A stretch of DNA of 64,000 nucleotides from the NCBI RefSeq assembly GCF_000060345.1, contig NC_008571.1, positions 310,001 through 374,000 of the forward strand. Reading direction: 5' to 3'. This DNA is from Christiangramia forsetii KT0803 (GTDB lineage Bacteria; Bacteroidota; Bacteroidia; Flavobacteriales; Flavobacteriaceae). The position numbers were made by a program, and so were the translations under genes. How positions within the stretch are numbered: position 1 is the first letter of the stretch; each line of letters starts with the position of its first letter. Positions 1-64,000 of this stretch are shown here, piece after piece. The notes beneath the pieces are model-generated. The model saw only the letters and a list, made by a program, of their open reading frames with translations, made no database searches and had not been told where the DNA came from.

Positions 1-1188
1 TGAACTATGGCCTGTTATACTCATCATAAAAGGTAGTGGCATTTGATCATGGTAATTCGTAGCAAAAGACCTTCTACAAACATGAGAGGCGATAGTTTCC
101 CATTTTTCATAATGATCATAAACAAGTCTCTTTACTTTCTTTTTTGAGGTTTTAGATACCAAAACCATTTTAGGTACACCAGTGTAGATGATATCGTTAA
201 ATTCTGCAATTCTGCATACTTCTTTTACATGTTCATTAAATTTCTGAGGAGTTATAGCTCTTGGGAAGCCTTCTTTTAATATTTCCTTGGCATCATAGTT
301 CAGAGGAACTAAAACATGCTTTTCGCCTTTTGTCTGAATTAATTCGATTACCATTCTGCCTTGTACTGTGCGAACGTTTCCTTCAGTTAGCTGAAGAAGA
401 TCTCCACCTCGTTGTCCTATGTTGCACCCCAGAATCAGCCACCTTCTAGCATTATCAAGTGCCTCAGAGTTCAGGTCAACTTTTTTCAGGACTTCTAATT
501 CATCAAAACTGAGGTAGACTATTTCCTCTTTTTTAACCTTCCCTGCTTTAATCTTTTTTAATTGCGGGCTTATTTTAACACCGTTTGTTTCAGCATCATA
601 ACAGATAGACTTAATGTTGTCAATCATTTTTAGGGTATATGATAAAGCATACTTTTGATCGTTATGCATCCATGTTTTAAATTTCTTGGCAAAGGCTAAA
701 TTAACCTCGACTACTTTATACTTCTTTCTACCGCTAAATTCTTCAATTATTGTTTTACAGCGTTTAAGCCCCTGAATTCTACTTCTAGATAAACCTTTTC
801 CTCCTTTATTATTGTCTCTAAGGTTTGCTCCATTCAAATATGAATCAATAGCATCTACCAAGTAGTCCGAATTTGATTCATTACTGACCACCCTTTTAAA
901 ATGAAGGTCGATATTAAAGGAAAGCCAATCTCCGTTTATTTCAATTCCGCTGGAATTATCTTCGTTTAATTTGTTTAGTAGTTTAGATTCGAGGCTCTTC
1001 AAGTCAGATTTAAGTTCTCTGCCGTCAGAGGATTTTGTTTTAGGAAAACCAGTAGCCTTGCTCCAAAGACTTGGATTAATGTAGAGTCCAGTTTTTCTTT
1101 TATAGACTTTTCCTCTTCCCAAGGAGAGGCGAGCATAAACAGGTGCATTGGATGATTTACTTTGAAGTAGAAACTTAATTGAGGCCAT
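1..1188 (-). CDS. Tyrosine recombinase/integrase (phage-type), C-terminus cut off by window edge
   Basis: Reading leftward from an ATG at 1188, the frame stays open for 396 codons to the first base of the window. The start MASIKFLLQSKSSNAP is typical of the long Bacteroidota integrases with an N-terminal arm-binding part and a SAM-like core-binding part. The catalytic domain shows Arg260 (GQRGGDL), the HxxR box at 369-372 (SHVCRR) and His394 (TGHSS). The nucleophilic Tyr should follow about ten residues later and lies outside the window, so activity cannot be judged. Such enzymes integrate and excise mobile elements at a specific site. The gene starts about 180 bases from a tRNA-like 3' end, which suggests it belongs to an element extending leftward. 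Confidence 0.93.
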   Translation of the reverse strand, partial: MASIKFLLQSKSSNAPVYARLSLGRGKVYKRKTGLYINPSLWSKATGFPKTKSSDGRELKSDLKSLESKLLNKLNEDNSSGIEINGDWLSFNIDLHFKRVVSNESNSDYLVDAIDSYLNGANLRDNNKGGKGLSRSRIQGLKRCKTIIEEFSGRKKYKVVEVNLAFAKKFKTWMHNDQKYALSYTLKMIDNIKSICYDAETNGVKISPQLKKIKAGKVKKEEIVYLSFDELEVLKKVDLNSEALDNARRWLILGCNIGQRGGDLLQLTEGNVRTVQGRMVIELIQTKGEKHVLVPLNYDAKEILKEGFPRAITPQKFNEHVKEVCRIAEFNDIIYTGVPKMVLVSKTSKKKVKRLVYDHYEKWETIASHVCRRSFATNYHDQMPLPFMMSITGHSS

Positions 1189-1364
1189 TCTGTTCTGTTT
1201 TGCGGACAAATATACCTTTTAGTCAACACCTAGTCAACCAAATTGGCACTTTAGTCAACCAAATAACATTAAATGCAATGCTTTTTATTTTATATAAACA
1301 GTAGTTATACCTTTAAATAAAGGGGTTCGTAAATTTTTAGAGAAGCAAGTGGTTCTTTTTAATA

Positions 1365-1393
1365 TTGGGTTTCTAGTCCCGTCCCGAGTACCA
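1365..1393 (+). other. Candidate attachment site: tRNA 3'-end-like remnant
   Basis: The stretch ending GTCCCGTCCCGAGTACCA resembles the T-arm to acceptor end of a tRNA, including CCA, and is directly followed by an intrinsic terminator. No matching 5' acceptor strand (about ACTCGGG) or anticodon arm is found upstream, so it is not a complete tRNA gene. A displaced 3' end left when an element integrated into a tRNA gene would look like this. The T-stem pairing is imperfect, so the reading is tentative. Confidence 0.4.
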
Positions 1394-1396
1394 AAG

Positions 1397-1430
1397 ACCC
1401 TCTTAATCAGTTGATTTTGAGGGTTTTTTT
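1397..1430 (+). terminator. Rho-independent terminator after tRNA-like remnant
   Basis: ACCCTC pairs with GAGGGT and the inner AATCA with TGATT around a two-base loop. A run of seven T follows. It is the type of terminator that ends tRNA transcripts and fits a displaced native tRNA end. Confidence 0.8.
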
Positions 1431-1660
1431 GTTATGTAGCTTTTCAGACCTAGATTTAAATATCAAGGTCACCCTATAATCTCTTTGCAAAAACCTTCGC
1501 CTTCCCCTTCTCAATTTTTCGACGTTTTAAGAAGTAAATTCTTCAAAAATCACTGTATTTTTCAATTATCTATAAGAATTAAATGAAATTCTGAGATTAC
1601 AGGCAACGAACAAGCATAGTTTTTATTAAATTCGGAAAACTTAATAAAATCATTATTTAT
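1431..1660. other. Gene-free spacer
   Basis: AT-rich spacer between the element boundary and the M16 protease gene. No ORF with family resemblance, RNA gene or clear TAnnTTTG promoter was recognised in it. Confidence 0.6.
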
Positions 1661-4579
1661 ATGACAAACTTCAGATTTGAGATGAAGGCTGTAGTGCTTT
1701 CATGCATGTTTATGGCTGTAGTATCCTGTAAAGTAAAGGATACTAAGCAGAATACTTCCACAGAGCCCGGTCAGGCAATGATGGAAAAAGATACGGTGAA
1801 AGCCGAAGAGAGTGCAGACCTAAGTCTTGATTTCAAGAAGTACGAACTGGAAAACGGCTTAAATGTTATACTGCATGAAGACAAGTCAGATCCTATTGTT
1901 TCCGTAGCGATTCAGTACGGAGTTGGGTCTAACCGTGAGAAAAAAGGAAGAACAGGTTTTGCCCATTTATTTGAGCATATGCTGTTTCAGGAATCTGAAA
2001 ATGTTCCGCAGGATCAGTTCTTTAAGACGATTCAGGATGCCGGAGGTACTTTAAACGGGGGAACCTGGCAGGATGGGACTATTTATTATGAGGTTGTTCC
2101 CAATAATGCCCTGGAAACGGTGCTTTGGTTGGAATCTGATAGAATGGGTTATTTGATCAACACCGTTACAGAAGCTGCTTTTGCCAATCAGCAGGAAGTA
2201 GTTCAGAATGAAAAAAGGCAACGTGTGGATAATAATCCTTACGGACATACCGGTTGGGTGATAGATAAAAATATGTATCCTGATGGCCACCCATATAGCT
2301 GGCAGGTAATTGGAGAACTTGAAGATCTTCAAAACGCCACTGTAGAAGATGTAAAGGAATTTTATGACAAATTTTATGGTCCTAATAACGCAACTCTGGT
2401 ACTCGCAGGAGATTTTCAGGAAGATGAGGCAAGAGATTTGATTGAAAAATATTTCGGTGAGATCAAAAAAGGTCAGGAAGTAGCTCCTTTAGAAACACAA
2501 TTGGTGACTTTAGATGAAACTAAGCGTTTATATCACGAAGACAATTTTGCCACTGCGCCGCAATTAAATATGGTTTGGCCGGTAGTAGAACAGTATAGTG
2601 AAGATTCTTATGCACTTAATTATCTGGGACAAATCCTATCTCAAGGTAAAGATGCGCCATTATATAAAGTTCTGGTAAAGGAGAAAGAACTTACCTCGCG
2701 CGCCAATGCTTATAACAGTCCGAGCCAGTTGGCAGGTCAGTTTACCGTGAATGTTACGGCAAATTCAGGGGTAGATCTGGATAGTATTGAAATGGGAATT
2801 GAAGAGGCTTTTGACCTTTTTGAAAAAGAAGGAGTTTCAGATCTTGATATCGAAAAGATAAAGGCAGGACTGGAAACCGATTTCTATAATGGAATTAGCA
2901 GTGTTTTGGGAAAATCTTTTCAATTAGCCCGATATGATGTTCTTGCAGGTGATCCTAACTTTTACAAGGAGGATCTGGAAAACATTAAAAATGTGACCAA
3001 AGAAGACGTGATGCGCGTTTATAACCAATATATCAAGGATAAGCCTTATGTAATGACCAGTTTTGTGCCGAAGGGTAAAATGGATCTGATCACTGAAAAT
3101 TCTGAAAAAGCTGAGGTTGTTGAGGAAGAAATCACGGAGAACAAGGAAACTGAAGTAGCTGAAACAGAACCTGAAGAAATTAAAAAAACTCCTTCTAATT
3201 TTGACAGGTCTGTACAGCCTGAAATGGGAGACTCTCCAAGCCTTAACGTTCCGGAATCATGGAATACTAAACTGGCGAATGGTTTAGAGGTTTATGGTAT
3301 TGAGCAAAACGAATTGCCACTGGTAACCTTTAGCCTGGTAGTGGAAGGCGGGCATTTGCTGGATGATCTTGATCATAATGGGGTTGCCAATTTAATGAGC
3401 GATATCATGATGGAAGGGACCGCAAATAAGACGCCGCAGGAACTGGAAGATGCTATAGCCTTGTTGGGAGCAAATATTTATATGTATACCAGCAATGAAT
3501 CTATCGTTGTTCGTGGAAATACTCTGAAGCGGAATTTCGCAAAAACAATGGATCTTGTCGAAGAAATCTTACTGGAACCGAGATGGGATGAAGAGGAATT
3601 GGCCAGGATTAAGACCAGCACTATTAATGGGATAGAAAGAAACGAGGCGAATCCTAATGCGATTGCGAACAGGGTTTACAATAAAATTCTTTACGGCGAA
3701 GATCATCCGTTTGCTTATACTACTTCAGGTACAAAAGAAGAAGTTAAGGCGATTAGCATGGAAGATTTGAAACAATTTTATGCTGAAAATTTCTCACCAT
3801 CTGTTGCGAGATTGCATGTGGTTGGTGATGTAAATAAAACTGAAACACTTGCTGCAGCTGAAGGTCTAAAGAATAACTGGAAAACTAAAGAAGTGAATAT
3901 TCCTGATTTTCAGATTCAAAACGATCGTGAAAAAGCTTCTCTTTATTTCGTAGATGTTCCGGATGCAAAACAGTCTATTATTAATATTGGATATATTGCG
4001 ATTCCAAGAACCAACGAAGATTACTATCCTTTAGAAGTAATGAACTATAAACTAGGAGGTTCATTTTCCGGAAATGTAAACCTTATTCTTAGAGAAGAAA
4101 AAGGTTATACCTATGGAGCACGTTCAGGATTTAGCGGATCTAAAATTCCGGGAACTTTTACTGCATCCTCTTCTGTAAGAACAAATACAACAGGAGAATC
4201 GGTTGGGATCTTCAGGGATGAAATTTCCAAGTACAAAGATGGAATTACAAAAGAAGACCTGCAATTCACCAAAAATGCATTGATCAAATCGAACGCCCGT
4301 CGTTTTGAAACTCAGGGCTCGCTTTTGGGAATGTTACAGGAGATGAGCGCTTACGATCTTGATTCTAATTATATTGAGAAAGAGGAAAATGTTGTTAATA
4401 ATATGACATTAGAGCAACATCAGGAATTGGCGAATGAGTACCTGGATGAATCTAAAATGGCCTATCTGGTGGTTGGGGATGCCAAGACTCAATTCGAGCA
4501 ATTCAAAGAAATGGGCTTTGATGAAGTAAAACTTCTAAATAAGGAAGGTGATGAAATTAAAATGAATGATGTAAAATAA
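1661..4579 (+). CDS. M16 family zinc metallopeptidase, two-unit, lipoprotein
   Basis: Full-length pitrilysin-type (M16) protease of 972 residues with two tandem M16 units. The N-terminal unit carries the inverted zinc motif HLFEH at 102-106 with a distal Glu near 184 (VVQNEKRQ). The second unit starts near residue 535, after an acidic Glu-rich linker around 480-515, and lacks the motif, as is usual for the inactive half. A lipoprotein signal is present (MKAVVLSCMFMAVVSC), so Met8 (base 1682) may be the real start and Cys23 the lipidated residue. It probably degrades peptides in the periplasm or at the outer membrane. Substrate unknown. It stands alone and is followed by a large palindromic repeat. 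Confidence 0.93.
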   Translation: MTNFRFEMKAVVLSCMFMAVVSCKVKDTKQNTSTEPGQAMMEKDTVKAEESADLSLDFKKYELENGLNVILHEDKSDPIVSVAIQYGVGSNREKKGRTGFAHLFEHMLFQESENVPQDQFFKTIQDAGGTLNGGTWQDGTIYYEVVPNNALETVLWLESDRMGYLINTVTEAAFANQQEVVQNEKRQRVDNNPYGHTGWVIDKNMYPDGHPYSWQVIGELEDLQNATVEDVKEFYDKFYGPNNATLVLAGDFQEDEARDLIEKYFGEIKKGQEVAPLETQLVTLDETKRLYHEDNFATAPQLNMVWPVVEQYSEDSYALNYLGQILSQGKDAPLYKVLVKEKELTSRANAYNSPSQLAGQFTVNVTANSGVDLDSIEMGIEEAFDLFEKEGVSDLDIEKIKAGLETDFYNGISSVLGKSFQLARYDVLAGDPNFYKEDLENIKNVTKEDVMRVYNQYIKDKPYVMTSFVPKGKMDLITENSEKAEVVEEEITENKETEVAETEPEEIKKTPSNFDRSVQPEMGDSPSLNVPESWNTKLANGLEVYGIEQNELPLVTFSLVVEGGHLLDDLDHNGVANLMSDIMMEGTANKTPQELEDAIALLGANIYMYTSNESIVVRGNTLKRNFAKTMDLVEEILLEPRWDEEELARIKTSTINGIERNEANPNAIANRVYNKILYGEDHPFAYTTSGTKEEVKAISMEDLKQFYAENFSPSVARLHVVGDVNKTETLAAAEGLKNNWKTKEVNIPDFQIQNDREKASLYFVDVPDAKQSIINIGYIAIPRTNEDYYPLEVMNYKLGGSFSGNVNLILREEKGYTYGARSGFSGSKIPGTFTASSSVRTNTTGESVGIFRDEISKYKDGITKEDLQFTKNALIKSNARRFETQGSLLGMLQEMSAYDLDSNYIEKEENVVNNMTLEQHQELANEYLDESKMAYLVVGDAKTQFEQFKEMGFDEVKLLNKEGDEIKMNDVK

Positions 4580-4601
4580 AATTCATTTTTCTATATAATA
4601 G

Positions 4602-4756
4602 AAAAGAGGCTGTCTCGAAAGTCAAAAACACGTCATCCTGAATTCATTTCAGGATCTTAATAATTTGGAAATCAAATTTAATTAGAAGCTGAAACATCCC
4701 GATAGCTATCGGGACAGCTTGACGAAATACAGACTTTTTAGACAGCCTCTTTTTTG
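4602..4756. repeat. Terminal-inverted-repeat element with inner palindromes; also ends the protease gene
   Basis: The outer ends match as an inverted repeat of about 22 bases with few mismatches (AAAAGAGGCTGTCT at 4602-4615 against AGACAGCCTCTTTT at 4739-4752), followed by T residues. Inside lie TCCTGAA/TTCAGGA and the perfect 18-base palindrome TCCCGATAGCTATCGGGA (4697-4714). It looks like a small non-autonomous repeat that can double as a terminator. A shorter hairpin with the same GGCTGTCTAAA ends follows etfA. Confidence 0.7.
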
Positions 4757-4861
4757 TGCCTATCTGTTATAATTGCAAACTGGATCAATAGCTCAGACTG
4801 TACTCTGTCTTTCCTTATTGTATCTTACTAATCCAATAGAGATTTCTATAAAAATGATATA

Positions 4862-4876
4862 TGATAATCATTTTCA
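4862..4876 (+). promoter_or_regulatory. Candidate Fur box
   Basis: TGATAATCATTTTCA matches the 7-1-7 Fur operator TGATAAT-N-ATTATCA with one mismatch. It sits about 20 bases upstream of the -7 element of the following metalloprotease gene, where a bound repressor would block the promoter. Confidence 0.45.
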
Positions 4877-4894
4877 GTATTCTAAAGCTTTCCT

Positions 4895-4902
4895 TATCTT
4901 CG
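4895..4902 (+). promoter_or_regulatory. -7 promoter element (TATCTTCG)
   Basis: One mismatch from TAnnTTTG. It predicts transcription starting about 10 bases before the ATG at 4920, which supports that start over any upstream one. No clear -33 TTG is visible. Confidence 0.45.
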
Positions 4903-4919
4903 GAAACAAAATTTTTTTC

Positions 4920-7358
4920 ATGATCAAAAGAATGTTACTATTGGGCGCGCTTGCCGTTTTTAGTGTCGGCTGCAAGACGTCCCAACCAGCTGTTAAGGAC
5001 AGCCAGAAACCCGAAAAAAAGGAATCAGACTTAAAAGAGTATTCTAAAGTGATCACTTCAGAAGCAAAAAGTGATGAGGGGCTTTTTACCACGCATTTTG
5101 TTGATGACAAGCTCTACTTTGAAATTCCCACAGGTCTTTTTGAAAAAGACATGCTTCTGGTAAGCAGGATTGCCGGAGTTCCTTCAGGTTTTGGCGGAGG
5201 CTATGTAAATGCCGGTTCAAAAGTAAATGAACAGGTAGTACGCTGGGTGAAGCGTAACGGGAATATTGATATGAAGGTAATAAGCTTTGAGAACCAAAGC
5301 GATGAAGAGTCGCCTATCTACAAGTCTGTACAGGCCAATAATTTTTTCCCGATTCTTTTCAGCTCCAAAATTGAAGCATGGAGCAAAGATTCCACCAGTG
5401 TAGTTATTGAAGCAGGCGGATTGTTTGAAAATGAAGTGGAAGCCATCAATGGAATTTCAGCGAGGCTCAGAAAACAATATAAAGTTAAGAAACTGGATAA
5501 AAGCAGGTCTTATATAGAATCTGCAAATTCCTATCCAAAAAATATAGAAATAAAGCATGTAATGACCTATGAGGCCGAGACTCCTCCTGAAAGGGACCAG
5601 GCCGGAACTATCTCTATGCTTTTAAACCAATCTATGATCCTTCTGCCTGAGAATAAAATGCAATCCAGGCTGGCAGATTATCGTGTAGGCTGGTTTACGA
5701 TAGATAAATACGATTATAATTCAGAAGAATTAAAAGCAGATGATTACGAGATCATACGTCGCTGGAAATTAATTCCGAAGGATGTAGAAGCTTATAAAAG
5801 GGGAGAGCTGGTAGAGCCGGTAGAACCCATTGTTTATTACCTTGATCCTGCTACACCAGAAAAATGGAGACCATACTTTAAAAAAGGTATAGAAGACTGG
5901 AACGTTGCCTTTGAGAAAGCGGGCTTTAAAAATGCGATTATCGCCAAAGATCCGCCAACTAAGGAAGAAGACCCGGAATTTAGCCCCGAAGACGTGAGAT
6001 ATTCTGTAGTTCGTTATGTGGCAAGTACAACGCGAAATGCCGTAGGTCCTTCTGTGACCGATCCTCGTACCGGTGAGATCATAGAAAGCGATATCATCTG
6101 GTATCACAATCACCTAAGATCTTACAGGAACCGTTTTATGATCGAAGCCGGTGCTCAGAATCCGAATGCAAGAACTTTGAATACGCCTGAAGCCGAAATT
6201 GGAGAGATGATGCGTATGGTAATCGCTCATGAAGTGGGGCATGCGCTTGGTCTTCCGCATAATATGAAAGCCAGCTCTGCGTATACAACAGATTCATTAA
6301 GATCGGCAAAATTTACCCAGAAATATGGGCTTACGCCTTCTATTATGGACTATGCCCGTGTAAACTACATAGCCCAGCCGGGAGATGAGGATGTGAGATA
6401 TATCAGGATGATGGGACCTTATGATCTTTATGCTATCAATTGGGGATACCGCTATCTACCGGAAGCAGCATCGGCAAGGGACGAAAAGAAAACCCTGGAC
6501 AAGTGGATCCTGGAAAAGGCAGGTGATCCCATATATGAATTTGGAAATGGATACTCAGGAGCAGATCCTCAGTCCCAGCGGGAAAGTTTAGGAGACGATC
6601 AGGTGAAAGCCGGGGAATATGCCGTGGCGAATTTAAAAAAGGTAGTTCCTAATCTTGTAGAATGGACTTCAAAAGAAGGTTATGGCTATGACGATCTGGA
6701 CGAGGTTTACAGAGAATTGAGTTATATGTGGAGAGGTTATCTTTCCCACGTAATCACCAATATTGGAGGTGTTTATGAAACACGCAAAACCTCAGACCAG
6801 TCTGGTGCGATCTACGAGCCGGTACCTGAGAAAATTCAGCAGAATGCCGTGAAATTCCTGAATAAAGAAGCATTTAGTACACCTACCTGGATGCTTGATC
6901 AGGATCTTCTTGGCAGAATAGAATCTTCTGAAGCTACAAATAGAATTCAGTCCCTCCAAACAAAAGCCCTGGAAAACCTCCTTGAAAAAGACCGTTTAAA
7001 GAGAATGATTGCGAATGAAGAAGTGAATGCCAGTGAGGCTTATACGGTAATGGAAATGATGACCGACTTAAGAGAAGGGGTTTTTAGCGAGTTGTATAAT
7101 TCCAATAAAACCGATGCTTATAGAAGAAATTTGCAGCGATCTTTTGTAGATGCAGCAGCTTCTTATGTGAAGGAACTAGAAATGCGGGATAATGATGAAG
7201 TGCTTAAATCTGATATTATGGCCTTGATGAGAGGCGAGCTAAATCAACTTAAAAGTGATATCAATAGACGGAAAAATCTTGTAAATCATGAGTTAACTAA
7301 GTATCATTGGGAAGACCTTTTGGCCAGGATAGATACGGCGATTTTGATTGAAAAATAA
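4920..7358 (+). CDS. Zinc-dependent metalloprotease, DUF5117/DUF5118/DUF4953 type, lipoprotein
   Basis: Large Bacteroidota metallopeptidase of 812 residues. The start MIKRMLLLGALAVFSVGC is a lipoprotein signal peptide with the lipobox ending at Cys18. The upstream in-frame Met at 4773 would bury this signal, so it was rejected. DUF5118- and DUF5117-like regions fill roughly residues 40-390. The extended metzincin motif HEVGHALGLPH lies at 437-447 (His437, Glu438, His441, His447), and SIMDYARVNY follows as a Met-turn. Substrates are unknown. A Fur-box-like site in front of the promoter hints at iron control. A strong terminator follows. Confidence 0.92.
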   Translation: MIKRMLLLGALAVFSVGCKTSQPAVKDSQKPEKKESDLKEYSKVITSEAKSDEGLFTTHFVDDKLYFEIPTGLFEKDMLLVSRIAGVPSGFGGGYVNAGSKVNEQVVRWVKRNGNIDMKVISFENQSDEESPIYKSVQANNFFPILFSSKIEAWSKDSTSVVIEAGGLFENEVEAINGISARLRKQYKVKKLDKSRSYIESANSYPKNIEIKHVMTYEAETPPERDQAGTISMLLNQSMILLPENKMQSRLADYRVGWFTIDKYDYNSEELKADDYEIIRRWKLIPKDVEAYKRGELVEPVEPIVYYLDPATPEKWRPYFKKGIEDWNVAFEKAGFKNAIIAKDPPTKEEDPEFSPEDVRYSVVRYVASTTRNAVGPSVTDPRTGEIIESDIIWYHNHLRSYRNRFMIEAGAQNPNARTLNTPEAEIGEMMRMVIAHEVGHALGLPHNMKASSAYTTDSLRSAKFTQKYGLTPSIMDYARVNYIAQPGDEDVRYIRMMGPYDLYAINWGYRYLPEAASARDEKKTLDKWILEKAGDPIYEFGNGYSGADPQSQRESLGDDQVKAGEYAVANLKKVVPNLVEWTSKEGYGYDDLDEVYRELSYMWRGYLSHVITNIGGVYETRKTSDQSGAIYEPVPEKIQQNAVKFLNKEAFSTPTWMLDQDLLGRIESSEATNRIQSLQTKALENLLEKDRLKRMIANEEVNASEAYTVMEMMTDLREGVFSELYNSNKTDAYRRNLQRSFVDAAASYVKELEMRDNDEVLKSDIMALMRGELNQLKSDINRRKNLVNHELTKYHWEDLLARIDTAILIEK

Positions 7359-7377
7359 CTCGATATAATGGAATTAT

Positions 7378-7415
7378 AAACGGTCGTCTATAGTCTATAG
7401 GCGACCGTTTTTCTT
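7378..7415 (+). terminator. Rho-independent terminator of the DUF5117 protease gene
   Basis: AAACGGTCG pairs with CGACCGTTT, followed by TTTTTCTTTT. Confidence 0.85.
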
Positions 7416-7655
7416 TTAATTCTTAATTGAAGATCTATTAGGAAGCGCTGGCTAAGGGATAGTTATTGTAAAAATTTAATATTTTTTACAAAAAAATGAT
7501 ATTAGGGATTATGATTTTTTTTAATCTAAAATGCACAAAACCATAATCTAAGGTGATAAAAGTTGAAAATTTGTGAAACTGCATGAAAAAAAACATTTTG
7601 ATACTAAAGTTAAATTTTGTTAATTAGAGTATATCAAACTTAATAAAGTGTTAAA

Positions 7656-7997
7656 ATGGAAACAATTGCAAATACAGTCGTAGAATTTAGAGAAGGCATG
7701 AAAGTTGCAGATTTGAGGCAGAATACTTCCATTAAATTTATTAATACCTTACGCGAGTATGATCTAATTACTCTTACCGTCAACGGTAAAATAAGGCTTA
7801 CACCAAAAGGAAAAATTGCCACAAAACTGGGAATTAGTAATTATTTGAGGCTGGAGAAGACAGAAAAATTGTATGTAAAAGAAGAAATGGATAATTTGAA
7901 AGTTGAAAATGGGGGATTGAAAATGATCTTTGGAGGAATGTTCCTTTCTCTTTTATTTATTATAGGTTTCTGGATAGTTGAGTTGAAGTTGCTCTAA
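7656..7997 (+). CDS. Small protein: winged-helix-like domain plus one C-terminal membrane helix
   Basis: 113 residues, family not recognised. Residues 1-60 look like a small winged helix-turn-helix with a beta wing (KFINTLREYDLITLTVNGKI, then RLTPKGKIATK). A short coiled-coil-like stretch follows (65-85), then one hydrophobic segment near 90-108 (MIFGGMFLSLLFIIGFW). A DNA-binding-like head on a membrane anchor could be a membrane-tethered regulator or simply a membrane-associated scaffold. It is monocistronic, with about 240 AT-rich bases upstream and 215 downstream. Confidence 0.7.
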   Translation: METIANTVVEFREGMKVADLRQNTSIKFINTLREYDLITLTVNGKIRLTPKGKIATKLGISNYLRLEKTEKLYVKEEMDNLKVENGGLKMIFGGMFLSLLFIIGFWIVELKLL

Positions 7998-8187
7998 CGA
8001 TATTTTTGTAATGGCTTTAATGCTTTCAAAATAGACCCATATTTTTTTAAACAATCAATTTCTGAAAAATGGAATTCGGAGAATTAGAACCCTGGCCAGA
8101 TATTCCTATTAAAAACAGGTAGGACTTCATAATAATTCTTAATCCCTCTAATTAAATCAAGAGATTTTATCTTAAGGGAATTCATGC

Positions 8188-8195
8188 TAACTTTG
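8188..8195 (+). promoter_or_regulatory. -7 promoter element (TAACTTTG) of the Fur-family gene
   Basis: Exact TAnnTTTG match 17 bases before the ATG at 8213. A CTTAAG hexamer lies just upstream at 8171-8176. The same hexamer recurs in front of the neighbouring ATPase gene. Confidence 0.6.
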
Positions 8196-8212
8196 CGTAA
8201 CTTTCAGTTGGT

Positions 8213-8626
8213 ATGAATGAAATAGAAAAAGTTCTGCAAGAGCATCAAGTGAGGCCTACAGCCATTAGACTTCTAATGTACAAGTTTCTTCGGGATAGAC
8301 AGGTTGCAGTGACACTCAATGATATAGAATCAGATTTTGAGATGTCTGAACGCACTACTTTATACCGCACAATTAAAACTTTTGAAAAGAACGGTCTTGT
8401 TCATCAAATTGATGATGGTACGGGTGTTGCTAAATATGCCCTTGATGAACCTGAAATTGGATCGGGTTCTCAAGATCTTCATCTTCACTTTCACTGTACA
8501 AATTGTAATGAAACCCTTTGCCTTACCGATCATAAAATTCCCCATATAAGCTTGCCTAAAGGCTTTGTAACACAGGATATGAATCTTGTTTTAAAAGGTA
8601 TCTGTGATAGATGCAATGAGAATTAA
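8213..8626 (+). CDS. Fur-family metal-dependent transcriptional regulator
   Basis: 137 residues, normal length for Fur/Zur/PerR proteins. The N-terminal winged helix includes RPTAIRLLMYKFLRD and the recognition helix SERTTLYRTIKTF. The C-terminal half has the His-rich metal region (HLHFHCTNC) and two CxxC pairs (CTNC and CDRC) that form the structural zinc site. Neither sequence nor context shows cleanly whether it senses Fe, Zn or peroxide. It lies 92 bases upstream of a P1B-4 metal-exporting ATPase in the same direction and probably controls it. A CTTAAG-centred near-palindrome occurs before both genes. Confidence 0.92.
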   Translation: MNEIEKVLQEHQVRPTAIRLLMYKFLRDRQVAVTLNDIESDFEMSERTTLYRTIKTFEKNGLVHQIDDGTGVAKYALDEPEIGSGSQDLHLHFHCTNCNETLCLTDHKIPHISLPKGFVTQDMNLVLKGICDRCNEN

Positions 8627-8661
8627 TGCACTTAAGTTGCACCAATTTCCCCTTACCTTTG
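8627..8661 (+). promoter_or_regulatory. Promoter with overlapping near-palindrome before the metal ATPase
   Basis: TACCTTTG at 8654-8661 is an exact -7 element. Just upstream is TGCA-CTTAAG-TTGCA (8627-8641), palindromic apart from one extra base, and it contains the TTG of a possible -33. That spacing (14) is shorter than usual. It is a candidate operator for the adjacent Fur-family protein. Confidence 0.5.
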
Positions 8662-8718
8662 CCCGTAATATAAAATCTATTCTTTCTTAATATTTTTTAA
8701 TTGTAAAATTTAATCGGG

Positions 8719-10704
8719 ATGTCTGAACATAATCACGGATGCTGTGAACCACATAATGATGGAATCTTTGGTAATAAAACTGAATTGATATTTGCGGTAA
8801 TTAGTGGGGTATTCTTATTAATCGGTTTTCTGCTTGATACCTTTAGTGAACTTGATTTTATTTTTATTCTGGTTCCGTATCTAATTTCTTATGGTTTTGG
8901 AGGTTATTATACTTTAAAGGATGCTATCCAGGAAATTTCTAGAGGCAATTTTCAGATTGATTTTCTTATGCTCGTGGCGGCAGTTGGAGCTGCACTTTTG
9001 GATAAATGGGCTGAAGGAGCGCTTCTTTTATTCTTATTTAGTCTTGGCCATGCGTTAGAACATCTCGCTATGGACAAGGCTAGAAAATCTATTGAGTCGC
9101 TCACGAAACTTTCTCCAAAGATCGCTTTGCGAAAAGAAGGAGATGACTTTGTAGAAGTGCCCATTGGAGAATTAAAGATTGGAGATGTAATAAGAATAAA
9201 ACCTAATTCTACTGTAAGTGCAGACGGATTGCTTATTAGTGGGAGAACAAATATTAATCAGTCACCAATTACCGGTGAAAGTATTCCTGTAGATAAAGAA
9301 CCGATCGAAGATATAAATAAGGATTATGAAAATGATAAGGAGATTCCTGAAAAAAGCAGGGTCTACGCCGGAACTATTAACGGGGACAACAGCATAGAGA
9401 TAAAGGTTATTAAAGAATCTCAGGATTCTACTTTGAACCGCCTTATCACCATGGTTCAGGAAGCTCAGGATAAAAAGTCTCCTACACAGCTCTTAACAGA
9501 TAAGTTTGAAAAATTTTATGTCCCGGGAGTTCTAATTTTAATAGTGCTTCTAAATTTTGCTTTCCTGGTAGTAGATGAATCCTGGCAGGATAGTTTTTAT
9601 CGTTCCATGGCAGCTTTGGTAGCAGCAAGTCCGTGTGCTTTGGCTATTTCAACCCCTTCAGCAGTATTAAGCGGAATTGCCCGTGCGGCGAAAGGCGGTG
9701 TTCTCATCAAAGGAGGTAAGCCATTGGAAGATTTGGGAACCTTAAGAGCTTTGGCTTTTGATAAAACTGGAACACTAACAGAAGGGAAGCCGAAAATGAC
9801 CGATATGGTACTTTTAAATGGTCTTTCTAATGATGAATTTCTTCAAAAAGTAATTGCTCTTGAAAGTTCGAGTAATCATCCTTTAGCTAAAGCAGTGGTG
9901 CGGGATGGTAAGACCAAAATGACAAAATTAAATGGTTTTCCTGAAGTTAAGAATTCCGAAGCTGTGCAGGGCAAGGGAATTAAGGGAACCGTAGATGGCG
10001 AAATGGTTCAGATAGGAAATTTAGAACTTTTTGAAGACGCTGGCATTCCTTCAGAAGTGGAGAAAAAAGTAAAGGATCTTGAGAAGGAAGGAAAAACAGT
10101 AATGCTTGTTCACAGCAATAATGAATTTAGCGGAATAGTGGCCCTGATGGATACGCCAAGAAAAGCGGCTAAGCCCACCCTCGCTAAACTGAAAAAGATA
10201 GGCATTCGAAAAATGATCATGCTTACCGGAGATAATCAGCAGGTGGCAAACGCTGTGGCTTCTGAGATCGGACTTACAGATGCGTATGGTAGTCTATTAC
10301 CAGAAGAAAAAGTAGACCGAATCAAAAAACTTGAAAAAGAAGAATCGAAAATCGCTATGGTAGGCGATGGAGTGAATGACGCTCCTGCCATGGCGAATAG
10401 TACTGTGGGTATAGCCATGGGAGCTGCGGGTAGTGATGTTGCCTTGGAAACTGCTGATATAGCCCTGATGGCAGATAAACTCGAAATTCTTCCGTTTGCG
10501 ATTGCTTTAAGCAGAAAGGCACAGCAGGTTGTAAAACAGAATTTATGGATTAGTCTCGGCGTTGTAGCGTTGCTTTTGCCGGCTACCATTTTTGGCTGGG
10601 CCAATATTGGGATCGCTGTAGTCTTTCATGAAGGTTCTACGATTGTTGTTGTTCTTAATGCCCTACGTTTGTTAGCATTTAAAGATAAGTATAGCAATAT
10701 TTAA
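8719..10704 (+). CDS. P1B-4 type heavy-metal-exporting ATPase (Co/Zn/Fe)
   Basis: 661-residue P-type ATPase of the inner membrane, driving metal export by ATP hydrolysis. The actuator has TGES (ITGESIPVD). The transmembrane metal site is SPC at 304-306 rather than CPC, the phosphorylated Asp is D348 (DKTGT), the hinge is GDGVND, and the last helix has HEGST at 637-641. SPC together with HEGxT is the hallmark of subgroup P1B-4, whose members export Co2+, Zn2+ or Fe2+. There is no N-terminal HMA domain, only a short His/Cys tail (MSEHNHGCCEPH). A Fur-family gene immediately upstream makes ferrous iron or zinc plausible. Confidence 0.93.
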   Translation: MSEHNHGCCEPHNDGIFGNKTELIFAVISGVFLLIGFLLDTFSELDFIFILVPYLISYGFGGYYTLKDAIQEISRGNFQIDFLMLVAAVGAALLDKWAEGALLLFLFSLGHALEHLAMDKARKSIESLTKLSPKIALRKEGDDFVEVPIGELKIGDVIRIKPNSTVSADGLLISGRTNINQSPITGESIPVDKEPIEDINKDYENDKEIPEKSRVYAGTINGDNSIEIKVIKESQDSTLNRLITMVQEAQDKKSPTQLLTDKFEKFYVPGVLILIVLLNFAFLVVDESWQDSFYRSMAALVAASPCALAISTPSAVLSGIARAAKGGVLIKGGKPLEDLGTLRALAFDKTGTLTEGKPKMTDMVLLNGLSNDEFLQKVIALESSSNHPLAKAVVRDGKTKMTKLNGFPEVKNSEAVQGKGIKGTVDGEMVQIGNLELFEDAGIPSEVEKKVKDLEKEGKTVMLVHSNNEFSGIVALMDTPRKAAKPTLAKLKKIGIRKMIMLTGDNQQVANAVASEIGLTDAYGSLLPEEKVDRIKKLEKEESKIAMVGDGVNDAPAMANSTVGIAMGAAGSDVALETADIALMADKLEILPFAIALSRKAQQVVKQNLWISLGVVALLLPATIFGWANIGIAVVFHEGSTIVVVLNALRLLAFKDKYSNI

Positions 10705-10720
10705 AAAATCTGTAGGTTTT

Positions 10721-10773
10721 TTGCTTAAATAGGATTAAATCCAATATTTTTGAGTAAATTTTGGAATTATTCC
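10721..10773 (+). promoter_or_regulatory. Promoter and two 11-bp palindromic operators of the XRE-S24 gene
   Basis: TTG at 10721-10723, 21 bases, then TATTTTTG at 10745-10752 is a consensus Bacteroidota promoter. The perfect-arm palindrome GGATT-A-AATCC (10732-10742) lies between the two elements. A second, GGAAT-T-ATTCC (10763-10773), lies just past the expected start. Their centres are 31 bases apart, about three helical turns. This fits autorepression by the dimeric product. Confidence 0.6.
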
Positions 10774-10786
10774 TAACAATTCAAAT

Positions 10787-11554
10787 ATGGGCATACCTGG
10801 ATCTATTGAAATTAAGCATTTTAAAGAAGTTCGCGAAGAGAACAATTTTACACAATCTGAATTTGCGGCCTTAATCGGGATTAAGAATTCTACAGCAGAC
10901 ATAGAACGTGGCCGCACCAAACTTTCAGGAAAAGTAGTTGCTGAATTACTTCGGCAATTTGGTATAAATCCGTTATGGTTGTTCGGAGAAAGTGGACAAA
11001 AGTACCTTAAAATATCCAAAGGGGATGTTAGTCCAAAAGTAGTAACTGTAGATAATGCCGATAATGAGAATATTGTTCTGGTGAATCAGAAAGCTGCAGC
11101 CGGATACCCTCATAATGTTCAGGATGTGGAATGGTATAATCAATTACCGGCGTTTGATATTCCTTTACCGGAATTTCGAAACGCAACCTATAGAGGTTTT
11201 CAAATTGAAGGGGATAGTATGTTGCCAGATTACAGACCTGGTGAATGGGTCATGGGGAAAGCAGTTTCGAGTATAGAAGAAGCCAGTAATAATAAAGTAT
11301 ATGTTATCGTAATGTATGATTCTGTATTGGTAAAGAAGCTTCAGAAAATGCCAGATCCCTCAAAGGTTTTGCTTATTTCTTTAAATGAAGAATATCTGCC
11401 CTTAGAGATCAATGTTCATGATATTCAGGAAATTTGGCAGGTAAATTCTAAACTTACTTTCAATTTAGATAATCCTTCTAATAACGGGCTTTTCCAGGAA
11501 TTACAACAATCTATGAATGAGCTCAAAAGAGAATTAAAATCATTTAAACATTAA
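10787..11554 (+). CDS. XRE-family regulator with S24 (LexA/CI-like) peptidase domain
   Basis: 255 residues. The N-terminal helix-turn-helix is at about 10-65 (NFTQSEFAALIGIKNSTADI). The C-terminal S24 autoprotease domain has Ser144 (EGDSM) and Lys183 (VLVKKL) as catalytic dyad. A candidate Ala105-Gly106 self-cleavage bond lies in KAAAGYP. Such proteins repress target genes until cleaved or otherwise inactivated under stress. Two matching palindromes around its own promoter suggest autoregulation. Housekeeping genes separate it from the integrase at the left edge, so there is no reason to call it a phage repressor. Confidence 0.88.
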   Translation: MGIPGSIEIKHFKEVREENNFTQSEFAALIGIKNSTADIERGRTKLSGKVVAELLRQFGINPLWLFGESGQKYLKISKGDVSPKVVTVDNADNENIVLVNQKAAAGYPHNVQDVEWYNQLPAFDIPLPEFRNATYRGFQIEGDSMLPDYRPGEWVMGKAVSSIEEASNNKVYVIVMYDSVLVKKLQKMPDPSKVLLISLNEEYLPLEINVHDIQEIWQVNSKLTFNLDNPSNNGLFQELQQSMNELKRELKSFKH

Positions 11555-11586
11555 AAAAAGCCCTTTCTTGCGAAAGGGCTTTTTTT
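11554..11586. terminator. Bidirectional terminator between convergent genes
   Basis: GCCCTTTC-TTGC-GAAAGGGC is flanked by A7 and T7, so it works for the XRE-S24 gene on the plus strand and for the acidic lipoprotein gene on the minus strand. Confidence 0.9.
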
Positions 11587-11603
11587 ATTTCAGTTAGGAA
11601 TGA

Positions 11604-11885
11604 CTAGTAGTCGTCATTTCCTTCTACTTCGTCTTCTACTTCATTAGCGGCATTTTCAACAGCATCACCAGTTTCGTTAGCAGCATTTTCTATAGCATCG
11701 CCAGTATCATCAGCTGCTTGCTCTAGATCGTTCTCAACACTATTGACGTCATCATTCATATCATCCATGTCGTCAGACATTTCCATATCGTCAGTTTCAT
11801 TTTCGTTAGCAGTATCTCTACATGAAGTAAAGAATACACCCATAGAAAGCATTAAAGCGAACATTACTATTGGTTTTTTCATCAT
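11604..11885 (-). CDS. Small acidic lipoprotein
   Basis: 93 residues. The lipoprotein signal MKKPIVMFALMLSMGVFFTSC predicts lipidation at Cys22, and the stretch after it starts CRDTANENE. The mature part is extremely acidic, with Met-Asp-rich repeats followed by near-repeats of AADDTGDAIENAANETGDAV type. Met2 is the likelier start. The next gene upstream encodes a related lipoprotein with the same SCRDT junction, so the two are probably diverged duplicates. No enzymatic motif; envelope or stress role unknown. Confidence 0.75.
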   Translation of the reverse strand: MMKKPIVMFALMLSMGVFFTSCRDTANENETDDMEMSDDMDDMNDDVNSVENDLEQAADDTGDAIENAANETGDAVENAANEVEDEVEGNDDY

Positions 11886-11947
11886 TTTTAGTTTTAAGTT
11901 AGTTATTAAATTAATGAATTAGCAGCAATAACTGCTTTGGCTAAAAT

Positions 11948-12187
11948 CTAATTATCGTCGCCTATTTTATCGATTTCTTCGTCAATTTCTTTGTTTACTT
12001 CTTTATCCACTTCTTTCGCAGTTCTTTCAAGAATTCCTTCTCTTTCTTCCGCTTCTTCAGGAGTTTGTACTTCTTTTTCGACTTCTACCTCTCTAACCAC
12101 CGTCTCCTTTTCAGTAGTATCTCTACATGAAGTAAGTACAGCAGAGAACATTAATAGCCCACCGGCTAAAATTGATAAACGTTTCAT
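11948..12187 (-). CDS. Small charged lipoprotein, sister of the neighbouring gene
   Basis: 79 residues. The signal MKRLSILAGGLLMFSAVLTSC has the lipobox at Cys21. The mature part is almost wholly Glu/Lys/Asp with heptad-like runs (VVREVEVEKEV, AKEVDKEVNKEIDEEID) suggesting a helical or coiled structure. It shares SCRDT after the lipobox with the lipoprotein 62 bases downstream. Function unknown. Confidence 0.72.
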   Translation of the reverse strand: MKRLSILAGGLLMFSAVLTSCRDTTEKETVVREVEVEKEVQTPEEAEEREGILERTAKEVDKEVNKEIDEEIDKIGDDN

Positions 12188-12297
12188 GGTTCAATAGTTT
12201 ATTTGGTTATTAGGTTCGAAATTACAACTAAAAGTTATTTCATGGCCATTTTTTGCTTTTTTTTAGCAATGAATGTTAAGAAATTTTGAGGCCATAT

Positions 12298-13521
12298 TTA
12301 AAGGTATTTCTCCAAAATCCTTGTGGCTCCGGTATTACTATTTATATAGTGACCGGCGATCATCCCCGTCTTATCCCTGAATTCTGAATTTAAAAATAGT
12401 TTATTCATTATGGCAGAAAGTTCTTCTGAATTTTTAACAGAAAACAATCCGGCTAATTGTCTTAATCGTTCAGCTTCAGGGAATTTGCTAAAATTCTCCC
12501 CTATTATAATGGGGATGCCGAACGTGGCAGGTTCCAGGATATTATGAAGCCCGGTGGTACCAGCGGCGCCACCTACGTAAGCAATATTTGCATAACTATA
12601 GGCTCTTCCCAAAAATCCGATAGTATCCAGAATTAATACTGAATAGTTTTTTAGATCTTTTCCCTTCTTTTCTGAAAATCTTATCGACGGGATCTGTAGC
12701 TCACGTTCCAGTTGCTCAATCTTTTCGGCTTTGATCTCGTGCGGTGCAATTATAAACTTGATATTGGTAGAGCTATTAATAAATTTTAATAGTAGTTTTT
12801 CATCATCCGGCCAGGTACTACCGCAAACCACTAGAATTTTATCTTCCTTAAATTCTTCAATAAAATCTATCCGATTATCTGCTTCTATTTGTGCTGCAAC
12901 GCGATCAAATCTTGTGTCTCCTCCAATAGTAACATTATTAAAACCAATGGAATTCAAAAGTGCTTCAGATTCCTTATTCTGAACAAAGAAATGTTCAAAA
13001 GCTAGTAAAGATTTTCTCATCCATTTCCCATAAGCCTTAAAGAATGCCTGATCTTTTCTAAAAACTCCCGAAACAAGAAATGTTCTAATCTGCCTCTTTT
13101 TTAATTCATTCAGAAAATTTGGCCAAAAATCATACTTGATAAAAAATGCCATTTTCGGCTGAACGATATTCAGGAAATTTTCAGCATTTCCAGGAGTGTC
13201 GAGTGGTAAATATGTGAAGTTGTCTACTAATGGATGTTGCTTTTTATTCTTATAGCCCGAAGGAGAAAAGAAACTGACAACCGTTTTTGTATCCGGATAT
13301 TTCTCTTTCAGCATTTTTAAAACCGGAACTGCCATTTCAAATTCTCCTAAAGAGGCAGCATGTATCCACAAATACTCCTGGGAAGGATCAATATTCTTTT
13401 CGAGTTTCGAAAAAAGATCTTTTCTGCCCTCAGTAAATTCTTTCAGTTTAGGACTAAAGCTCCCTGCCGATTTAAGAACGACTCCGCTTAGCTTTACCAG
13501 TAGATTGTAAATTCTATGCAC
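12298..13521 (-). CDS. waaA: 3-deoxy-D-manno-octulosonic acid (Kdo) transferase
   Basis: 407 residues, close to the normal length of WaaA/KdtA. It transfers Kdo from CMP-Kdo to lipid A precursor at the inner membrane, the first step of lipopolysaccharide core assembly. Recognisable blocks are the N-terminal membrane-associated MHRIYNLLV, WIHAASLGEFE, VSFFSPSGY, the FFIKYDFWPNFL segment and the C-terminal nucleotide-sugar part VGGAAGTTGLHNILEPATFG. This is a GT-B fold glycosyltransferase. It is divergent from the aminotransferase at 13620, with about 100 bases between them. Confidence 0.95.
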   Translation of the reverse strand: MHRIYNLLVKLSGVVLKSAGSFSPKLKEFTEGRKDLFSKLEKNIDPSQEYLWIHAASLGEFEMAVPVLKMLKEKYPDTKTVVSFFSPSGYKNKKQHPLVDNFTYLPLDTPGNAENFLNIVQPKMAFFIKYDFWPNFLNELKKRQIRTFLVSGVFRKDQAFFKAYGKWMRKSLLAFEHFFVQNKESEALLNSIGFNNVTIGGDTRFDRVAAQIEADNRIDFIEEFKEDKILVVCGSTWPDDEKLLLKFINSSTNIKFIIAPHEIKAEKIEQLERELQIPSIRFSEKKGKDLKNYSVLILDTIGFLGRAYSYANIAYVGGAAGTTGLHNILEPATFGIPIIIGENFSKFPEAERLRQLAGLFSVKNSEELSAIMNKLFLNSEFRDKTGMIAGHYINSNTGATRILEKYL

Positions 13522-13619
13522 ATCAAAAACTTGAGGTTGCTAAAATAGGCCTTTCCCAATAAATGGATTGCCAGTAGGGGCGATATTTCGTATTTTCGTA
13601 AACCTGAAAAATAGTGTAG

Positions 13620-14753
13620 ATGAAAAAGATTCAAATGGTAGACCTTAAAGGTCAATATCAAGGTATAAAAAATGAAGTAAATCAAGGAATGCAGGAAATT
13701 CTGGAAGAAACTTCCTTTATTAATGGTCCTCACGTTCATGCATTTCAAAAGGAGCTCCAAGAATATTTGGATGTAAAGCATGTGATTCCTTGTGCCAATG
13801 GTACAGATGCGTTACAAATAGCGATGATGGGTCTGGGTTTAAAACCCGGGGATGAGGTGATCACTGCCGATTTTACTTTTGCTGCAACCGTTGAAGTTAT
13901 TGCGTTGCTTCAGTTAACTCCGGTACTTGTAGATGTAGATCCTCAAACTTTTAATATAGATCCTGAAGAGATTAAAAAAGCCATTACGCCAAATACGAAG
14001 GCGATTGTTCCTGTTCATCTTTTTGGCCAGCCAGCCAATATGGATGCCATCATGGAAATAGCAAAAGAACATAACCTATATGTGATAGAAGATAATGCCC
14101 AGGCGATTGGAGCAGATTATCATTTAAAAGATGGAAAAGCTAAAAAAGCCGGAACCATTGGAGATATTGCGGCAACTTCTTTCTTTCCATCTAAAAATTT
14201 AGGATGTTACGGCGACGGTGGTGCGATATTTACCAATAATGATGAGCTTGCTCATACCATTAGGGGAATTGTAAATCACGGAATGTATGAACGTTACCAT
14301 CATGATGTGGTGGGCGTTAATTCGAGATTAGATAGTTTTCAGGCTGCTGTTTTAAGAGCAAAACTTAAGAAACTTGATCTTTACAATGAAGCTAGAAAAG
14401 AAGCGGCCTTAAAGTATTCAGAAGCTTTTCATGGAAATGAGCATATTGAAACTCCGGTTACCGTTGGAGACTGTGATACGCATGTGTACCATCAGTATAC
14501 ATTGAAGATCAAAAATGGGAAAAGAGATACATTAGCGAAACATCTTCAGGAAAAGGAGATTCCATTTGGTGTTTATTATCCTATTCCGCTGCATCGTCAA
14601 AAAGCCTACCTGGATGAAAGATATAATGAAGATGATTTTACGGTAACCAATCAATTAGTGCAAGAGGTGATCTCATTGCCTATGCATACAGAACTGGAGG
14701 ATGATCAAATTCAGTATATTTCAGAAACTATTATCAACTTCCTAAATAAATAA
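13620..14753 (+). CDS. DegT/DnrJ/EryC1/StrS-family PLP aminotransferase
   Basis: 377-residue nucleotide-sugar aminotransferase that would install an amino group on a keto-sugar for surface polysaccharide. MVDLKGQYQGIKNEV is the family start. The PLP Lys lies in TSFFPSKNLGCYGDGGA, with the ANGTDALQIA phosphate loop near 57-66. It most resembles the WbpE/ArnB-like branch, but the exact sugar cannot be read. It starts opposite waaA and is followed after 3 bases by an amidohydrolase gene, so the two are cotranscribed. TATTTTCG at 13591 may be its -7 element. Confidence 0.9.
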   Translation: MKKIQMVDLKGQYQGIKNEVNQGMQEILEETSFINGPHVHAFQKELQEYLDVKHVIPCANGTDALQIAMMGLGLKPGDEVITADFTFAATVEVIALLQLTPVLVDVDPQTFNIDPEEIKKAITPNTKAIVPVHLFGQPANMDAIMEIAKEHNLYVIEDNAQAIGADYHLKDGKAKKAGTIGDIAATSFFPSKNLGCYGDGGAIFTNNDELAHTIRGIVNHGMYERYHHDVVGVNSRLDSFQAAVLRAKLKKLDLYNEARKEAALKYSEAFHGNEHIETPVTVGDCDTHVYHQYTLKIKNGKRDTLAKHLQEKEIPFGVYYPIPLHRQKAYLDERYNEDDFTVTNQLVQEVISLPMHTELEDDQIQYISETIINFLNK

Positions 14754-14756
14754 TTT

Positions 14757-16040
14757 ATGAAAAAACTGTTTACAGTAATTGCGGCTATTTTTATTACCTC
14801 AAATTTAATGGCTCAGGACATTTATATCCATGCAGGAAAATTAGTAGATACTAAAAATGGAAAGGTATTAAATGATAAAACCATTATAATTTCAGGAGAT
14901 AAAATTAAGAGGGTGGAAAAGGGCTTTGTGCAGCCGTCCTCTGCAGAAGACAGTTTAATAGATTTAAAAAATAAGACGGTATTGCCGGGACTTACCGATA
15001 TGCATGTTCATTTGGAAAGTGAAACTAATCCTAGCAAGTATCTTCAGAGGTTTACAAATAATCCTGCAGATGATGCTTTCAATTCTATAGGTTTTGCTGA
15101 AAAAACACTGATGGCAGGATTTACCACCGTTAGAGATCTTGGAGGATCAGGAATTAACATTTCCCTTCGGGATGCTATAAATAAAGGAAAGGTAAATGGT
15201 CCAAGAATTTTCACTTCTGGGAAATCCTTAGCAACTACCGGGGGGCATGCAGATCCTACAAATGGAATGAATAATGCCATGGTGGGCGATCCGGGACCAA
15301 AGGATGGTGTGGTGAATAGCGTGGAAGATGCGAGAAAAGCAGTAAGGCAGCGATACAAGAATGGAGCCGATCTTATAAAAATCACTGCTACGGGAGGTGT
15401 TTTAAGTGTCGCAAAGAGTAGTTCCAATCCTCAATTCTTTTCAGAAGAAATAGAAGAAATTGTAAAAACGGCTAATGATTATGGATTTCATGTTGCTGCC
15501 CATGCTCATGGCGATGATGGAATGCAGAGAGCAGTAAAAGCAGGGGTGAAAACCATTGAACATGGTACTTTGATGAGTGAGGCTACGATGGATCTTATGA
15601 AAGAAAAGGGGGCATATCTGGTACCAACAATTACAGCGGGTAAAGAGGTCACCGAAAAAGCTGAGATCGAAAACTATTATCCGGAGCTGGTTGTTCCAAA
15701 AGCAAGGGAAATAGGGCCTAAAATTCAGAATACATTTTCAAAAGCATACAAAAGAGGAGTCCTTATCGCATTTGGAACCGATGCCGGAGTTTTTAAACAT
15801 GGTGAAAACGCCAAAGAATTTGGATTTATGGTAGAAGCTGGAATGCCAGAAATGGAAGCGATACAGGTAGCTACTATAGAGCCAGCTAAAATTCTAAATA
15901 TGGAAAAAGAGAGCGGACAAATTGCCGCAGGTTTTTATGCTGATATTATTGCGGTAGATGAAGATCCTACTCAAAATATTAAGACAATGGAGACTGTTAA
16001 GTTCGTGATGAAAGAAGGAAAAGTTTATAAGAATGAGTAA
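14757..16040 (+). CDS. Secreted amidohydrolase (imidazolonepropionase/Xaa-Pro dipeptidase-like)
   Basis: 427 residues with a cleavable signal (MKKLFTVIAAIFITSNLMAQ). The metal-dependent amidohydrolase fold shows DMHVH with His83 and His85, further His in HVAAHAHGDDG and TIEHGTLM, and Asp in AFGTDAGVFKHGE. The C-terminal strand set (ADIIAVDEDP) completes the composite domain. It likely hydrolyses a cyclic amide or dipeptide in the periplasm; substrate unknown. It is cotranscribed with the preceding aminotransferase with 3-base spacing. Confidence 0.9.
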   Translation: MKKLFTVIAAIFITSNLMAQDIYIHAGKLVDTKNGKVLNDKTIIISGDKIKRVEKGFVQPSSAEDSLIDLKNKTVLPGLTDMHVHLESETNPSKYLQRFTNNPADDAFNSIGFAEKTLMAGFTTVRDLGGSGINISLRDAINKGKVNGPRIFTSGKSLATTGGHADPTNGMNNAMVGDPGPKDGVVNSVEDARKAVRQRYKNGADLIKITATGGVLSVAKSSSNPQFFSEEIEEIVKTANDYGFHVAAHAHGDDGMQRAVKAGVKTIEHGTLMSEATMDLMKEKGAYLVPTITAGKEVTEKAEIENYYPELVVPKAREIGPKIQNTFSKAYKRGVLIAFGTDAGVFKHGENAKEFGFMVEAGMPEMEAIQVATIEPAKILNMEKESGQIAAGFYADIIAVDEDPTQNIKTMETVKFVMKEGKVYKNE

Positions 16041-16048
16041 TTATTCAT

Positions 16049-16109
16049 CGTCAATCTGAACTTGTTTCAGATTCTTCAGAAAAGATCCTGAAACGAGTTC
16101 AGGACGACA
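16049..16109. repeat. Intergenic palindromic repeat (CTGAACTTGTTTCAG type)
   Basis: GTCAATCTGAACTTGTTTCAG and GATCCTGAAACGAGTTCAGGACGAC form an imperfect inverted pair. The same sequence family occurs near 4640, 51925 and 57000. Confidence 0.65.
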
Positions 16110-16116
16110 AAATAGG

Positions 16117-16150
16117 AAAAAGCCCGATCGTTTGATCGGGCTTTCTATTT
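16117..16150. terminator. Bidirectional terminator between the amidohydrolase gene and fabD
   Basis: AAAGCCCGATC-GTTT-GATCGGGCTTT, with T residues on both strands. Confidence 0.88.
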
Positions 16151-16167
16151 TTTGTGGCTTCAAGTAA

Positions 16168-17049
16168 TTACTCTAATCCAGCAGAAGAGGTATTCATACT
16201 TCTATCAATCTTCTTAACTAAGCCTTGTAAAACTTTTCCGGGCCCAACTTCAATAAATTCTGAAGCTCCATCTTTAATCATATTCTGAACCGATTGTGTC
16301 CATTTTACCGGTGCGGTCAATTGAAAAACAAGATTTTTCTTGATCTCCTCAGGATCATTTACCGCAAAAGTGCTTACATTCTGATAAATGGGACAAAGAG
16401 GTTTATTAAATTGAGTATTCTCAATAGCTGCTGCCAGGTCTTTTCTTGCCGGTTCCATAAGAGGAGAATGAAAAGCACCTCCAACCGGCAATATCATCGC
16501 TCTTTTAGCTCCTCTTTCTTTTAGATTTTCACAGGCTTTTTCTACAGCATCGTATGCTCCGGAAATCACTAATTGCCCGGGGCAATTATAATTTGCCGCA
16601 ACTACAATCCCTTCAGTTTCTGAACATACAGATTCTACCATTTCATCTTCAAGTCCTAAAACTGCAGCCATGGTAGAGGATTCTAATTCACATGCTTTTT
16701 GCATGGCCTGGGCACGTTTAGAAACTAGTTTAAGTCCGTCTTCAAAACTCAAAACGCCATTAGCAACCAACGCTGAAAATTCTCCCAGCGAGTGGCCGGC
16801 GACCATATCAGGTTTAAAATTTTCTCCTACTTTGCTAAGAATCACGGAATGTAGAAAAACAGCAGGTTGTGTAACCTTCGTTTCTTTAAGGTCTTCCGCA
16901 GAACCTTCAAACATTATATCTGTAATAGAAAATCCTAGAATTTCATTTGCTTTATTAAACAGTTCCTGGGCTTCGGGAGACTTCTCATAAAGATCCAATC
17001 CCATTCCAGAAAACTGGGCTCCCTGGCCCGGAAATACATATGCTTTCAT
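16168..17049 (-). CDS. fabD: Malonyl-CoA:ACP transacylase
   Basis: 293 residues. Loads malonyl groups onto acyl carrier protein for fatty-acid synthesis in the cytoplasm. Start MKAYVFPGQGAQFSGMG is the family signature. The acyl-enzyme Ser is S87 in GHSLGEFSA, and the active His is in GGAFHSPLM. The end (EVGPGKVLQGLVKKI) is complete. A single gene here, with a terminator on each side. Confidence 0.96.
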   Translation of the reverse strand: MKAYVFPGQGAQFSGMGLDLYEKSPEAQELFNKANEILGFSITDIMFEGSAEDLKETKVTQPAVFLHSVILSKVGENFKPDMVAGHSLGEFSALVANGVLSFEDGLKLVSKRAQAMQKACELESSTMAAVLGLEDEMVESVCSETEGIVVAANYNCPGQLVISGAYDAVEKACENLKERGAKRAMILPVGGAFHSPLMEPARKDLAAAIENTQFNKPLCPIYQNVSTFAVNDPEEIKKNLVFQLTAPVKWTQSVQNMIKDGASEFIEVGPGKVLQGLVKKIDRSMNTSSAGLE

Positions 17050-17085
17050 AAATGTTGGTTTAGTTGAACAAAAATAGGTATAAAT

Positions 17086-17121
17086 AAAAAGACCTCACAA
17101 CAAAGATTCATTATGAGGTCT
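17086..17121 (-). terminator. Terminator of the PPOX-family gene
   Basis: On the minus strand AGACCTCA pairs with TGAGGTCT, followed by TTTTTA. Confidence 0.8.
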
Positions 17122-17140
17122 CTTCCGACAAATACAGCCT

Positions 17141-17647
17141 TTATAGCTCTAATTTTCCTTTTTCTCCTATATCCTGTTTGTTACCACTTACTGCAGCCAT
17201 TCCTAACTTAAAGAGCGTTGTCATTTTACTCTCATCATTATCCCAATAGTAAGCTTCTTTTGGATTTACCTTAATTGCGGTAATATTGGGATCATCCTTT
17301 CCTTCAAACCAGGCATTGTCTGCTTTCGAGTATAATTCATGAATTACATCACGATTGGTTTCAATAAATGCTTCTCCATAAATGCTCAGAAATTCCATAT
17401 CTGATGTTCCGCTGTATAGTAACTGAACATCACTGTCTTTTTCAATATTTCTGTTATGCTCGCTGTTAGCATTACTTAAAAACCAAACTGCGCCATGATC
17501 ATCTACCTCTTTGGTAGACATTGGAATAGCGCTTAAAGGTTTTTGATCCATGTTCGTAACCAGCATGCAAAAATCTACATCTTCTGCGATTTCTTTAATC
17601 TTTTCTCTGGCCTTATCGTCATATAAATTTTTAGTACTCATAATCAA
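17141..17647 (-). CDS. Pyridoxamine 5'-phosphate oxidase-family protein (general stress protein 26-like)
   Basis: 168 residues with a split-barrel flavin-binding fold (MLVTNMDQKPLSAIPMST, VWFLSNANSEHNRNI, VQLLYS). These small proteins bind FMN, F420 or haem and are often stress-induced; true PNPOx activity is unlikely. Met3 (17641, MSTKNLYDD) may be the actual start. Monocistronic with its own terminator. Confidence 0.88.
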   Translation of the reverse strand: MIMSTKNLYDDKAREKIKEIAEDVDFCMLVTNMDQKPLSAIPMSTKEVDDHGAVWFLSNANSEHNRNIEKDSDVQLLYSGTSDMEFLSIYGEAFIETNRDVIHELYSKADNAWFEGKDDPNITAIKVNPKEAYYWDNDESKMTTLFKLGMAAVSGNKQDIGEKGKLEL

Positions 17648-17740
17648 TTTTTTTGTTGGATATGAAGATACTTTAGATCTACAGGCTTATGCGCTAATGA
17701 AGTATTAAAAAAAGCAAGGCTGTTGTTAAGAATTGTAAAA

Positions 17741-18601
17741 TCAGCTAAATTTTTTGATGATCGAAGCGACCTGGGATTTATATCCTGAACCAAAAATGTT
17801 AAGGTGTACTAATAAATAGTACAATTGCCATAGCGGGATTCTTTCTTCCCAATTTTCCTGAAGTGGAAAAACTTCGTTATATGTGTGAAATAATGTTTTA
17901 TCAAATCCGCCGAATAGTTTCATCATCCCCAGATCCATTTCACGAGGTGCGTAAGCCACTGCAGGATCTATGAGACAGGGTTTCCCGACTGAATTCACCA
18001 GATAATTCCCGTTCCAGAGGTCGCCGTGAATAAGAGCGGGCGGTTCAGAAGGAATTAAATTCATACAATTCTTATAAAAGGAATTTTTTACATTTAGCTG
18101 AAAGCCCTTTTCATCAGCCATTTTGATCTGAGTTTTAAGTCTCATTTCTATATAGAACTCAGCTGCGGAATCTTTATAGCTATTATACTGCGGAAGACTT
18201 CCTATATAATTGTCTTTTTCAAGACCGAAAGATTCTGAAGTTTGCTGATGTAATCTTGCCAGTTGTTCTCCAAATATTTCCAAGAAATCTGAAGATTTTG
18301 TAGCGGCACTTTTGTGTTCAAGAAGGAGGTAAGAATACGAATCTACGTATCCGGTTTTTAGTGGTTTTGGAACATCTATAACTGAAGGGGCTAAAAGTTT
18401 TTCCAGGCCAAGTTTTTCTGCTTCGAACATTCCGGGAAAACTTTCAGAATCATTTATTTTGACTACAAATTTTTCAGAGCCGCTTTCAATCAGAAAGACT
18501 TCATTAATATCCCCTCCGGTAAGATTGGAAAAGCCGGAGAGTTCTTTTCCGAAGTCGGTGGTAATTTTTTGTAGAATGTTTTTCAGATTACTTACGCTCA
18601 T
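17741..18601 (-). CDS. Fructosamine/ketosamine kinase family protein
   Basis: 286 residues, normal for FN3K-type kinases that phosphorylate sugar adducts on amines so that they decay, a protein deglycation role. Visible motifs are GGDINEVFLI near the glycine loop, FVVKIN (ATP Lys), catalytic LIHGDLWNGN and the metal-binding CLIDPAVAYAPREMDLGM. Its start overlaps the end of folA by 14 bases, so the two are translationally coupled in the operon 2TM protein-folA-FN3K. Confidence 0.92.
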   Translation of the reverse strand: MSVSNLKNILQKITTDFGKELSGFSNLTGGDINEVFLIESGSEKFVVKINDSESFPGMFEAEKLGLEKLLAPSVIDVPKPLKTGYVDSYSYLLLEHKSAATKSSDFLEIFGEQLARLHQQTSESFGLEKDNYIGSLPQYNSYKDSAAEFYIEMRLKTQIKMADEKGFQLNVKNSFYKNCMNLIPSEPPALIHGDLWNGNYLVNSVGKPCLIDPAVAYAPREMDLGMMKLFGGFDKTLFHTYNEVFPLQENWEERIPLWQLYYLLVHLNIFGSGYKSQVASIIKKFS

Positions 18602-19070
18602 AGGTTAAATAGGTAAAAGAGTGATCATGCTTTTCATCTTTTTCATGAAACTGCTCTTTTATAAGTTCCCATTCATTTGTATTAATTTCAGGAAAATGGG
18701 TGTCGGCGTCAAACTCACCATGAACTCGAGTAAGTTCGATTTTATTAGCGACTTCCATTCCCATTTTATAAATTTCGCCGCCTCCTATAATAAAAGGCTG
18801 TTCATCCAGTTTAGAAACTTTGATGGCTTCTTCAAGAGAATGCACTACAATAGTTCCTTCCGGCTGATAATCCTTTTTTCGGGTAATAATCACATGAGTC
18901 CGGTTTGGTAATAACTTTGGAAATGACTCAAACGTTTTTCTTCCCATAATGATATAGTGGCCGGAAGTAAGCCTTTTAAACCTTTTGAAATCATCTGGCA
19001 AATGCCAAACAAGGTCATTGTCTTTTCCTAACGCATTGTTTTCTGCCGCGGCAGCGATCATTGTAAGCAT
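18588..19070 (-). CDS. folA: Dihydrofolate reductase
   Basis: 160 residues. Reduces dihydrofolate to tetrahydrofolate with NADPH. Signature blocks are MIAAAAENNALGKDNDLVWHLPDDFKRFK in part (NALGKDNDLVWHLPDD), IIMGRKTFESF, and FIIGGGEIYKMG. It regenerates the folate consumed by thymidylate synthase, whose gene is about 5.5 kb downstream on the same strand, beyond the ergothioneine genes. Second gene of a three-gene operon (6-base gap after the 2TM gene). Confidence 0.96.
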   Translation of the reverse strand: MLTMIAAAAENNALGKDNDLVWHLPDDFKRFKRLTSGHYIIMGRKTFESFPKLLPNRTHVIITRKKDYQPEGTIVVHSLEEAIKVSKLDEQPFIIGGGEIYKMGMEVANKIELTRVHGEFDADTHFPEINTNEWELIKEQFHEKDEKHDHSFTYLTYERK

Positions 19071-19076
19071 TTATTC

Positions 19077-19535
19077 TTAACTATTAATGGGTCTTTCCGG
19101 ATCTTCCGGGCTAATTCTTTTAGGTGGAGGAGTAGGCTCTGTGGTATTTCTGTTCTCATTAACAGGATGCTCTCTTTCCACTTTCTCTCTAAGTTGAGCA
19201 ATTTTCTCTTTTTGCTTTTTTACCAGTTTATCTACCTGTTTTGCTTCCCATTCTTTTCCCATAAAACTGTTTACTATAAAAACATTGAAAAAATGGATTA
19301 AAAATAATAACGTCCAAAGGAGCACTGCCCACACAAACCAGTTATATCCAAGAGGTTTGAAATCTTCCTGATAACCTATGACTACATTTAGTACAATTAG
19401 GAACACGGCTCCTATAAGAAACACCACAAAATGCTGAAAAAGCCTCTTTTTTTGCTTGGCTCTTTTTCGTGCATTTTCATAAAGCTCACGTTGTTCGTAA
19501 TCTACTTCGGAAGTGTTTTTCTTTTTAGAAAACAT
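19077..19535 (-). CDS. 2TM domain membrane protein
   Basis: 152 residues. Two hydrophobic helices (about 35-55 and 68-90; LFQHFVVFLIGAVFLIVLNV and WFVWAVLLWTLLFLIHF) are flanked by basic segments. A Lys/Glu-rich coiled coil follows, then a Pro-rich tail. This is the 2TM domain found alone or at the N-terminus of some Bacteroidota LytTR/histidine kinases. Function unknown. First gene of the operon with folA; TAAATTTG lies directly upstream. Confidence 0.85.
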   Translation of the reverse strand: MFSKKKNTSEVDYEQRELYENARKRAKQKKRLFQHFVVFLIGAVFLIVLNVVIGYQEDFKPLGYNWFVWAVLLWTLLFLIHFFNVFIVNSFMGKEWEAKQVDKLVKKQKEKIAQLREKVEREHPVNENRNTTEPTPPPKRISPEDPERPINS

Positions 19536-19560
19536 AATAACAGTTACATTAGTGTAGTAT

Positions 19561-19568
19561 CAAATTTA
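19561..19568 (-). promoter_or_regulatory. -7 element (TAAATTTG) of the 2TM-folA-FN3K operon
   Basis: Exact TAnnTTTG on the minus strand, 26 bases before the ATG at 19535. No clear TTG was seen at -33. Confidence 0.5.
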
Positions 19569-19592
19569 CATTTTTATAAAAAGAACTTCCTA

Positions 19593-20675
19593 ATGCTTAT
19601 AGATAATTTAAGAAAAGGCTTTCCTGTACTCGAACAATATACTTATTTAAATACGGCTGCTTCCGGTCCACTTTCAGAAAAAGTTTGGGAGTTTCGCCAG
19701 GATCATGATATGGATTTTCTTATTAAGGCAAGCCTGTTAAAAGAAAAAATGGGAGATGTTCTTACGGAGGTTAGAGAAAGTGTAGGTCAATTTTTTCACT
19801 GTGCCCCTAACAGAGTTGCTTTAATTCCTAATTTCTCTTACGGTTTTAATAGTGTTCTGGAAAGTCTTGATAAACCAAAAAAGATTCTTCTGGTTAAAGG
19901 CGACTACCCCTCTATTAATTGGCCAGTAGAATCCAGGGATTTTGAGGTTGTTTATGCGGAAATGGGCGAGAATTTTGAAAGCAATATTATTGAGAAAATT
20001 GAAAAGGAAAAACCTTATTTTTTTGCGTTTAGTATTGTTCAGTATATCAATGGGGTTAAGTTGAGCATTGATTTTTTAAAGAAATTAAAAGAGCAATTCC
20101 CCGATTTAATTCTAATGGCTGATGGTACACAGTATGTGGGAACAGAGGATTTTAATTTTGATGATTCAGGGATAGATATCGTGATTAGCAGTTGCTATAA
20201 GTGGATGAATGCCGGCTACGGTAATGGTTTTATGCTTTTTAATGAAAGTATTCAGGGAAAACTCTCACCTAAAAATCTTGGGTTTGGCTCGCTTCAGGGA
20301 AAGTATAAAGCTCATGAGGGCAATTTTATTGGAAAATTTGAACCCGGGCATTATGATACCCTCAATTTTGGAAGTCTGAAAGTTGCTATAGATCTTATGA
20401 ACGAAATAGGCATGCAAATCATTCAGAATAAAATTAATGCTTTAAAGAAAATGGCGAGATATAGATTTGCCGGTGCTGGCTTATTAGAAGAATGGACGTT
20501 GGAGCGTGCTGAATTTTCTTCTCTTTTCAATATTAAAGGGGATGAAAAACTTTTTAATCAATTAAGAGGGGAGGGGATCATTACTTCGTTGAGAGGGAAC
20601 GGAATTAGAATAAGTATTCATTACTTTAATTCGGAAAAGGATCTGGATCATCTCTTCAAAATCTTAAAGATTTAA
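19593..20675 (+). CDS. Class V PLP aminotransferase / cysteine-desulfurase-like enzyme
   Basis: 360 residues from the ATG at 19593. An upstream in-frame Met at 19431 overlaps the divergent 2TM gene and lacks family resemblance, so it was rejected. Motifs are YLNTAASGPLSE near the start and the Schiff-base Lys in ISSCYKWMNAGYGNGF. A conserved catalytic Cys loop typical of NifS/SufS is not obvious. The fold covers desulfurases, kynureninase-like enzymes and EgtE-type C-S lyases. Proximity to egtB and egtD makes an ergothioneine C-S lyase role conceivable, but the gene is on the opposite strand and this is inference. Confidence 0.85.
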   Translation: MLIDNLRKGFPVLEQYTYLNTAASGPLSEKVWEFRQDHDMDFLIKASLLKEKMGDVLTEVRESVGQFFHCAPNRVALIPNFSYGFNSVLESLDKPKKILLVKGDYPSINWPVESRDFEVVYAEMGENFESNIIEKIEKEKPYFFAFSIVQYINGVKLSIDFLKKLKEQFPDLILMADGTQYVGTEDFNFDDSGIDIVISSCYKWMNAGYGNGFMLFNESIQGKLSPKNLGFGSLQGKYKAHEGNFIGKFEPGHYDTLNFGSLKVAIDLMNEIGMQIIQNKINALKKMARYRFAGAGLLEEWTLERAEFSSLFNIKGDEKLFNQLRGEGIITSLRGNGIRISIHYFNSEKDLDHLFKILKI

Positions 20676-20870
20676 GTTGAAATTTTCAGGAGACTGTTTC
20701 ACGAAAATTTATAGAATATTCAAATATATCGTTTGCGTATTTTCAGCCTGATGAAGAAAATCCTGATTAATTTCTAAATTCGTAAAAATGAATATAACTA
20801 ATTGATTTATATTGTTTTGTATTTCATTTTAGTTTTAATTTGAAGCATGAATTTTTAAATAAAAGCAATC

Positions 20871-21161
20871 ATGCCAATTACAAAACAATATCTAAAATCC
20901 AGACCGGAGTGCAAGATCACTTTTGTGGTTCCTGCAAAAGAAGCGAGCAAAGTTGAGGTAGCCGGAGATTTTAACGACTGGAACACATCTTCTCTTAAAA
21001 AATATAAGAATGGTAATTTCAAGGGGCAATTAAACCTTCCTGTAGATAAGGAGTATCAGTTCAGGTACATCATAGACGGGGAATGGGTTAATGAGATTGA
21101 AGCCGATGCTTACAAATGGAATGATTTTGCTGCTACTGAGAATAGTGTACTAGTAGTCTAA
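20871..21161 (+). CDS. Single-domain CBM48 (isoamylase N-terminal/AMPK-beta-like) protein
   Basis: 96 residues forming one immunoglobulin-like glycogen-binding domain: FVVPAKEASKVEVAGDFNDW, then FRYIIDGEWVNEIEADAY. In larger enzymes this domain docks on alpha-glucans. Here it stands alone, without signal peptide, so it is a cytoplasmic adaptor or binding protein. Convergent with the DUF427 gene. Confidence 0.88.
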   Translation: MPITKQYLKSRPECKITFVVPAKEASKVEVAGDFNDWNTSSLKKYKNGNFKGQLNLPVDKEYQFRYIIDGEWVNEIEADAYKWNDFAATENSVLVV

Positions 21162-21196
21162 TAGAATTTAATATTGACTTAAGTTAATTAGCTGAT

Positions 21197-21478
21197 CTAT
21201 TCAGTTACTTTCACACCATTCCAAAAAGCTACGTAATTTTCAATGGGTTTTGCTGCGTGGCTAGCCTCCGGGTAGTACCATGCGGCATCCTCATTTGTAT
21301 TACCATTTACTTTCACGCTAAAATAGGAAGCTTTTCCTTTCCACGGGCAACGAGTATGGGAGTTACTGGGCTCAAAATATTCTTCCTTGATATCTTCACG
21401 AGGGAAATAATGATTATTTTCTACGATTTTGGTATTGGAACTTTCAGCAATTACTGTATCATTCCAGATGGCTTTCAT
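21197..21478 (-). CDS. DUF427 domain protein
   Basis: 93 residues, the length of a single DUF427 domain. Typical features are MKAIWNDTVIAES at the start, YFPREDI, HTRCPWKGKASYFSV and AAWYYPEAS. The family fold is known but its biochemical role is not. It sits 18 bases downstream of egtD in the same direction, so it is the last gene of the egtB-egtD-DUF427 operon. Confidence 0.92.
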   Translation of the reverse strand: MKAIWNDTVIAESSNTKIVENNHYFPREDIKEEYFEPSNSHTRCPWKGKASYFSVKVNGNTNEDAAWYYPEASHAAKPIENYVAFWNGVKVTE

Positions 21479-21496
21479 GGCGGTATTATTTAAAAA

Positions 21497-22465
21497 TTAC
21501 TTTCTTCTAAATATATAATTTTTATAGCAGTTTTCCCTATCCTGAAACGACTTCTCTACACTTAAACCGGCTTCATCTGCCAACCAATTAACGATTGAAT
21601 CATCGTATTTCTGGGAAATCTCAGTGTGAATACTTTCCCAAGCTTCAAAATTTACTTCTAATCCAATTTTCTTGATATTTATATTTTGCTGCTTTTTGCT
21701 TACCAGAAAGCTCTTTGCGGTTCCGGTTTCAGGATCGTAGGTTTCCCAGTGAAGAAAATTATCGATATCAAATTCACCCTCAAGTTCGTTATTGATCCTT
21801 ACCAGTAGATTTTTATTGAAATCTTCAGTAATACCCTCAGAATCATTATAAGCATCAAGAATTTTCTGAGGATGCTTCTTTTGATCAAAGCCCATAAAAA
21901 GCATATCTTCTTCGCTCATCGCCTCTGCGATATTACCAAGAAAATCAACCGCTTCTTTATGATTTAAATTCCCAATATTACTGCCCAGGACGATAATTAC
22001 CTTTTTGCGGGTATTATATTCTGAAAGCTTCTCAAGTGTCTTAAAGTATGTTCCCTGTTGTACCTCAACATTAACTTCGGGAATTTCATTTCTAAGTGAT
22101 TCTTTTAATTCATCAAGAACATTTTGACTAATATCTACAGGTAGATAATTGAATTCAATATTTTCATCGACGAGTTTATTCAGAATTATCTTTGTTTTTT
22201 TTCCATCTCCCGCGCCAAGTTCAATGAGATCGAACCCGGATTTACTGCTGAAAGATTTTATAATGGAGTGGGCATTTTGTTCAATAATATCGAATTCGCT
22301 GGAAGTCAAATAGTATTCCGGCATATCCATGATTTTCTGAAATAATTTATCTCCCCTCTTGTCATAAATATATTTAGACAGAAGATATTTAGGATAGCTC
22401 GTCAATCCTTTATAAGTGTCCTCAGCAAAAGCTGACTCGAACATGGTTTCTGGTGGGTTTTTCAT
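21497..22465 (-). CDS. egtD: L-histidine N-alpha-methyltransferase (ergothioneine synthesis)
   Basis: 322 residues, standard for EgtD. Trimethylates histidine with SAM to hercynine. Motifs are LTSYPKYLLSKYIYD with YYLTSSEFDII at the N-terminal histidine-binding part, the SAM site DLIELGAGDGKKT, and VIIVLGSNIGNL. It starts 13 bases after egtB ends, so the two are one operon. Its SAM is supplied by MetK, encoded 33 kb further on. Confidence 0.93.
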   Translation of the reverse strand: MKNPPETMFESAFAEDTYKGLTSYPKYLLSKYIYDKRGDKLFQKIMDMPEYYLTSSEFDIIEQNAHSIIKSFSSKSGFDLIELGAGDGKKTKIILNKLVDENIEFNYLPVDISQNVLDELKESLRNEIPEVNVEVQQGTYFKTLEKLSEYNTRKKVIIVLGSNIGNLNHKEAVDFLGNIAEAMSEEDMLFMGFDQKKHPQKILDAYNDSEGITEDFNKNLLVRINNELEGEFDIDNFLHWETYDPETGTAKSFLVSKKQQNINIKKIGLEVNFEAWESIHTEISQKYDDSIVNWLADEAGLSVEKSFQDRENCYKNYIFRRK

Positions 22466-22478
22466 TTAAAATTTATAA

Positions 22479-23642
22479 TTATTTCACCAGTCTAAAGCCT
22501 GTGAATTGCCATCTGAGCTGTGGATGAAAAAAATTTCTATAAGTTGGTCTGGTATGGTCTCTTGAGGTAGCAACAGAGCCGCCTCTTAGAACTTTTTGGT
22601 TCACCATAAATTTGCCATTGTATTCACCAAGAGCTCCTTCAGGTTTTTTATAATTTGGATAAGGAGAGTATGCACTCTCTGTCCATTCCCATCTGCTGCC
22701 CCAGTCAAAATGTTTCTGAGCTGTTTCCCATTCTTCTTCCGTAGGCAGCCTCATTCCTTTCCATTGTGCAAACGCGAAGGCTTCATAATATGAAATATGA
22801 GTAGCCGGAGCTTTCGGGTTTAATTTCTCAAGGCCGTTTAAGGTATATTGATGCCATTCGTTTTCTATAGTATGCCAGTAAGCTGGAGAGCTTATTTCAT
22901 TTTCATTTATCCAATCCCATCCTTCTGCATGCCATAAAAGCACATCTTTATAACCGTCGTCCTCTATGAATTCTATAAATTCTCCATTGGTGATCAGCTT
23001 ATTCGAGATATTGAAATTCTCGATGTATTTCTTATGAACCCCTTTCTCGTTATCATAGGAAAAGCCCTCAGTTTTATGCCCGATCTCATTAACTCCTTCA
23101 GGAATATTGATCCATTCCTGCTGAAAATCCTGAATGATGTTCTCTTTAAATTCATCATTATATTTAGGCAGCAGCGGATTGTTTCCAAGAATGTATTTTA
23201 TATCGGCATACAGCAATTCCTGATGCTGTTTTTCATGATGACATCCAATCTCAATAACTCCAAGTATTTCCTTGTCAAGTTCATTGTTATTCAGGAATTT
23301 CAGCATTTGTTCAGTAACATACTTTCTGAATTTATATATCCATGCTACCGTAGGACGGGATAGATTACCTCTATTGGTTCTTATAACCTTTTCACCTACA
23401 CTTTCATAATAGCTATTGAAAACATAGGCCGTATTTTCATCGTAGAGTTTGTGTGTATCTACATATTTCTTCAATACAAATTCCTCAAAGAACCAGGTGG
23501 TATGTCCCAGATGCCATTTTGGTGGAGAAACATTCTCGACAGGCTGGACTACGTAATCTTCTGTTTCAAGAAATGAACATATCTTCTCAGAATCTGATCT
23601 GGTTTCTTTAAAAAGTTGAATTAATTCTTGTTGTGAAAGCAT
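22479..23642 (-). CDS. egtB: Ergothioneine sulfoxide synthase
   Basis: 387 residues. A non-haem iron enzyme that joins hercynine to a thiol with O2. The N-terminal DinB-like part has PPKWHLGHTTWFFEEF and the iron motif HEKQHQE. The C-terminal FGE-sulfatase part has GMRLPTEEEWE, WEWTESAYSPYP and LRGGSVATSRDHTRPTYRNFF, and ends in the family tail RWQFTGFRLVK. There is no fused methyltransferase, so it is EgtB-like rather than OvoA-like. Neither egtA nor egtC is nearby, suggesting the cysteine-using route instead of gamma-glutamylcysteine. Confidence 0.92.
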   Translation of the reverse strand: MLSQQELIQLFKETRSDSEKICSFLETEDYVVQPVENVSPPKWHLGHTTWFFEEFVLKKYVDTHKLYDENTAYVFNSYYESVGEKVIRTNRGNLSRPTVAWIYKFRKYVTEQMLKFLNNNELDKEILGVIEIGCHHEKQHQELLYADIKYILGNNPLLPKYNDEFKENIIQDFQQEWINIPEGVNEIGHKTEGFSYDNEKGVHKKYIENFNISNKLITNGEFIEFIEDDGYKDVLLWHAEGWDWINENEISSPAYWHTIENEWHQYTLNGLEKLNPKAPATHISYYEAFAFAQWKGMRLPTEEEWETAQKHFDWGSRWEWTESAYSPYPNYKKPEGALGEYNGKFMVNQKVLRGGSVATSRDHTRPTYRNFFHPQLRWQFTGFRLVK

Positions 23643-23740
23643 AAAAAAGAGTGATACGTTTTGGTATCACTCAAATTTACAATTTTTTAAAAACCACTTT
23701 GCTAATCAGTCGTTAAGGTGGAGTTAAATATATTATTTTC

Positions 23741-24151
23741 TTAAAAAGTTAAAGGAATTGTGTATTTAATAGCTTTAGGTTTTCCTGCTAATTTACCCGG
23801 CGTCATTTCAGGAATAGATTCCATTAATCTCTTAGCCTCTTTTTTCAATTCAGCATGTTTACTTTCAACTGAGTTTACCACGACATTTCCTTCTTCATTC
23901 ACTTCCATTTTGACAATCGCCTTTCCTCGAATCCATTCACCTTTGGCGTTTTTGGAATATTTAATATTTTCTTTTATATGCTTCATCAGCATACTGTTAA
24001 AACAGTCTTTTTGGTTATCTGCGTTCTCGCAGCCATTCCATACCGGTGCTGTCTCTTTCATAGAAATTTTGTTGCCCTTCACACTTACGTCTTCCTGCGA
24101 AAAACCGATCATTCCGGTTAGCATCACAGCAATAATCAATAATTTTTTCAT
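23741..24151 (-). CDS. Secreted TonB-C-terminal-like protein (paralog 1)
   Basis: 136 residues with a signal peptide (MKKLLIIAVMLTGMIGFSQ) and a domain like the TonB C-terminus: PVWNGCENADNQKDCFN with two Cys, then KAIVKMEVNEEGNVVVNSV and the terminal TIPLTF strand. No membrane anchor or Pro-rich linker follows the signal, so it is a free periplasmic domain. It is an evident tandem duplicate of the gene at 24178. Confidence 0.8.
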   Translation of the reverse strand: MKKLLIIAVMLTGMIGFSQEDVSVKGNKISMKETAPVWNGCENADNQKDCFNSMLMKHIKENIKYSKNAKGEWIRGKAIVKMEVNEEGNVVVNSVESKHAELKKEAKRLMESIPEMTPGKLAGKPKAIKYTIPLTF

Positions 24152-24177
24152 AGTTATTTTATAATTTAATTAGATAA

Positions 24178-24555
24178 TTAGAAATTAAAAGGAACGGTAA
24201 AAGTTCTTGAGTCGGCTTCACCATTTAAAGTTCCAGGCTCCATTTCCGGGATTTTTTTAATCATTTCCCGTGCCGCTTTATTTACTTCAGGCTCTTTTCC
24301 TTCAATAGAGTTTACAACAATCTCGCCATTCTCGTTGATATCAAAAGATAGTGTAACTTTTCCTCTTATATATTCTCCCGCATCATTTTTCGGATATTCA
24401 TAATTCTTACTTACATGTTTTGAAAGTTTCTGGTTAAAACACTTCTTTATGTCTTCGCTATTCTCACATCCCGGCCATATCGGGGAGGTTTGCTGAGCAT
24501 TTGCAAGACCAATTCCGCTAAGTAAAAAACACGTAATAACAATTAATTTTTTCAT
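24178..24555 (-). CDS. Secreted TonB-C-terminal-like protein (paralog 2)
   Basis: 125 residues from Met at 24555 (MKKLIVITCFLLSGIGLANAQ). The upstream Met at 24582 adds nine residues before the signal peptide and is less likely. It shares the plan PIWPGCENSEDIKKCFN, then KVTLSFDINENGEIVVNSIEG and TFTVPFNF with the next gene. It follows thyA by 27 bases and may be transcribed from it. Role unknown. Confidence 0.8.
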   Translation of the reverse strand: MKKLIVITCFLLSGIGLANAQQTSPIWPGCENSEDIKKCFNQKLSKHVSKNYEYPKNDAGEYIRGKVTLSFDINENGEIVVNSIEGKEPEVNKAAREMIKKIPEMEPGTLNGEADSRTFTVPFNF

Positions 24556-24582
24556 AATAGATTTTAATTTTAGAAAATTCAA

Positions 24583-25407
24583 CTAAATCGCAACCTTGGC
24601 TTTTATACCCGGGTGCGGATCGTAATCCTCTAATGTAAAATCTTCAAACTTAAAATCAAAAATATCTTTAACTTCAGGGTTAATCTTCATGATTGGTAGT
24701 TGCCTTGGCTCCCTGCTTAATTGTAATTCTACCTGTTCCATATGATTGCTGTAAATATGGGCATCTCCAAAAGTATGTATAAAATCACCCGCTTCGTAAC
24801 CGCAAACTTGAGCCATCATCATGGTGAGCAGGGCATATGAAGCAATGTTAAAAGGTACTCCCAGAAATATATCGGCACTTCTCTGGTAAAGCTGGCAGGA
24901 TAATTTTCCATCGGCTACATAAAACTGAAAAAACGCGTGACAGGGGGGAAGGGCGGCCTTTCCGTTGGCAACATTTTCCGAAAATGAAACACTTGTATCT
25001 GGAAGCACCGAAGGATTCCAGGCTGAAACCAGCATTCTTCGGCTATTGGGATTATGCTTCAAGGAGTGTACAATTTCTTTAATCTGATCTATTTCTTCAC
25101 CATTCCAGTTTCTCCACTGGTGGCCATATACCGGTCCAAGATCTCCATTGTCATCTGCCCATTCATTCCAAATACGAACACCGTTTTCCTTCAAATATTC
25201 AATATTGGTATCACCTTTAAGAAACCATAATAATTCGTAAATGATAGATTTAAGGTGTAATTTTTTTGTAGTTACCATAGGGAAACCTTCGCTAAGGTCA
25301 AATCTCATCTGGTAGCCAAATACACTTTTAGTTCCCGTGCCGGTACGGTCCCCTTTTTGTGCTCCTTGCTCTAGTACGTGTTTTAAGAGATCATGATACT
25401 GTTTCAT
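24583..25407 (-). CDS. thyA: Thymidylate synthase
   Basis: 274 residues. Methylates dUMP to dTMP using methylene-tetrahydrofolate. Near the N-terminus [16 protein letters not shown] is the phosphate-binding loop. The nucleophilic Cys lies in [32 protein letters not shown] and the C-terminal [12 protein letters not shown] are family signatures. It pairs functionally with folA upstream on the same strand. Confidence 0.97.
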
Positions 25408-25524
25408 TCAAATATATTTTTATCGGAAAAACTTCAGGTTTAATTCCAATAAAAATAACAAAACATGTAAAATTTGAAGTCTTAATTTAGATGTATTCGG
25501 GAATAGTTATCAACGTTGATTTAA

Positions 25525-26499
25525 CTAATCATCAGAATCTTTTACAGCGCAATGATCGGCATGCCAGGCATTGCGTTCTCCCATTGGTTTCTGAACTCCG
25601 CTTGTGGTATCATATCTGGTTTGATGTTCCATTTCAGAATTTATTTCTGCGCCCATTAGCACGATAAAAGCGGTGAGAAATAGCCATAGCATTAGTATGG
25701 CCACTGCGGCGAAACTTCCGTAGAGATCATCATAACTTCCAAAATTTCCCACGTACCAAGAAAAACCCATGGAGCCGGCAAGCCAGAAAATTGTTCCGAG
25801 AATGGCTCCCCAGCTAACCCACCTGAATTTTGGACGTGAACGATTTGGCGCAATTTTATAAACCATGCTGAGCGTACTAATGAGGATTATGCCCAGAAAT
25901 ACCCAACGTAGCCAGGTAAGCATGTCCTCTAAACCTGGAGTAAGACCAATATTTTTTACTAAAAGAGGAAAGAAGATTACAATTAAGAGGCTTATAAGGC
26001 CAATTACAACTCCCGCCAGTGTAAATAATAGTGTTAGTAAGTTCTTCTTTATGAGTCCTCTATTGTCCGTTTCATCATAAGCTATATTGACTCCCTGGAA
26101 TAAGGCACTGGTTCCTTTATTTGCACTCCAGATACTTACCAGAATACTGACTAACAATCCCCATCCTATTTCTTTTCTGTCTTGATTTATAACGGGATTT
26201 AAAATATCGGTAATCATGCCGTAAGCCTGTTCCGGCAGTATGAGGGTAAGTCGTGATAATTGTTCCTGAATTTGAATGGGATCTAATACCAGACTATAGA
26301 TAGAAATGGCCACAACGATGGTTGGAAAAATTGATAAGAAAAAATAAAACGCGACTCCTGCTGAAACGATCTGTACATGGTCTACATTCATCTCTTTATA
26401 GACTCGTTTTCCAATATCAATCCAGCCTTTTAATGGAATTTGATGAGGCCATTCTGCATCTTCCCCACGGTATTTTCTAGTGTTTTCTGGTTGATTCAT
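25525..26499 (-). CDS. YihY/BrkB-family inner-membrane protein
   Basis: 324 residues from Met at 26499 (MNQPENTRKYRG). The longer reading from 26541 has a Cys-rich head with no family match. About six transmembrane helices include the conserved VSAGVAFYFFLSIFPTIV and a WSANKGTSALFQGVNIAYDE loop. Formerly mislabelled ribonuclease BN; function undefined, sometimes proposed as transporters. Confidence 0.9.
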   Translation of the reverse strand: MNQPENTRKYRGEDAEWPHQIPLKGWIDIGKRVYKEMNVDHVQIVSAGVAFYFFLSIFPTIVVAISIYSLVLDPIQIQEQLSRLTLILPEQAYGMITDILNPVINQDRKEIGWGLLVSILVSIWSANKGTSALFQGVNIAYDETDNRGLIKKNLLTLLFTLAGVVIGLISLLIVIFFPLLVKNIGLTPGLEDMLTWLRWVFLGIILISTLSMVYKIAPNRSRPKFRWVSWGAILGTIFWLAGSMGFSWYVGNFGSYDDLYGSFAAVAILMLWLFLTAFIVLMGAEINSEMEHQTRYDTTSGVQKPMGERNAWHADHCAVKDSDD

Positions 26500-26619
26500 T
26501 TTTAAACTGCAATTGCAAAAAAGATGAATATTAAATTCCATCGCAATTTAGACGATAACTATCGTCCTGACGAAAATCAAATTACAAAGTTTTCTAAAAA
26601 CTTAAGTTTAAGTAAATAT

Positions 26620-28326
26620 TTATCCAATGATCATTCCGGCAATAGTTGCTGAAAGTAAAGAGGCTAAAGTACCACCAATCAAAGCTTTCATTCCAAACTC
26701 AGAGAGCGTTTTTCTCTGGCCGGGAGCCAAAGATCCAATTCCTCCAATTTGAATACCTATGGAAGCGAAATTTGCAAAACCACATAGCATGTAAGTAGCC
26801 ATAATTACGGATTTTTCATAATTAAGACTTAGAGCGTTTGCCGGATTTTTAAGGTCGGCTAATTGAACATATCCAACAAACTCACTTGCGGCAAGTTTGA
26901 TCCCCAATAATTGCCCCATAAGCATCATATCTTCTTTTGCAACTCCAATTAACCACATTAAAGGCGCGAAAATAATTCCGAGGATAGATTCAAGAGAGAA
27001 TTTTGAATAAGGGGTGTACTGTGCCATTACGCTATTTAAGGTAGTTAGTCCTCCAATATATCCAAGGACATAATTGATCATAGCAATAAAAGCGATAAAA
27101 ACCAATAGCATCGCAGCCACGTTGGCGGCTAGTTTTAAACCTTCAGTAGTCCCATTTGCGATAGCATCCAGGATATTGGAGCCTATCTTTTCTGAAGAAA
27201 CTTCCACATCCTGATTTACAGCTTCCTGTTGAGGATATAATATTTTTGAAATTACAATTGCTCCCGGAGCAGCCATCACCGATGCGGCTAAAAGGTGTTT
27301 GGCGAATTGTAACCTAAGTTCAGGGTCATCACCGCCTAAAAAACCGATATATGCAGCAAGTACACCTCCGGCAACGGTAGCCATACCACCAACCATTACC
27401 AGAAGAATTTCAGATCTGGTCATTCGTTCCAGATAAGCTTTGATCATTAACGGAGCCTCAGTTTGTCCAAGAAAAATGTTCCCTGCGACACTCAGGCTTT
27501 CAGGTCCAGAAATACCTAATAATTTTGTTAGCACCCATGCCATCCCTTTTACTACGATCTGGATCACTCCTAAATAGAAAAGCACAGAGGTTAACGCTGA
27601 AAAGAAGATAATAGTAGGTAAAACCTGGAATAAAAATATAAAACCAAAACTATCAACATCCATCATTCCGCCAAGCAGAAATTCACTACCCGCAGCGGTA
27701 AAATCAAGAATAAGCACAAAAATATTACCTACAAATTCGAAAATATTCTGGATAAAAGTAATCTTTAAAACACCAATCGCAAGTATTAACTGAGCTGCCA
27801 GGCCTAAGCCTGCAGTCTTCCAGTTTATGGCCCTTCGGTTACTGCTAAAAATAAAAGCTATAAAGATTAAAGATATCATTCCAATGATACCACGAGTTAA
27901 GCTGGATGTGCTAATCCCTGCACTTGGAATCATTTCTTTGGCGGTATTTGCCGGAATTACCTCAGAAGCTTCCTGATTTCTGACTTCCAGATTATAAGCA
28001 AAACCTTTCGAGGAAATCACCATTTTAGAATCTGTGAGTTCCGAAACACGCAGATTTTGGATGGTATCTTTAGGGGTGTTATAAAATAATACGAGCAGTT
28101 TATTTTGGTAGAGATAATCTCCGGCGGCAAGTGTGTCTCCATCTTTTTCGTTTAGAAAATTGAAACGGCCTTCCTTAAAATTAATTTCTTTCGCGCCCCC
28201 AAATATTTGCTGTTGACCCAGACTATCTGCAGAATTATTAAGTTGCCAGTTTTTTGAAATCGTTTGAGAAGAAGCTGATGTAATTGAAAATACAATCAGG
28301 AATAGACAACACCAGATTTTGTTCAT
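26620..28326 (-). CDS. NupC/CNT-family nucleoside transporter with periplasmic N-terminal domain
   Basis: 568 residues, longer than the usual roughly 400. A signal peptide (MNKIWCCLFLIVFSITSASSQ) and about 115 residues of beta-rich, lipocalin-like sequence (ISKNWQLNNSADSLG, GRFNFLNEKDGDTL) precede the CNT core. The core shows VLTKLLGISGPESLSVAGN in part, FLGQTEAPLMIKAY, and the last helices CGFANFASIGIQIGGIG. It imports nucleosides by cation symport. Seven bases separate it from the bifunctional nuclease gene upstream, so the two form an operon. Confidence 0.9.
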   Translation of the reverse strand: MNKIWCCLFLIVFSITSASSQTISKNWQLNNSADSLGQQQIFGGAKEINFKEGRFNFLNEKDGDTLAAGDYLYQNKLLVLFYNTPKDTIQNLRVSELTDSKMVISSKGFAYNLEVRNQEASEVIPANTAKEMIPSAGISTSSLTRGIIGMISLIFIAFIFSSNRRAINWKTAGLGLAAQLILAIGVLKITFIQNIFEFVGNIFVLILDFTAAGSEFLLGGMMDVDSFGFIFLFQVLPTIIFFSALTSVLFYLGVIQIVVKGMAWVLTKLLGISGPESLSVAGNIFLGQTEAPLMIKAYLERMTRSEILLVMVGGMATVAGGVLAAYIGFLGGDDPELRLQFAKHLLAASVMAAPGAIVISKILYPQQEAVNQDVEVSSEKIGSNILDAIANGTTEGLKLAANVAAMLLVFIAFIAMINYVLGYIGGLTTLNSVMAQYTPYSKFSLESILGIIFAPLMWLIGVAKEDMMLMGQLLGIKLAASEFVGYVQLADLKNPANALSLNYEKSVIMATYMLCGFANFASIGIQIGGIGSLAPGQRKTLSEFGMKALIGGTLASLLSATIAGMIIG

Positions 28327-28332
28327 TTCGGG

Positions 28333-28959
28333 TTATTTTCTTTTGGAAATTTCGTCCCGGATTCGGGCCGCTTTTTCATAATTTTCCTGACTTACAGCTT
28401 GAGAAAGTAATTCTTTTAATTCTTCCAGAGACATTTTTTTATAATCTGAAGTATCATCAGACTTTAACTCTATTTCCTCTTTAAGAAGTTCTTCTTCAAT
28501 AATTTCTTCTTCTACTTTTTCCTCTTGTTCTCGCTGCTTTTCTTCGGCTTTTAAGTATATACCGGCTTTATCAAGAATATTCTTATAAGTGAATATTGGG
28601 GCATCAAATCTAAGAGCTAATGCAATAGCATCGCTGGTTCTGGCATCGATAATCTCTTCGATCCCATCTCTCTCGCAGATAAGGCTTGAATAAAAAACTC
28701 CGTCAACCAATTTATGGATAATAACCTGCTTGACCACGATCTCAAACCTATCAGAAAAGTTTTTGAAAAGATCATGTGTAAGAGGTCTTGGAGGTTTTAT
28801 TTCTTTTTCCAGAGCAATTGCAATTGATTGTGCCTCAAATGCTCCTATCACAATTGGTAACTTTCGTTCGCCCCCAACTTCGTTGAGAATCAATGCGTAA
28901 GCTCCGTTTTGTGTTTGACTATAAGATATTCCCTTAATATTCAATCGCACTAAACTCAT
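28333..28959 (-). CDS. Bifunctional nuclease-family (DUF151) protein with C-terminal UVR motif
   Basis: 208 residues. Residues 1-135 are a BFN/DUF151 domain (LPIVIGAFEAQSIAIALE, ARTSDAIALALRF). A Glu-rich linker follows, and a UvrB/UvrC motif closes the protein (LSQAVSQENYEKAARIRDEI). Plant and bacterial members are reported to have DNase/RNase activity; the UVR motif suggests protein docking. It precedes and is cotranscribed with the nucleoside transporter. Confidence 0.9.
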   Translation of the reverse strand: MSLVRLNIKGISYSQTQNGAYALILNEVGGERKLPIVIGAFEAQSIAIALEKEIKPPRPLTHDLFKNFSDRFEIVVKQVIIHKLVDGVFYSSLICERDGIEEIIDARTSDAIALALRFDAPIFTYKNILDKAGIYLKAEEKQREQEEKVEEEIIEEELLKEEIELKSDDTSDYKKMSLEELKELLSQAVSQENYEKAARIRDEISKRK

Positions 28960-28973
28960 ACTTCAGTAAAATT

Positions 28974-29022
28974 AAAAAGGCTGTCTAAAATAAGGACATT
29001 TACCATATTTAGACAGCCCCTT
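28974..29022 (-). terminator. Terminator after etfA
   Basis: GGCTGTCTAAA pairs with TTTAGACAGCC, followed on the minus strand by TTTTT. The arms share the GGCTGTCTAAA ends of the large repeat at 4602-4756. Confidence 0.8.
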
Positions 29023-29044
29023 TATGGCTCGCAATTTATGAAAA

Positions 29045-30013
29045 TTATGCGTTTTTCTCTTTAAATTCCTTCAATTTTTCATTTAACTTCGGTACTACTT
29101 CGAAGGCATCACCAACAATTCCATAATCTGCAGCTTTGAAGAAAGGTGCTTCTGGATCATTGTTGATCACCACTTTAGTTTTTGCAGCATTAATTCCCGC
29201 AAGATGCTGTATAGCTCCTGAAATACCAATAGCAATATACAGGTTGGAAGCAACAGGTTTTCCTGTTTGTCCCACGTGTTCGCTATGTGGTCTCCATCCC
29301 ATATCACTCACTGGCTTGGAACATGCAGTAGCAGCTCCAAGAATTTCTGCCATTTCTTCTACCATTCCCCAATTTTCAGGGCCTTTAAGGCCACGACCAC
29401 CAGATACGACAACTTCCGCATCTGCAATCGTTACTTTATCTGTAGCTTTATCTACAGATTCTACATTTACTGAAAAGTCTTCTTCAGAAAGATTAGGACT
29501 GAAATCTTCTGTTGCCGCATCACCCTGAGCTTCTTTAAGTCCGTAAGCATTTTTAGACAATCCAATCACTTTTACATCGGTAGTGATTTTAGTAAAACTG
29601 AAAGCTTTGTTTGTGAAAGCAGTCCTTTTTACTGTAAATGGATCTGTGCTTTCCGGAAGGCCAACTACATTAGATGCGTAGCCTGCTTCAAGTTGTACGG
29701 CCAATAAAGGTGCAAGATATTTACTGTTTGCGCTTTGACTTAGAACAACTACTTTACTTCCTTCTTTTTCAGCAGCCTGTTTAACGGCATCTGAGTAGGC
29801 TTCAGCGTTGAAATTCTTTAATTTATCACTATTTATATTAAGGACTTTATCAACTCCGTAATTTCCTAATTCTGAAACATCTTCTGCATTAAAAACAACT
29901 GCAGTTACAGATGTTCCCATTTTTTCAGCAACCCCTTTGGCATAAGAAGCAACTTCGTAGGAAGCTTTCTTGAATTTTCCTTGTTCTGATTCTATATATA
30001 CTAAAACTGACAT
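29045..30013 (-). CDS. etfA: Electron transfer flavoprotein alpha subunit
   Basis: 322 residues. Binds FAD and passes electrons from acyl-CoA dehydrogenases towards the respiratory chain. The FAD domain shows VVSGGRGLKGPENW, then PVSDMGWRPHSEHVGQTGK and YIAIGISGAIQHLAGI. Second gene of etfBA (50-base gap). Likely acceptor for the acyl-CoA dehydrogenase at 53446. Confidence 0.95.
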   Translation of the reverse strand: MSVLVYIESEQGKFKKASYEVASYAKGVAEKMGTSVTAVVFNAEDVSELGNYGVDKVLNINSDKLKNFNAEAYSDAVKQAAEKEGSKVVVLSQSANSKYLAPLLAVQLEAGYASNVVGLPESTDPFTVKRTAFTNKAFSFTKITTDVKVIGLSKNAYGLKEAQGDAATEDFSPNLSEEDFSVNVESVDKATDKVTIADAEVVVSGGRGLKGPENWGMVEEMAEILGAATACSKPVSDMGWRPHSEHVGQTGKPVASNLYIAIGISGAIQHLAGINAAKTKVVINNDPEAPFFKAADYGIVGDAFEVVPKLNEKLKEFKEKNA

Positions 30014-30063
30014 TTTCTTCTGATTTTAAATTTTGAAATTCTTTTTGATCCGTTGGAATTTAA

Positions 30064-30810
30064 TTAGATCGCCTTCGCTTCATTATGAAGAAGGTCAATC
30101 AATTCATCAAGATTTTCAGGATCAATCAGTTTAACATCCCCTTTAGGAGCTGGCTTTTCAAATTTTACAGCCTCGGTCTTTAGAGAAGTATCAGCAGGTT
30201 CAACCACATTCAATGGTTTTTTACGTGCTTGCATAATTCCTCTCATGTTAGGGATACGAAGATCACTCTCTTCAACCAAGCCTTTTTGACCGCCAATTAC
30301 TAGTGGAAGGGAAGCCGTAAGAGTCTCCTTACCGCCATCGATCTCACGGATCGCTTTGGCTTTTTCACCATCAATTTCCAGGCTTATGCAGTTATTTACG
30401 AAATTCGCTTTAATTAGTTGCGCTAACATTCCAGGTACCATTCCTCCATTATAATCAATAGATTCCCTTCCTGCAATTACAAGATCGTATCCACCGTCTG
30501 TTACCACTTTGGCAAGTTCTTTAGCAACCTGGTAGCCATCGTTTGCCGGAGTGTTTACTCTAATTGCGCTGTCTGCACCAATAGCAAGAGCTTTTCTAAG
30601 AGTAGGTTCTGTTTCGGCACCACCAACATTTATCACATCTACGCTCGCGCCTTGTTTTTCTTTAAACCACATCGCTCTAGTAAGACCAAATTCATCATTA
30701 GGGTTAATTACGAATTGAACACCATTTGTGTCAAATTTAGTGTCTCCTTCAGTGAAATTGATTTTCGATGTAGTGTCAGGCACGTGACTAATACATACTA
30801 AGATTTTCAT
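30064..30810 (-). CDS. etfB: Electron transfer flavoprotein beta subunit
   Basis: 248 residues. AMP-binding partner of EtfA: MKILVCISHVPDTTSKI, VINPNDEFGLTRA, and the signature VIAGRESIDYNGGMVPGMLA. First gene of the etfBA operon. An imperfect -7 (TACCTTCG, minus strand, 30849-30856) lies upstream. Confidence 0.95.
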   Translation of the reverse strand: MKILVCISHVPDTTSKINFTEGDTKFDTNGVQFVINPNDEFGLTRAMWFKEKQGASVDVINVGGAETEPTLRKALAIGADSAIRVNTPANDGYQVAKELAKVVTDGGYDLVIAGRESIDYNGGMVPGMLAQLIKANFVNNCISLEIDGEKAKAIREIDGGKETLTASLPLVIGGQKGLVEESDLRIPNMRGIMQARKKPLNVVEPADTSLKTEAVKFEKPAPKGDVKLIDPENLDELIDLLHNEAKAI

Positions 30811-31118
30811 ATATAAGGTTCTTTTTTTTAATAAAACGTTTTCGTTGACGAAGGTAAGTATTTTAAATCAAAAAAAGCTATGCATGCATAATAAAATTAG
30901 CTTAAAGTAAAGAGTTAATTTTAAGTGATTTTTAGTATTTGATCGGTTTATCTGGGAATTATTCATTCTAAACTATAAAATATTAAGATTTACCTGTAAA
31001 GTTGCTGTAAGCCTTTTATGAATGCTGAAGTTGGAAAAATTTTAATCGCCAATTATGGTATTTACCTTATTGAATTACTATTTTTGCTGTGCAGGAATAA
31101 AAAATAAGATATTATATA
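30811..31118. other. Divergent promoter region between etfB and pdhB
   Basis: 308 AT-rich bases without an ORF. TATTTTTG at 31079-31086 is an exact -7 element for the E1-beta gene on the plus strand, and TACCTTCG at 30849-30856 is a near match for etfBA on the minus strand. No convincing -33 or operator was seen. Confidence 0.5.
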
Positions 31119-32096
31119 ATGAGGACAATTCAATTTAGGGAAGCCGTTCAAGAAGCGATGAGCGAGGAAATGCGTCTGGACGACAGCATCTATTTAATGG
31201 GAGAAGAAGTTGCTGAATATAATGGAGCTTATAAGGCTTCAAAAGGAATGTTAGATGAATTTGGTCCTGAAAGAGTTATAGATACTCCTATTTCAGAACT
31301 TGGGTTTTCCGGAATTGGGGTTGGTTCTGCAATGAATGGAAACAGACCTATTATTGAATTCATGACCTTCAATTTCTCTCTTGTTGGAATTGATCAGATT
31401 ATAAATAACGCTGCTAAAATGAGACAAATGAGCGGCGGGCAATTTAATATTCCAATTGTATTTCGCGGGCCTACAGGTTCAGCCGGTCAGTTAGGTGCAA
31501 CGCACTCTCAGGCTTTTGAAAGCTGGTTCGCAAATACTCCGGGACTTAAAGTAATTGTTCCTTCAAATCCTTATGACGCTAAAGGACTTCTGAAAGCGGC
31601 CATTCGTGATGACGATCCGGTTATTTTTATGGAGAGTGAACAGATGTATGGAGATAAAGGTGAAGTGCCGGAAGATGAATATATAATTGAAATTGGGAAA
31701 GCCGATATTAAAAGAGAAGGAAGTGATGTAACCATCGTATCTTTCGGAAAGATCATCAAGGAAGCTTATAAAGCGGCAGAACAACTTGCGGAAGAAGATA
31801 TCTCGTGCGAGATCATAGATCTTAGAACTGTTCGTCCTTTAGATCACGATGCTATCCTGGAGTCTGTTAAAAAAACAAACAGATTGGTAATTCTTGAGGA
31901 ATCATGGCCTTTTGGTAATATTTCTACAGAAATTACGTATCAGGTTCAGTCTAAGGCATTCGATTACCTTGATGCACCTATCGTAAAAATAAATACCGCA
32001 GATACACCTGCACCATATTCACCGGTTCTTCTTAAGGAATGGCTACCAAATAGTGAAGATGTTGTTAAAGCTGTGAAAAAGGTGATGTATAAGTAA
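31119..32096 (+). CDS. pdhB: Pyruvate dehydrogenase E1 component, beta subunit
   Basis: 325 residues, standard for E1 beta. With the alpha subunit and ThDP it decarboxylates pyruvate and acetylates E2 lipoate. MRTIQFREAVQEAMSEEM, the ThDP-binding Glu in VIDTPISELGFSGIGVG, and MRQMSGGQFNIPIVFRGP are family signatures. The branched-chain form is possible but less likely. The alpha subunit and E2 are not adjacent. Confidence 0.93.
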   Translation: MRTIQFREAVQEAMSEEMRLDDSIYLMGEEVAEYNGAYKASKGMLDEFGPERVIDTPISELGFSGIGVGSAMNGNRPIIEFMTFNFSLVGIDQIINNAAKMRQMSGGQFNIPIVFRGPTGSAGQLGATHSQAFESWFANTPGLKVIVPSNPYDAKGLLKAAIRDDDPVIFMESEQMYGDKGEVPEDEYIIEIGKADIKREGSDVTIVSFGKIIKEAYKAAEQLAEEDISCEIIDLRTVRPLDHDAILESVKKTNRLVILEESWPFGNISTEITYQVQSKAFDYLDAPIVKINTADTPAPYSPVLLKEWLPNSEDVVKAVKKVMYK

Positions 32097-32117
32097 ACCT
32101 AATCAACTTATCTTTGA

Positions 32118-32148
32118 AACTTCATCTTTCTGATGAAGTTTTTTTTTA
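32118..32148 (+). terminator. Terminator of pdhB, overlapping the next promoter
   Basis: AACTTCATC-TTTCT-GATGAAGTT followed by about nine T. The exact -7 motif TATCTTTG (32109-32116) sits immediately upstream, so this hairpin would also lie at the extreme 5' end of the DUF5686 transcript if that promoter is used. Confidence 0.85.
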
Positions 32149-32155
32149 TCCAAAA

Positions 32156-34648
32156 ATGAGCAAACAATCCTATTTACTTTTAATAATTTTTTTCAGTTTC
32201 AGTATTAATTACGCACAAACTAAGGTTGGCGGAATACTAAATGATGATACCGGGCAAACTGTTCCTTTCGCAAATGTTGTGTTTGCCAATTCTTCAGAAG
32301 GGGCTACCACGAATGAATCTGGTGAGTTTTACCTGCAATCTGATGGCAATTATGATACATTGGTAATTTCATTCGTAGGTTATAAAACAAAAAAAATTCC
32401 TTTAAAAGCTTCCGTAAATCTAAATATGGAAATAACCTTGGAGCAGGAGGCATCCAGTCTTGATGAGGTGGTTATCTATAGAGGGAAGACTTCTAAAAAG
32501 AACAATCCCGCCATTGATATTTTAAAAAAGGTGTGGGCAAATCGCCGTTCAAATGGTGTAAATGCCTTTAAACAGTATTCTTATAAAGAATATGAAAAGC
32601 TTGAATTCGATATTAATACTGTTGATAGCACTCTTATTGAAAGTCGGATTTTTAACGGGATGGAATTTATTTTTGATTATACAGATACCAATAGGGTGAC
32701 CGGTAAAACTTATCTGCCGATGTTTATCAATGAATCGGTAAATCAGGTTTACGGGGATAATGATCTAAATGAAGAAAAAGAAGTCTTACTGGGAAATAAG
32801 AATTCTGGCTTTAATCAGAATAGAAACCTGATTGATTTTGTAAAGGATATCTATGATGACTATGATATCTATAAGAATTATATCAAATTTTTCGATAAGA
32901 GTTTTGTGAGTCCTGTTTCAACTACCGGAATAGATACCTATAATTATGTGCTTTCTGATAGTGCTTATATAGATAATAAATGGTGTTATAATATTGTTTA
33001 TTACCCCAGGCGTGAAAACGAACTCACTTTTAAAGGAGATTTCTGGGTAAACGATACTACCTGGGCCGTAAAAAATATAAATCTTGAAACCACGAAAGAC
33101 GTAAATATCAACTGGATCAAACAGGTTTATATTGAACAGGATTTTGAAGTTTTAAGTGATTCTGTATTCCTTATTACGAAAGACTTTTTTATGGCCGATT
33201 TTGGCATCAATAAAAAGAAAACTTCCCAGGGAATTTACGCAAAAAGAACTTTGCTCTATGATGAATATAAGTTCAATAATGAGAAGCCAGCTTCCTTTTA
33301 TTCACAACCAGTTTATAATCCACAATCCCAGGCCTATAATAGAAGTGATGAGTTCTGGTCTGAAAATCGCCTGGAAGAGTTAAATAAAGACGAGAAAGGT
33401 ATTTATGTAATGCTGGATAGCCTTACCAAGACAAAGGCATTCAATAGGCTATATGATATTGCCACGATAGCCCAGTCTGGGTACGTGGAATTTGATGGCT
33501 GGGATTATGGTCCGGTGTATTCAACCTTTGGATTTAATGATGTTGAAGGCGTACGAACCAGGTTTGGAGGACGTACCTATTTTGGTCAGAATGATCCTTG
33601 GCGAATAGAAGCCTATGGAGCCTATGGCTTTAAAGACAATAAATTTAAATATGGAATTTCAGGTAAAGTTCTTTTAGATCCCAAATCCAGATTGATCTTA
33701 ACAGGAGGGAACCGGAGGGACGTGGAACAATTAGGAACCAGTCTTACAAATTCTACCGATGTACTGGGTAGAAGTCTGGCTTCTTCATCTCTGTTGAATG
33801 TGGGGGATAATGATAAATTAAGTTCCATCAACCTGAGTGTTTTCGCTATAGAACTGGAGCCGCTAAAGAATTTTAAGGTAAGGGTAGGAGCTAATTATAG
33901 AGTGTTGAAGCCGGCATCTCCAGAATTCAGCCTTGATTATTATGTAGATGAAGAACGAACAATTATTGATTCTGAAATAAATCAAACTGAAATTTCCACG
34001 GTTTTCACATGGACACCGGGAAGAAAAGTTTCAGGATACGGAGTAGAGAGAAGTGTAGTAAATGATGAAGATTTTCCAACCCTGTTCCTAAATTACAGTC
34101 TTGGAATAAAAGATGTTTTTAAAAGTGATTTTGAATATAAAAAACTACAATTTTTCTACAATCAGCCATTGCTAATCGGTGGTATTGGGCGTTCTAATGT
34201 GAGTCTGGAAGCAGGGAAAACATTTGGAGCGGTTCCTTTGGGACTGTTAAGTGTAGTACCTGGGAATCAAACCTATTTTGCGTTGTATAATACATTTCCA
34301 ACCCTGGATTTCTACGAATTTGTTACCGATAGTTATTCAGCTATTCATGTTGAGCATAATTTTAACGGAAGATTATTTTCTAGAATTCCCCTTTTAAGAG
34401 AGTTAAATTTAAGAGAGTTAATAGGGTTTAGAGCGGTGTATGGTGATATTTCAGATGAAAGTAGAATGATAGATGCTTCCGGGCTTTCGCTGGTTGCCCC
34501 AAACTCTAAACCATTCTATGAGTATAGTGTGGGTATAGGAAACATTCTAAAAGTAATGCGCTTTGATGTGCATTTTAGAGGGAATTATTTTGATAATCCA
34601 GATGCCAGATCGATGGCTTTTACAATTGATTTCGGATTTCACTTTTAG
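32156..34648 (+). CDS. DUF5686 and carboxypeptidase-regulatory-like domain outer-membrane protein
   Basis: 830 residues from the ATG at 32156, which opens a signal peptide (MSKQSYLLLIIFFSFSINYAQ). The Met at 32114 lies in the upstream hairpin and was rejected. Residues 22-110 form a CarboxypepD_reg-like beta domain (GGILNDDTGQTVPFANVVFA). The rest is the DUF5686 region with many amphipathic strands ending in an aromatic residue (FTIDFGFHF), as in outer-membrane barrels. It resembles TonB-dependent receptors without the plug. Role unknown. The pyrophosphatase gene follows after 68 bases with its own promoter. Confidence 0.9.
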   Translation: MSKQSYLLLIIFFSFSINYAQTKVGGILNDDTGQTVPFANVVFANSSEGATTNESGEFYLQSDGNYDTLVISFVGYKTKKIPLKASVNLNMEITLEQEASSLDEVVIYRGKTSKKNNPAIDILKKVWANRRSNGVNAFKQYSYKEYEKLEFDINTVDSTLIESRIFNGMEFIFDYTDTNRVTGKTYLPMFINESVNQVYGDNDLNEEKEVLLGNKNSGFNQNRNLIDFVKDIYDDYDIYKNYIKFFDKSFVSPVSTTGIDTYNYVLSDSAYIDNKWCYNIVYYPRRENELTFKGDFWVNDTTWAVKNINLETTKDVNINWIKQVYIEQDFEVLSDSVFLITKDFFMADFGINKKKTSQGIYAKRTLLYDEYKFNNEKPASFYSQPVYNPQSQAYNRSDEFWSENRLEELNKDEKGIYVMLDSLTKTKAFNRLYDIATIAQSGYVEFDGWDYGPVYSTFGFNDVEGVRTRFGGRTYFGQNDPWRIEAYGAYGFKDNKFKYGISGKVLLDPKSRLILTGGNRRDVEQLGTSLTNSTDVLGRSLASSSLLNVGDNDKLSSINLSVFAIELEPLKNFKVRVGANYRVLKPASPEFSLDYYVDEERTIIDSEINQTEISTVFTWTPGRKVSGYGVERSVVNDEDFPTLFLNYSLGIKDVFKSDFEYKKLQFFYNQPLLIGGIGRSNVSLEAGKTFGAVPLGLLSVVPGNQTYFALYNTFPTLDFYEFVTDSYSAIHVEHNFNGRLFSRIPLLRELNLRELIGFRAVYGDISDESRMIDASGLSLVAPNSKPFYEYSVGIGNILKVMRFDVHFRGNYFDNPDARSMAFTIDFGFHF

Positions 34649-34674
34649 TTAATGATTTAAAGATCAGAATTAAC

Positions 34675-34682
34675 TATATTTG
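34675..34682 (+). promoter_or_regulatory. -7 element (TATATTTG) of ppa
   Basis: Exact TAnnTTTG, 34 bases before the ATG at 34717. Confidence 0.55.
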
Positions 34683-34716
34683 CAGCCCTTAATTTTAATG
34701 AAGAAAATAAATAAAA

Positions 34717-35229
34717 ATGTCTGATACTTTTGACGTATTAATCGAGATCCCTAAGGGAAGTAGAAACAAATACGAATATGATTTTGAACTGAAAAAAGTT
34801 CGTTATGACAGGATGATCTTCTCTTCGATGATGTATCCTGCAGATTATGGGTTTATTCCCAATACTTTGGCACTGGATGAAGATCCGCTTGACGTGCTTG
34901 TATTGGTTTCTGAACCTACCTTTCCAGGGATTGTTATGGAAGTAAAGCCAATTGGTGTTTTCCATATGGCTGATGAAAAAGGTCCTGATGAGAAAATCAT
35001 TTGTGTACCGGTTTCAGATCCTATCTGGAACAGGCTAAATGATCTTAAAGAACTTAACGGGCATATGATCAAGGAGATTGAACACTTCTTTAAAGTTTAT
35101 AAAGATCTTGAGAAGAAGAAGGTGGATACCGGTGATTTTGGAGATGCTAATGAAGCACGCGAGATCATAAGACAATGTGTGGAGCGTTTTGAAAATTATG
35201 AAGGCGATAAATCACGCTTCGGGATATAA
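34717..35229 (+). CDS. ppa: Soluble inorganic pyrophosphatase, family I
   Basis: 170 residues, typical of bacterial family I enzymes. Hydrolyses pyrophosphate in the cytoplasm. Key parts are IPKGSRNKYEYD, the YPADYGFIP segment and the metal-binding signature DEDPLDVLV at 54-62. It lies directly upstream of a membrane pyrophosphatase gene in the same direction but has its own terminator. Confidence 0.96.
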   Translation: MSDTFDVLIEIPKGSRNKYEYDFELKKVRYDRMIFSSMMYPADYGFIPNTLALDEDPLDVLVLVSEPTFPGIVMEVKPIGVFHMADEKGPDEKIICVPVSDPIWNRLNDLKELNGHMIKEIEHFFKVYKDLEKKKVDTGDFGDANEAREIIRQCVERFENYEGDKSRFGI

Positions 35230-35263
35230 TCATAAATATTTACCGTAAATATTGATAATATGA

Positions 35264-35295
35264 AAGCAATAACCTTAAAAAGTTATTGCTTTTTT
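35264..35295 (+). terminator. Terminator of ppa
   Basis: AGCAATAAC pairs with GTTATTGCT, followed by TTTTT. Confidence 0.85.
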
Positions 35296-35360
35296 AATTG
35301 TTGCTGAATTTACTACATTAGCGGGCATTAATAAATAATTAACAAATTAACCTAGCTAAT

Positions 35361-37760
35361 ATGGAAGCAATAATGATTTATATGCCTGCGGTGCTGGCAA
35401 TAATCGGACTCATTTATATGTGGGTCAAAAGATCCTGGGTGATGAAACAGGACTCCGGTGACGGGAAAATGAAAGAAATTTCAGCTCACATCTATGAAGG
35501 CGCCCTTGCCTTCTTAAAAGCAGAATATAAATTATTGACTCTTTTTGTGATTGGTGCCAGTATTGCATTGGCTGCCATCGCTTACTTTGTTCCAACTACC
35601 CATTACTTAATTATTATAGCCTTTATCTTTGGAGCCTTCTTCTCTGCACTGGCGGGAAATATGGGGATGAAGATCGCCACTCAAACTAATGTAAGAACTA
35701 CTCAGGCCGCAAGAACCAGTCTGCCAAAAGCATTAAGCGTGTCTTTTGGAGGAGGAACCGTTATGGGACTTGGTGTTGCCGGTTTGGCTGTATTAGGGCT
35801 TACAGGTTTTTTTATTCTTTTCTTCAATTATTTTATGGGAGGAGAATGGACCAATACAGAACAAATGACCGTGGTGTTGGAAACCCTTGCAGGTTTTTCC
35901 TTGGGAGCTGAATCTATTGCACTCTTCGCCCGTGTGGGTGGAGGAATTTACACTAAAGCTGCCGATGTTGGAGCCGACCTTGTAGGTAAAGTAGAAGCAG
36001 GGATTCCTGAAGATGATCCTCGTAACCCTGCAACGATTGCAGATAATGTGGGAGATAATGTTGGTGATGTTGCAGGAATGGGAGCCGATCTTTTTGGTAG
36101 TTATGTAGCAACGGTTTTGGCCGCGATGGTTCTAGGGAACTATATTATTAAAGATATGGGTGGTGAAATCATTTCTGAAGGTTTTGGAGGTATTGGACCG
36201 GTATTATTGCCAATGGCTATTGCCGGAGCAGGAATTATTATTTCAATGATAGGTACCATGCTAGTGAAAATTAGCAGTAATGATGCTAAAGAATCTCAAG
36301 TAATGCGTGCTTTGAATATTGGAAACTGGGTATCTATAGCCCTGGTAGCAATAATATGTTATATTTTGGTGAAATGGATGCTTCCGGCAACTATGCAAAT
36401 GGAATTTTTTGGCGAAGGCTTAAAAGAAATTTCTTCAATGCGTGTATTTGGTGCAACTATCATCGGACTTGTTGTTGGTGGAGCTATTTCATCAGTAACA
36501 GAATATTATACAGGACTTGGTAAAAAACCAATTCTTAAGATCGTACAACAATCCAGTACTGGTGCGGGTACTAATATTATTGCAGGTTTAGCAACGGGGA
36601 TGATCTCTACTTTTCCTTCAATTTTATTATTTGCAAGTGCTATCTGGGCTTCTTATGCTTTTGCAGGATTTTATGGAGTTGCATTAGCCGCTTCTGCCAT
36701 GATGGCGACCACTGCTATGCAATTAGCAATAGATGCTTTTGGTCCAATATCTGACAATGCCGGTGGTATTGCTGAAATGAGTGAGCAAGAACCCCTTGTA
36801 AGAGAAAGAACAGATATTTTAGATTCTGTAGGGAATACAACGGCGGCAACAGGAAAAGGTTTTGCAATTGCTTCTGCTGCTCTAACTTCCTTAGCATTAT
36901 TTGCAGCCTATGTAACCTTTACGGGAATAGAAGGGATTAATATCTTTAAAGCTCCAGTATTAGCTATGTTATTTGTGGGAGGAATGATTCCGGTAGTTTT
37001 TTCTGCCCTGGCAATGAATGCGGTTGGAAAAGCTGCGATGGAAATGGTTCAGGAAGTACGAAGACAATTTAAAGAGATTCCGGGAATTATGGAAGGTACG
37101 GGAAAACCACAATATGATAAGTGTGTCGCTATTTCAACGGAAGCTTCTTTAAGAGAAATGATGCTACCAGGTTTATTAACCATCGGTTTTCCATTGGCAA
37201 TCGCCTTTATACCGATGATCTTCGGGATGAATAATTTAGCTATTGCTGAAATGCTTGGCGGTTATATGGCTGGAGTAACGGTGAGCGGTGTATTATGGGC
37301 GATATTTCAAAATAATGCCGGGGGTGCCTGGGATAACGCTAAAAAATCTTTTGAAGCCGGGGTGTTGATCAACGGGGAGATGACCTATAAAGGATCTGAT
37401 GCACACAAAGCAGCGGTAACCGGGGACACGGTTGGAGATCCTTTTAAGGATACTTCGGGGCCATCGATGAATATTCTTATTAAGCTTACCTGTTTAATAG
37501 GTTTGGTAATTGCTCCAATCTTAGGAGGTCATACTGAAACTGATATTCCTAATCAGGAGGAAACAGCAGCTGTCTATAATTCTGAAAATGATAACAACAT
37601 TATTTCGAAGGAAGTTAAGATGGAGAAGACTACCGAAAATGATTATGTTACCGCTTATGTTGTAGTAACGAAAAATAAAAACGGAGAAGAAGTTATCGAG
37701 ACTTTTGAGTTTGAGGGAACAGAATCTGAAGTAAGAAAAAAAGTAGAGGATATCAAATAA
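35361..37760 (+). CDS. hppA: Membrane-bound ion-pumping pyrophosphatase with C-terminal extension
   Basis: 799 residues with about 16 membrane helices. Couples pyrophosphate hydrolysis to H+ or Na+ export. The substrate site includes [11 protein letters not shown] and the [17 protein letters not shown] segment. [10 protein letters not shown] has Ala where K+-independent enzymes have Lys, so it is predicted K+-dependent, the class that contains the Na+ pumps. After the last helix there is an unusual hydrophilic tail of about 75 residues ([14 protein letters not shown] onward) ending in a small strand-helix unit ([20 protein letters not shown]). The tail is not part of the known core. Confidence 0.95.
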
Positions 37761-37781
37761 GAAACCTGATAGAATATACAA

Positions 37782-37811
37782 AGCCTCCGCCAGTCAGCGG
37801 AGGTTTTTTTA
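37782..37811 (+). terminator. Terminator of hppA
   Basis: GCCTCCGC-CAGTCA-GCGGAGGT, followed by seven T. Confidence 0.88.
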
Positions 37812-37947
37812 TGCTATACATACTTAAAAGTGAATGTTGAATCTTTAAATATTTCAAAATTCAGCGTTAAACTCTGGTTAATCTGCCTCTTTAAATTCCT
37901 AATAATTAACCCATATCGTAGCTTTAAGAAAACTAAAAATAAAGATT

Positions 37948-38196
37948 ATGGCTAAAGATCATGGACCAAGTATTAAGAATGACGAGCAATATGAAGAACT
38001 ACGCAAGGATGGGATGAGCAAAGAAAAAGCTGCTAGAATTGCGAATACTCCAGATTCAGGAGAAAAGGGAGGTAAGGCTGAAAAATATGAAGAGCGAACC
38101 AAAGAAGAATTATATAAAAAAGCAAAAGAAGTTGGAATAGAAGGTAGAAGTGATATGTCTAAGGAAGATTTGATCAACGCATTAAGAAATCACTAA
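37948..38196 (+). CDS. Small Rho_N/SAP-like protein (DUF7218-like), first gene of the NHEJ operon
   Basis: 82 residues, very hydrophilic. The N-terminal half has the EQYEELRKDGMSKEKAARIAN pattern in part (KDGMSKEKAARIAN), then a Gly/Lys linker (GEKGGKAEK). The C-terminal half is a Rho N-terminal or SAP-like helix-extended-helix (TKEELYKKAKEVGIEGRSDM, SKEDLINALRN) that may bind nucleic acid. Its stop codon shares one base with the Ku start (TAATG), so the two are translationally coupled. A role in DNA end handling is inference from position. Confidence 0.85.
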   Translation: MAKDHGPSIKNDEQYEELRKDGMSKEKAARIANTPDSGEKGGKAEKYEERTKEELYKKAKEVGIEGRSDMSKEDLINALRNH

Positions 38197-38972
38197 TGAG
38201 ATCGATCTGGAATGGTTCTATAAGTTTCGGACTGGTTTCGATACCGGTAAAGCTTTATTCAGGTTCAGAAGACCGGAAATTAGATCTCGATATGCTCGAC
38301 AAGAAAGATCATGGGCGTATTAGGTACAAAAGAGTTAATGAAGATACTGGAAAAGAAGTAGAATGGAAAGATATCGTTAAAGGCTTCAAGAAAGATGATG
38401 CTTATGTAATATTGGAAAAAGAAGACTTCGAGAAGGCCAATATGAAAAAAAGTAAAACCATCGATATCGAAGAATTTATAGATGAGAGTGAAGTTGCAGA
38501 TGTCCTTTTTAAAAAACCTTATTTTTTAGAACCTCAAAAGGAAGGTGGTAAATCTTATAATTTACTTCGGGATGCACTTAGTGAGACAGGTAAGCTGGGA
38601 GTTGCTACCTTTGTAATGCGTCAAAAAGAACATCTCAGTCTTATTGGGGTTTATAAGAAAGTCCTGGTCTTGCATGTGATTCGTTTTGTAGACGAGATAA
38701 GAGATCCTAAGGAATTAAAAATGTCTAAAGCTACGATTAAGAAAAAGGAAGTAGAAATGGCAATTTCTCTGATCGAGCAATATACTACCGATTTTGATTT
38801 CAAAAAGTATAAGGATGTTTATAATGATCAGTTAATGAAGATCATTGATTCCAAAGCTACAGGAAAGAAGGCAAAGATTGAAGACTTTGATAGTAAGCCT
38901 ACTCCTGCTAAAGACCTTATGGCTCAATTAAAAGCAAGTCTGGACAAAAAGAAAAAAGGTAAAGCTTCGTAA
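38196..38972 (+). CDS. ku: Ku, non-homologous end-joining DNA end-binding protein
   Basis: 258 residues, typical of bacterial Ku homodimers that encircle DNA ends and recruit LigD. Start MRSIWNGSISFGLVSIPVKLY is the family signature in full; further motifs are IRYKRVNEDTGKEV, KPYFLEPQKEGGKSYNLL and ATFVMRQKEHLSLI. A short Lys-rich tail (KASLDKKKKGK) ends it. Sandwiched between the small Rho_N-like gene (1-base overlap) and ligD (3-base gap). Confidence 0.96.
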   Translation: MRSIWNGSISFGLVSIPVKLYSGSEDRKLDLDMLDKKDHGRIRYKRVNEDTGKEVEWKDIVKGFKKDDAYVILEKEDFEKANMKKSKTIDIEEFIDESEVADVLFKKPYFLEPQKEGGKSYNLLRDALSETGKLGVATFVMRQKEHLSLIGVYKKVLVLHVIRFVDEIRDPKELKMSKATIKKKEVEMAISLIEQYTTDFDFKKYKDVYNDQLMKIIDSKATGKKAKIEDFDSKPTPAKDLMAQLKASLDKKKKGKAS

Positions 38973-38975
38973 TAC

Positions 38976-41384
38976 ATGAGTCTTGGGGATTACATCAGGA
39001 AAAGAGATTTTAGAAATACTCCAGAACCAGAGGCTAAAATTTCCAAAGCGAACAAGCAGCGTTTTGTAGTACAGCGGCATCAGGCAAGTAGATTGCATTA
39101 TGATCTACGTTTGGAGATAGATGGAGTCTTAAAGAGCTGGGCGGTTCCCAAGGGTCCTTCGATGAATCCAAGAGATAAGAGGCTAGCTATACATACAGAA
39201 GATCACCCTATAAAATATTTAGAATTCCACGGAACTATTCCAAAAGGTAATTATGGTGCCGGTGAGATGAAGATCTGGGATTCTGGTATTTTTGAGTCTG
39301 CCAGTTCAATGGATCTTTTAGAACAACTTTCGTCTGGAAATTTAAAAATTAGATTTTCCGGTAAAAAACTGAAAGGAGAATTTGCTCTGGTTAGAACAAA
39401 TCGCGGGGAGGAAAGAAATCAATGGCTGCTTATAAAAAAATCAGATAATTACTCCACAGATCTTAATTATGATGCTGAAGACCTAATCGAGAGATCAGAT
39501 CCAAAGCCGGGCAAACTGATAGAACTCAATTTTAAAGATCCGGTGAAGCCCATGCTCGCAACGAGCACCAAAGAAATATTTAATGATCCAGACTGGATCT
39601 ACGAATTAAAATGGGATGGCTACAGGCTTATCGCACATGTCAATGATGGCAAGGTGAATCTTCATTCCAGAAATGGAATATCTTACAATTCTAAGTTTCC
39701 GGAATTAGTAAAAGATCTGAAAACAATCTCACATGAAGCAATACTGGATGGTGAAGTAGTGGTGGTAGATGAAGACGGTCTGCCGAGCTTTGAAAAATTA
39801 CAGAACTATGATACTAAAACTGAGGGCGCTTTAAAATTTTATGTTTTTGATATGCTTTATCTAAATGGGCATAGCACCTTGAATTTAAAATTGCTGGAAC
39901 GTAAAAGTTTTATTCCGGAGATTCTGGAAGAAACTCAATTAGCTATTTTTTGTGACCATATCGAAGGCATGGGAACTGCATTCTATCAAAAAGCTATCAG
40001 CACCGGAATGGAGGGTGTGATAGCGAAAAAAGCAGATTCAACCTATTCTCCGGGATACAGGACCGAGCAGTGGTTAAAAGTAAAGGCGGAAGAAAGTCTT
40101 GAAACCCTTATATGTGGATATACAGATTCTGAAGGAGCTCTTTTTGGATCATTAATTCTTGGAATTATAAAGGATGGAACACTTTCTTATATAGGAAATT
40201 GCGGAACAGGTTTTTCGAATAAGACTCAGGCGGAATTGCTGAGAAAAATGGAAGAGCGAGAGATAGATACTAATCCTTTTGAAAAAAAACCAAACTTAAA
40301 AGGTAGAAAAGCAAACTGGGTGAGACCAGAATTAGTTTGTGAAGTTACTTTTTCTGAATGGACAAAAGCGGGAAGAATGCGTCACCCGGTATTTAAAGGT
40401 TTAAGGGAAGATAAATCATCTGGAGATCTTAATAATAAATCGTTGCCAAAGGAACCAAAGCAGGAAAGAAAATCTTCTTCAAATAGCTTAGAGATAGACG
40501 GAAAAGAGGTTAAATTTACTAATCTTGATAAAATTTACTGGCCTGAATCCGGACTTCGAAAATATGATCTAATTGATTACTATCTTCAGGTTTCAGAATA
40601 TATTCTACCATATTTAAGAGATCGACCTCAAAATTTACACAGGCATCCTAACGGAATCCATAAAAAAGGATTTTATCAGAAAGACAATGAAGGTTTGATC
40701 GAGGATTGGGTTGAGACCACCAGAATTTATTCTAAATCTACAAACAGAGATATAGAATATCTTCTTTGTCAGGACGAGGCCACCTTATTATATATGGCAA
40801 ATCTGGGCTGTATTGAGATTAATCCCTGGAATTCAAGAATAGACCATTTAGATAGACCAGATTATACAGTAATAGATCTGGATCCTTCAGATAAGAACAG
40901 TTTCGACGAGGTGATCGAAGTTGCATTGATCGCCAGGGAAATACTTGCTTCAGCTAAAATTAATGCTTATTTAAAAACTTCAGGTTCTAGTGGCCTGCAT
41001 ATATACCTGCCTATTAATGCTGAATATTCTTATGATGAAGCGAGAGATTTTACAAAATTGCTCTGTTATTTTATTCAGGAGAAAACATCGGGTCTAACTA
41101 GTATGGATCGGGCTGTGAAAAACAGAAAGGATAAGATCTATCTAGATTATCTGCAAAATCGTCGGGGTCAAACCCTTGCTTCGGCTTATTGCGTAAGACC
41201 AAAAGAGGGTGCTCCGGTATCAGCACCATTGGAATGGGAAGAACTGAAAAAAGGTCTGAAAATTACCGATTTCAATATTAAAAATATGCTTGCAAGGTTG
41301 AAAGAAAAGGGAGATCTATTTCAGGCCGTGTTGCATGACAAAGTAGATATGGAAAAAGCTTTGGAGCGCCTTAATAAATTATAA
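38976..41384 (+). CDS. ligD: DNA ligase D, phosphoesterase-ligase-polymerase
   Basis: 802 residues with all three LigD activities in the order PE-LIG-POL, as in Pseudomonas. The 3'-phosphoesterase is at about 30-160 (QASRLHYDLRLEIDG, His41 and Asp43). The ATP-dependent ligase is at about 190-480, with catalytic Lys212 in YELKWDGYR. The primase-like polymerase is at about 510-790, with metal-binding Asp634 and Asp636 in VIDLDPSD. It processes and seals broken ends bound by Ku. Third gene of the operon; no separate polymerase gene is needed. Confidence 0.96.
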   Translation: MSLGDYIRKRDFRNTPEPEAKISKANKQRFVVQRHQASRLHYDLRLEIDGVLKSWAVPKGPSMNPRDKRLAIHTEDHPIKYLEFHGTIPKGNYGAGEMKIWDSGIFESASSMDLLEQLSSGNLKIRFSGKKLKGEFALVRTNRGEERNQWLLIKKSDNYSTDLNYDAEDLIERSDPKPGKLIELNFKDPVKPMLATSTKEIFNDPDWIYELKWDGYRLIAHVNDGKVNLHSRNGISYNSKFPELVKDLKTISHEAILDGEVVVVDEDGLPSFEKLQNYDTKTEGALKFYVFDMLYLNGHSTLNLKLLERKSFIPEILEETQLAIFCDHIEGMGTAFYQKAISTGMEGVIAKKADSTYSPGYRTEQWLKVKAEESLETLICGYTDSEGALFGSLILGIIKDGTLSYIGNCGTGFSNKTQAELLRKMEEREIDTNPFEKKPNLKGRKANWVRPELVCEVTFSEWTKAGRMRHPVFKGLREDKSSGDLNNKSLPKEPKQERKSSSNSLEIDGKEVKFTNLDKIYWPESGLRKYDLIDYYLQVSEYILPYLRDRPQNLHRHPNGIHKKGFYQKDNEGLIEDWVETTRIYSKSTNRDIEYLLCQDEATLLYMANLGCIEINPWNSRIDHLDRPDYTVIDLDPSDKNSFDEVIEVALIAREILASAKINAYLKTSGSSGLHIYLPINAEYSYDEARDFTKLLCYFIQEKTSGLTSMDRAVKNRKDKIYLDYLQNRRGQTLASAYCVRPKEGAPVSAPLEWEELKKGLKITDFNIKNMLARLKEKGDLFQAVLHDKVDMEKALERLNKL

Positions 41385-41466
41385 ATATTAAAAAATTTAT
41401 AAAACTTCCCTGTATCTATGAGGCTTTTAAGAATATAACCTAAATTGAAAAAAACTACTAATCTTA

Positions 41467-42504
41467 ATGCGCAAACGGTTTAAGAAAGTACTGGGTAGAT
41501 ATAAAAACCTGGATCAGGTTTATGTATTGCCTTATAGAAGTTATGGTACTTACTCTCATTTATATGTAAAAGGTCGGGTTCTGGATAATGAACCTTTACA
41601 TATTGTAAAAGACCAGTCTATTTGGAAAACAATTAAAAATACCTGGAAGCAATTTGACAGTTTTGAGATTCCTGATGCAAAGATGCAGCTGATTCTTCGG
41701 GATAAAGTTAATCTACCCGGAACTACCGATGATGAAGGATATTTTTTGTTTGATAAAACCATAGAAGAAAACCTTGCTGAACATGCTACAAAAGAAGGCT
41801 GGTTGGAATATGAGGTTTATTTTAAAAATGAGCTTGATCCAAAAACAGAAATAATAGATGATCCCGCCGTAGGAGAATTTTTGGTGCCTAATGTTGATGC
41901 TGAATATGGTGTGATCAGTGATATTGACGATACGATTCTACAAACAGGGGTAACTTCATTTTTAAAGCTGCGCCTTTTGAAAAATTCACTACTTACCAAT
42001 GCCTATGCAAGAATTCCTTTCAAAGGAGCACCAGATTTATATAAGAAACTACATAAAGGAATAACCGGAGAGTCAAAAAATCCAATTTTTTATTTAAGTA
42101 ATAGTCCGTGGAATTTATATGAATATTTAAAATTGTTTCTGGATCATAATGGGTTTCCAAAGGGTCCTATTCTTTTGAGGGATTTTGTAACTCCTTTTGA
42201 TAGAACTTTAAAGCCCGAAAAGCCTCATAAGCAGAAAGAAATCACCAATATCCTTAAGACCTATCCCGATATGAAATTTATCTTGATTGGGGATAGCGGG
42301 GAGCATGATGCAAGTATTTATACAGATATAGCGGCACAATATTCAGACAGGATCATGGCTATTTATCTTCGTAGTGTGAAACATAAAAAACAAATGGAGC
42401 GTGTACGGAGTTTGATAGATAATTTTGATACAGTACCTGTTTTGCTTGCAGAAAATTCTAACGAAGCTGAAGAACATGCCAGGGAGAATGGGTTTATTCA
42501 ATAG
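41467..42504 (+). CDS. App1-like (DUF2183) phosphatidate phosphatase-family protein
   Basis: 345 residues. The App1/DUF2183 domain of the HAD superfamily begins at about 140 with the DxDxT motif at 152-156 (SDIDDT). YLSNSPWNLYEYL supplies the Ser/Thr motif and ILIGDSGEHDASIY the acidic one. Fungal App1 dephosphorylates phosphatidic acid; bacterial substrates are not established. The N-terminal 130 residues form a beta-rich region typical of the family. It lies 82 bases after ligD and may be a separate unit. Confidence 0.92.
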   Translation: MRKRFKKVLGRYKNLDQVYVLPYRSYGTYSHLYVKGRVLDNEPLHIVKDQSIWKTIKNTWKQFDSFEIPDAKMQLILRDKVNLPGTTDDEGYFLFDKTIEENLAEHATKEGWLEYEVYFKNELDPKTEIIDDPAVGEFLVPNVDAEYGVISDIDDTILQTGVTSFLKLRLLKNSLLTNAYARIPFKGAPDLYKKLHKGITGESKNPIFYLSNSPWNLYEYLKLFLDHNGFPKGPILLRDFVTPFDRTLKPEKPHKQKEITNILKTYPDMKFILIGDSGEHDASIYTDIAAQYSDRIMAIYLRSVKHKKQMERVRSLIDNFDTVPVLLAENSNEAEEHARENGFIQ

Positions 42505-42540
42505 CATGTAAAAAAAATCGCTAAACTGAAATTAATCAGC
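42505..42540 (-). terminator. Terminator between convergent genes
   Basis: GCTAA(a)CTGA pairs with TCAG(c)TTAGC in slightly imperfect form. On the minus strand it runs into GATTTTTTT, so it mainly serves the hydroxylase gene. Confidence 0.6.
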
Positions 42541-42580
42541 TTAGCAATATATCATATTTTATTAAAGTCTAAAGTCTGTT

Positions 42581-43255
42581 CTAGCTTGGATCTATACTAG
42601 TTCCAACAGCAGCACGCTGGCTGTTTGGTGCTTTCCTGGGCATCGTTCTAAAGATCTGATCCCATAGAGGAGAAGATACTCCAAAAGCCCTGTCTGATTC
42701 TCTGTAATGATGAATACTGTGGTGATGCCAAAGTATTTTCAAAAAGTTATTGGGCACCTTAAAAGCATGTACCGAATAATGCACAGCAAGATACGCAGCA
42801 TAACCAATTAGGAATCCAGCTAAAAAACCGAATACATAGTCACCGAGAACTGCACGGTAAATAATAAATAAGACCGTTGCGATCACGAGGCTTAGTATTG
42901 GAGGCATTGCTAGCCTGGATTTATCCTTTGGGTAGTCATGATGCACACCATGCATGGTGTATGATAATTTTTGCTTCTTTGGTGTGGTTGCAGGGATATG
43001 ATATAAATATCTGTGCATCACATATTCGATAAAGGTGAAGAAAAATAAACCCGCAAGAAAAAGTCCTATCATTGCAGGAGCTTCAAATCCTCTATCGAAA
43101 ATTCCGTAATATACCAGTGCTACAGAGATCACTCCAAAAATAATCAGCGGAAGTGATATATGGGTATGAGTTAATTTCTCAAGTATAGGGTTGTTGAAAA
43201 GCTTCGGTGAACCCTTATGTTTAGGTCTTTTTAATTTTGTCGATTCCATATTCAT
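42581..43255 (-). CDS. Fatty acid hydroxylase / sterol desaturase-superfamily membrane protein
   Basis: 224 residues with about four membrane helices and the His clusters of di-iron hydroxylases: EYVMHRYLYH, MHGVHHDYP, AVHYSVHAF and WHHHSIHHY. Such enzymes 2-hydroxylate fatty acids or sphingolipids; hydroxylated lipids are common in Flavobacteriaceae. The exact substrate is not readable. It starts 6 bases after the deoxynucleoside kinase gene ends. Confidence 0.9.
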   Translation of the reverse strand: MNMESTKLKRPKHKGSPKLFNNPILEKLTHTHISLPLIIFGVISVALVYYGIFDRGFEAPAMIGLFLAGLFFFTFIEYVMHRYLYHIPATTPKKQKLSYTMHGVHHDYPKDKSRLAMPPILSLVIATVLFIIYRAVLGDYVFGFLAGFLIGYAAYLAVHYSVHAFKVPNNFLKILWHHHSIHHYRESDRAFGVSSPLWDQIFRTMPRKAPNSQRAAVGTSIDPS

Positions 43256-43261
43256 TTCATT

Positions 43262-43876
43262 TTAGAAAAGTCCGTGTAATTCTCCATCAATACGGTTAAT
43301 AATGTCCCCGAGATCTTCGGGATTGTCTACAAAGTTAATATTATCTACGTCAATAATTACAAGATTTCCCTTGCTATAATCATGTACCCATGCTTCATAG
43401 CGCTCATTCAGCCTGCTAAGATAATCTATGGAAATAGAATTTTCATATTCACGACCTCGGCTATGAATTTGTGCTACCAGATTTGGGATACTGCTTCTTA
43501 GATAAATAAGCAGATCAGGCCCCTGTACCACACTTTCCATAAGATCAAACAAAGATTTATAATTTTCAAAATCCCTGTTCGTCATCAAGCCCATGGCATG
43601 AAGGTTAGGTGCAAAAATATAGGCGTCTTCATAGATCGTTCTATCCTGAATTATCTTCTTTCCACTTTCTCTTATTTGCAAAATCTGCCTGAACCTACTA
43701 TTTAAAAAATAGATTTGTAGATTAAACGACCAACGTTCCATTTTGTTGTAAAAGTCTTCCAGATAGGGGTTTTCCAATACATCTTCAAACTGTGGTTCCC
43801 ATTTGTAATGTTTTGCGAGTAATCTGGTTAAAGTGGTCTTTCCTGCACCAATATTTCCTGCGATGGCTACATGCAT
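43262..43876 (-). CDS. Deoxynucleoside kinase
   Basis: 204 residues, dNK/dGK-dAK type. Phosphorylates deoxynucleosides for salvage. The P-loop GNIGAGKTT is at 7-15. ERWSFNLQIYFLNSRF, QDRTIYEDAYIFA (the DR.. substrate motif) and the lid SRGREYENSI follow. Whether it prefers dA, dG or dC cannot be told. Cotranscribed with the hydroxylase gene. Confidence 0.92.
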   Translation of the reverse strand: MHVAIAGNIGAGKTTLTRLLAKHYKWEPQFEDVLENPYLEDFYNKMERWSFNLQIYFLNSRFRQILQIRESGKKIIQDRTIYEDAYIFAPNLHAMGLMTNRDFENYKSLFDLMESVVQGPDLLIYLRSSIPNLVAQIHSRGREYENSISIDYLSRLNERYEAWVHDYSKGNLVIIDVDNINFVDNPEDLGDIINRIDGELHGLF

Positions 43877-44054
43877 AATTTGATTTCTTAGGCTGAATTA
43901 AGGAGTGTAAATATAAAATAATTGAATTAAATACTTGGGAATAGAAACCAGACTCAGGATATTTTTTCACGATGCTTAACAATGTCGCGTTAAATAATAT
44001 TAATTTATTGAAGTTCAGTATTTTATAAATTAATTTCAAAAAAAATAAATTATT

Positions 44055-45008
44055 ATGAAAAATACATTAGTTATACTTGGGCTTATTATTGGATTTACAT
44101 CCTGCTCTCAAAATGAATCATCAGAATCTTTAACTACTGCAGACGCTAAATCTCAAAATAATATGGCAATCAAATCAACAGATTTTCCTGTTGGTACGGC
44201 GTATACAGGAAGTAAAGTAGCTGCTCCGGGAGCATACAATCAGCTTAAACAAAATTTGAAAAAGAACGATGCAATTGGAATTATTGCAGAAGTAGACCAT
44301 TCTAAAAATGCAAATTCTATTGGAGAGAACCTAGATTATACAAAGATCATTTTCTTCGGAAATCCAAATTTAGGAACCCCGCTTATGCAAAGGAATCAAC
44401 TGGCAGGTCTGGATCTTCCACAAAAAGTGTTATTCTACAGAGATGAAAATAAGGACAATATCGCGCTTTATAACAGTGTGAGTTACCTTGAATCCAGACA
44501 TGGTTTGGAAGGAGTACCTACTTTAGATAAAATATCAGCTGCTCTTAAAAATTTAGTCTCAGATGCCACAAAATCTGATATAAAATTTTCCAGCGATCAA
44601 ACAGTTGCTGAAGGTGCCGGAATCATTACAAAAAAGAGTTCCAAAAACTTTGAGGCAACATATAGTAGTCTGAAAAATGCTTTAAGTTCTAACGAAAATA
44701 TTTCTATTGTTGCAGAACTAGATCACCAGGAAAATGCTGCGAGTGTAGGACTGGAATTGAACCCTACTAAAATTATCATTTTCGGGAATCCTAATTTGGG
44801 AACTCCGTTAATGAAACAAAACCAGAGTATTGGTCTGGATCTTCCTCAAAAAATGTTGGTGTGGGAAAACGATGAAGGAGAAGTCTTTGTATCTTATAAC
44901 GATCCTTATTTTATCGCAGAAAGACATGATATAGATGGGCCAGACGAAATTCTTGAAACTATTTCGAATGCTCTGGATAATTTGTCTAATACGGCAATAG
45001 CCAATTAG
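44055..45008 (+). CDS. Lipoprotein with two tandem DUF302 domains
   Basis: 317 residues. The lipoprotein signal MKNTLVILGLIIGFTSC predicts lipidation at Cys17. Two DUF302 copies occupy about 55-155 and 200-305. Each contains IAELDH or IAEVDH, then IIxFGNPNLGTPLM and GLDLPQKxL. The near identity of these blocks points to internal duplication. DUF302 function is not known. Its last four bases overlap the end of the convergent DUF6122 gene. Confidence 0.92.
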   Translation: MKNTLVILGLIIGFTSCSQNESSESLTTADAKSQNNMAIKSTDFPVGTAYTGSKVAAPGAYNQLKQNLKKNDAIGIIAEVDHSKNANSIGENLDYTKIIFFGNPNLGTPLMQRNQLAGLDLPQKVLFYRDENKDNIALYNSVSYLESRHGLEGVPTLDKISAALKNLVSDATKSDIKFSSDQTVAEGAGIITKKSSKNFEATYSSLKNALSSNENISIVAELDHQENAASVGLELNPTKIIIFGNPNLGTPLMKQNQSIGLDLPQKMLVWENDEGEVFVSYNDPYFIAERHDIDGPDEILETISNALDNLSNTAIAN

Positions 45009-45358
45009 AAGATATCTTTTAGACAGGTTGCACATCTGGCATAAGTCCATATGCAATCAATAAAATCTGTGAACATATGAAAGAATAATCCGATAGAGAT
45101 CAATCGGATTATTTTTTGTTTTATAAAGATCATTCCTAAGACGTATGCAGTAATTGCAAGTTCGGAATGCAGCGGGTGAAAACCAATTCCGCAACGTTCA
45201 GGATCAAAAACAGGATCGGCTAAAAGATGATCAAGATCAACAAACATGGTGGCCGCAAGAATAAGCCAGTATTTTAGCCAGTTTTTCCGGTCATAGAAAT
45301 AAGCGATAATACCAATTACCAGAAAATGAAGAGAGTAATGAACTATTTGTTGCGCCAC
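45005..45358 (-). CDS. DUF6122-like small membrane protein
   Basis: 117 residues with about four short hydrophobic segments and conserved polar spots: VDLDHLLADPVFDPERCGIG, then FHPLHSE and HMFTDFIDC. The Asp/His pattern resembles metal-dependent membrane hydrolases of the YdjM type, but no activity is known. Three-gene minus-strand cluster with the DUF202 and SLC13 genes (6- and 2-base gaps). Confidence 0.8.
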   Translation of the reverse strand: MAQQIVHYSLHFLVIGIIAYFYDRKNWLKYWLILAATMFVDLDHLLADPVFDPERCGIGFHPLHSELAITAYVLGMIFIKQKIIRLISIGLFFHMFTDFIDCIWTYARCATCLKDIF

Positions 45359-45364
45359 TTGTTC

Positions 45365-45697
45365 CTATTTCGCATTGGAAGAATTATCAGAACTTTCATC
45401 CCGAAGTAATTTATTGAGTTTTCTTTCGAGTGCAATATACCTTGAAATACCAACTAAGAGAAAGAGGATGCAGATAAATAATGACAAATATCCAACCCAC
45501 ATAAGACTTATTTCCTGGTATTCTTTTATTTGAAGTAATGCAAGCCCGCTAATAAGTAAATAGATAGAAGCTCTTATATAAGAGAGAAGCGTGCGTTCAT
45601 TGGCAAGTTTTGTTCGTTCCAGCGCAAGGTGTTCTCGAAGGAGTTTCTCATTAATAATTCTGGCTTTAAACGGATTGTGAAGTTTTACTTTTCTCAT
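45365..45697 (-). CDS. DUF202 (YidH-like) membrane protein
   Basis: 110 residues. The DUF202 signature is LALERTKLANERTLLSYIRA, followed by two membrane helices (YLLISGLALLQI and MWVGYLSLFICILFLLVGIS). Role unknown. Two bases separate it from the SLC13 permease gene upstream, so they are cotranscribed. Confidence 0.9.
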   Translation of the reverse strand: MRKVKLHNPFKARIINEKLLREHLALERTKLANERTLLSYIRASIYLLISGLALLQIKEYQEISLMWVGYLSLFICILFLLVGISRYIALERKLNKLLRDESSDNSSNAK

Positions 45698-45699
45698 AA

Positions 45700-47505
45700 T
45701 TAAAAAGGAAAAAATAATGGGATTACAAATGATGCTGCAATCCAGATGATAAAGTTAAGGGGTGTTCCGAACTTTAAAAAATCGCTGAAACGATAATTTC
45801 CGGGAGCATAAACCATAGTATTCACAGGGTAACTTACCGGCGTCATAAAAGTGAGGGAACAGGCGAACATTACACCAATTAAAAATGGTTTTTCGCTAAC
45901 CTGCATTGCCGCAGCGAGACTTATTACAATAGGTGTCATCAACGCAGCGGCAGCTTTACTTGATAGTACGTTGGTAGATAAAAATGTAAACAGGAAAATA
46001 AGGCTAAGCGTCCATCTGGGATCCATGGTTCCTAAAGATTCAAAGACATATTGAGAAATAATATCTGAACCCCCGGTTTTTTCCAAAGCCTTCCCCATGG
46101 ATAATACTCCCGCCATCATAAAAATCACTTTCCATTCTATAGCTTCATAGGCTTCCTGAGGTTTTAATATTGTAAGAGTTACCAATAGAAGGCTTCCAAC
46201 CATGGCACTTATTAAGATAGAGGTGACATTGAATGCCGCGGCACTAACAACACCAATAACTATAAGAAGTGCGGGGATAGCTTTTTTGTAATCAACACTT
46301 TTGCCCTGATATTCTGAAAGAGTTATAATAAGTTTTTCTGAAGTAAGTAAAGAGATTGCTTTTTCTGAGGCGAATAATAGCATCATATCTCCTTCTCTTA
46401 ATACCACATGGGAAACATCTTCGGTAATAGTTTCTTTACGATGTCTAATGGCTAAAACAGAGGCGTAATAGGTACTTCTGAAATTAAGTTGCTTGATAGA
46501 TCTTCCCGCAAGTTCAGATCCATAAGGAATCATGATCTCATAAATCTTTTTTTCTTCGTTTGGATTAGTATTTTTTGTTGCTAGCTTATCATTTGGTTTT
46601 ATATCACGTACATTCTCTTTATCCCCAATAAGCTTTAATCCTTTTTTTAGCTTAAGTTTTGCAAGGTTTACGGGATCTACCAGTATTCTTATAAGGTCAT
46701 TTTCCCTCAGTACTGTCTCCCCGTTTATTTCATAGACTCGATAATGTTTTCTTTTAATCCTTAAAATCTGAACTTTAAAGTCATTTACGAGAGTAGATTG
46801 TGAAATCGGCTGATCTACATCATCATTTTCAGCACTAAGCTCAATTTCAGCCATGTATTTTTCGGCTTGTTTTTTTAAGCCTGCATCTTCCGGTAAGTCC
46901 CTTTTCGGTAATAAAATAGGCCCAAGAACGAAGATATAGGTCATTCCTATTGCAAGTAAACAAAGGGCTGCAAGAGAAAATTCAAACATTCCAAAGGCTT
47001 CCGACCCTAATTTTTCAGCATAACTGCTTACCAGGATATTGGTAGAAGTACCAATTAAGGTGCAGGTTCCGCCAAATAACGCTGCAAAAGATATTGGAAT
47101 TAGAAGTCTTGCCGGGCTAATATTGGCTTCCCGGCATACCAGCAATGCTACCGGGATCAAAATGGCCACAACTGCCGAATCATTTATAAATGCTGAAAGT
47201 ACCGCGGAAGTAACACTCAAAGAGACGAGTGCGAAAAAGTAATTTATTTTTGCAATTTTTATAAGCTTGGCACTTAGACCATCAATTAGTCCAGATTTAA
47301 ATATCGCGGCACTTACTACGAACATACAGCCAAGCGTGATCGTTGCAGGATGATTAAATCCCGAAAAACCTTCTTCAGGACTCAATACCCCGGAAACAAT
47401 AAATAACGCCATGATGATAATAGAAGTGGTATCTATCGAGAAATAATCGCGCACAAAGAGAATGATCCCTATGATAATTATCGCGACTGTTAGATACAAT
47501 TCCAT
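45700..47505 (-). CDS. SLC13/DASS-type permease with two TrkA_C (RCK_C) domains
   Basis: 601 residues. A DASS/CitM-like transporter, its two membrane halves separated by a soluble insert at about 210-400 with two RCK_C-like domains (second: YEIMIPYGSELAGRSIKQL). Membrane signatures are FINDSAVVAILIPVAL, GTCTLIGTSTNILVSSY and TPVSYPVNTMVYAPGNY. Relatives carry sulfate, dicarboxylates or other anions. In a window with sulfate reduction genes sulfate is possible, but this is a guess. Confidence 0.92.
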   Translation of the reverse strand: MELYLTVAIIIIGIILFVRDYFSIDTTSIIIMALFIVSGVLSPEEGFSGFNHPATITLGCMFVVSAAIFKSGLIDGLSAKLIKIAKINYFFALVSLSVTSAVLSAFINDSAVVAILIPVALLVCREANISPARLLIPISFAALFGGTCTLIGTSTNILVSSYAEKLGSEAFGMFEFSLAALCLLAIGMTYIFVLGPILLPKRDLPEDAGLKKQAEKYMAEIELSAENDDVDQPISQSTLVNDFKVQILRIKRKHYRVYEINGETVLRENDLIRILVDPVNLAKLKLKKGLKLIGDKENVRDIKPNDKLATKNTNPNEEKKIYEIMIPYGSELAGRSIKQLNFRSTYYASVLAIRHRKETITEDVSHVVLREGDMMLLFASEKAISLLTSEKLIITLSEYQGKSVDYKKAIPALLIVIGVVSAAAFNVTSILISAMVGSLLLVTLTILKPQEAYEAIEWKVIFMMAGVLSMGKALEKTGGSDIISQYVFESLGTMDPRWTLSLIFLFTFLSTNVLSSKAAAALMTPIVISLAAAMQVSEKPFLIGVMFACSLTFMTPVSYPVNTMVYAPGNYRFSDFLKFGTPLNFIIWIAASFVIPLFFPF

Positions 47506-47533
47506 ACCGTTTGGTATTACATCATGTTATATA

Positions 47534-50500
47534 TTAATTTCCGGTGCCATGGCAAACGCAATTAGGTCTGGTAAAACTTTGTGTGCCTTCATGCCATTGA
47601 AAAGCTGAATTATATTTGTTGTTTTCCCAGTAAAAATTGGTTCTTTCTTCGGCTTCATTTCCTACCTGGTTCATGGTTTCAGCGTCAAATAACCGTCCGT
47701 TTACCATGGTGTATATTACAGATTCCGAATTTCTAATGTCCTCCAACGGGTTTTTTTCAAGAATAATAAGATCTGCCAGCTTCCCTTTCTCGAGTGAACC
47801 AATCTCCTTATCCATTCCTATATATTGAGCTCCGTTGATAGTTGCAGCCTGTAAAGCTTCCATATTGGTCATCCCACCCATCTGCAATAACCATAATTCC
47901 CAGTGAGCGCCTAAACCCTGTAACTGTCCATGTGCTCCCAGATTTACTTTTACACCTTCATCTGAAAGTGCTTTAGCTGTTTTCGAAACCAGTACAGGTC
48001 CGTTTTCATATTCTTCTTCCGGTAATTTAGTTCTATGTCTGGATCTTGAATCTACCAGTTCTCTGGGAGTAAAAGTTAAGAGGCGTTCGTTCTCCCAAAC
48101 ATTGGTTTTATCATAAAAAAGATACTCTCCGTTTATTCCGCCATAATTAACAATTAGGGTAGGGGTGTAGCCCGTATTCGATGCTCCCCATAAGCTTAGA
48201 ACATCTTTATAAACCGGGGCAATAGGAATATTATGTTCAATCCCGGTATGACCATCAACGATCATATTCATATTATGAAAAAAAGTAGATCCGCCTTCGG
48301 GAACTACATTCATATTAAGTTCTTTCGCTGCTAGAAGAACCTGTTGTCTTTGTTCACGTCTGGGCTGATTATAACTTTTTACAGAAGTAGCACCAAAAGC
48401 TTTCGTTCTTCGTAGTGCAGAACGTGCATCGTCAATGCTATTAATTTCGGCTTTAAAATCTCCGTCAGCTCCGTAAAGAATAATTCCTGTTGAATATAAT
48501 CTTGGTCCGATCATATCACCACTTTTAATCAATTCTGCAATTCCGAAGACCGTTTCACTTAAAGCGGAAGGATCGTGCGCGGTGGTCACACCAAATGCAA
48601 GGTTCGCATAAGAAGGCCAGTGTTTTTTAGGAGTAAGCCCGTATCTAAAAGCTCCAATATGGGCATGGGCATCTACAATTCCCGGCATGATCGTTTTTCC
48701 CTGAACATCATAAGTTTTTGCAGAAGACGGAATGTTCACTTCATCATTTTCTCCTATAGCCTCAATTTTATTTCCTTTTATTAGAATACTTCCGTTTTCG
48801 ATCACTTTATCACCATCCATAGTTATAATTCGTGCATTGGTAAACGCGATCATACCATCAGGGACATCTGTCTTAACCTCAAGATTAACTTTAATCCCTT
48901 TTTCAGTAACTGGAGCGATAGAATCTGGAGAATTTTTTAAAAATGTAAATCGCTTTTCAACATCGTTCGTAAAATATTCGTCACCAAGTGTCCAGTGAAT
49001 TTTTTCACTATTAGTAGACCAGTGCAAATTGACTCCTGCATCCTTGGTAATAGGAGTTACAGGCAAAGTTTTTGAATCTGGAGTGAGATCTATAGCCTGA
49101 CCGGTCATGGCAAAAGGAGCTACATATGCTTTATGTAAATTGCTGAAAAGAATCCATTTATTATCGGGACTTGGCAGAATTCTGTTAGCATATTTTGAAT
49201 TAATATGCGTTCGTTCGTCTTTACCATTCAGGTCAACACTCTTAAGACTTTTGGTAATATTTCCGAAGAAATAGCCGCCTGTTTGGAAGAAAATACGAGA
49301 ATCATCTACATTGAAAATTGGGAAAATTCCTTCTTTAACCAGTTTCTTTACATTATCTCCGGAAGCATTCATCGTGTAAATTCCCGGTTCTTTGGTAAAA
49401 GTTTGTCCCAGGTCACTGTTACCGGATTCTTTCGAAAAAACAATCATTTTCCCGTCATTGGAATAAGAAGGATTTCTATAAATTCCTTTTTCTGAAGTTA
49501 TTGTTTTTGAAGCACTCCCAGATAAAGAAACTCTTTTTATGGTTCCAAGATTCTGGTCGTCCCAGGTTACATAAATAATATGATTTCCATCGGGCGAAAA
49601 ACTCGGTTCAAATTCAAAGTCTTCAGAATTTGTAATTCGTTGAGGTTTGCCATTTGGCAGTGATTTTTTCCACAGAAAACCAACAGCGTTGAAAACCAGG
49701 GTTTTCCCGTTTGGAGAAGTAACAGCGTGACGAATTACTTTTGGATTAAATTTTTCTGAAAATACTTCATGATCGGTTTGTAAAGTTTCAGCGATCTTAA
49801 TTTTATTATTTACCTGAAATGGAATTTCAGAAACTTCATAATTATCAATATTTACTTTATTGATCTTTCCATTCGCCCAAAAAACCAGTTCCTCGCTATT
49901 CGGTATCCAGCTAAAATTAGGGTAAACGCCAAAAATTGCCCAGGCTTCCTGCTGATCTTTACTTAGGTTATCAAAAACCGGCCATTCTTCACCTGTTTCA
50001 AGATCATGAATAAATAAAACAGATTTGGTCCTGATACGTTTTACAAATGCAAGTTTTTTTCCGTCAGGAGAAACTTCAGGACGTGCTGCGCCACCGGGTC
50101 CGCCGGTGACCGTAATAGTTTCACCGGTTTCAAAATTATATCTCTTAATTACATAGATCTGCTTATTAGGATCTTTGTTATACTGAAAATTCCCACCGGG
50201 ATACATGTCCTCGCTATAAAAAAGATATTTGCCATCTGAGGTAATGCTCGGCTCATTCACATCCTGCTGATCATTTTTACGTTCAGTAAGTTGGAGTCCT
50301 TCTTTTGCTGCGATATGATATTGCCACATTTCCCCGGCTCCCAGGGATCTGCCTGAAGTAAAATGCTTTCTGGCAATAACTGAATTTCCATCAGGTGTCC
50401 AAACAGCATTATTCAACAATCTAAATTTTTCTTCAGTGATCTGTTTGGCATTCTTGCCATTAACATCCATGATCCAGATATTATCACCACCCCCGGCATC

Positions 50501-50842
50501 ACTGGTAAAAGATATTTTTGAGCCATCGGGGCTAAATCTTGGCTGTACTTCGTAAGGGATTCCTGTTCTTAAAATGCTAGCTTTTCCTCCGCTAATAGGC
50601 ATTTTATAGATATCTCCTAAAAGATCAAAAACAATGGTTTTTCCATCAGGACTTACGTCCAGATTCATCCATGTTCCCTCGGAAGCATTAAGCGTCATCG
50701 TCTTAAAATTCCAGTCTTCCGGATAAGGATTGGCAACGTCCCATGTATCCTTTTCCTTTTTTTCTTCTTCCTTTTGAGAATAGAGCGGATTGAAAATTGA
50801 AATTATTACGGCCAGTAATGTGGCCGGGAGATATTTGTACAT
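47534..50842 (-). CDS. Secreted amidohydrolase fused to a TolB/PD40 beta-propeller
   Basis: 1102 residues with a signal peptide (MYKYLPATLLAVIISIFNPLYSQ). Residues about 55-620 hold WD40-like PD40 repeats (VSPDGKTIVFD, FSPDGSKISF, VSPDGKKLAFV). The C-terminal 450 residues are an amidohydrolase with His726 and His728 (DAHAH), GIEHNIPI, and a final ADLIILEKNPLEDI segment. It is likely a large periplasmic hydrolase for peptides or cyclic amides. Monocistronic. The end (NCVCHGTGN) is Cys-bearing and unusual. Confidence 0.92.
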   Translation of the reverse strand: MYKYLPATLLAVIISIFNPLYSQKEEEKKEKDTWDVANPYPEDWNFKTMTLNASEGTWMNLDVSPDGKTIVFDLLGDIYKMPISGGKASILRTGIPYEVQPRFSPDGSKISFTSDAGGGDNIWIMDVNGKNAKQITEEKFRLLNNAVWTPDGNSVIARKHFTSGRSLGAGEMWQYHIAAKEGLQLTERKNDQQDVNEPSITSDGKYLFYSEDMYPGGNFQYNKDPNKQIYVIKRYNFETGETITVTGGPGGAARPEVSPDGKKLAFVKRIRTKSVLFIHDLETGEEWPVFDNLSKDQQEAWAIFGVYPNFSWIPNSEELVFWANGKINKVNIDNYEVSEIPFQVNNKIKIAETLQTDHEVFSEKFNPKVIRHAVTSPNGKTLVFNAVGFLWKKSLPNGKPQRITNSEDFEFEPSFSPDGNHIIYVTWDDQNLGTIKRVSLSGSASKTITSEKGIYRNPSYSNDGKMIVFSKESGNSDLGQTFTKEPGIYTMNASGDNVKKLVKEGIFPIFNVDDSRIFFQTGGYFFGNITKSLKSVDLNGKDERTHINSKYANRILPSPDNKWILFSNLHKAYVAPFAMTGQAIDLTPDSKTLPVTPITKDAGVNLHWSTNSEKIHWTLGDEYFTNDVEKRFTFLKNSPDSIAPVTEKGIKVNLEVKTDVPDGMIAFTNARIITMDGDKVIENGSILIKGNKIEAIGENDEVNIPSSAKTYDVQGKTIMPGIVDAHAHIGAFRYGLTPKKHWPSYANLAFGVTTAHDPSALSETVFGIAELIKSGDMIGPRLYSTGIILYGADGDFKAEINSIDDARSALRRTKAFGATSVKSYNQPRREQRQQVLLAAKELNMNVVPEGGSTFFHNMNMIVDGHTGIEHNIPIAPVYKDVLSLWGASNTGYTPTLIVNYGGINGEYLFYDKTNVWENERLLTFTPRELVDSRSRHRTKLPEEEYENGPVLVSKTAKALSDEGVKVNLGAHGQLQGLGAHWELWLLQMGGMTNMEALQAATINGAQYIGMDKEIGSLEKGKLADLIILEKNPLEDIRNSESVIYTMVNGRLFDAETMNQVGNEAEERTNFYWENNKYNSAFQWHEGTQSFTRPNCVCHGTGN

Positions 50843-50931
50843 GTTGAGTAGTTTATAGTATTTAAATATACAGCATCTTTCTATGTGATGAAAGACCGCC
50901 GATTATAAATTTAAAAACTACTCCTGAAGTT

Positions 50932-51873
50932 TTAAAATGGAAGTTTGCTGAGATCTACATTTCCTCCTGAAATTATAATCCCGATTCTTTTATTTTGAAA
51001 TCGATGCTTCTCTTTTATTATTGCGGCAAGCGGAACTGCACTGGAAGGTTCCACCACAATTTTCATTCGTTCCCATATAAGTTTTAGTGCCGCTTTAATT
51101 TCTTCTTCAGAAACTCTAATAATTTCATCTACATTCTCCAGAATAATAGGGAAGTTTTTATCTCCTAACTGAGTTTTTAATCCGTCAGCGATGGTATTTG
51201 CGGTTTCATTTGTTTCTATCTTACCACTTTGTAGAGATCGCCACGCATCATCTACTTCGATAGGTTCAGCTCCTATGCATTTACAATTATTTCCAAAATG
51301 CTTAACAGTGAGGGCAGTTCCGGCTATAAGTCCGCCACCTCCAACGGGACATATTATATAATCCAGATCAGGATAATCCTGAAGCAACTCTATAGCTGCA
51401 GTCCCCTGGCCTAAAATAACATCCAGATCATTGGATGGATGCACAAACGTAGCTCCTGTCTCTTTTTGAATTTTATTTGCTGTAGCTTCCCGATCTTGCA
51501 GGGTAGAAGGGCATTCGGTAATTTTTCCTTCGTAAGTTCTAACAGCCGATTTTTTAACCTCTGAGGCCGAATCTGGCATGACGATATAAGCCGGGACATC
51601 AAGACTTTTTGCGGCAAGGGAAAGTGCCTGGGCGAAATTTCCGGAAGAATGGGTAACCACTCCCTTTGCTTTTTTTTCTTCGGAAAGATTTAAAATTGCG
51701 TTGGTGGCACCCCGCATTTTAAAGGCGCCCATTTTCTGAAAATTCTCGCACTTAAACCAAAGACTGGTACTAACCATTTCATTAATGAGACTTGAGCTTA
51801 AAACTGGGGTTCGATGAATGTGTGGTTGAATCTTTTTTAAAACAGATTCTAAATCAGATTTTTTTATTTCCAA
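50932..51873 (-). CDS. PLP-dependent threonine/serine dehydratase or serine racemase-like enzyme
   Basis: 313 residues, fold type II. Schiff-base Lys52 in GAFKMRGA. The substrate loop is SSGNFAQA, with Phe where most relatives have His. The phosphate loop is VGGGGLIAG. No C-terminal ACT domain, so it is the catabolic or racemase type rather than biosynthetic IlvA. Deaminates Ser/Thr to 2-keto acids or racemises serine. Confidence 0.92.
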   Translation of the reverse strand: MEIKKSDLESVLKKIQPHIHRTPVLSSSLINEMVSTSLWFKCENFQKMGAFKMRGATNAILNLSEEKKAKGVVTHSSGNFAQALSLAAKSLDVPAYIVMPDSASEVKKSAVRTYEGKITECPSTLQDREATANKIQKETGATFVHPSNDLDVILGQGTAAIELLQDYPDLDYIICPVGGGGLIAGTALTVKHFGNNCKCIGAEPIEVDDAWRSLQSGKIETNETANTIADGLKTQLGDKNFPIILENVDEIIRVSEEEIKAALKLIWERMKIVVEPSSAVPLAAIIKEKHRFQNKRIGIIISGGNVDLSKLPF

Positions 51874-51898
51874 AATTTAAAGGTTTCAGTTAAAAATA

Positions 51899-52027
51899 AA
51901 AAAGCTGTCCAATAAGCTAGTTTTCGTCAAGCTGAACTTGTTTCAGCTTCTAATTTATTATCATAATAAAATCTGAGATCCTTAAACAAGTTCAGGATGA
52001 CATAACTGTAACTTTTTAAACAACTTT
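51899..52027. repeat. Intergenic palindromic repeat (AAGCTGAACTTGTTTCAGCTT type)
   Basis: Contains GTCAAGCTGAACTTGTTTCA and, inverted, AAACAAGTTCAGGATGAC, bounded by imperfect AAAAAGCTGTCC / AACAACTTTTTT ends. Same family as the repeats at 4602, 16049 and 56957. Confidence 0.6.
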
Positions 52028-52035
52028 TTTATTCT

Positions 52036-52482
52036 CTATTCATCTATAGGAATAGTGAGCATGGGGATTTCAGCTTTTTTAATAAGCTCCATAGATACAC
52101 TTTCCTGTAAGAGATTATGTAGAAAACTATGTTTGTGAGTTCCCACAATAAGCAAATCAATATGAAGTTTTTGGGCTTCACTCATTACGGTTTCAACAGT
52201 TGACCCCTGAATTAATAAAGCATCTGCCTTTACCTCTTCGCTTAAAAAATTTTTACAGATTTCCTGAAGGTTGCGATGTTCTTCACGATACTCTTCAGCT
52301 TTAACATCACGGATATACTGTGGGCCAGGTTCGTATCCAACAAAATCGGGCTCAGGCTCTGCTACGTGCAAAACCCAGACTTTCGATTGGAATTTTTGAG
52401 CCAGACTATCGGCATACACCATTAATTCCCCAATACTGTCATTAAAATCGACAGCCACCATGATATTTTTAAAAGTATCCAT
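52036..52482 (-). CDS. Universal stress protein (UspA family)
   Basis: 148 residues. Start NIMVAVDFNDSIGELM and the ATP-binding C-terminal part LLIVGTHKHSFLHNLLQESV, then PMLTIP. Cytoplasmic stress-associated nucleotide-binding protein. It follows the hydroxyacid dehydrogenase gene by 18 bases. Confidence 0.92.
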   Translation of the reverse strand: MDTFKNIMVAVDFNDSIGELMVYADSLAQKFQSKVWVLHVAEPEPDFVGYEPGPQYIRDVKAEEYREEHRNLQEICKNFLSEEVKADALLIQGSTVETVMSEAQKLHIDLLIVGTHKHSFLHNLLQESVSMELIKKAEIPMLTIPIDE

Positions 52483-52500
52483 CTGTAAAAAGTTTAAACA

Positions 52501-53430
52501 TTAATAACCTTTATTCATCTCAACCCTGTTTTTAAGAGCCTCACCCTCTTTCATTTTATCATAATTTTCTGCAATCTGAGGTACCACAGACTCCGGCTTG
52601 GTGACACTGGCAATATGCGGAGTGATGTTAATTTTAGAATGCTCCCAGAATGGATGCTCCTCAGGCAATGGCTCTTCTCTAAAAACATCTAAAGAAGCTC
52701 CAGCAAGATGTCCGCTGCCTATCATTTCAATAAGATCATGCTCAACCAGGTGTTCACCTCTTGCAACATTAATAATATAGGCTCCTTCAGGAAGCATGTC
52801 AAATAGATCTGCATTAAGGATGTTCTCTGTATCTTCAGTTAAAGGTAATAAACAAACAAGAATTTCAGAATTCTCAAGGAATTCTTCCAATTGTTCTTTT
52901 CCATGAAAACTGGTAATGTTATCACAATCTTTTTCTGTTCGTGACCAGCCATAAACTTTGAAGAAATTCTTATGAAGTTTTTCTGCAACTGCGTTACCAA
53001 GAACTCCCAGTCCCATAATCCCAACTTTGGTATTTTGAGGTCTTTTATACTGAAATTTATCCCACTCTTTTTCCTTCTGGCATTTTACATAGTGGTGAAG
53101 TCCACGTATATGATTCATTACCTGGCTCAAAACGAAATCACCCATATCTTCGGTAAGGGTATCATCTACCACTTTAGTGATTGCAACATTCTCGGGTAAG
53201 GCATTGTCACTTAAAATATGGTCTACCCCTGCACCCATACTTGCGATAACTTTTAAGTTAGGGTAATTTTTAAATAGTCCTCTAGGATGATTCCAACTCA
53301 ATGCAAACTCCACTTCCTCATTATCATGATCTTCAGGATAAACATATATGTTCATACCTGGGTGGGTATTTTTTAGGGCCTTTACCCAATTTTCCGGATC
53401 TCTTCCGGGACTTACAACTAAAACTGACAT
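52501..53430 (-). CDS. D-2-hydroxyacid dehydrogenase, GhrA-like (glyoxylate/hydroxypyruvate reductase)
   Basis: 309 residues. NAD(P) site GIMGLGVLGNAVAEKL, catalytic Arg in INVARGEHLVEHDL, Glu in DVFREEPLPEEHPFW and His in ITPHIASVTKP. It reduces glyoxylate or hydroxypyruvate. Together with the USP gene (18 bases downstream) and the acyl-CoA dehydrogenase (15 bases upstream) it forms a likely operon. Confidence 0.92.
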   Translation of the reverse strand: MSVLVVSPGRDPENWVKALKNTHPGMNIYVYPEDHDNEEVEFALSWNHPRGLFKNYPNLKVIASMGAGVDHILSDNALPENVAITKVVDDTLTEDMGDFVLSQVMNHIRGLHHYVKCQKEKEWDKFQYKRPQNTKVGIMGLGVLGNAVAEKLHKNFFKVYGWSRTEKDCDNITSFHGKEQLEEFLENSEILVCLLPLTEDTENILNADLFDMLPEGAYIINVARGEHLVEHDLIEMIGSGHLAGASLDVFREEPLPEEHPFWEHSKINITPHIASVTKPESVVPQIAENYDKMKEGEALKNRVEMNKGY

Positions 53431-53445
53431 AATTTTTCTTTTTCT

Positions 53446-54810
53446 TTAGCTTACAAAAGCACTATAACCGGTAATGGCTCGGCCTACTATAAGCGAATTA
53501 ATTTCTTTGGTTCCTTCATAACTATAGATCGCTTCGGCATCTGCCACAAAACGAGCTACATCATAATCAAGTAAAATTCCATTTCCTCCCAGTACCTCTC
53601 TAGCTCGACTTACCACATCTCTCATTCGCATACTACAGTAAACTTTTGCCAAACTTGCATGTTCATCTGTAAGCAAGTCCTGATCCTGCATTTCTGAAAG
53701 TCTGAAAACCATCGTTTGCATAGCAGTAAGATTTGAAAGCATCTCCACTAGATGATTTTGAATCAGCTGAAAAGAGGCAATAGGTCTTCCAAATTGCTCT
53801 CTTTTTTTGGTGTATTTCAAAGCGCTTTCATACGCTCCTCTGGCACATCCTACTGCCTGCCAGGCAACTCCGGCTCTGGTCATTCTTAGAACATTCGCAG
53901 TGTCTTTAAAAGAATTTGCGTTTTGAAGTCTATCGCTTTCAGGAATTTTACAATCTTTTAGAGTAATCAAGGCATTTTGAACAATTCTCAGAGCCATTTT
54001 ACCTTTTATCTTTTCGGCTTTAAAGCCAGGATTTTCTTTCCTAACTAAAAAGCCTTTTACCTGATTAGAATCAAGGTCTCTTGCCCAAATAATGGTAACA
54101 TCTGCAAAAGTGGCATTTCCAATCCATTTCTTCTGACCATTTAACACCCAGTTTTCTCCATCAAATTTACAAGTGGTCTCCAGGCCACCGGCAACACCAG
54201 ATCCAACATTGGGCTCGGTAAGACCAAAAGCTCCAATTTTTTCCATTTTCTGCATCTTCGGAAGCCATTCTTGTTTTTGGTCTTCACTTCCGCATAAGTA
54301 AATAGAGCCCAAGGCTAAGCCACTATGGACTCCGAAAAATGTAGAAATTGAAACATCCACTCTGGCAATTTCCTGAGCGATAATACCTTCCATTAAAAAT
54401 GGCAAATTCGGGCATCCGTAGCCCTCATAGGGCACCCCTACGATATTTAGGTCTCTAAATTTCTCGATGACTTCAAAAGGAAACTGATCTTTCTTCCAAT
54501 ATTCATTTACCAGAGGTCTAATCTCGTCCTCCATGAAATTGCGAACTTTTAACTGAATTTCCCGCTGTTTTTCGGTTAATTTCAGATCCAGATTATAAAA
54601 ATCTCCATCAATAGGGGGGAGGTCATGCTGGCCTTTTTTACGTTTTGTCTTTAGCATCTTCATTAGCCCGGTCAATTGGCGCTCGTCCAATGTTCCTAAA
54701 GCTTTCATGGCCTCTGCCAGATCTATTTTTTGGTTGATTTTGGCTAATTGATCCATGTCAACCGACTTTAGAAGGTTGATGGTATTTCTAACTTTTTTAA
54801 ATAAAGACAT
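53446..54810 (-). CDS. Acyl-CoA dehydrogenase, glutaryl-CoA dehydrogenase-like
   Basis: 454 residues. The FAD-dependent core shows GAFGLTEPNVGSG, WIGNATFADVTIIWAR, and KREQFGRPIASFQLIQ. The C-terminal YEGTKEINSLIVGRAITGYS fits the glutaryl-CoA dehydrogenase branch, which has this YEGT-LI-GR-ITG pattern. About 60 N-terminal residues precede the usual start and include a Lys-rich helix of unknown use. Electrons would go to EtfAB, encoded at 29045-30810. Confidence 0.9.
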   Translation of the reverse strand: MSLFKKVRNTINLLKSVDMDQLAKINQKIDLAEAMKALGTLDERQLTGLMKMLKTKRKKGQHDLPPIDGDFYNLDLKLTEKQREIQLKVRNFMEDEIRPLVNEYWKKDQFPFEVIEKFRDLNIVGVPYEGYGCPNLPFLMEGIIAQEIARVDVSISTFFGVHSGLALGSIYLCGSEDQKQEWLPKMQKMEKIGAFGLTEPNVGSGVAGGLETTCKFDGENWVLNGQKKWIGNATFADVTIIWARDLDSNQVKGFLVRKENPGFKAEKIKGKMALRIVQNALITLKDCKIPESDRLQNANSFKDTANVLRMTRAGVAWQAVGCARGAYESALKYTKKREQFGRPIASFQLIQNHLVEMLSNLTAMQTMVFRLSEMQDQDLLTDEHASLAKVYCSMRMRDVVSRAREVLGGNGILLDYDVARFVADAEAIYSYEGTKEINSLIVGRAITGYSAFVS

Positions 54811-55000
54811 AGGAGATTTCTTGGTGGATTTTAAAAGTAGGAATTAATATAGCTTTTAGCTGTTAAGGTTTTCTGAAGAAATGATAAAAATGAACGCTTA
54901 TTGAATCAGCGGCAAAATTTGGTTGGAATGAATCAATTTTAGGAGCCTTGGGGGACTCCTCCTAAATTCAGAAAAGGAGGTGCAAGAAATCATTAAAACT

Positions 55001-55026
55001 AAAAATGCCACTGTTTCCAGTGGCAT
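55001..55026 (-). terminator. Terminator of metK
   Basis: On the minus strand ATGCCACTG pairs with CAGTGGCAT, followed by TTTTTAGTTT. Confidence 0.85.
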
Positions 55027-55046
55027 CTCAAATAATTTAGGAGTTT

Positions 55047-56306
55047 TTAGTTCAGTTCAAATGCATCTTTTACTTTATCTACATAATCGAGTTTTTCCCA
55101 GGTAAATAATTCTACTTCCCTGGTTATTTTTCCTTTATACGGACTCTCAAAAATCTTAGTAACCTTTCGCGGTTCTTTTCCCATATGTCCATAAGCAGCA
55201 GTTTCTCGATAGATTGGATTTCTTAATTTCAATCTATCCTCGATTGAAGACGGGCGCATATCAAAAATTTCTTTAACTTTTTCAGCGATCTGGCCGTCGG
55301 ATAAATCTGTATTATTTTTTCCATACGTATATACCGAAATTGAAGTTGGTTCAACAACTCCAATAGCATACGAAACCTGAACCAGAATTTCCGGAGCTAC
55401 GCCTGCGGCTACCAGGTTTTTTGCAATATGTCTGGAAGCGTACGCCGCAGAACGGTCTACTTTTGAAGGATCTTTTCCGGAAAATGCACCACCACCGTGA
55501 GCACCTTTACCACCATACGTATCTACGATGATCTTTCTACCGGTAAGTCCGGCATCGCCATGAGGCCCACCAATTACAAACTTCCCGGTTGGATTAATAT
55601 GATATACGATATCGTCATTAAATAATTTCTGAACATATTCCGGCAATTGTTTTTTAACCCTCGGGATCAAAATCTCAATAATATCCTTTTTGATCTTAGT
55701 CAACATCTTTTCATCATCGGCATCAAAATCATCATGCTGGGTAGAAACTACAATGGCAACTATTCTTTCCGGAACGTTCTCGTCACTATATTCAATAGTT
55801 ACCTGACTTTTAGAATCCGGTCGCAGATATTCAATTTCTTTTCCTTCGCGTCTTAGTTTCGCAAGTTCAATAAGGATCTTGTGAGAAATATCAAGAGCAA
55901 GAGGCATGTAATTTTCAGTTTCGTTGGTTGCGTAACCAAACATCATTCCCTGGTCACCAGCTCCCTGTTCCTCTTTATTTCCACGATCTACACCCTGGTA
56001 AATATCCTGAGATTGTTCGTGGATCAAAGAAATAACCCCGCAAGAATCTCCGCTGAATTTATAAGCTCCTTTAGTATAACCAATATCGTTAATCACGTCC
56101 CTTGCGATATTTTGAACATCTAAATAAGTATTACTTCTAACTTCACCGGCCAATACCACCTGTCCCGTAGTTACCATAGTTTCACAGGCAACTTTAGATT
56201 CACCATCAAATGCAAGAAAATTGTCTAATAAAGCATCACTAATCTGATCTGCAATTTTATCTGGGTGTCCTTCAGAAACACTTTCTGAAGTAAATAAATA
56301 AGCCAT
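55047..56306 (-). CDS. metK: S-adenosylmethionine synthetase
   Basis: 419 residues, somewhat longer than the E. coli enzyme (384). Makes SAM from methionine and ATP. GHPDK at 13-17, the [15 protein letters not shown] loop and the [16 protein letters not shown] phosphate loop are signatures. The roughly 145-base 5' UTR contains a SAM-II-like aptamer, indicating feedback by its own product. Divergent from the metYX operon. Confidence 0.97.
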
Positions 56307-56376
56307 TCAATTACTTTTTAGGTTAATAAGAACGGAAAAATTTGACGTGAAAGGCTAAATGGAGTGTAAAAACATT

Positions 56377-56440
56377 CTGCTTTAGCATTTTAAAATACCT
56401 TTTATAAGTATTAGGGTTGCAATCAGTCAAATCTATCCCT
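56377..56440 (-). ncRNA. SAM-II riboswitch aptamer in the metK 5' UTR
   Basis: Minus-strand RNA. P1 is AGGG (56440-56437) with CCCT (56416-56413). The loop GATTTGACTGATTGCAA carries the conserved SAM-II core. The pseudoknot pairs CTG (56426-56424) with CAG (56379-56377) and GCA (56420-56418) with TGC (56387-56385) within TGCTAAAGCAG. An extra small hairpin (AATAC/GTATT) separates the two parts. The conserved GATTT...TTGCA and GCTAAA elements match SAM-II RNAs. It ends about 70 bases before the metK ATG. No terminator follows, so control is probably translational. Confidence 0.82.
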
Positions 56441-56455
56441 TTCAGTATGTAAGCA

Positions 56456-56485
56456 CAAATGTATAAAAATTCATATCATAGCAAA
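56456..56485 (-). promoter_or_regulatory. metK promoter
   Basis: TTTG (56485-56482), 18 bases, then TACATTTG (56463-56456) on the minus strand. It places the start near 56450, just before the riboswitch. Confidence 0.75.
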
Positions 56486-56554
56486 TTGATTTAACTTCAT
56501 TTTATCCTATTTGAAGTTTTAATAAGATTTGTTGAACCGTAAGGAGATTTGTTT

Positions 56555-56675
56555 TAATAGCCATTTGGGCGTTGCGCTTCGCCTTAAGTGGCTTGCGCCG
56601 GGCTTTTACGGCTCGCTTCCCGATAAAAAGATCGGGAGAGCTCAAACAAACCGCTCAATCCCTAACGCAAAGAAT
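56555..56675. repeat. GC-rich structured intergenic repeat (GGGCGTT...CCCTAACGC type)
   Basis: About 120 bases, markedly GC-richer than the surroundings. It runs from TTTGGGCGTTGCGC to TCCCTAACGCAAAG, with imperfect inverted ends (TTTGGGCGTT/AACGCAAA). Inside are GGGCTTTTACGGCTCGCTT and the hairpin TCCCGATAAAAAGATCGGGA. Comparable GGGCGTT...TCCCTAACGC blocks are familiar between genes in Flavobacteriia. An 83-codon frame across it (56529-56780) was rejected as non-coding. Confidence 0.6.
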
Positions 56676-56768
56676 AGGTTCCAGATAAATCAAAGAACAG
56701 GTATTATAATTTCAGAATCCGTAAAAAAAGCAACCAAAAATTTAATTTTCGCAATTCTTCTCCAATTA

Positions 56769-56801
56769 TTTGGATATTAAAAAATTCCGTGCATATCTTT
56801 G
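56769..56801 (+). promoter_or_regulatory. Promoter of the methionine operon leader
   Basis: TTTG (56769-56772), 21 bases, TATCTTTG (56794-56801), a consensus promoter. Transcription would begin near 56808, about 13 bases before the first leader ATG. Confidence 0.8.
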
Positions 56802-56820
56802 TAATTCACAGAACGAAATA

Positions 56821-56889
56821 ATGATCAGAACAATTTGCAATATGATGTGTATGATGCCGGAAAATTCCGCAGCGCACTCTATTGCATAA
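56821..56889 (+). CDS. Met/Cys leader peptide 1 (22 codons) of the met operon
   Basis: ATG at 56821 to TAA at 56887-56889. The first twelve residues are MIRTICNMMCMM: Met 1, 8, 9, 11, 12 and Cys 6, 10, then PENSAAHSIA. Five Met and two Cys in 22 codons is far above chance. It lies 20 bases after a consensus -7 element and 21 bases before a strong intrinsic terminator. GCAGCG at 56869-56874, inside codons 17-18, can pair with CGCTGC at 56917-56922 in the 5' terminator arm. A ribosome stalled on Met or Cys codons would leave it free, so readthrough follows. The peptide itself probably has no function. Confidence 0.82.
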   Translation: MIRTICNMMCMMPENSAAHSIA

Positions 56890-56910
56890 AACTGAAAAGA
56901 TATATTTGCA

Positions 56911-56942
56911 AAAAGCCGCTGCCAACCGCAGCGGCTTTTTTT
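56911..56942 (+). terminator. Attenuator terminator 1
   Basis: AAAAGCCGCTGC-CAACC-GCAGCGGCTTTT ending in seven T. Its 5' arm is the target of the antiterminator pairing from leader peptide 1. Confidence 0.88.
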
Positions 56943-56956
56943 ATGTCTTAATTTTT

Positions 56957-57094
56957 GTCACACTGAGCTTAGTTAAGCTTTTGAAATAAAATAAACCGTC
57001 ATCCTGAACTTGATTCAGGATCTATTCAGAAGCTGAATCAAGTTCAGCTTGACGAAAGGAAAAATAAAATGTCAGGCTGAGCGAAGTCGAAGCC
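56957..57094. repeat. Intergenic repeat cluster between the two attenuators
   Basis: Several repeat modules: GTCACACTGAGCTTAGTTAA; GTCATCCTGAACTTGATTCA followed by GGATC; an inverted AAGCTGAATCAAGTTCAGCT then TGACG; and CAGGCTGAGCGAAGTCGAAG. These match repeats elsewhere in the window. They separate attenuator 1 from leader peptide 2. Confidence 0.65.
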
Positions 57095-57111
57095 ATTTAA
57101 ATAATTAAGAA

Positions 57112-57207
57112 ATGAAAACAAGAGTAATAGCAAATATGATAATGTCTAACATGATGGCGATGTGTATGTGTCGCATGAGCAGCTATTACCAAAACTTGAG
57201 AATGTAG
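57112..57207 (+). CDS. Met/Cys leader peptide 2 (31 codons) of the met operon
   Basis: ATG at 57112-57114 to TAG at 57205-57207. Residues 9-22 read MIMSNMMAMCMCRM. In all there are nine Met (1, 9, 11, 14, 15, 17, 19, 22, 31) and two Cys (18, 20) in 31 codons. Segment 1 (GTAATAGC, 57124-57131) can pair with segment 2 (GCTATTAC, 57182-57189), both inside the ORF. Segment 2 can instead pair with segment 3 (TGGTAATAGC, 57243-57252) at the terminator. Stalling at the Met block covers segment 1 and frees segment 2; finishing at the stop covers segment 2. No separate promoter was seen, so it probably shares the transcript of leader 1. Confidence 0.85.
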   Translation: MKTRVIANMIMSNMMAMCMCRMSSYYQNLRM

Positions 57208-57271
57208 AATCTAGTTATAGAGTTCAATTCGTAAAGTCCCCCTGGTAATAGCATATCAGGGGGACTTTTTT
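57182..57271 (+). promoter_or_regulatory. Attenuator 2: antiterminator and terminator
   Basis: Terminator: AAGTCCCCCTG (57234-57244) pairs perfectly with CAGGGGGACTT (57257-57267), then T residues to 57271. The competing antiterminator is ten perfect pairs between GCTATTACCA (57182-57191) and TGGTAATAGC (57243-57252), which uses the loop and the top two pairs of the terminator stem. A pseudoknot holding both is disfavoured because only six bases would span the ten-pair helix. The arrangement is the classical 1:2, 2:3, 3:4 scheme. Confidence 0.8.
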
Positions 57272-57281
57272 ATTAAGGAAT

Positions 57282-57314
57282 AAACCTCCCAGGTTTTCAA
57301 AACCTGGGAGGTTT
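57282..57314. repeat. Perfect 16-bp inverted repeat before metY
   Basis: AAACCTCCCAGGTTTT (57282-57297) and AAAACCTGGGAGGTTT (57299-57314) with one base between. It has no T-run, so it is not an intrinsic terminator. It resembles a widespread intergenic palindrome and lies 30 bases before the metY start. Confidence 0.75.
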
Positions 57315-57344
57315 GAAAAAAAAGCTTTAAAAAATATCAAGATT

Positions 57345-58637
57345 ATGAGCACTCAAAATTTTTCAACTAAGGCACTTCATGCAGGACATGATACTACACA
57401 GAACGGTGGAACCAGAGCAGTTCCTATTTATCAAACAAGTTCCTATGTTTTTGATGACAGCGATCACGCTGCCGATCTTTTCTCCCTGGCTAAACCGGGA
57501 TTTATTTATACCAGGTTAAACAATCCAACAAATGATGTTCTGGAGCAGCGACTTGCTGCAATAGAAGGAGGAATAGGCGCGGTGGTCACTGCTTCAGGAA
57601 CTGCCGCAATCAATACCGCTTTATTAACTTTACTCAGAGCAGGAGATCATATTGTAGCTTCCAGTAGTTTATATGGAGGAACTTTCAATCTTCTAAAAAA
57701 CACCCTTCCAAGATTTGGAATTACCACGACGTTCGTAAATCCTCAGGATCCGGAAAACTTCAAAAAAGCGGCTAAGGAAAATACGCGTGTATTTTTTGTA
57801 GAATCATTGGGAAATCCGAAACTGGATGTCCTTGATCTTAAAGGAATTTCTAAAGAAGCAAAGGCCTTTAAAGTACCATTTATAGTGGATAATACGGTTG
57901 CAACCCCATATTTACTAAATCCAATAGAGCATGGTGCCGACATTGTGATCCATTCCCTTACCAAATATATTAACGGGAACGGAACTTCGCTTGGAGGAGT
58001 GATCATCGATGCAGGTAAATTTGACTGGGCTAACGGGAAATTCCCTGAATTTACTGAACCTTCTCCGGGATATCATGGGCTTGTATATCATGATGCTTTA
58101 GAAGAGGCCGCTTTTATAGCGAAGGTTAGAATCGAAGGTTTGAGAGATCACGGTGCGGCATTGAGTCCGTTCAATGCATTTCAAATAATTCAGGGACTGG
58201 AAACTTTGAAAATTAGAATTAAAGAACATAGTAAAAATGCACTGGAACTTGCTAAGTGGCTTCAGACACAGGAAGAAGTGGAATGGGTAAATTATCCCGG
58301 CCTGGAAGACAACAAGTATTATAAGCTGGCCAAAGAATATTTACCTGAAGGACAAAGCGGGCTCGTCACTTTTGGAGTTAAAGGAGGATTTGAAGCAGCC
58401 AAAACAGTAGTAGATGCATCTAAAGTTTTCTCTCTGCTCGCGAATATTGGAGACACAAAGTCGCTTATCATTCATCCGGCAAGCACTACCCATCAGCAAT
58501 TAACTGAGGAAGATCAGAAATCTACCGGAGTTACTCAGGATCTAATCAGGCTTTCCGTGGGACTTGAAGATGTGGAAGATCTTAAGACAGATTTAAAACA
58601 GGCTTTTTCACAAATTAAAAAGAAATCATTGGTTTAA
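57345..58637 (+). CDS. metY: O-acetylhomoserine sulfhydrylase (aminocarboxypropyltransferase)
   Basis: 430 residues, the usual length of MetY. Combines O-acetylhomoserine with sulfide (or methanethiol) to homocysteine (or methionine). PLP Lys in VIHSLTKYINGNGTSLGG, plus SSYVFDDSDHAADLF, YTRLNNPTNDVLEQRLAAIE in part and the C-terminal LIHPASTTHQQL. It is the first structural gene after the tandem attenuators, so supply of Met/Cys is expected to control it directly. Confidence 0.95.
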   Translation: MSTQNFSTKALHAGHDTTQNGGTRAVPIYQTSSYVFDDSDHAADLFSLAKPGFIYTRLNNPTNDVLEQRLAAIEGGIGAVVTASGTAAINTALLTLLRAGDHIVASSSLYGGTFNLLKNTLPRFGITTTFVNPQDPENFKKAAKENTRVFFVESLGNPKLDVLDLKGISKEAKAFKVPFIVDNTVATPYLLNPIEHGADIVIHSLTKYINGNGTSLGGVIIDAGKFDWANGKFPEFTEPSPGYHGLVYHDALEEAAFIAKVRIEGLRDHGAALSPFNAFQIIQGLETLKIRIKEHSKNALELAKWLQTQEEVEWVNYPGLEDNKYYKLAKEYLPEGQSGLVTFGVKGGFEAAKTVVDASKVFSLLANIGDTKSLIIHPASTTHQQLTEEDQKSTGVTQDLIRLSVGLEDVEDLKTDLKQAFSQIKKKSLV

Positions 58638-58642
58638 ATAAA

Positions 58643-58719
58643 CTTGTCGCACTGAGCTTGTCGAAGTGGGCTATTAATACTGCAATAAAAAAAGGCTTCG
58701 ACAGGCTCAGCTGGACAAA
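58643..58719. repeat. Inverted pair of CACTGAGCTTGTCGAAGTG repeats
   Basis: TTGTCGCACTGAGCTTGTCG at 58644 and its inverted partner GGCTTCGACAGGCTCAGCTG near 58694 could fold into one long hairpin in the metY-metX spacer. It may stabilise the upstream mRNA end. Confidence 0.65.
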
Positions 58720-58747
58720 ACATAAGATAAAAAGAGTTTTATAAAAT

Positions 58748-59761
58748 ATGTTACAAGAATTAACCATAGAAAATTTCACCAATTCTGCAGGTACTGCTCA
58801 GGATATCCACCTTAGCTATCAGTTCTTCGGAAAAAAGCCTTCCGAGGCTCCGATAATCTTGGTGAATCATGCACTTACTGGAAACTCGCTGGTAACGGGA
58901 AGTAAAGGATGGTGGAAAGATCTAATCGGAAAAAATAAATGTATTGATATTGATAAATTTTGCATCCTGGCTTTTAATATTCCGGGAAATGGTTTTAAAG
59001 GTCACGAAGACCAGTTCTTTGAAAATTATAAGGAATTCAGGCTAAGGGATATTGCAGAGATCCAGGCACTAGCTCTTGAAAAACTGAATGTCAACAAACT
59101 TTTTGCCATTATTGGTGGGAGTATTGGTGGTGCATTGGCCTGGGAACTTGCAGTTTTAAAACCTCAATTGGCTGAGAATATAGTCCCCATCGCAACCGAT
59201 TATAAATCGACTGACTGGCTGGTTGCTAATTGCAGAATTCAGGATCATATATTAAATAATTCTTCCAATCCCGTTCATGATGCCAGAATGCATGCGATGA
59301 CTTTCTATCGTACGCCGCAATCCTTGGCTCAAAAGTTTGAAAGTAAAAGAAATTCTAAAGATCAGATTTTTGAAGTGGAGAACTGGTTGTTGCACCATGG
59401 TGAAAAGTTAAAACATCGGTTTACATTAAAATCTTATAAGCTGATGAATCATTTGCTTACCACCATAGACATTAGCAACGGCACAGGAAATTACCTGGAA
59501 GCAGCGAGTAAAATTCAGGGGAGTATTCATGTTGTAACGGTCAATTCAGACTTGTTTTTCCTGGCTGAAGAGAACTGGAATACCTATGTAGAGCTTTCAC
59601 TTTTAAAGAATAACATCAGCATTCATGAGATCAAATCCATACACGGTCATGATGCATTTTTGATTGAGACAGATCAATTAAACAGATTTTTAAAACCAAT
59701 TTTCCAACTAACAAAAAAAGATTATGAAAACGATTCATCTCGCTCTGTTTGGGCCGGGTAA
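58748..59761 (+). CDS. metX: Homoserine O-acetyltransferase
   Basis: 337 residues of alpha/beta-hydrolase fold. Acetylates homoserine with acetyl-CoA. ILVNHALTGNS near the start and the nucleophile loop IIGGSIGGALAWELA are characteristic, and the catalytic His is in SIHGHDAFLIE. The last 12 codons overlap hom in another frame (38 bases), giving a tail NDSSRSVWAG. Confidence 0.93.
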   Translation: MLQELTIENFTNSAGTAQDIHLSYQFFGKKPSEAPIILVNHALTGNSLVTGSKGWWKDLIGKNKCIDIDKFCILAFNIPGNGFKGHEDQFFENYKEFRLRDIAEIQALALEKLNVNKLFAIIGGSIGGALAWELAVLKPQLAENIVPIATDYKSTDWLVANCRIQDHILNNSSNPVHDARMHAMTFYRTPQSLAQKFESKRNSKDQIFEVENWLLHHGEKLKHRFTLKSYKLMNHLLTTIDISNGTGNYLEAASKIQGSIHVVTVNSDLFFLAEENWNTYVELSLLKNNISIHEIKSIHGHDAFLIETDQLNRFLKPIFQLTKKDYENDSSRSVWAG

Positions 59762-60797
59762 AGTAGGAAGCAAGTTGCTGGAACAACTTTCCATTTCTGA
59801 AGAACACTTAAAAAAGTCTTCCGGAATTAATGTAAAATTAATCCTGGTAGCCGATTCTTCTCATGCGCTTTTAAATCCGAAAGGCATAAAGTCCAGCTGG
59901 AATAATGGGTTCAAATCAGGTGCAAAGAGATATTCTTTTAATGATATAAAAGATTATTTCAGAGAAAATGAATTTAAGAATCTGGTTTCCATAGATACGA
60001 CGGCCAGTGAAGATTTTCCGCAGAAATATATTGCATTAGTAAATGCAGGGAGTCATATCATTGCCGCCAATAAAGTAGCCAATACATTGTCTTCTGAATT
60101 TTATAAAGAGCTAAGAAAAGAGTTGAAAAGGAATAATAAAAAATTTATATACGAAACCAATGTGGGAGCTGGCCTTCCAATTGTTGAAACACTTAGAAAT
60201 CTGCATCTTTCAGGAGAAAAAGTGACTAGAATACGAGGAGTTTTCTCGGGATCATTGAGCTATATTTTCAATAAATATTCAGAAGATGAAAAAGATTTTT
60301 CAGAAGTCTTGAAAGAAGCCGGGATTCTTGGTTATACCGAGCCAGATGCGCGTATTGATTTAAGCGGAAAGGATGTTGGACGAAAATTATTGATCCTTGC
60401 CCGAGAATTGGAACTGAATAAAGAACTGACAGATGTGAGAATTCAGTCTTTAATTCCGAAGCAATTGAATGGAGATACCAGTCTTGAAGAATTTAATAAA
60501 AGAGTAGAAGAACTGGATCTTCATTTTGGGAGTTATAAAAAAGATAAGTCAGAAGATGAGGTTTTACGGTATGTTGGAGAATTAAACGCTGTGAGTGGAG
60601 AACTGGAAGCAAAGCTTATTAAGGAGCCTAAAACATCGGTTCTTGGACAAATAGAAGGAGCCGATAATATTTTTGAGATATATACCGAATCTTATAAAGA
60701 CCTGCCTTTAGTGATTCGTGGAGCCGGTGCCGGAGCAGATGTTACGGCAAGGGGAGTATTTGGCGATATTTTAAAAATATCTGAACGTTTAAATTAA
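59724..60797 (+). CDS. hom: Homoserine dehydrogenase, monofunctional, without ACT domain
   Basis: 357 residues. Reduces aspartate semialdehyde to homoserine. Rossmann start MKTIHLALFGPGKVGSKLLE, then IIAANKVANTL, YETNVGAGLPIVETL and the LGYTEPDARIDLSGKDVGRK signature. It lacks both an aspartokinase part and a C-terminal ACT domain, so amino-acid feedback is unlikely and control would be by the leader. It overlaps metX by 38 bases. Confidence 0.95.
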   Translation: MKTIHLALFGPGKVGSKLLEQLSISEEHLKKSSGINVKLILVADSSHALLNPKGIKSSWNNGFKSGAKRYSFNDIKDYFRENEFKNLVSIDTTASEDFPQKYIALVNAGSHIIAANKVANTLSSEFYKELRKELKRNNKKFIYETNVGAGLPIVETLRNLHLSGEKVTRIRGVFSGSLSYIFNKYSEDEKDFSEVLKEAGILGYTEPDARIDLSGKDVGRKLLILARELELNKELTDVRIQSLIPKQLNGDTSLEEFNKRVEELDLHFGSYKKDKSEDEVLRYVGELNAVSGELEAKLIKEPKTSVLGQIEGADNIFEIYTESYKDLPLVIRGAGAGADVTARGVFGDILKISERLN

Positions 60798-60804
60798 GAT
60801 TAAG

Positions 60805-62019
60805 ATGGAAAACCTACAAGCTACCGGGATAGATGAAAATGACTGTAATGGATATTCAGAGGAACATTTTGAAACTATTGCGGTAAGAACCCAGAGTGCC
60901 AGAACACAATTTCAGGAGCATTCTGTGCCGCTGTATCTTACTTCGAGTTATATTTTTGAAGATTCTGAAGATATGAGGGCCAGTTTTGCTGAGGAGAAAG
61001 ACCGGAATATTTATAGCCGATTCACAAATCCTAATACTTCTGAATTTGTGGAGAAGATCGCCAGGATGGAAGGTGCAGAGACGGGTTATGCATTTGCAAC
61101 CGGAATGGCAGCAGTTTTTTCCACGTTGGCAGCTTTACTGAATAGTGGAGATCATATTGTATCTGCGAGATCGGTTTTTGGATCTACCCATGGCTTGTTT
61201 ACCAGGTATTTTCCGAAATGGAATATTTCTCACAGCTATTTTGATGTGAATAAGCCGGAAACTATTGAGGATTTGATCAAACCTGAAACTAAAATTTTGT
61301 TTGCCGAATCTCCAACAAATCCGGGAGTTGATATTCTGGATCTTGAATTTTTAGGTCAGATCGCAAAAAAGCACCATCTAATACTCATTATTGATAATTG
61401 CTTTGCTACCCCATATATTCAAAATCCAATAAAATTCGGGGCAGATCTGGTGATCCATTCAGCAACTAAATTAATAGATGGTCAGGGAAGAGTGCTTGGT
61501 GGGGTAACTGTGGGAAGAGAAGATTTGATAAGGGAAATTTATCTTTTTAGTAGAAATACTGGGCCGGCGCTTTCACCATTTAATGCCTGGGTTCTTTCAA
61601 AAAGTTTAGAAACTCTGGCAGTTCGTTTGGACAGGCATTGTGAAAATGCATTGAAAGTTGCTGAGTTTTTAGAGGCGAATAAAAATATTGAGCAGGTGAA
61701 ATATCCATTTTTGAAATCTCATCCTCAATATGATATAGCAAAGAGACAGATGAAGTTAGGAGGAAATGTGGTGGCATTCCAAATAAAGGGGGGAGTGGAA
61801 GCAGGAAGAAAATTTATAGATAAACTTTTGCTATGCTCCAGATCTGCAAATCTTGGAGATACAAGAACCATAGTGACTCATCCTGCCTCGACAACTCATA
61901 GCAAACTTTCGCATGATGAACTTAGTTCCGCGGGGATTGCCGAAGGATTGGTGCGAGTATCTGTTGGACTTGAAAATGTGGATGATGTGATTAAGGATTT
62001 GAAACAGGCTTTAGAGTGA
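60805..62019 (+). CDS. metZ: Trans-sulfuration enzyme, O-succinyl/O-acetylhomoserine sulfhydrylase MetZ-like
   Basis: 404 residues of the Cys/Met-metabolism PLP family. PLP Lys in IHSATKLIDGQGRVLGG, a pattern typical of MetZ rather than cystathionine gamma-synthase. FETIAVRTQSARTQFQEHS and the end THPASTTHSKL, SVGLENVDDVI are complete. Last gene of metY-metX-hom-metZ (7-base gap). It gives the operon a second sulfhydrylase beside MetY. A MetB-type role is not excluded. Confidence 0.9.
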   Translation: MENLQATGIDENDCNGYSEEHFETIAVRTQSARTQFQEHSVPLYLTSSYIFEDSEDMRASFAEEKDRNIYSRFTNPNTSEFVEKIARMEGAETGYAFATGMAAVFSTLAALLNSGDHIVSARSVFGSTHGLFTRYFPKWNISHSYFDVNKPETIEDLIKPETKILFAESPTNPGVDILDLEFLGQIAKKHHLILIIDNCFATPYIQNPIKFGADLVIHSATKLIDGQGRVLGGVTVGREDLIREIYLFSRNTGPALSPFNAWVLSKSLETLAVRLDRHCENALKVAEFLEANKNIEQVKYPFLKSHPQYDIAKRQMKLGGNVVAFQIKGGVEAGRKFIDKLLLCSRSANLGDTRTIVTHPASTTHSKLSHDELSSAGIAEGLVRVSVGLENVDDVIKDLKQALE

Positions 62020-62245
62020 AAAGGGAGAAGTGAAGAGTGAAGAGTGAAAAGTGAAAATTGGAGTTTGGAAGTTGAAAAATTCAGAAAGTTTGTCACATTG
62101 AGCGCAGTCGAAATGTGTTGTTGGAATTTCACTGCACTCGCAAAGGCACTTAAGAAAGAGAAGAGAGAAATGCGAAGTAAAAAAATGGAAGTTGGAATTT
62201 GGAAAATTTAGAAAGTTTGTCACATTGAGCGCAGTCGAAATGTGA
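62020..62245. repeat. Low-complexity spacer with two identical 35-base direct repeats
   Basis: GTGAAGAGTGAAGAGTGAAA-type simple repeats start the spacer. The 35 bases AGAAAGTTTGTCACATTGAG...AAATGTG occur identically at 62083-62117 and 62210-62244, each containing the TCACATTGAGCGCAGTCGAA version of the window's gene-end repeat. Short frames here are not genes. Confidence 0.75.
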
Positions 62246-62299
62246 AAGTTGGAATGTTAGAAGTAATAACTGAAAGCTGGATTTTATTATATTCGTCCT

Positions 62300-62713
62300 A
62301 TGCTTTCTAAAAAGACCAAGTACGGAATTAAGGCTCTGGCATATATTGCCAGAAAAAAAGACAGAAAACCTGTCCAGGCATCTGAAATCTCTGAAAGTGA
62401 AAATATTTCACAGAAATTCCTTGAAAGTATTCTTCTGGAATTGCGAAAATCAGGATTTCTAGGTTCAAAAAAAGGTAAGGGCGGCGGCTATTATCTCATT
62501 AAAGAACCAGCTGAAATCAAAATGACAGCTGTTATCCGGGTTTTGGAAGGACCTATCGCGATGGTGCCTTGTGTAAGTCTTAATTATTATGAGAAATGCA
62601 ACGATTGTCCAGATGAAAAAACCTGTTCGGTCCACAAATTAATGATTCAGTTAAGGGATGCGTCTTTAAATGTACTTGGTGAAAACACTTTAGAAGATAT
62701 TGCTTTTGTATAG
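62300..62713 (+). CDS. Rrf2-family transcriptional regulator (CymR/IscR-like)
   Basis: 137 residues. Winged helix start MLSKKTKYGIKALAYIARKK, recognition region SEISESENISQKFLESILLE in part and the wing KKGKGGGYYLI. Three Cys (CVSLNYYEKCNDC) with CSVHK further on could bind an Fe-S cluster or sense sulfur status. It lies directly upstream of the sulfate-reduction operon and is its probable regulator, like CymR-type control of cysteine supply in Firmicutes. Confidence 0.93.
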   Translation: MLSKKTKYGIKALAYIARKKDRKPVQASEISESENISQKFLESILLELRKSGFLGSKKGKGGGYYLIKEPAEIKMTAVIRVLEGPIAMVPCVSLNYYEKCNDCPDEKTCSVHKLMIQLRDASLNVLGENTLEDIAFV

Positions 62714-62755
62714 TGATTCTTAGAGTGTTAAAATAAGATTTTTTTATCGAAATAA

Positions 62756-62816
62756 TTGGCTGTTAAACCTATAGCGTTTAGATTTGTTTAAAACCTAGTA
62801 AACCTATAGGGTTATA
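62756..62816 (+). promoter_or_regulatory. Promoter of the DUF2061-cysH-cysD operon with AAACCTATAG operator repeats
   Basis: TTG (62756-62758), 20 bases, TAGATTTG (62779-62786). TTAAACCTATAG (62763-62774) lies between the two elements. A second TAAACCTATAG (62799-62809), extending to the near-palindrome AACCTATAGGGTT, lies just past the start. A partial third copy (AAAACCTAG) lies between them. Their position suits a repressor, probably the adjacent Rrf2 protein. Confidence 0.6.
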
Positions 62817-62834
62817 GTTTTTAATGAAGAAAAT

Positions 62835-63092
62835 ATGTTGATGTTGCTAAATAATACTAATGCAAAAAGTACTTATAAAAAGGATAAATCTACGGAGCGT
62901 CCTATGCGAAGTATTCTTAAAACCATCAGTTGGCGTATTGTTGGAACTATAGATACTATAGTGATTTCATGGATTCTAACTGGAAAGATAGAAACAGCTT
63001 TAGCTATAGGTTCAGTAGAATTAGTAACTAAAATGATCCTCTATTTTGGTCATGAAAGAATTTGGAACGCAATAAATTTTGGAAAAGAATAG
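62835..63092 (+). CDS. DUF2061 small membrane protein
   Basis: 85 residues. DUF2061 shows RSILKTISWRIVGTIDTIVI and TALAIGSVELVTKMILYFGHERIWN, with two short hydrophobic helices. Such genes often stand at the head of sulfate-assimilation operons in Bacteroidota. Its role is unknown; sulfate or sulfite handling is inferred from context. First gene of the operon with cysH and cysD. Confidence 0.9.
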   Translation: MLMLLNNTNAKSTYKKDKSTERPMRSILKTISWRIVGTIDTIVISWILTGKIETALAIGSVELVTKMILYFGHERIWNAINFGKE

Positions 63093-63176
63093 TGAGCTAG
63101 GCGCATTAAGACTTCGGAGTAATCAGAATAAATTCTGGTAAGCAAAGAAGCCTATAACACAAAATAGAAGAGACAG

Positions 63177-63806
63177 ATGAAAAGATTTAAAGATATAGAA
63201 CTAAAAAAACTGAATAGTCAGTTAAGGGGCGTTGCTCCATCTGAGATTATTCAATGGGTGTTGTCCTCCAGCGATAAGCCGGTAGTGACCACTAATTTTA
63301 GACCATATGAAGCAGCGATTCTTTATGCATGTGTTCAGGTGGATCCCAATATCAAAGTGATCTGGTGTGATACGGGTTATAATACACCGCAAACATATAA
63401 ACATGCGAATTACCTAATAGATCGATTGGCACTTAATGTAAAACTCTATACTCCTGAGGAGACAGCAGCATACAGAGATGCTTTCTTTAATGGGATTCCG
63501 CAGGTAGATTCTACAGATCATGCCGAGTTTACCAGGCAGGTAAAGCTTGAGCCTTTCCAACGTGCAATGGCTCAACAACAACCTGAGGTATGGTTCACCA
63601 ATCTTCGAAAAGGACAAACAAGTTTTAGGGACAGTATTGATATTTTGAGCTATAGCAAAGACGGAGTTTTAAAGGTTAGCCCCTTTTATCATTGGGATGA
63701 TGAAAAGCTTGATGACTATTTACGCGAAAATAAATTGCCTAATGAGTTCAAATATTTCGACCCTACTAAAGTATTAGAGAATAGAGAATGTGGTTTACAC
63801 GCATAA
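63177..63806 (+). CDS. cysH: Phosphoadenylyl-sulfate (or adenylyl-sulfate) reductase
   Basis: 209 residues. Reduces activated sulfate to sulfite. The C-terminal catalytic Cys is in ENRECGLHA. The paired Cys motifs (CC and CxxC) that hold a 4Fe-4S cluster in APS reductases are absent; the matching stretch reads [13 protein letters not shown]. It therefore resembles PAPS reductases without cluster. It would need PAPS, hence an APS kinase not visible here. Ten bases separate it from cysD. Confidence 0.92.
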
Positions 63807-63816
63807 AAGCTTACAA

Positions 63817-64000
63817 ATGAGTTCAATTTTAAATCAAAATACACTAGAAAGTGAAGCTATTTACATCTTCAGGGAAGTAGTAGCTCAATTTGAAAATCCT
63901 GTGCTATTGTTTTCGGGAGGTAAAGATTCAATTACGCTGGTAAGACTGGCCCAAAAAGCTTTTTATCCGGCAAGAATTCCGTTTCCACTCATGCATATAG
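63817..64000 (+). CDS. cysD: Sulfate adenylyltransferase subunit 2, N-terminal part only (cut by window end)
   Basis: The ATG at 63817 opens a frame that runs to the last base (61 codons). [20 protein letters not shown] and the pyrophosphatase loop [16 protein letters not shown], then FPLMHI, match CysD, which with the GTPase CysN forms APS from sulfate and ATP. The rest is outside the window. Confidence 0.93.

Follow-up and report, generated by a model that had tools for sequence, protein, structure and literature searches.

Organization of the metK–metY intergenic region

The DNA analyzed here (the window) is a stretch of 64,000 nucleotides from the genome of Christiangramia forsetii KT0803, which comprises 3,798,465 bases in one contig. 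Within the window, metK on the minus strand and metY on the plus strand diverge. Read 5′ to 3′, the region before metY holds a promoter, a first leader ORF and terminator, a spacer, a second leader ORF and terminator, and a palindromic repeat (Table 1). The succession of promoter, 22-codon ORF, terminator, 31-codon ORF, terminator, and metY had been described in an earlier reading of the sequence alone, and all of its elements are found in the sequence. Each leader ORF and its terminator are called a device below. The hairpin nearest metY is probably a dispersed palindrome.

Table 1. Features of the metK–metY region and the metY operon, in window coordinates
Feature	Position	Strand	Remarks
SAM-II riboswitch of metK	56446–56372	-	Rfam match at cut-off
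Promoter of whole leader	56770–56801	+	TTGG (about -33) and TATCTTTG (about -7); read in the sequence, aligned within the genus
Leader ORF 1	56821–56889	+	22 codons; Met/Cys run MMCMM at codons 8–12
Region 1, device 1	56836–56842	+	TGCAATA; can pair with 56880–56886; single-locus statistics weak
Region 2, device 1	56869–56874	+	Antiterminator word GCAGCG, within the ORF
Upper antiterminator helix, device 1, left side	56882–56886	+	TTGCA; partner 56907–56911
Terminator 1 (regions 3:4)	56910–56940	+	13-pair stem, T run; antiterminator partner CGCTGC at 56917–56922
Dispersed intergenic repeat in the spacer between devices	56998–57023	+	19 places in the genome, at most 2 mismatches
Leader ORF 2	57112–57207	+	31 codons; 9 Met, 2 Cys
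Region 1, device 2	57124–57131	+	GTAATAGC; can pair with 57182–57189; not general in relatives
Region 2, device 2	57182–57191	+	Antiterminator word GCTATTACCA, within the ORF
Terminator 2 (regions 3:4)	57233–57268	+	15-pair stem, T run; antiterminator partner TGGTAATAGC at 57243–57252
Palindromic repeat hairpin, terminator 2 to metY	57283–57313		4 places in the genome, at most 2 mismatches
metY, O-acetylhomoserine sulfhydrylase	57345–58637	+	NCBIfam TIGR01326, above cut-off
metX-like homoserine acyltransferase	58748–59761	+	Best NCBIfam match TIGR01392, 183.1 bits, below cut-off of 500
hom, homoserine dehydrogenase	59724–60797	+	C-terminal part of bifunctional aspartate kinase/homoserine dehydrogenase models, below cut-off
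metZ-like, O-succinylhomoserine sulfhydrylase family	60805–62019	+	NF006003, 512.7 bits; cut-off 522

Fifty-eight loci, chosen because a Met/Cys leader was found in them, form the comparison sets. Device 1 is present in 54 of these, device 2 in 55, and both in 51. All counts here take each sequence individually, whatever its kinship. The sets exclude L099, L126, and L154 (weak or short); L106–L113, L114, L119, and L152, which are apparently already represented; and L123, L128, L132–L134, L140, L145, L147, L149, and L153, where the script found no leader. L155 is a stub.

The promoter (TTGG...TATCTTTG) fits TAnnTTTG, the sigma-A element named for flavobacteria (PMC9723704). This element lies ahead of leader 1 in 44 of 54 loci, including 23 of 23 from the genus. 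In the 51 tandem loci, the spacer separating the two devices yielded no such element. Leader 1 (MIRTICNMMCMMPENSAAHSIA) contains five Met, counting the start, and two Cys, and leader 2 (MKTRVIANMIMSNMMAMCMCRMSSYYQNLRM) contains nine Met, counted in the same way, and two Cys, as the earlier reading had stated. If the background frequency of Met plus Cys is assumed to be 3.2%, then their share of the internal residues is high both in leader 1 (6 of 21; binomial p = 4e-5) and in leader 2 (10 of 30; p = 2e-8). As judged from their codons, both are leader ORFs with a run for the amino acids of the operon. Terminators 1 and 2 are the strongest two of seven terminator-like sites between 56300 and 57700, where shuffled sequences average 1.0, and a predicted intrinsic terminator stands between leader and structural gene.

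At the Rfam cut-offs, the sole match in the whole window is SAM-II on the opposite strand; neither RF00162 nor a T-box is matched. A T-box was likewise not listed in a permissive Rfam scan, in which Thr_leader reached 24.5 bits over leader 1 (cut-off 55). This match and those of Phe_leader, isrK, and STnc40 are far under their cut-offs, look like generic terminator matches, and were rejected. When the genome was searched with models R1 and R2, which were trained on alignments of the two devices (A1 and A2), one copy of each was found at E ≤ 0.01, and the pattern of the second antiterminator word occurs in one place (L025).

Antiterminator pairing and ribosome spacing

The competing pairings reported by the sequence-only reading, GCAGCG with CGCTGC in device 1 and ten perfect pairs between 57182–57191 and 57243–57252 in device 2, are present. 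They were compared in 37 of the 54 device 1 sequences (A1 and A3) and in 39 of the 55 device 2 sequences (A2). In the MAFFT alignment A1, the Flavobacterium word was out of register and was re-anchored, as A3, before counting. Re-anchoring favors the pairing, and therefore controls in which one side is slid along the other matter. For antiterminator 1, 89.0% of cells are paired, versus 25–49% when slid (maximum 48.6%). Both sides have changed in three pairs and in 19 cells, and the covariation score is 0.192; each of these values was equaled in 0 of 500 shuffles. The count of distinct pair types is unremarkable (40 of 500 shuffles), and the register slid by +2 yields 13 cells changed on both sides and scores 0.141 for covariation.

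In Christiangramia, antiterminator 2 is confined to the upper part of the terminator 2 stem; in Flavobacterium it takes in roughly half. It is well preserved, its cells being paired in 76.1% of cases, versus 30–51% when slid (maximum 51.3%) and 75.0% when shuffled (20 of 500 shuffles). Covariation is modest, with a score of 0.139 versus 0.110 (2 of 500 shuffles), and both sides have changed in five pairs (47 of 500) and eight cells (63 of 500). The alignment of relatives, which had been suggested as a check on the original proposal, reveals conserved Met/Cys codons, hairpins, and compensatory changes, with covariation in device 1 and modest covariation in device 2. These comparisons indicate that an antiterminator competes with the 5′ side of each predicted terminator, and they do so more strongly for device 1 than for device 2.

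The word of device 1 tracks its own terminator, repeating the letters of that terminator's 3′ arm from lineage to lineage. It is GCAGCG in Christiangramia, Salegentibacter, Gillisia, and Salinimicrobium, and GCAGAG or GCAGAGG in most Flavobacterium; single loci have GCAAGGGC (L092), GCAGGG (L029), or GCGGGA (L151). Of the 54 loci, 44 have GCAG in frame 0 and the other 10 have it in frame 2, and the word is read as SAA or SAE, or as PQR or PQS in the frame-changed leaders. The word of device 2 keeps one frame in 52 of 55 loci, a count that includes L148, where the word lies beyond the stop; it occupies another frame in L125 and L144, and its placing in L122 is uncertain. Its letters, GCTATTRCC, are mostly read as YY/YC-Q, and as AIAK in L125 and L144. 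Because the words persist through these frame changes, their letters are maintained by RNA pairing and not by the peptide.

Compensatory changes in the upper helix of antiterminator 1 occur in L022/L023 (TTACA/TGTAA) and in L150 (TATGG/CCATA). Over all loci the test of this helix is weak, with means of 10.9 for own, 10.0 for cross, and 8.1 for shuffled pairings, and the own mean is attained in 20% of shuffles. The 5′ arm of the terminator is occupied more than in dinucleotide shuffles (0.547 versus 0.302 and 0.611 versus 0.339). In shuffle tests of single loci, only 35 of 54 and 27 of 55 pass.

The original proposal held that ribosome position decides the fold exactly as in trp or his attenuation. 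Although trp-type features are evident, this wording overstates the likeness because the 1:2 pairing is not general and because predictions for ribosome-free leader 1 are mixed. The 1:2 pairing described for leader 2 (57124–57131 with 57182–57189) is present here, but among relatives it reaches p < 0.05 in 17 of 55 loci (row L141 is mis-registered). For leader 1 without a ribosome, the predicted probability of the 2:3 pairing is below 0.2 in 27 of 54 loci and above 0.8 in 10, and the outcome differs by species. The idea of a universal 1:2 protector was dropped on both counts.

The leading edge of a stalled ribosome lies ∼13 nt past the first base of the A-site codon. Measured from the first base of the final Met/Cys codon, the device 1 word lies 15 nt away in 43 loci, 14 nt away in 10, and 18 nt away in one. 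Between the word and the end of the stop codon there are 21, 22, and 27 nt in 43, 10, and 1 of the 54 loci, respectively. Given an edge at 13 nt and a spacing of 14–15 nt, a stalled ribosome would just free the word, and a ribosome at the stop codon would cover it. The spacing of device 1 has, by these measurements, the character of a ribosome-footprint ruler. In device 2, this spacing is 7 nt in 31 of 55 loci, including all 24 from the genus, and 12–16 nt in 21; distances of 10, 11, and 25 nt occur once each. A ribosome stalled at a last Met codon 7 nt from the word would hide part of it. Since the last Met/Cys codon is closer in this device, the decisive stalls in leader 2 must be at earlier codons. 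The spacing is kept strictly in device 1 and less so in device 2, where the earlier Met/Cys codons are predicted to leave the word free; with this looseness, the expected spacing is found in both.

Folding was predicted with the ribosome stalled at a Met/Cys codon and the 3′ arm of the terminator unmade. For at least one codon, antiterminator 1 exceeds 0.5 in 54 of 54 loci; for antiterminator 2, the number is 53 of 55. Counted by position, the antiterminator exceeds 0.5 at 336 of 343 Met/Cys codons in leader 1 and at 474 of 516 in leader 2; the method itself sets the stop-codon value to zero.

Distribution of the leaders and exclusion of SAM-I riboswitches

In the genus sample, 24 Christiangramia genomes, metY was found in every one. 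Leader 1 and its terminator occur at all 23 loci long enough to include them (one contig ends short), and leader 2 is present in 24 of 24. Among 80 named loci, the first 50 (L106–L155) were covered. Both devices are found in 2 of 2 contigs of Salegentibacter, 6 of 6 of Gillisia, 3 of 3 of Salinimicrobium, and 11 of 15 of Flavobacterium. Of the remaining four Flavobacterium contigs, L121 and L122 each have one clear type 2 device, L150 has type 1 only, and L126 is weak. Among the same 50 loci, the script found no leaders in contigs of Winogradskyella, Gelidibacter, Paucihalobacter, or Muriicola. In a contig labeled Marinilabiliaceae (L154), a similar-looking leader was observed.

Relatives that keep the hairpins while lacking the ORFs or losing the Met/Cys codons had been named as a result that would speak against attenuation. 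Such cases are few, and across genera the codon runs, words, and terminators are mostly kept together. Two loci are exceptions against the attenuator reading. Flavobacterium psychrophilum (L122) keeps hairpin 1, but its degenerate leader 1 is poorer in Met and Cys and is without a stop at the usual place. In G440 (L255), by our reading, two hairpins follow ORFs with few Met codons.

Across 199 genera of the family, model R1 matches 15 and R2 matches nine at E ≤ 1e-4. At E ≤ 0.01 the numbers rise to 46 and 24, and this surplus is probably mostly chance. Many of the family matches arise by construction because A1 and A2 trained the models; those new at E ≤ 1e-4 are G029, G037, G067, G146, G147, and G177 for R1, and G067, G177, and G214 for R2. 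Both devices occur in 11 of the 199 genera (G000, G029, G037, G051, G067, G104, G108, G119, G134, G175, and G177). The tandem in G029 is followed by a transposase-like ORF and the contig end, not by metY. In an order-level search at E ≤ 1e-4, R1 matched 19 of 246 genomes (3 of 77 genera), all in the same family, and in a class-level search R2 matched 7 of 296 genomes. A true tandem ahead of metY is present in G628, which belongs to another family. The tandem system is not special to Christiangramia forsetii. The class-level R2 match in G553 has a terminator and no Met/Cys ORF, and it was rejected. Locus L250 gave a weak R2 match (E 0.0017) with a leader-like ORF.

A separate set of 80 family metY loci was chosen by metY match rank and not by leader. 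The pool consisted of the 140 genomes other than G000, among the 199, that have a metY match; 60 of the 62 closest matches were taken together with 20 spread over the rest, so that the set leans toward near relatives. In this set a SAM-I riboswitch (RF00162) is found at 67 loci, one or more leaders at nine, neither at four (one of which is a 404-base stub), and both at none. The nine comprise six tandem and three single leaders, one of them weak, and RF00162 was found in none of these nine loci. Fisher's test of this exclusion gives p = 3e-9 with kinship ignored. Four leaderless named loci (L123, L132, L140, and L145) were also scanned, and all four have a SAM-I.

SAM-I occurs once in 22 of 24 genus genomes, and the two without it are 73% and 67% complete. 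In the genome studied here it is found 7.6 kb outside the window, ahead of metH, which metF follows. From these riboswitch placements, metK is assigned to SAM-II, metH to SAM-I, and metY–metX–hom–metZ to the tandem leaders. Devices also lie ahead of other genes in two Flavobacterium-group loci (g112). In L252 a device of type 1 precedes a cysE-like/cysK/sulfite reductase cluster; in L251 an independent tandem precedes genes for an EamA transporter and an amino-acid permease.

Proposed mechanism and comparison with known systems

Sequence comparison shows the ORFs, the terminators, the pairings, the spacing, the gene context, and the mutual exclusion with SAM-I at metY. The reading that we consider very likely is that two ribosome-mediated transcription attenuators act in series on metY–metX–hom–metZ and sense charged tRNA-Met, and probably tRNA-Cys. 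Two leader-peptide attenuation devices in series had been the core of the original proposal, which the comparisons of conservation, pairing, and spacing bear out. Also in its favor, all 23 genus copies of leader 1 retain the Met/Cys run through gains or losses of entire codons, and a type 1 device stands before the sulfur gene cluster of L252. When charged tRNA-Met (and probably also tRNA-Cys) is scarce, a ribosome translating a leader would stall in its Met/Cys run. This stall would free the word near the end of the same ORF to pair with the next terminator, in device 1 with the 5′ arm and in device 2 with the upper 5′ arm and loop, and RNA polymerase would read on. With an ample supply of these amino acids, the ribosome would reach the leader stop and mask the word, the terminator would form, and transcription would end. 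RNA polymerase would have to pass both devices before metY, and the two read-through probabilities are expected to multiply. By the features compared, and save the inconstant protector helix, each device would be a trp-type attenuator that presumably responds to charged tRNA.

One variant, compatible with attenuation in series, is a two-input gate in which one device responds mainly to Met and the other to Met and Cys. The median numbers of internal Met and Cys are 4 and 2 in leader 1 and 7 and 4 in leader 2, and at least one Cys is present in 50 of 54 and 55 of 55 leaders, respectively. However, Met and Cys are mixed in both leaders, and composition alone cannot separate the two signals because the sets were chosen for Met/Cys-rich ORFs. 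We regard this gate as possible, if somewhat less probable than its absence; that Cys is a second signal at all is suggested by its codons.

A less favorable prospect is that regulation falls to only one device, its partner being either a relic or a partial terminator that acts constitutively. The decayed look of leader 1 in F. psychrophilum would fit, as would the loci that hold a single device, at metY in G116, G042, and G146 and at metX-like genes in G147 (where the gene is named by resemblance only) and G214. Against this, wherever a genus locus extends far enough, both devices retain their ORF, word, and terminator, and the pair recurs in the 11 family genera across spacers of varying length. 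We therefore consider regulation by one device alone unlikely.

A leader peptide can also act through nascent-chain arrest, as TnaC does in sensing tryptophan. Here, an arrest peptide would stall the ribosome on sensing Met, SAM, or a sulfur compound, and the hairpins would be used alike. The constancy of the run within the genus is what such a peptide would predict, since NMMCMM or NMMMCMM occurs in 22 of 23 leaders (15 and 7, with one NMMMRMM), variants that differ by whole-codon indels. The invariance of the run among the 15 NMMCMM leaders is uninformative because they were selected by motif; in them, the Cys codon is TGC or TGT, codons 13–15 vary, and all three stop codons are used. Between genera, the residue order is not conserved but permuted while Met and Cys are kept (NMMCMM, NMCMMM, NMCCMM, MCCRMM, NMSMMM, and HMCCMM). 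The N-terminal half of leader 2 varies widely, and the C-terminal residues follow the RNA words and form no peptide motif. These observations make arrest by the peptide very improbable. Least credible of all is an origin of unregulated small ORFs and insulating terminators by chance and shared descent: terminators are common between genes, the spacer holds dispersed repeats, and many single-locus tests are non-significant, but the compensatory changes in antiterminator 1, the words kept in shifted frames, the fixed spacing of 14–15 nt, and the SAM-I exclusion at the same gene all argue against it.

If attenuation in series is correct, then part of the Bacteroidota may have long conserved a pair of aminoacyl-tRNA sensors at a central methionine operon that in sister genera is under an S-box; we infer the direction of this swap. 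The series would multiply read-through or gate Met and Cys separately, keeping the operon shut until charging of elongator tRNA-Met or tRNA-Cys truly falls, and in the Flavobacterium group it would have spread into the sulfur amino acid regulon (the cysE-like/cysK/sulfite reductase cluster and the transporter operon). We hold this wider picture to be about evenly balanced between right and wrong. The division of metY between S-box (67 of 80) and leaders (nine) amounts to a natural experiment in which a metabolite sensor is exchanged for a sensor of tRNA charging, and the series arrangement lets consecutive attenuators be tested for multiplicative, and hence steep, control. A testable puzzle arises too. 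Met starvation is expected to reduce initiator and elongator Met-tRNA alike, which raises the question of how the leader is translated when it is needed.

Control of methionine biosynthesis is usually attributed to SAM riboswitches, Met T-boxes, or repressors. Like the attenuators of trp, his, thr, and phe operons, the devices combine a short ORF rich in the regulated amino acid, an intrinsic terminator, a competing antiterminator, and a biosynthetic operon. Unlike those attenuators, they use Met and Cys, stand two in series, have an inconstant 1:2 protector, and are known from sequence; the Rfam families Thr_leader and Phe_leader match only far under their cut-offs. The SAM-I (S-box) riboswitch shares with them the gene, metY, the 5′ leader position, and presumably the purpose. 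It differs in sensing SAM directly and is absent from the nine leader-bearing loci.

For F. psychrophilum, one article (PMC9723704) suggests leader-peptide attenuation in amino-acid operons that it does not name; its main text is without the word methionine, and its section 19 is without a tandem arrangement. In the literature searched, mostly titles and abstract openings, we recognized no Met/Cys leader-peptide attenuation in Bacteroidota, a prediction that Lopatovskaya et al. (2010) could contain, and found no conserved tandem Met/Cys leader attenuators that replace an S-box. Exchanges among riboswitch, T-box, and leader peptide at a single gene have been described (PMC2965389). In Actinobacteria, Cys leader peptides precede cys operons (PMC1262725), and they resemble the present leaders in placing a Cys-rich ORF before sulfur genes. 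They differ in using Cys only, and in the parts of that report consulted no conserved terminator hairpins are given for Mycobacterium. The Salmonella mgtCBR transcript likewise carries two leader devices, but these respond to two unlike signals, ATP and proline, through stem-loops described there as not typical intrinsic terminators (PMC3641672), whereas the devices described here share one codon type and have canonical terminators. The class of mechanism is known; its tandem Met/Cys form in place of an S-box is new as far as the literature searched shows.

Leader-like units beyond the metY operon

A further leader-like ORF is present in the Christiangramia forsetii genome itself (locus L250). 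The possible antiterminator that it overlaps, TTTCACTTA, would, as judged from the sequence, pair with TAAGTGAAA of the next terminator. The ORF is located between cysN-like and sulfite reductase-like genes, which were assigned by resemblance only.

Additional units were found at two loci (L251 and L252) in Flavobacterium-group genomes. The second tandem in L251 is divergent from the metY tandem and precedes genes that encode an EamA transporter and a permease for amino acids. The device-1 unit (leader ORF, antiterminator word and terminator) in L252 precedes a cysE-like (hexapeptide-transferase) gene and one resembling cysK, along with a sulfite reductase cluster. The PLP enzyme gene that follows the L251 device-1 unit is disrupted, with several frames.

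Locations of leader units, riboswitches and neighboring features
Feature	Location	Strand	Context
Leader-like ORF MKHFNKNILSAICMRELSFT	L250 1985-2113		C. forsetii (G000); overlaps possible antiterminator
Second tandem of Met/Cys-rich leader ORFs and terminators	L251 8147-8474	minus	Flavobacterium-group genome
Device-1 unit	L251 2825-5526		before Cys/Met-metabolism PLP enzyme gene
Single device-1 unit	L252 1973-2094		upstream of metY tandem
F. psychrophilum metY leader	L122 2160-2285		hairpin 1 retained
Two hairpin units	L255 3250-3720	minus	before 148-aa gene
Strong terminator hairpin	L201 ~1564-1593		another family member; directly before threonine deaminase-like gene
Dispersed repeat	window 56998-57023		19 genome places, ≤2 mismatches
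Dispersed palindrome	window 57283-57313		4 genome places, ≤2 mismatches
Rrf2-family regulator gene	window 62300-62713		between met operon and cysH-like gene
SAM-II riboswitch, RF01726	window 56372-56446	minus	before metK; 49.6 bits (Rfam search of window)
SAM-I riboswitch	G000:C1:381646-381752 (L250 7646-7752)		before split metH

Degenerate and possibly related devices

Leader 1 of F. psychrophilum has fewer Met/Cys codons and lacks a stop codon at the conserved position. By our own reading of the sequence, the ORFs of the L255 hairpin units carry several Cys codons and few Met codons, and these units could be a relative of the Met/Cys leader device. The L201 hairpin is possibly an attenuator for a different amino acid. 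Tandem leaders also accompany a flavobacterial-type metY (80% identity) on contig CALPIE020000196.1 (L124), labelled as a Bifidobacterium breve MAG, probably through an error in binning or naming.

Repeats and a possible insertion near the leaders

Dispersed repeats such as the two listed may explain the variable spacer lengths. In G029, a family genome bearing both devices, the tandem leaders are followed by a transposase-like ORF and then the contig end (L188, G029:C26), and metY is at the start of a different contig. Given this arrangement, an insertion element may separate leaders and gene.

Riboswitches and a possible further regulator of sulfur genes

The Rrf2-family regulator might provide separate control of sulfate assimilation. 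The SAM-II riboswitch of metK and the tandem leaders are arranged back to back, and a riboswitch scan of relatives' metY loci revealed that some also carry a SAM-II riboswitch upstream of metY. The metH gene downstream of the C. forsetii SAM-I riboswitch is split into two ORFs and is followed by metF; one SAM-I riboswitch per genome is present in 22 of the 24 Christiangramia genomes.
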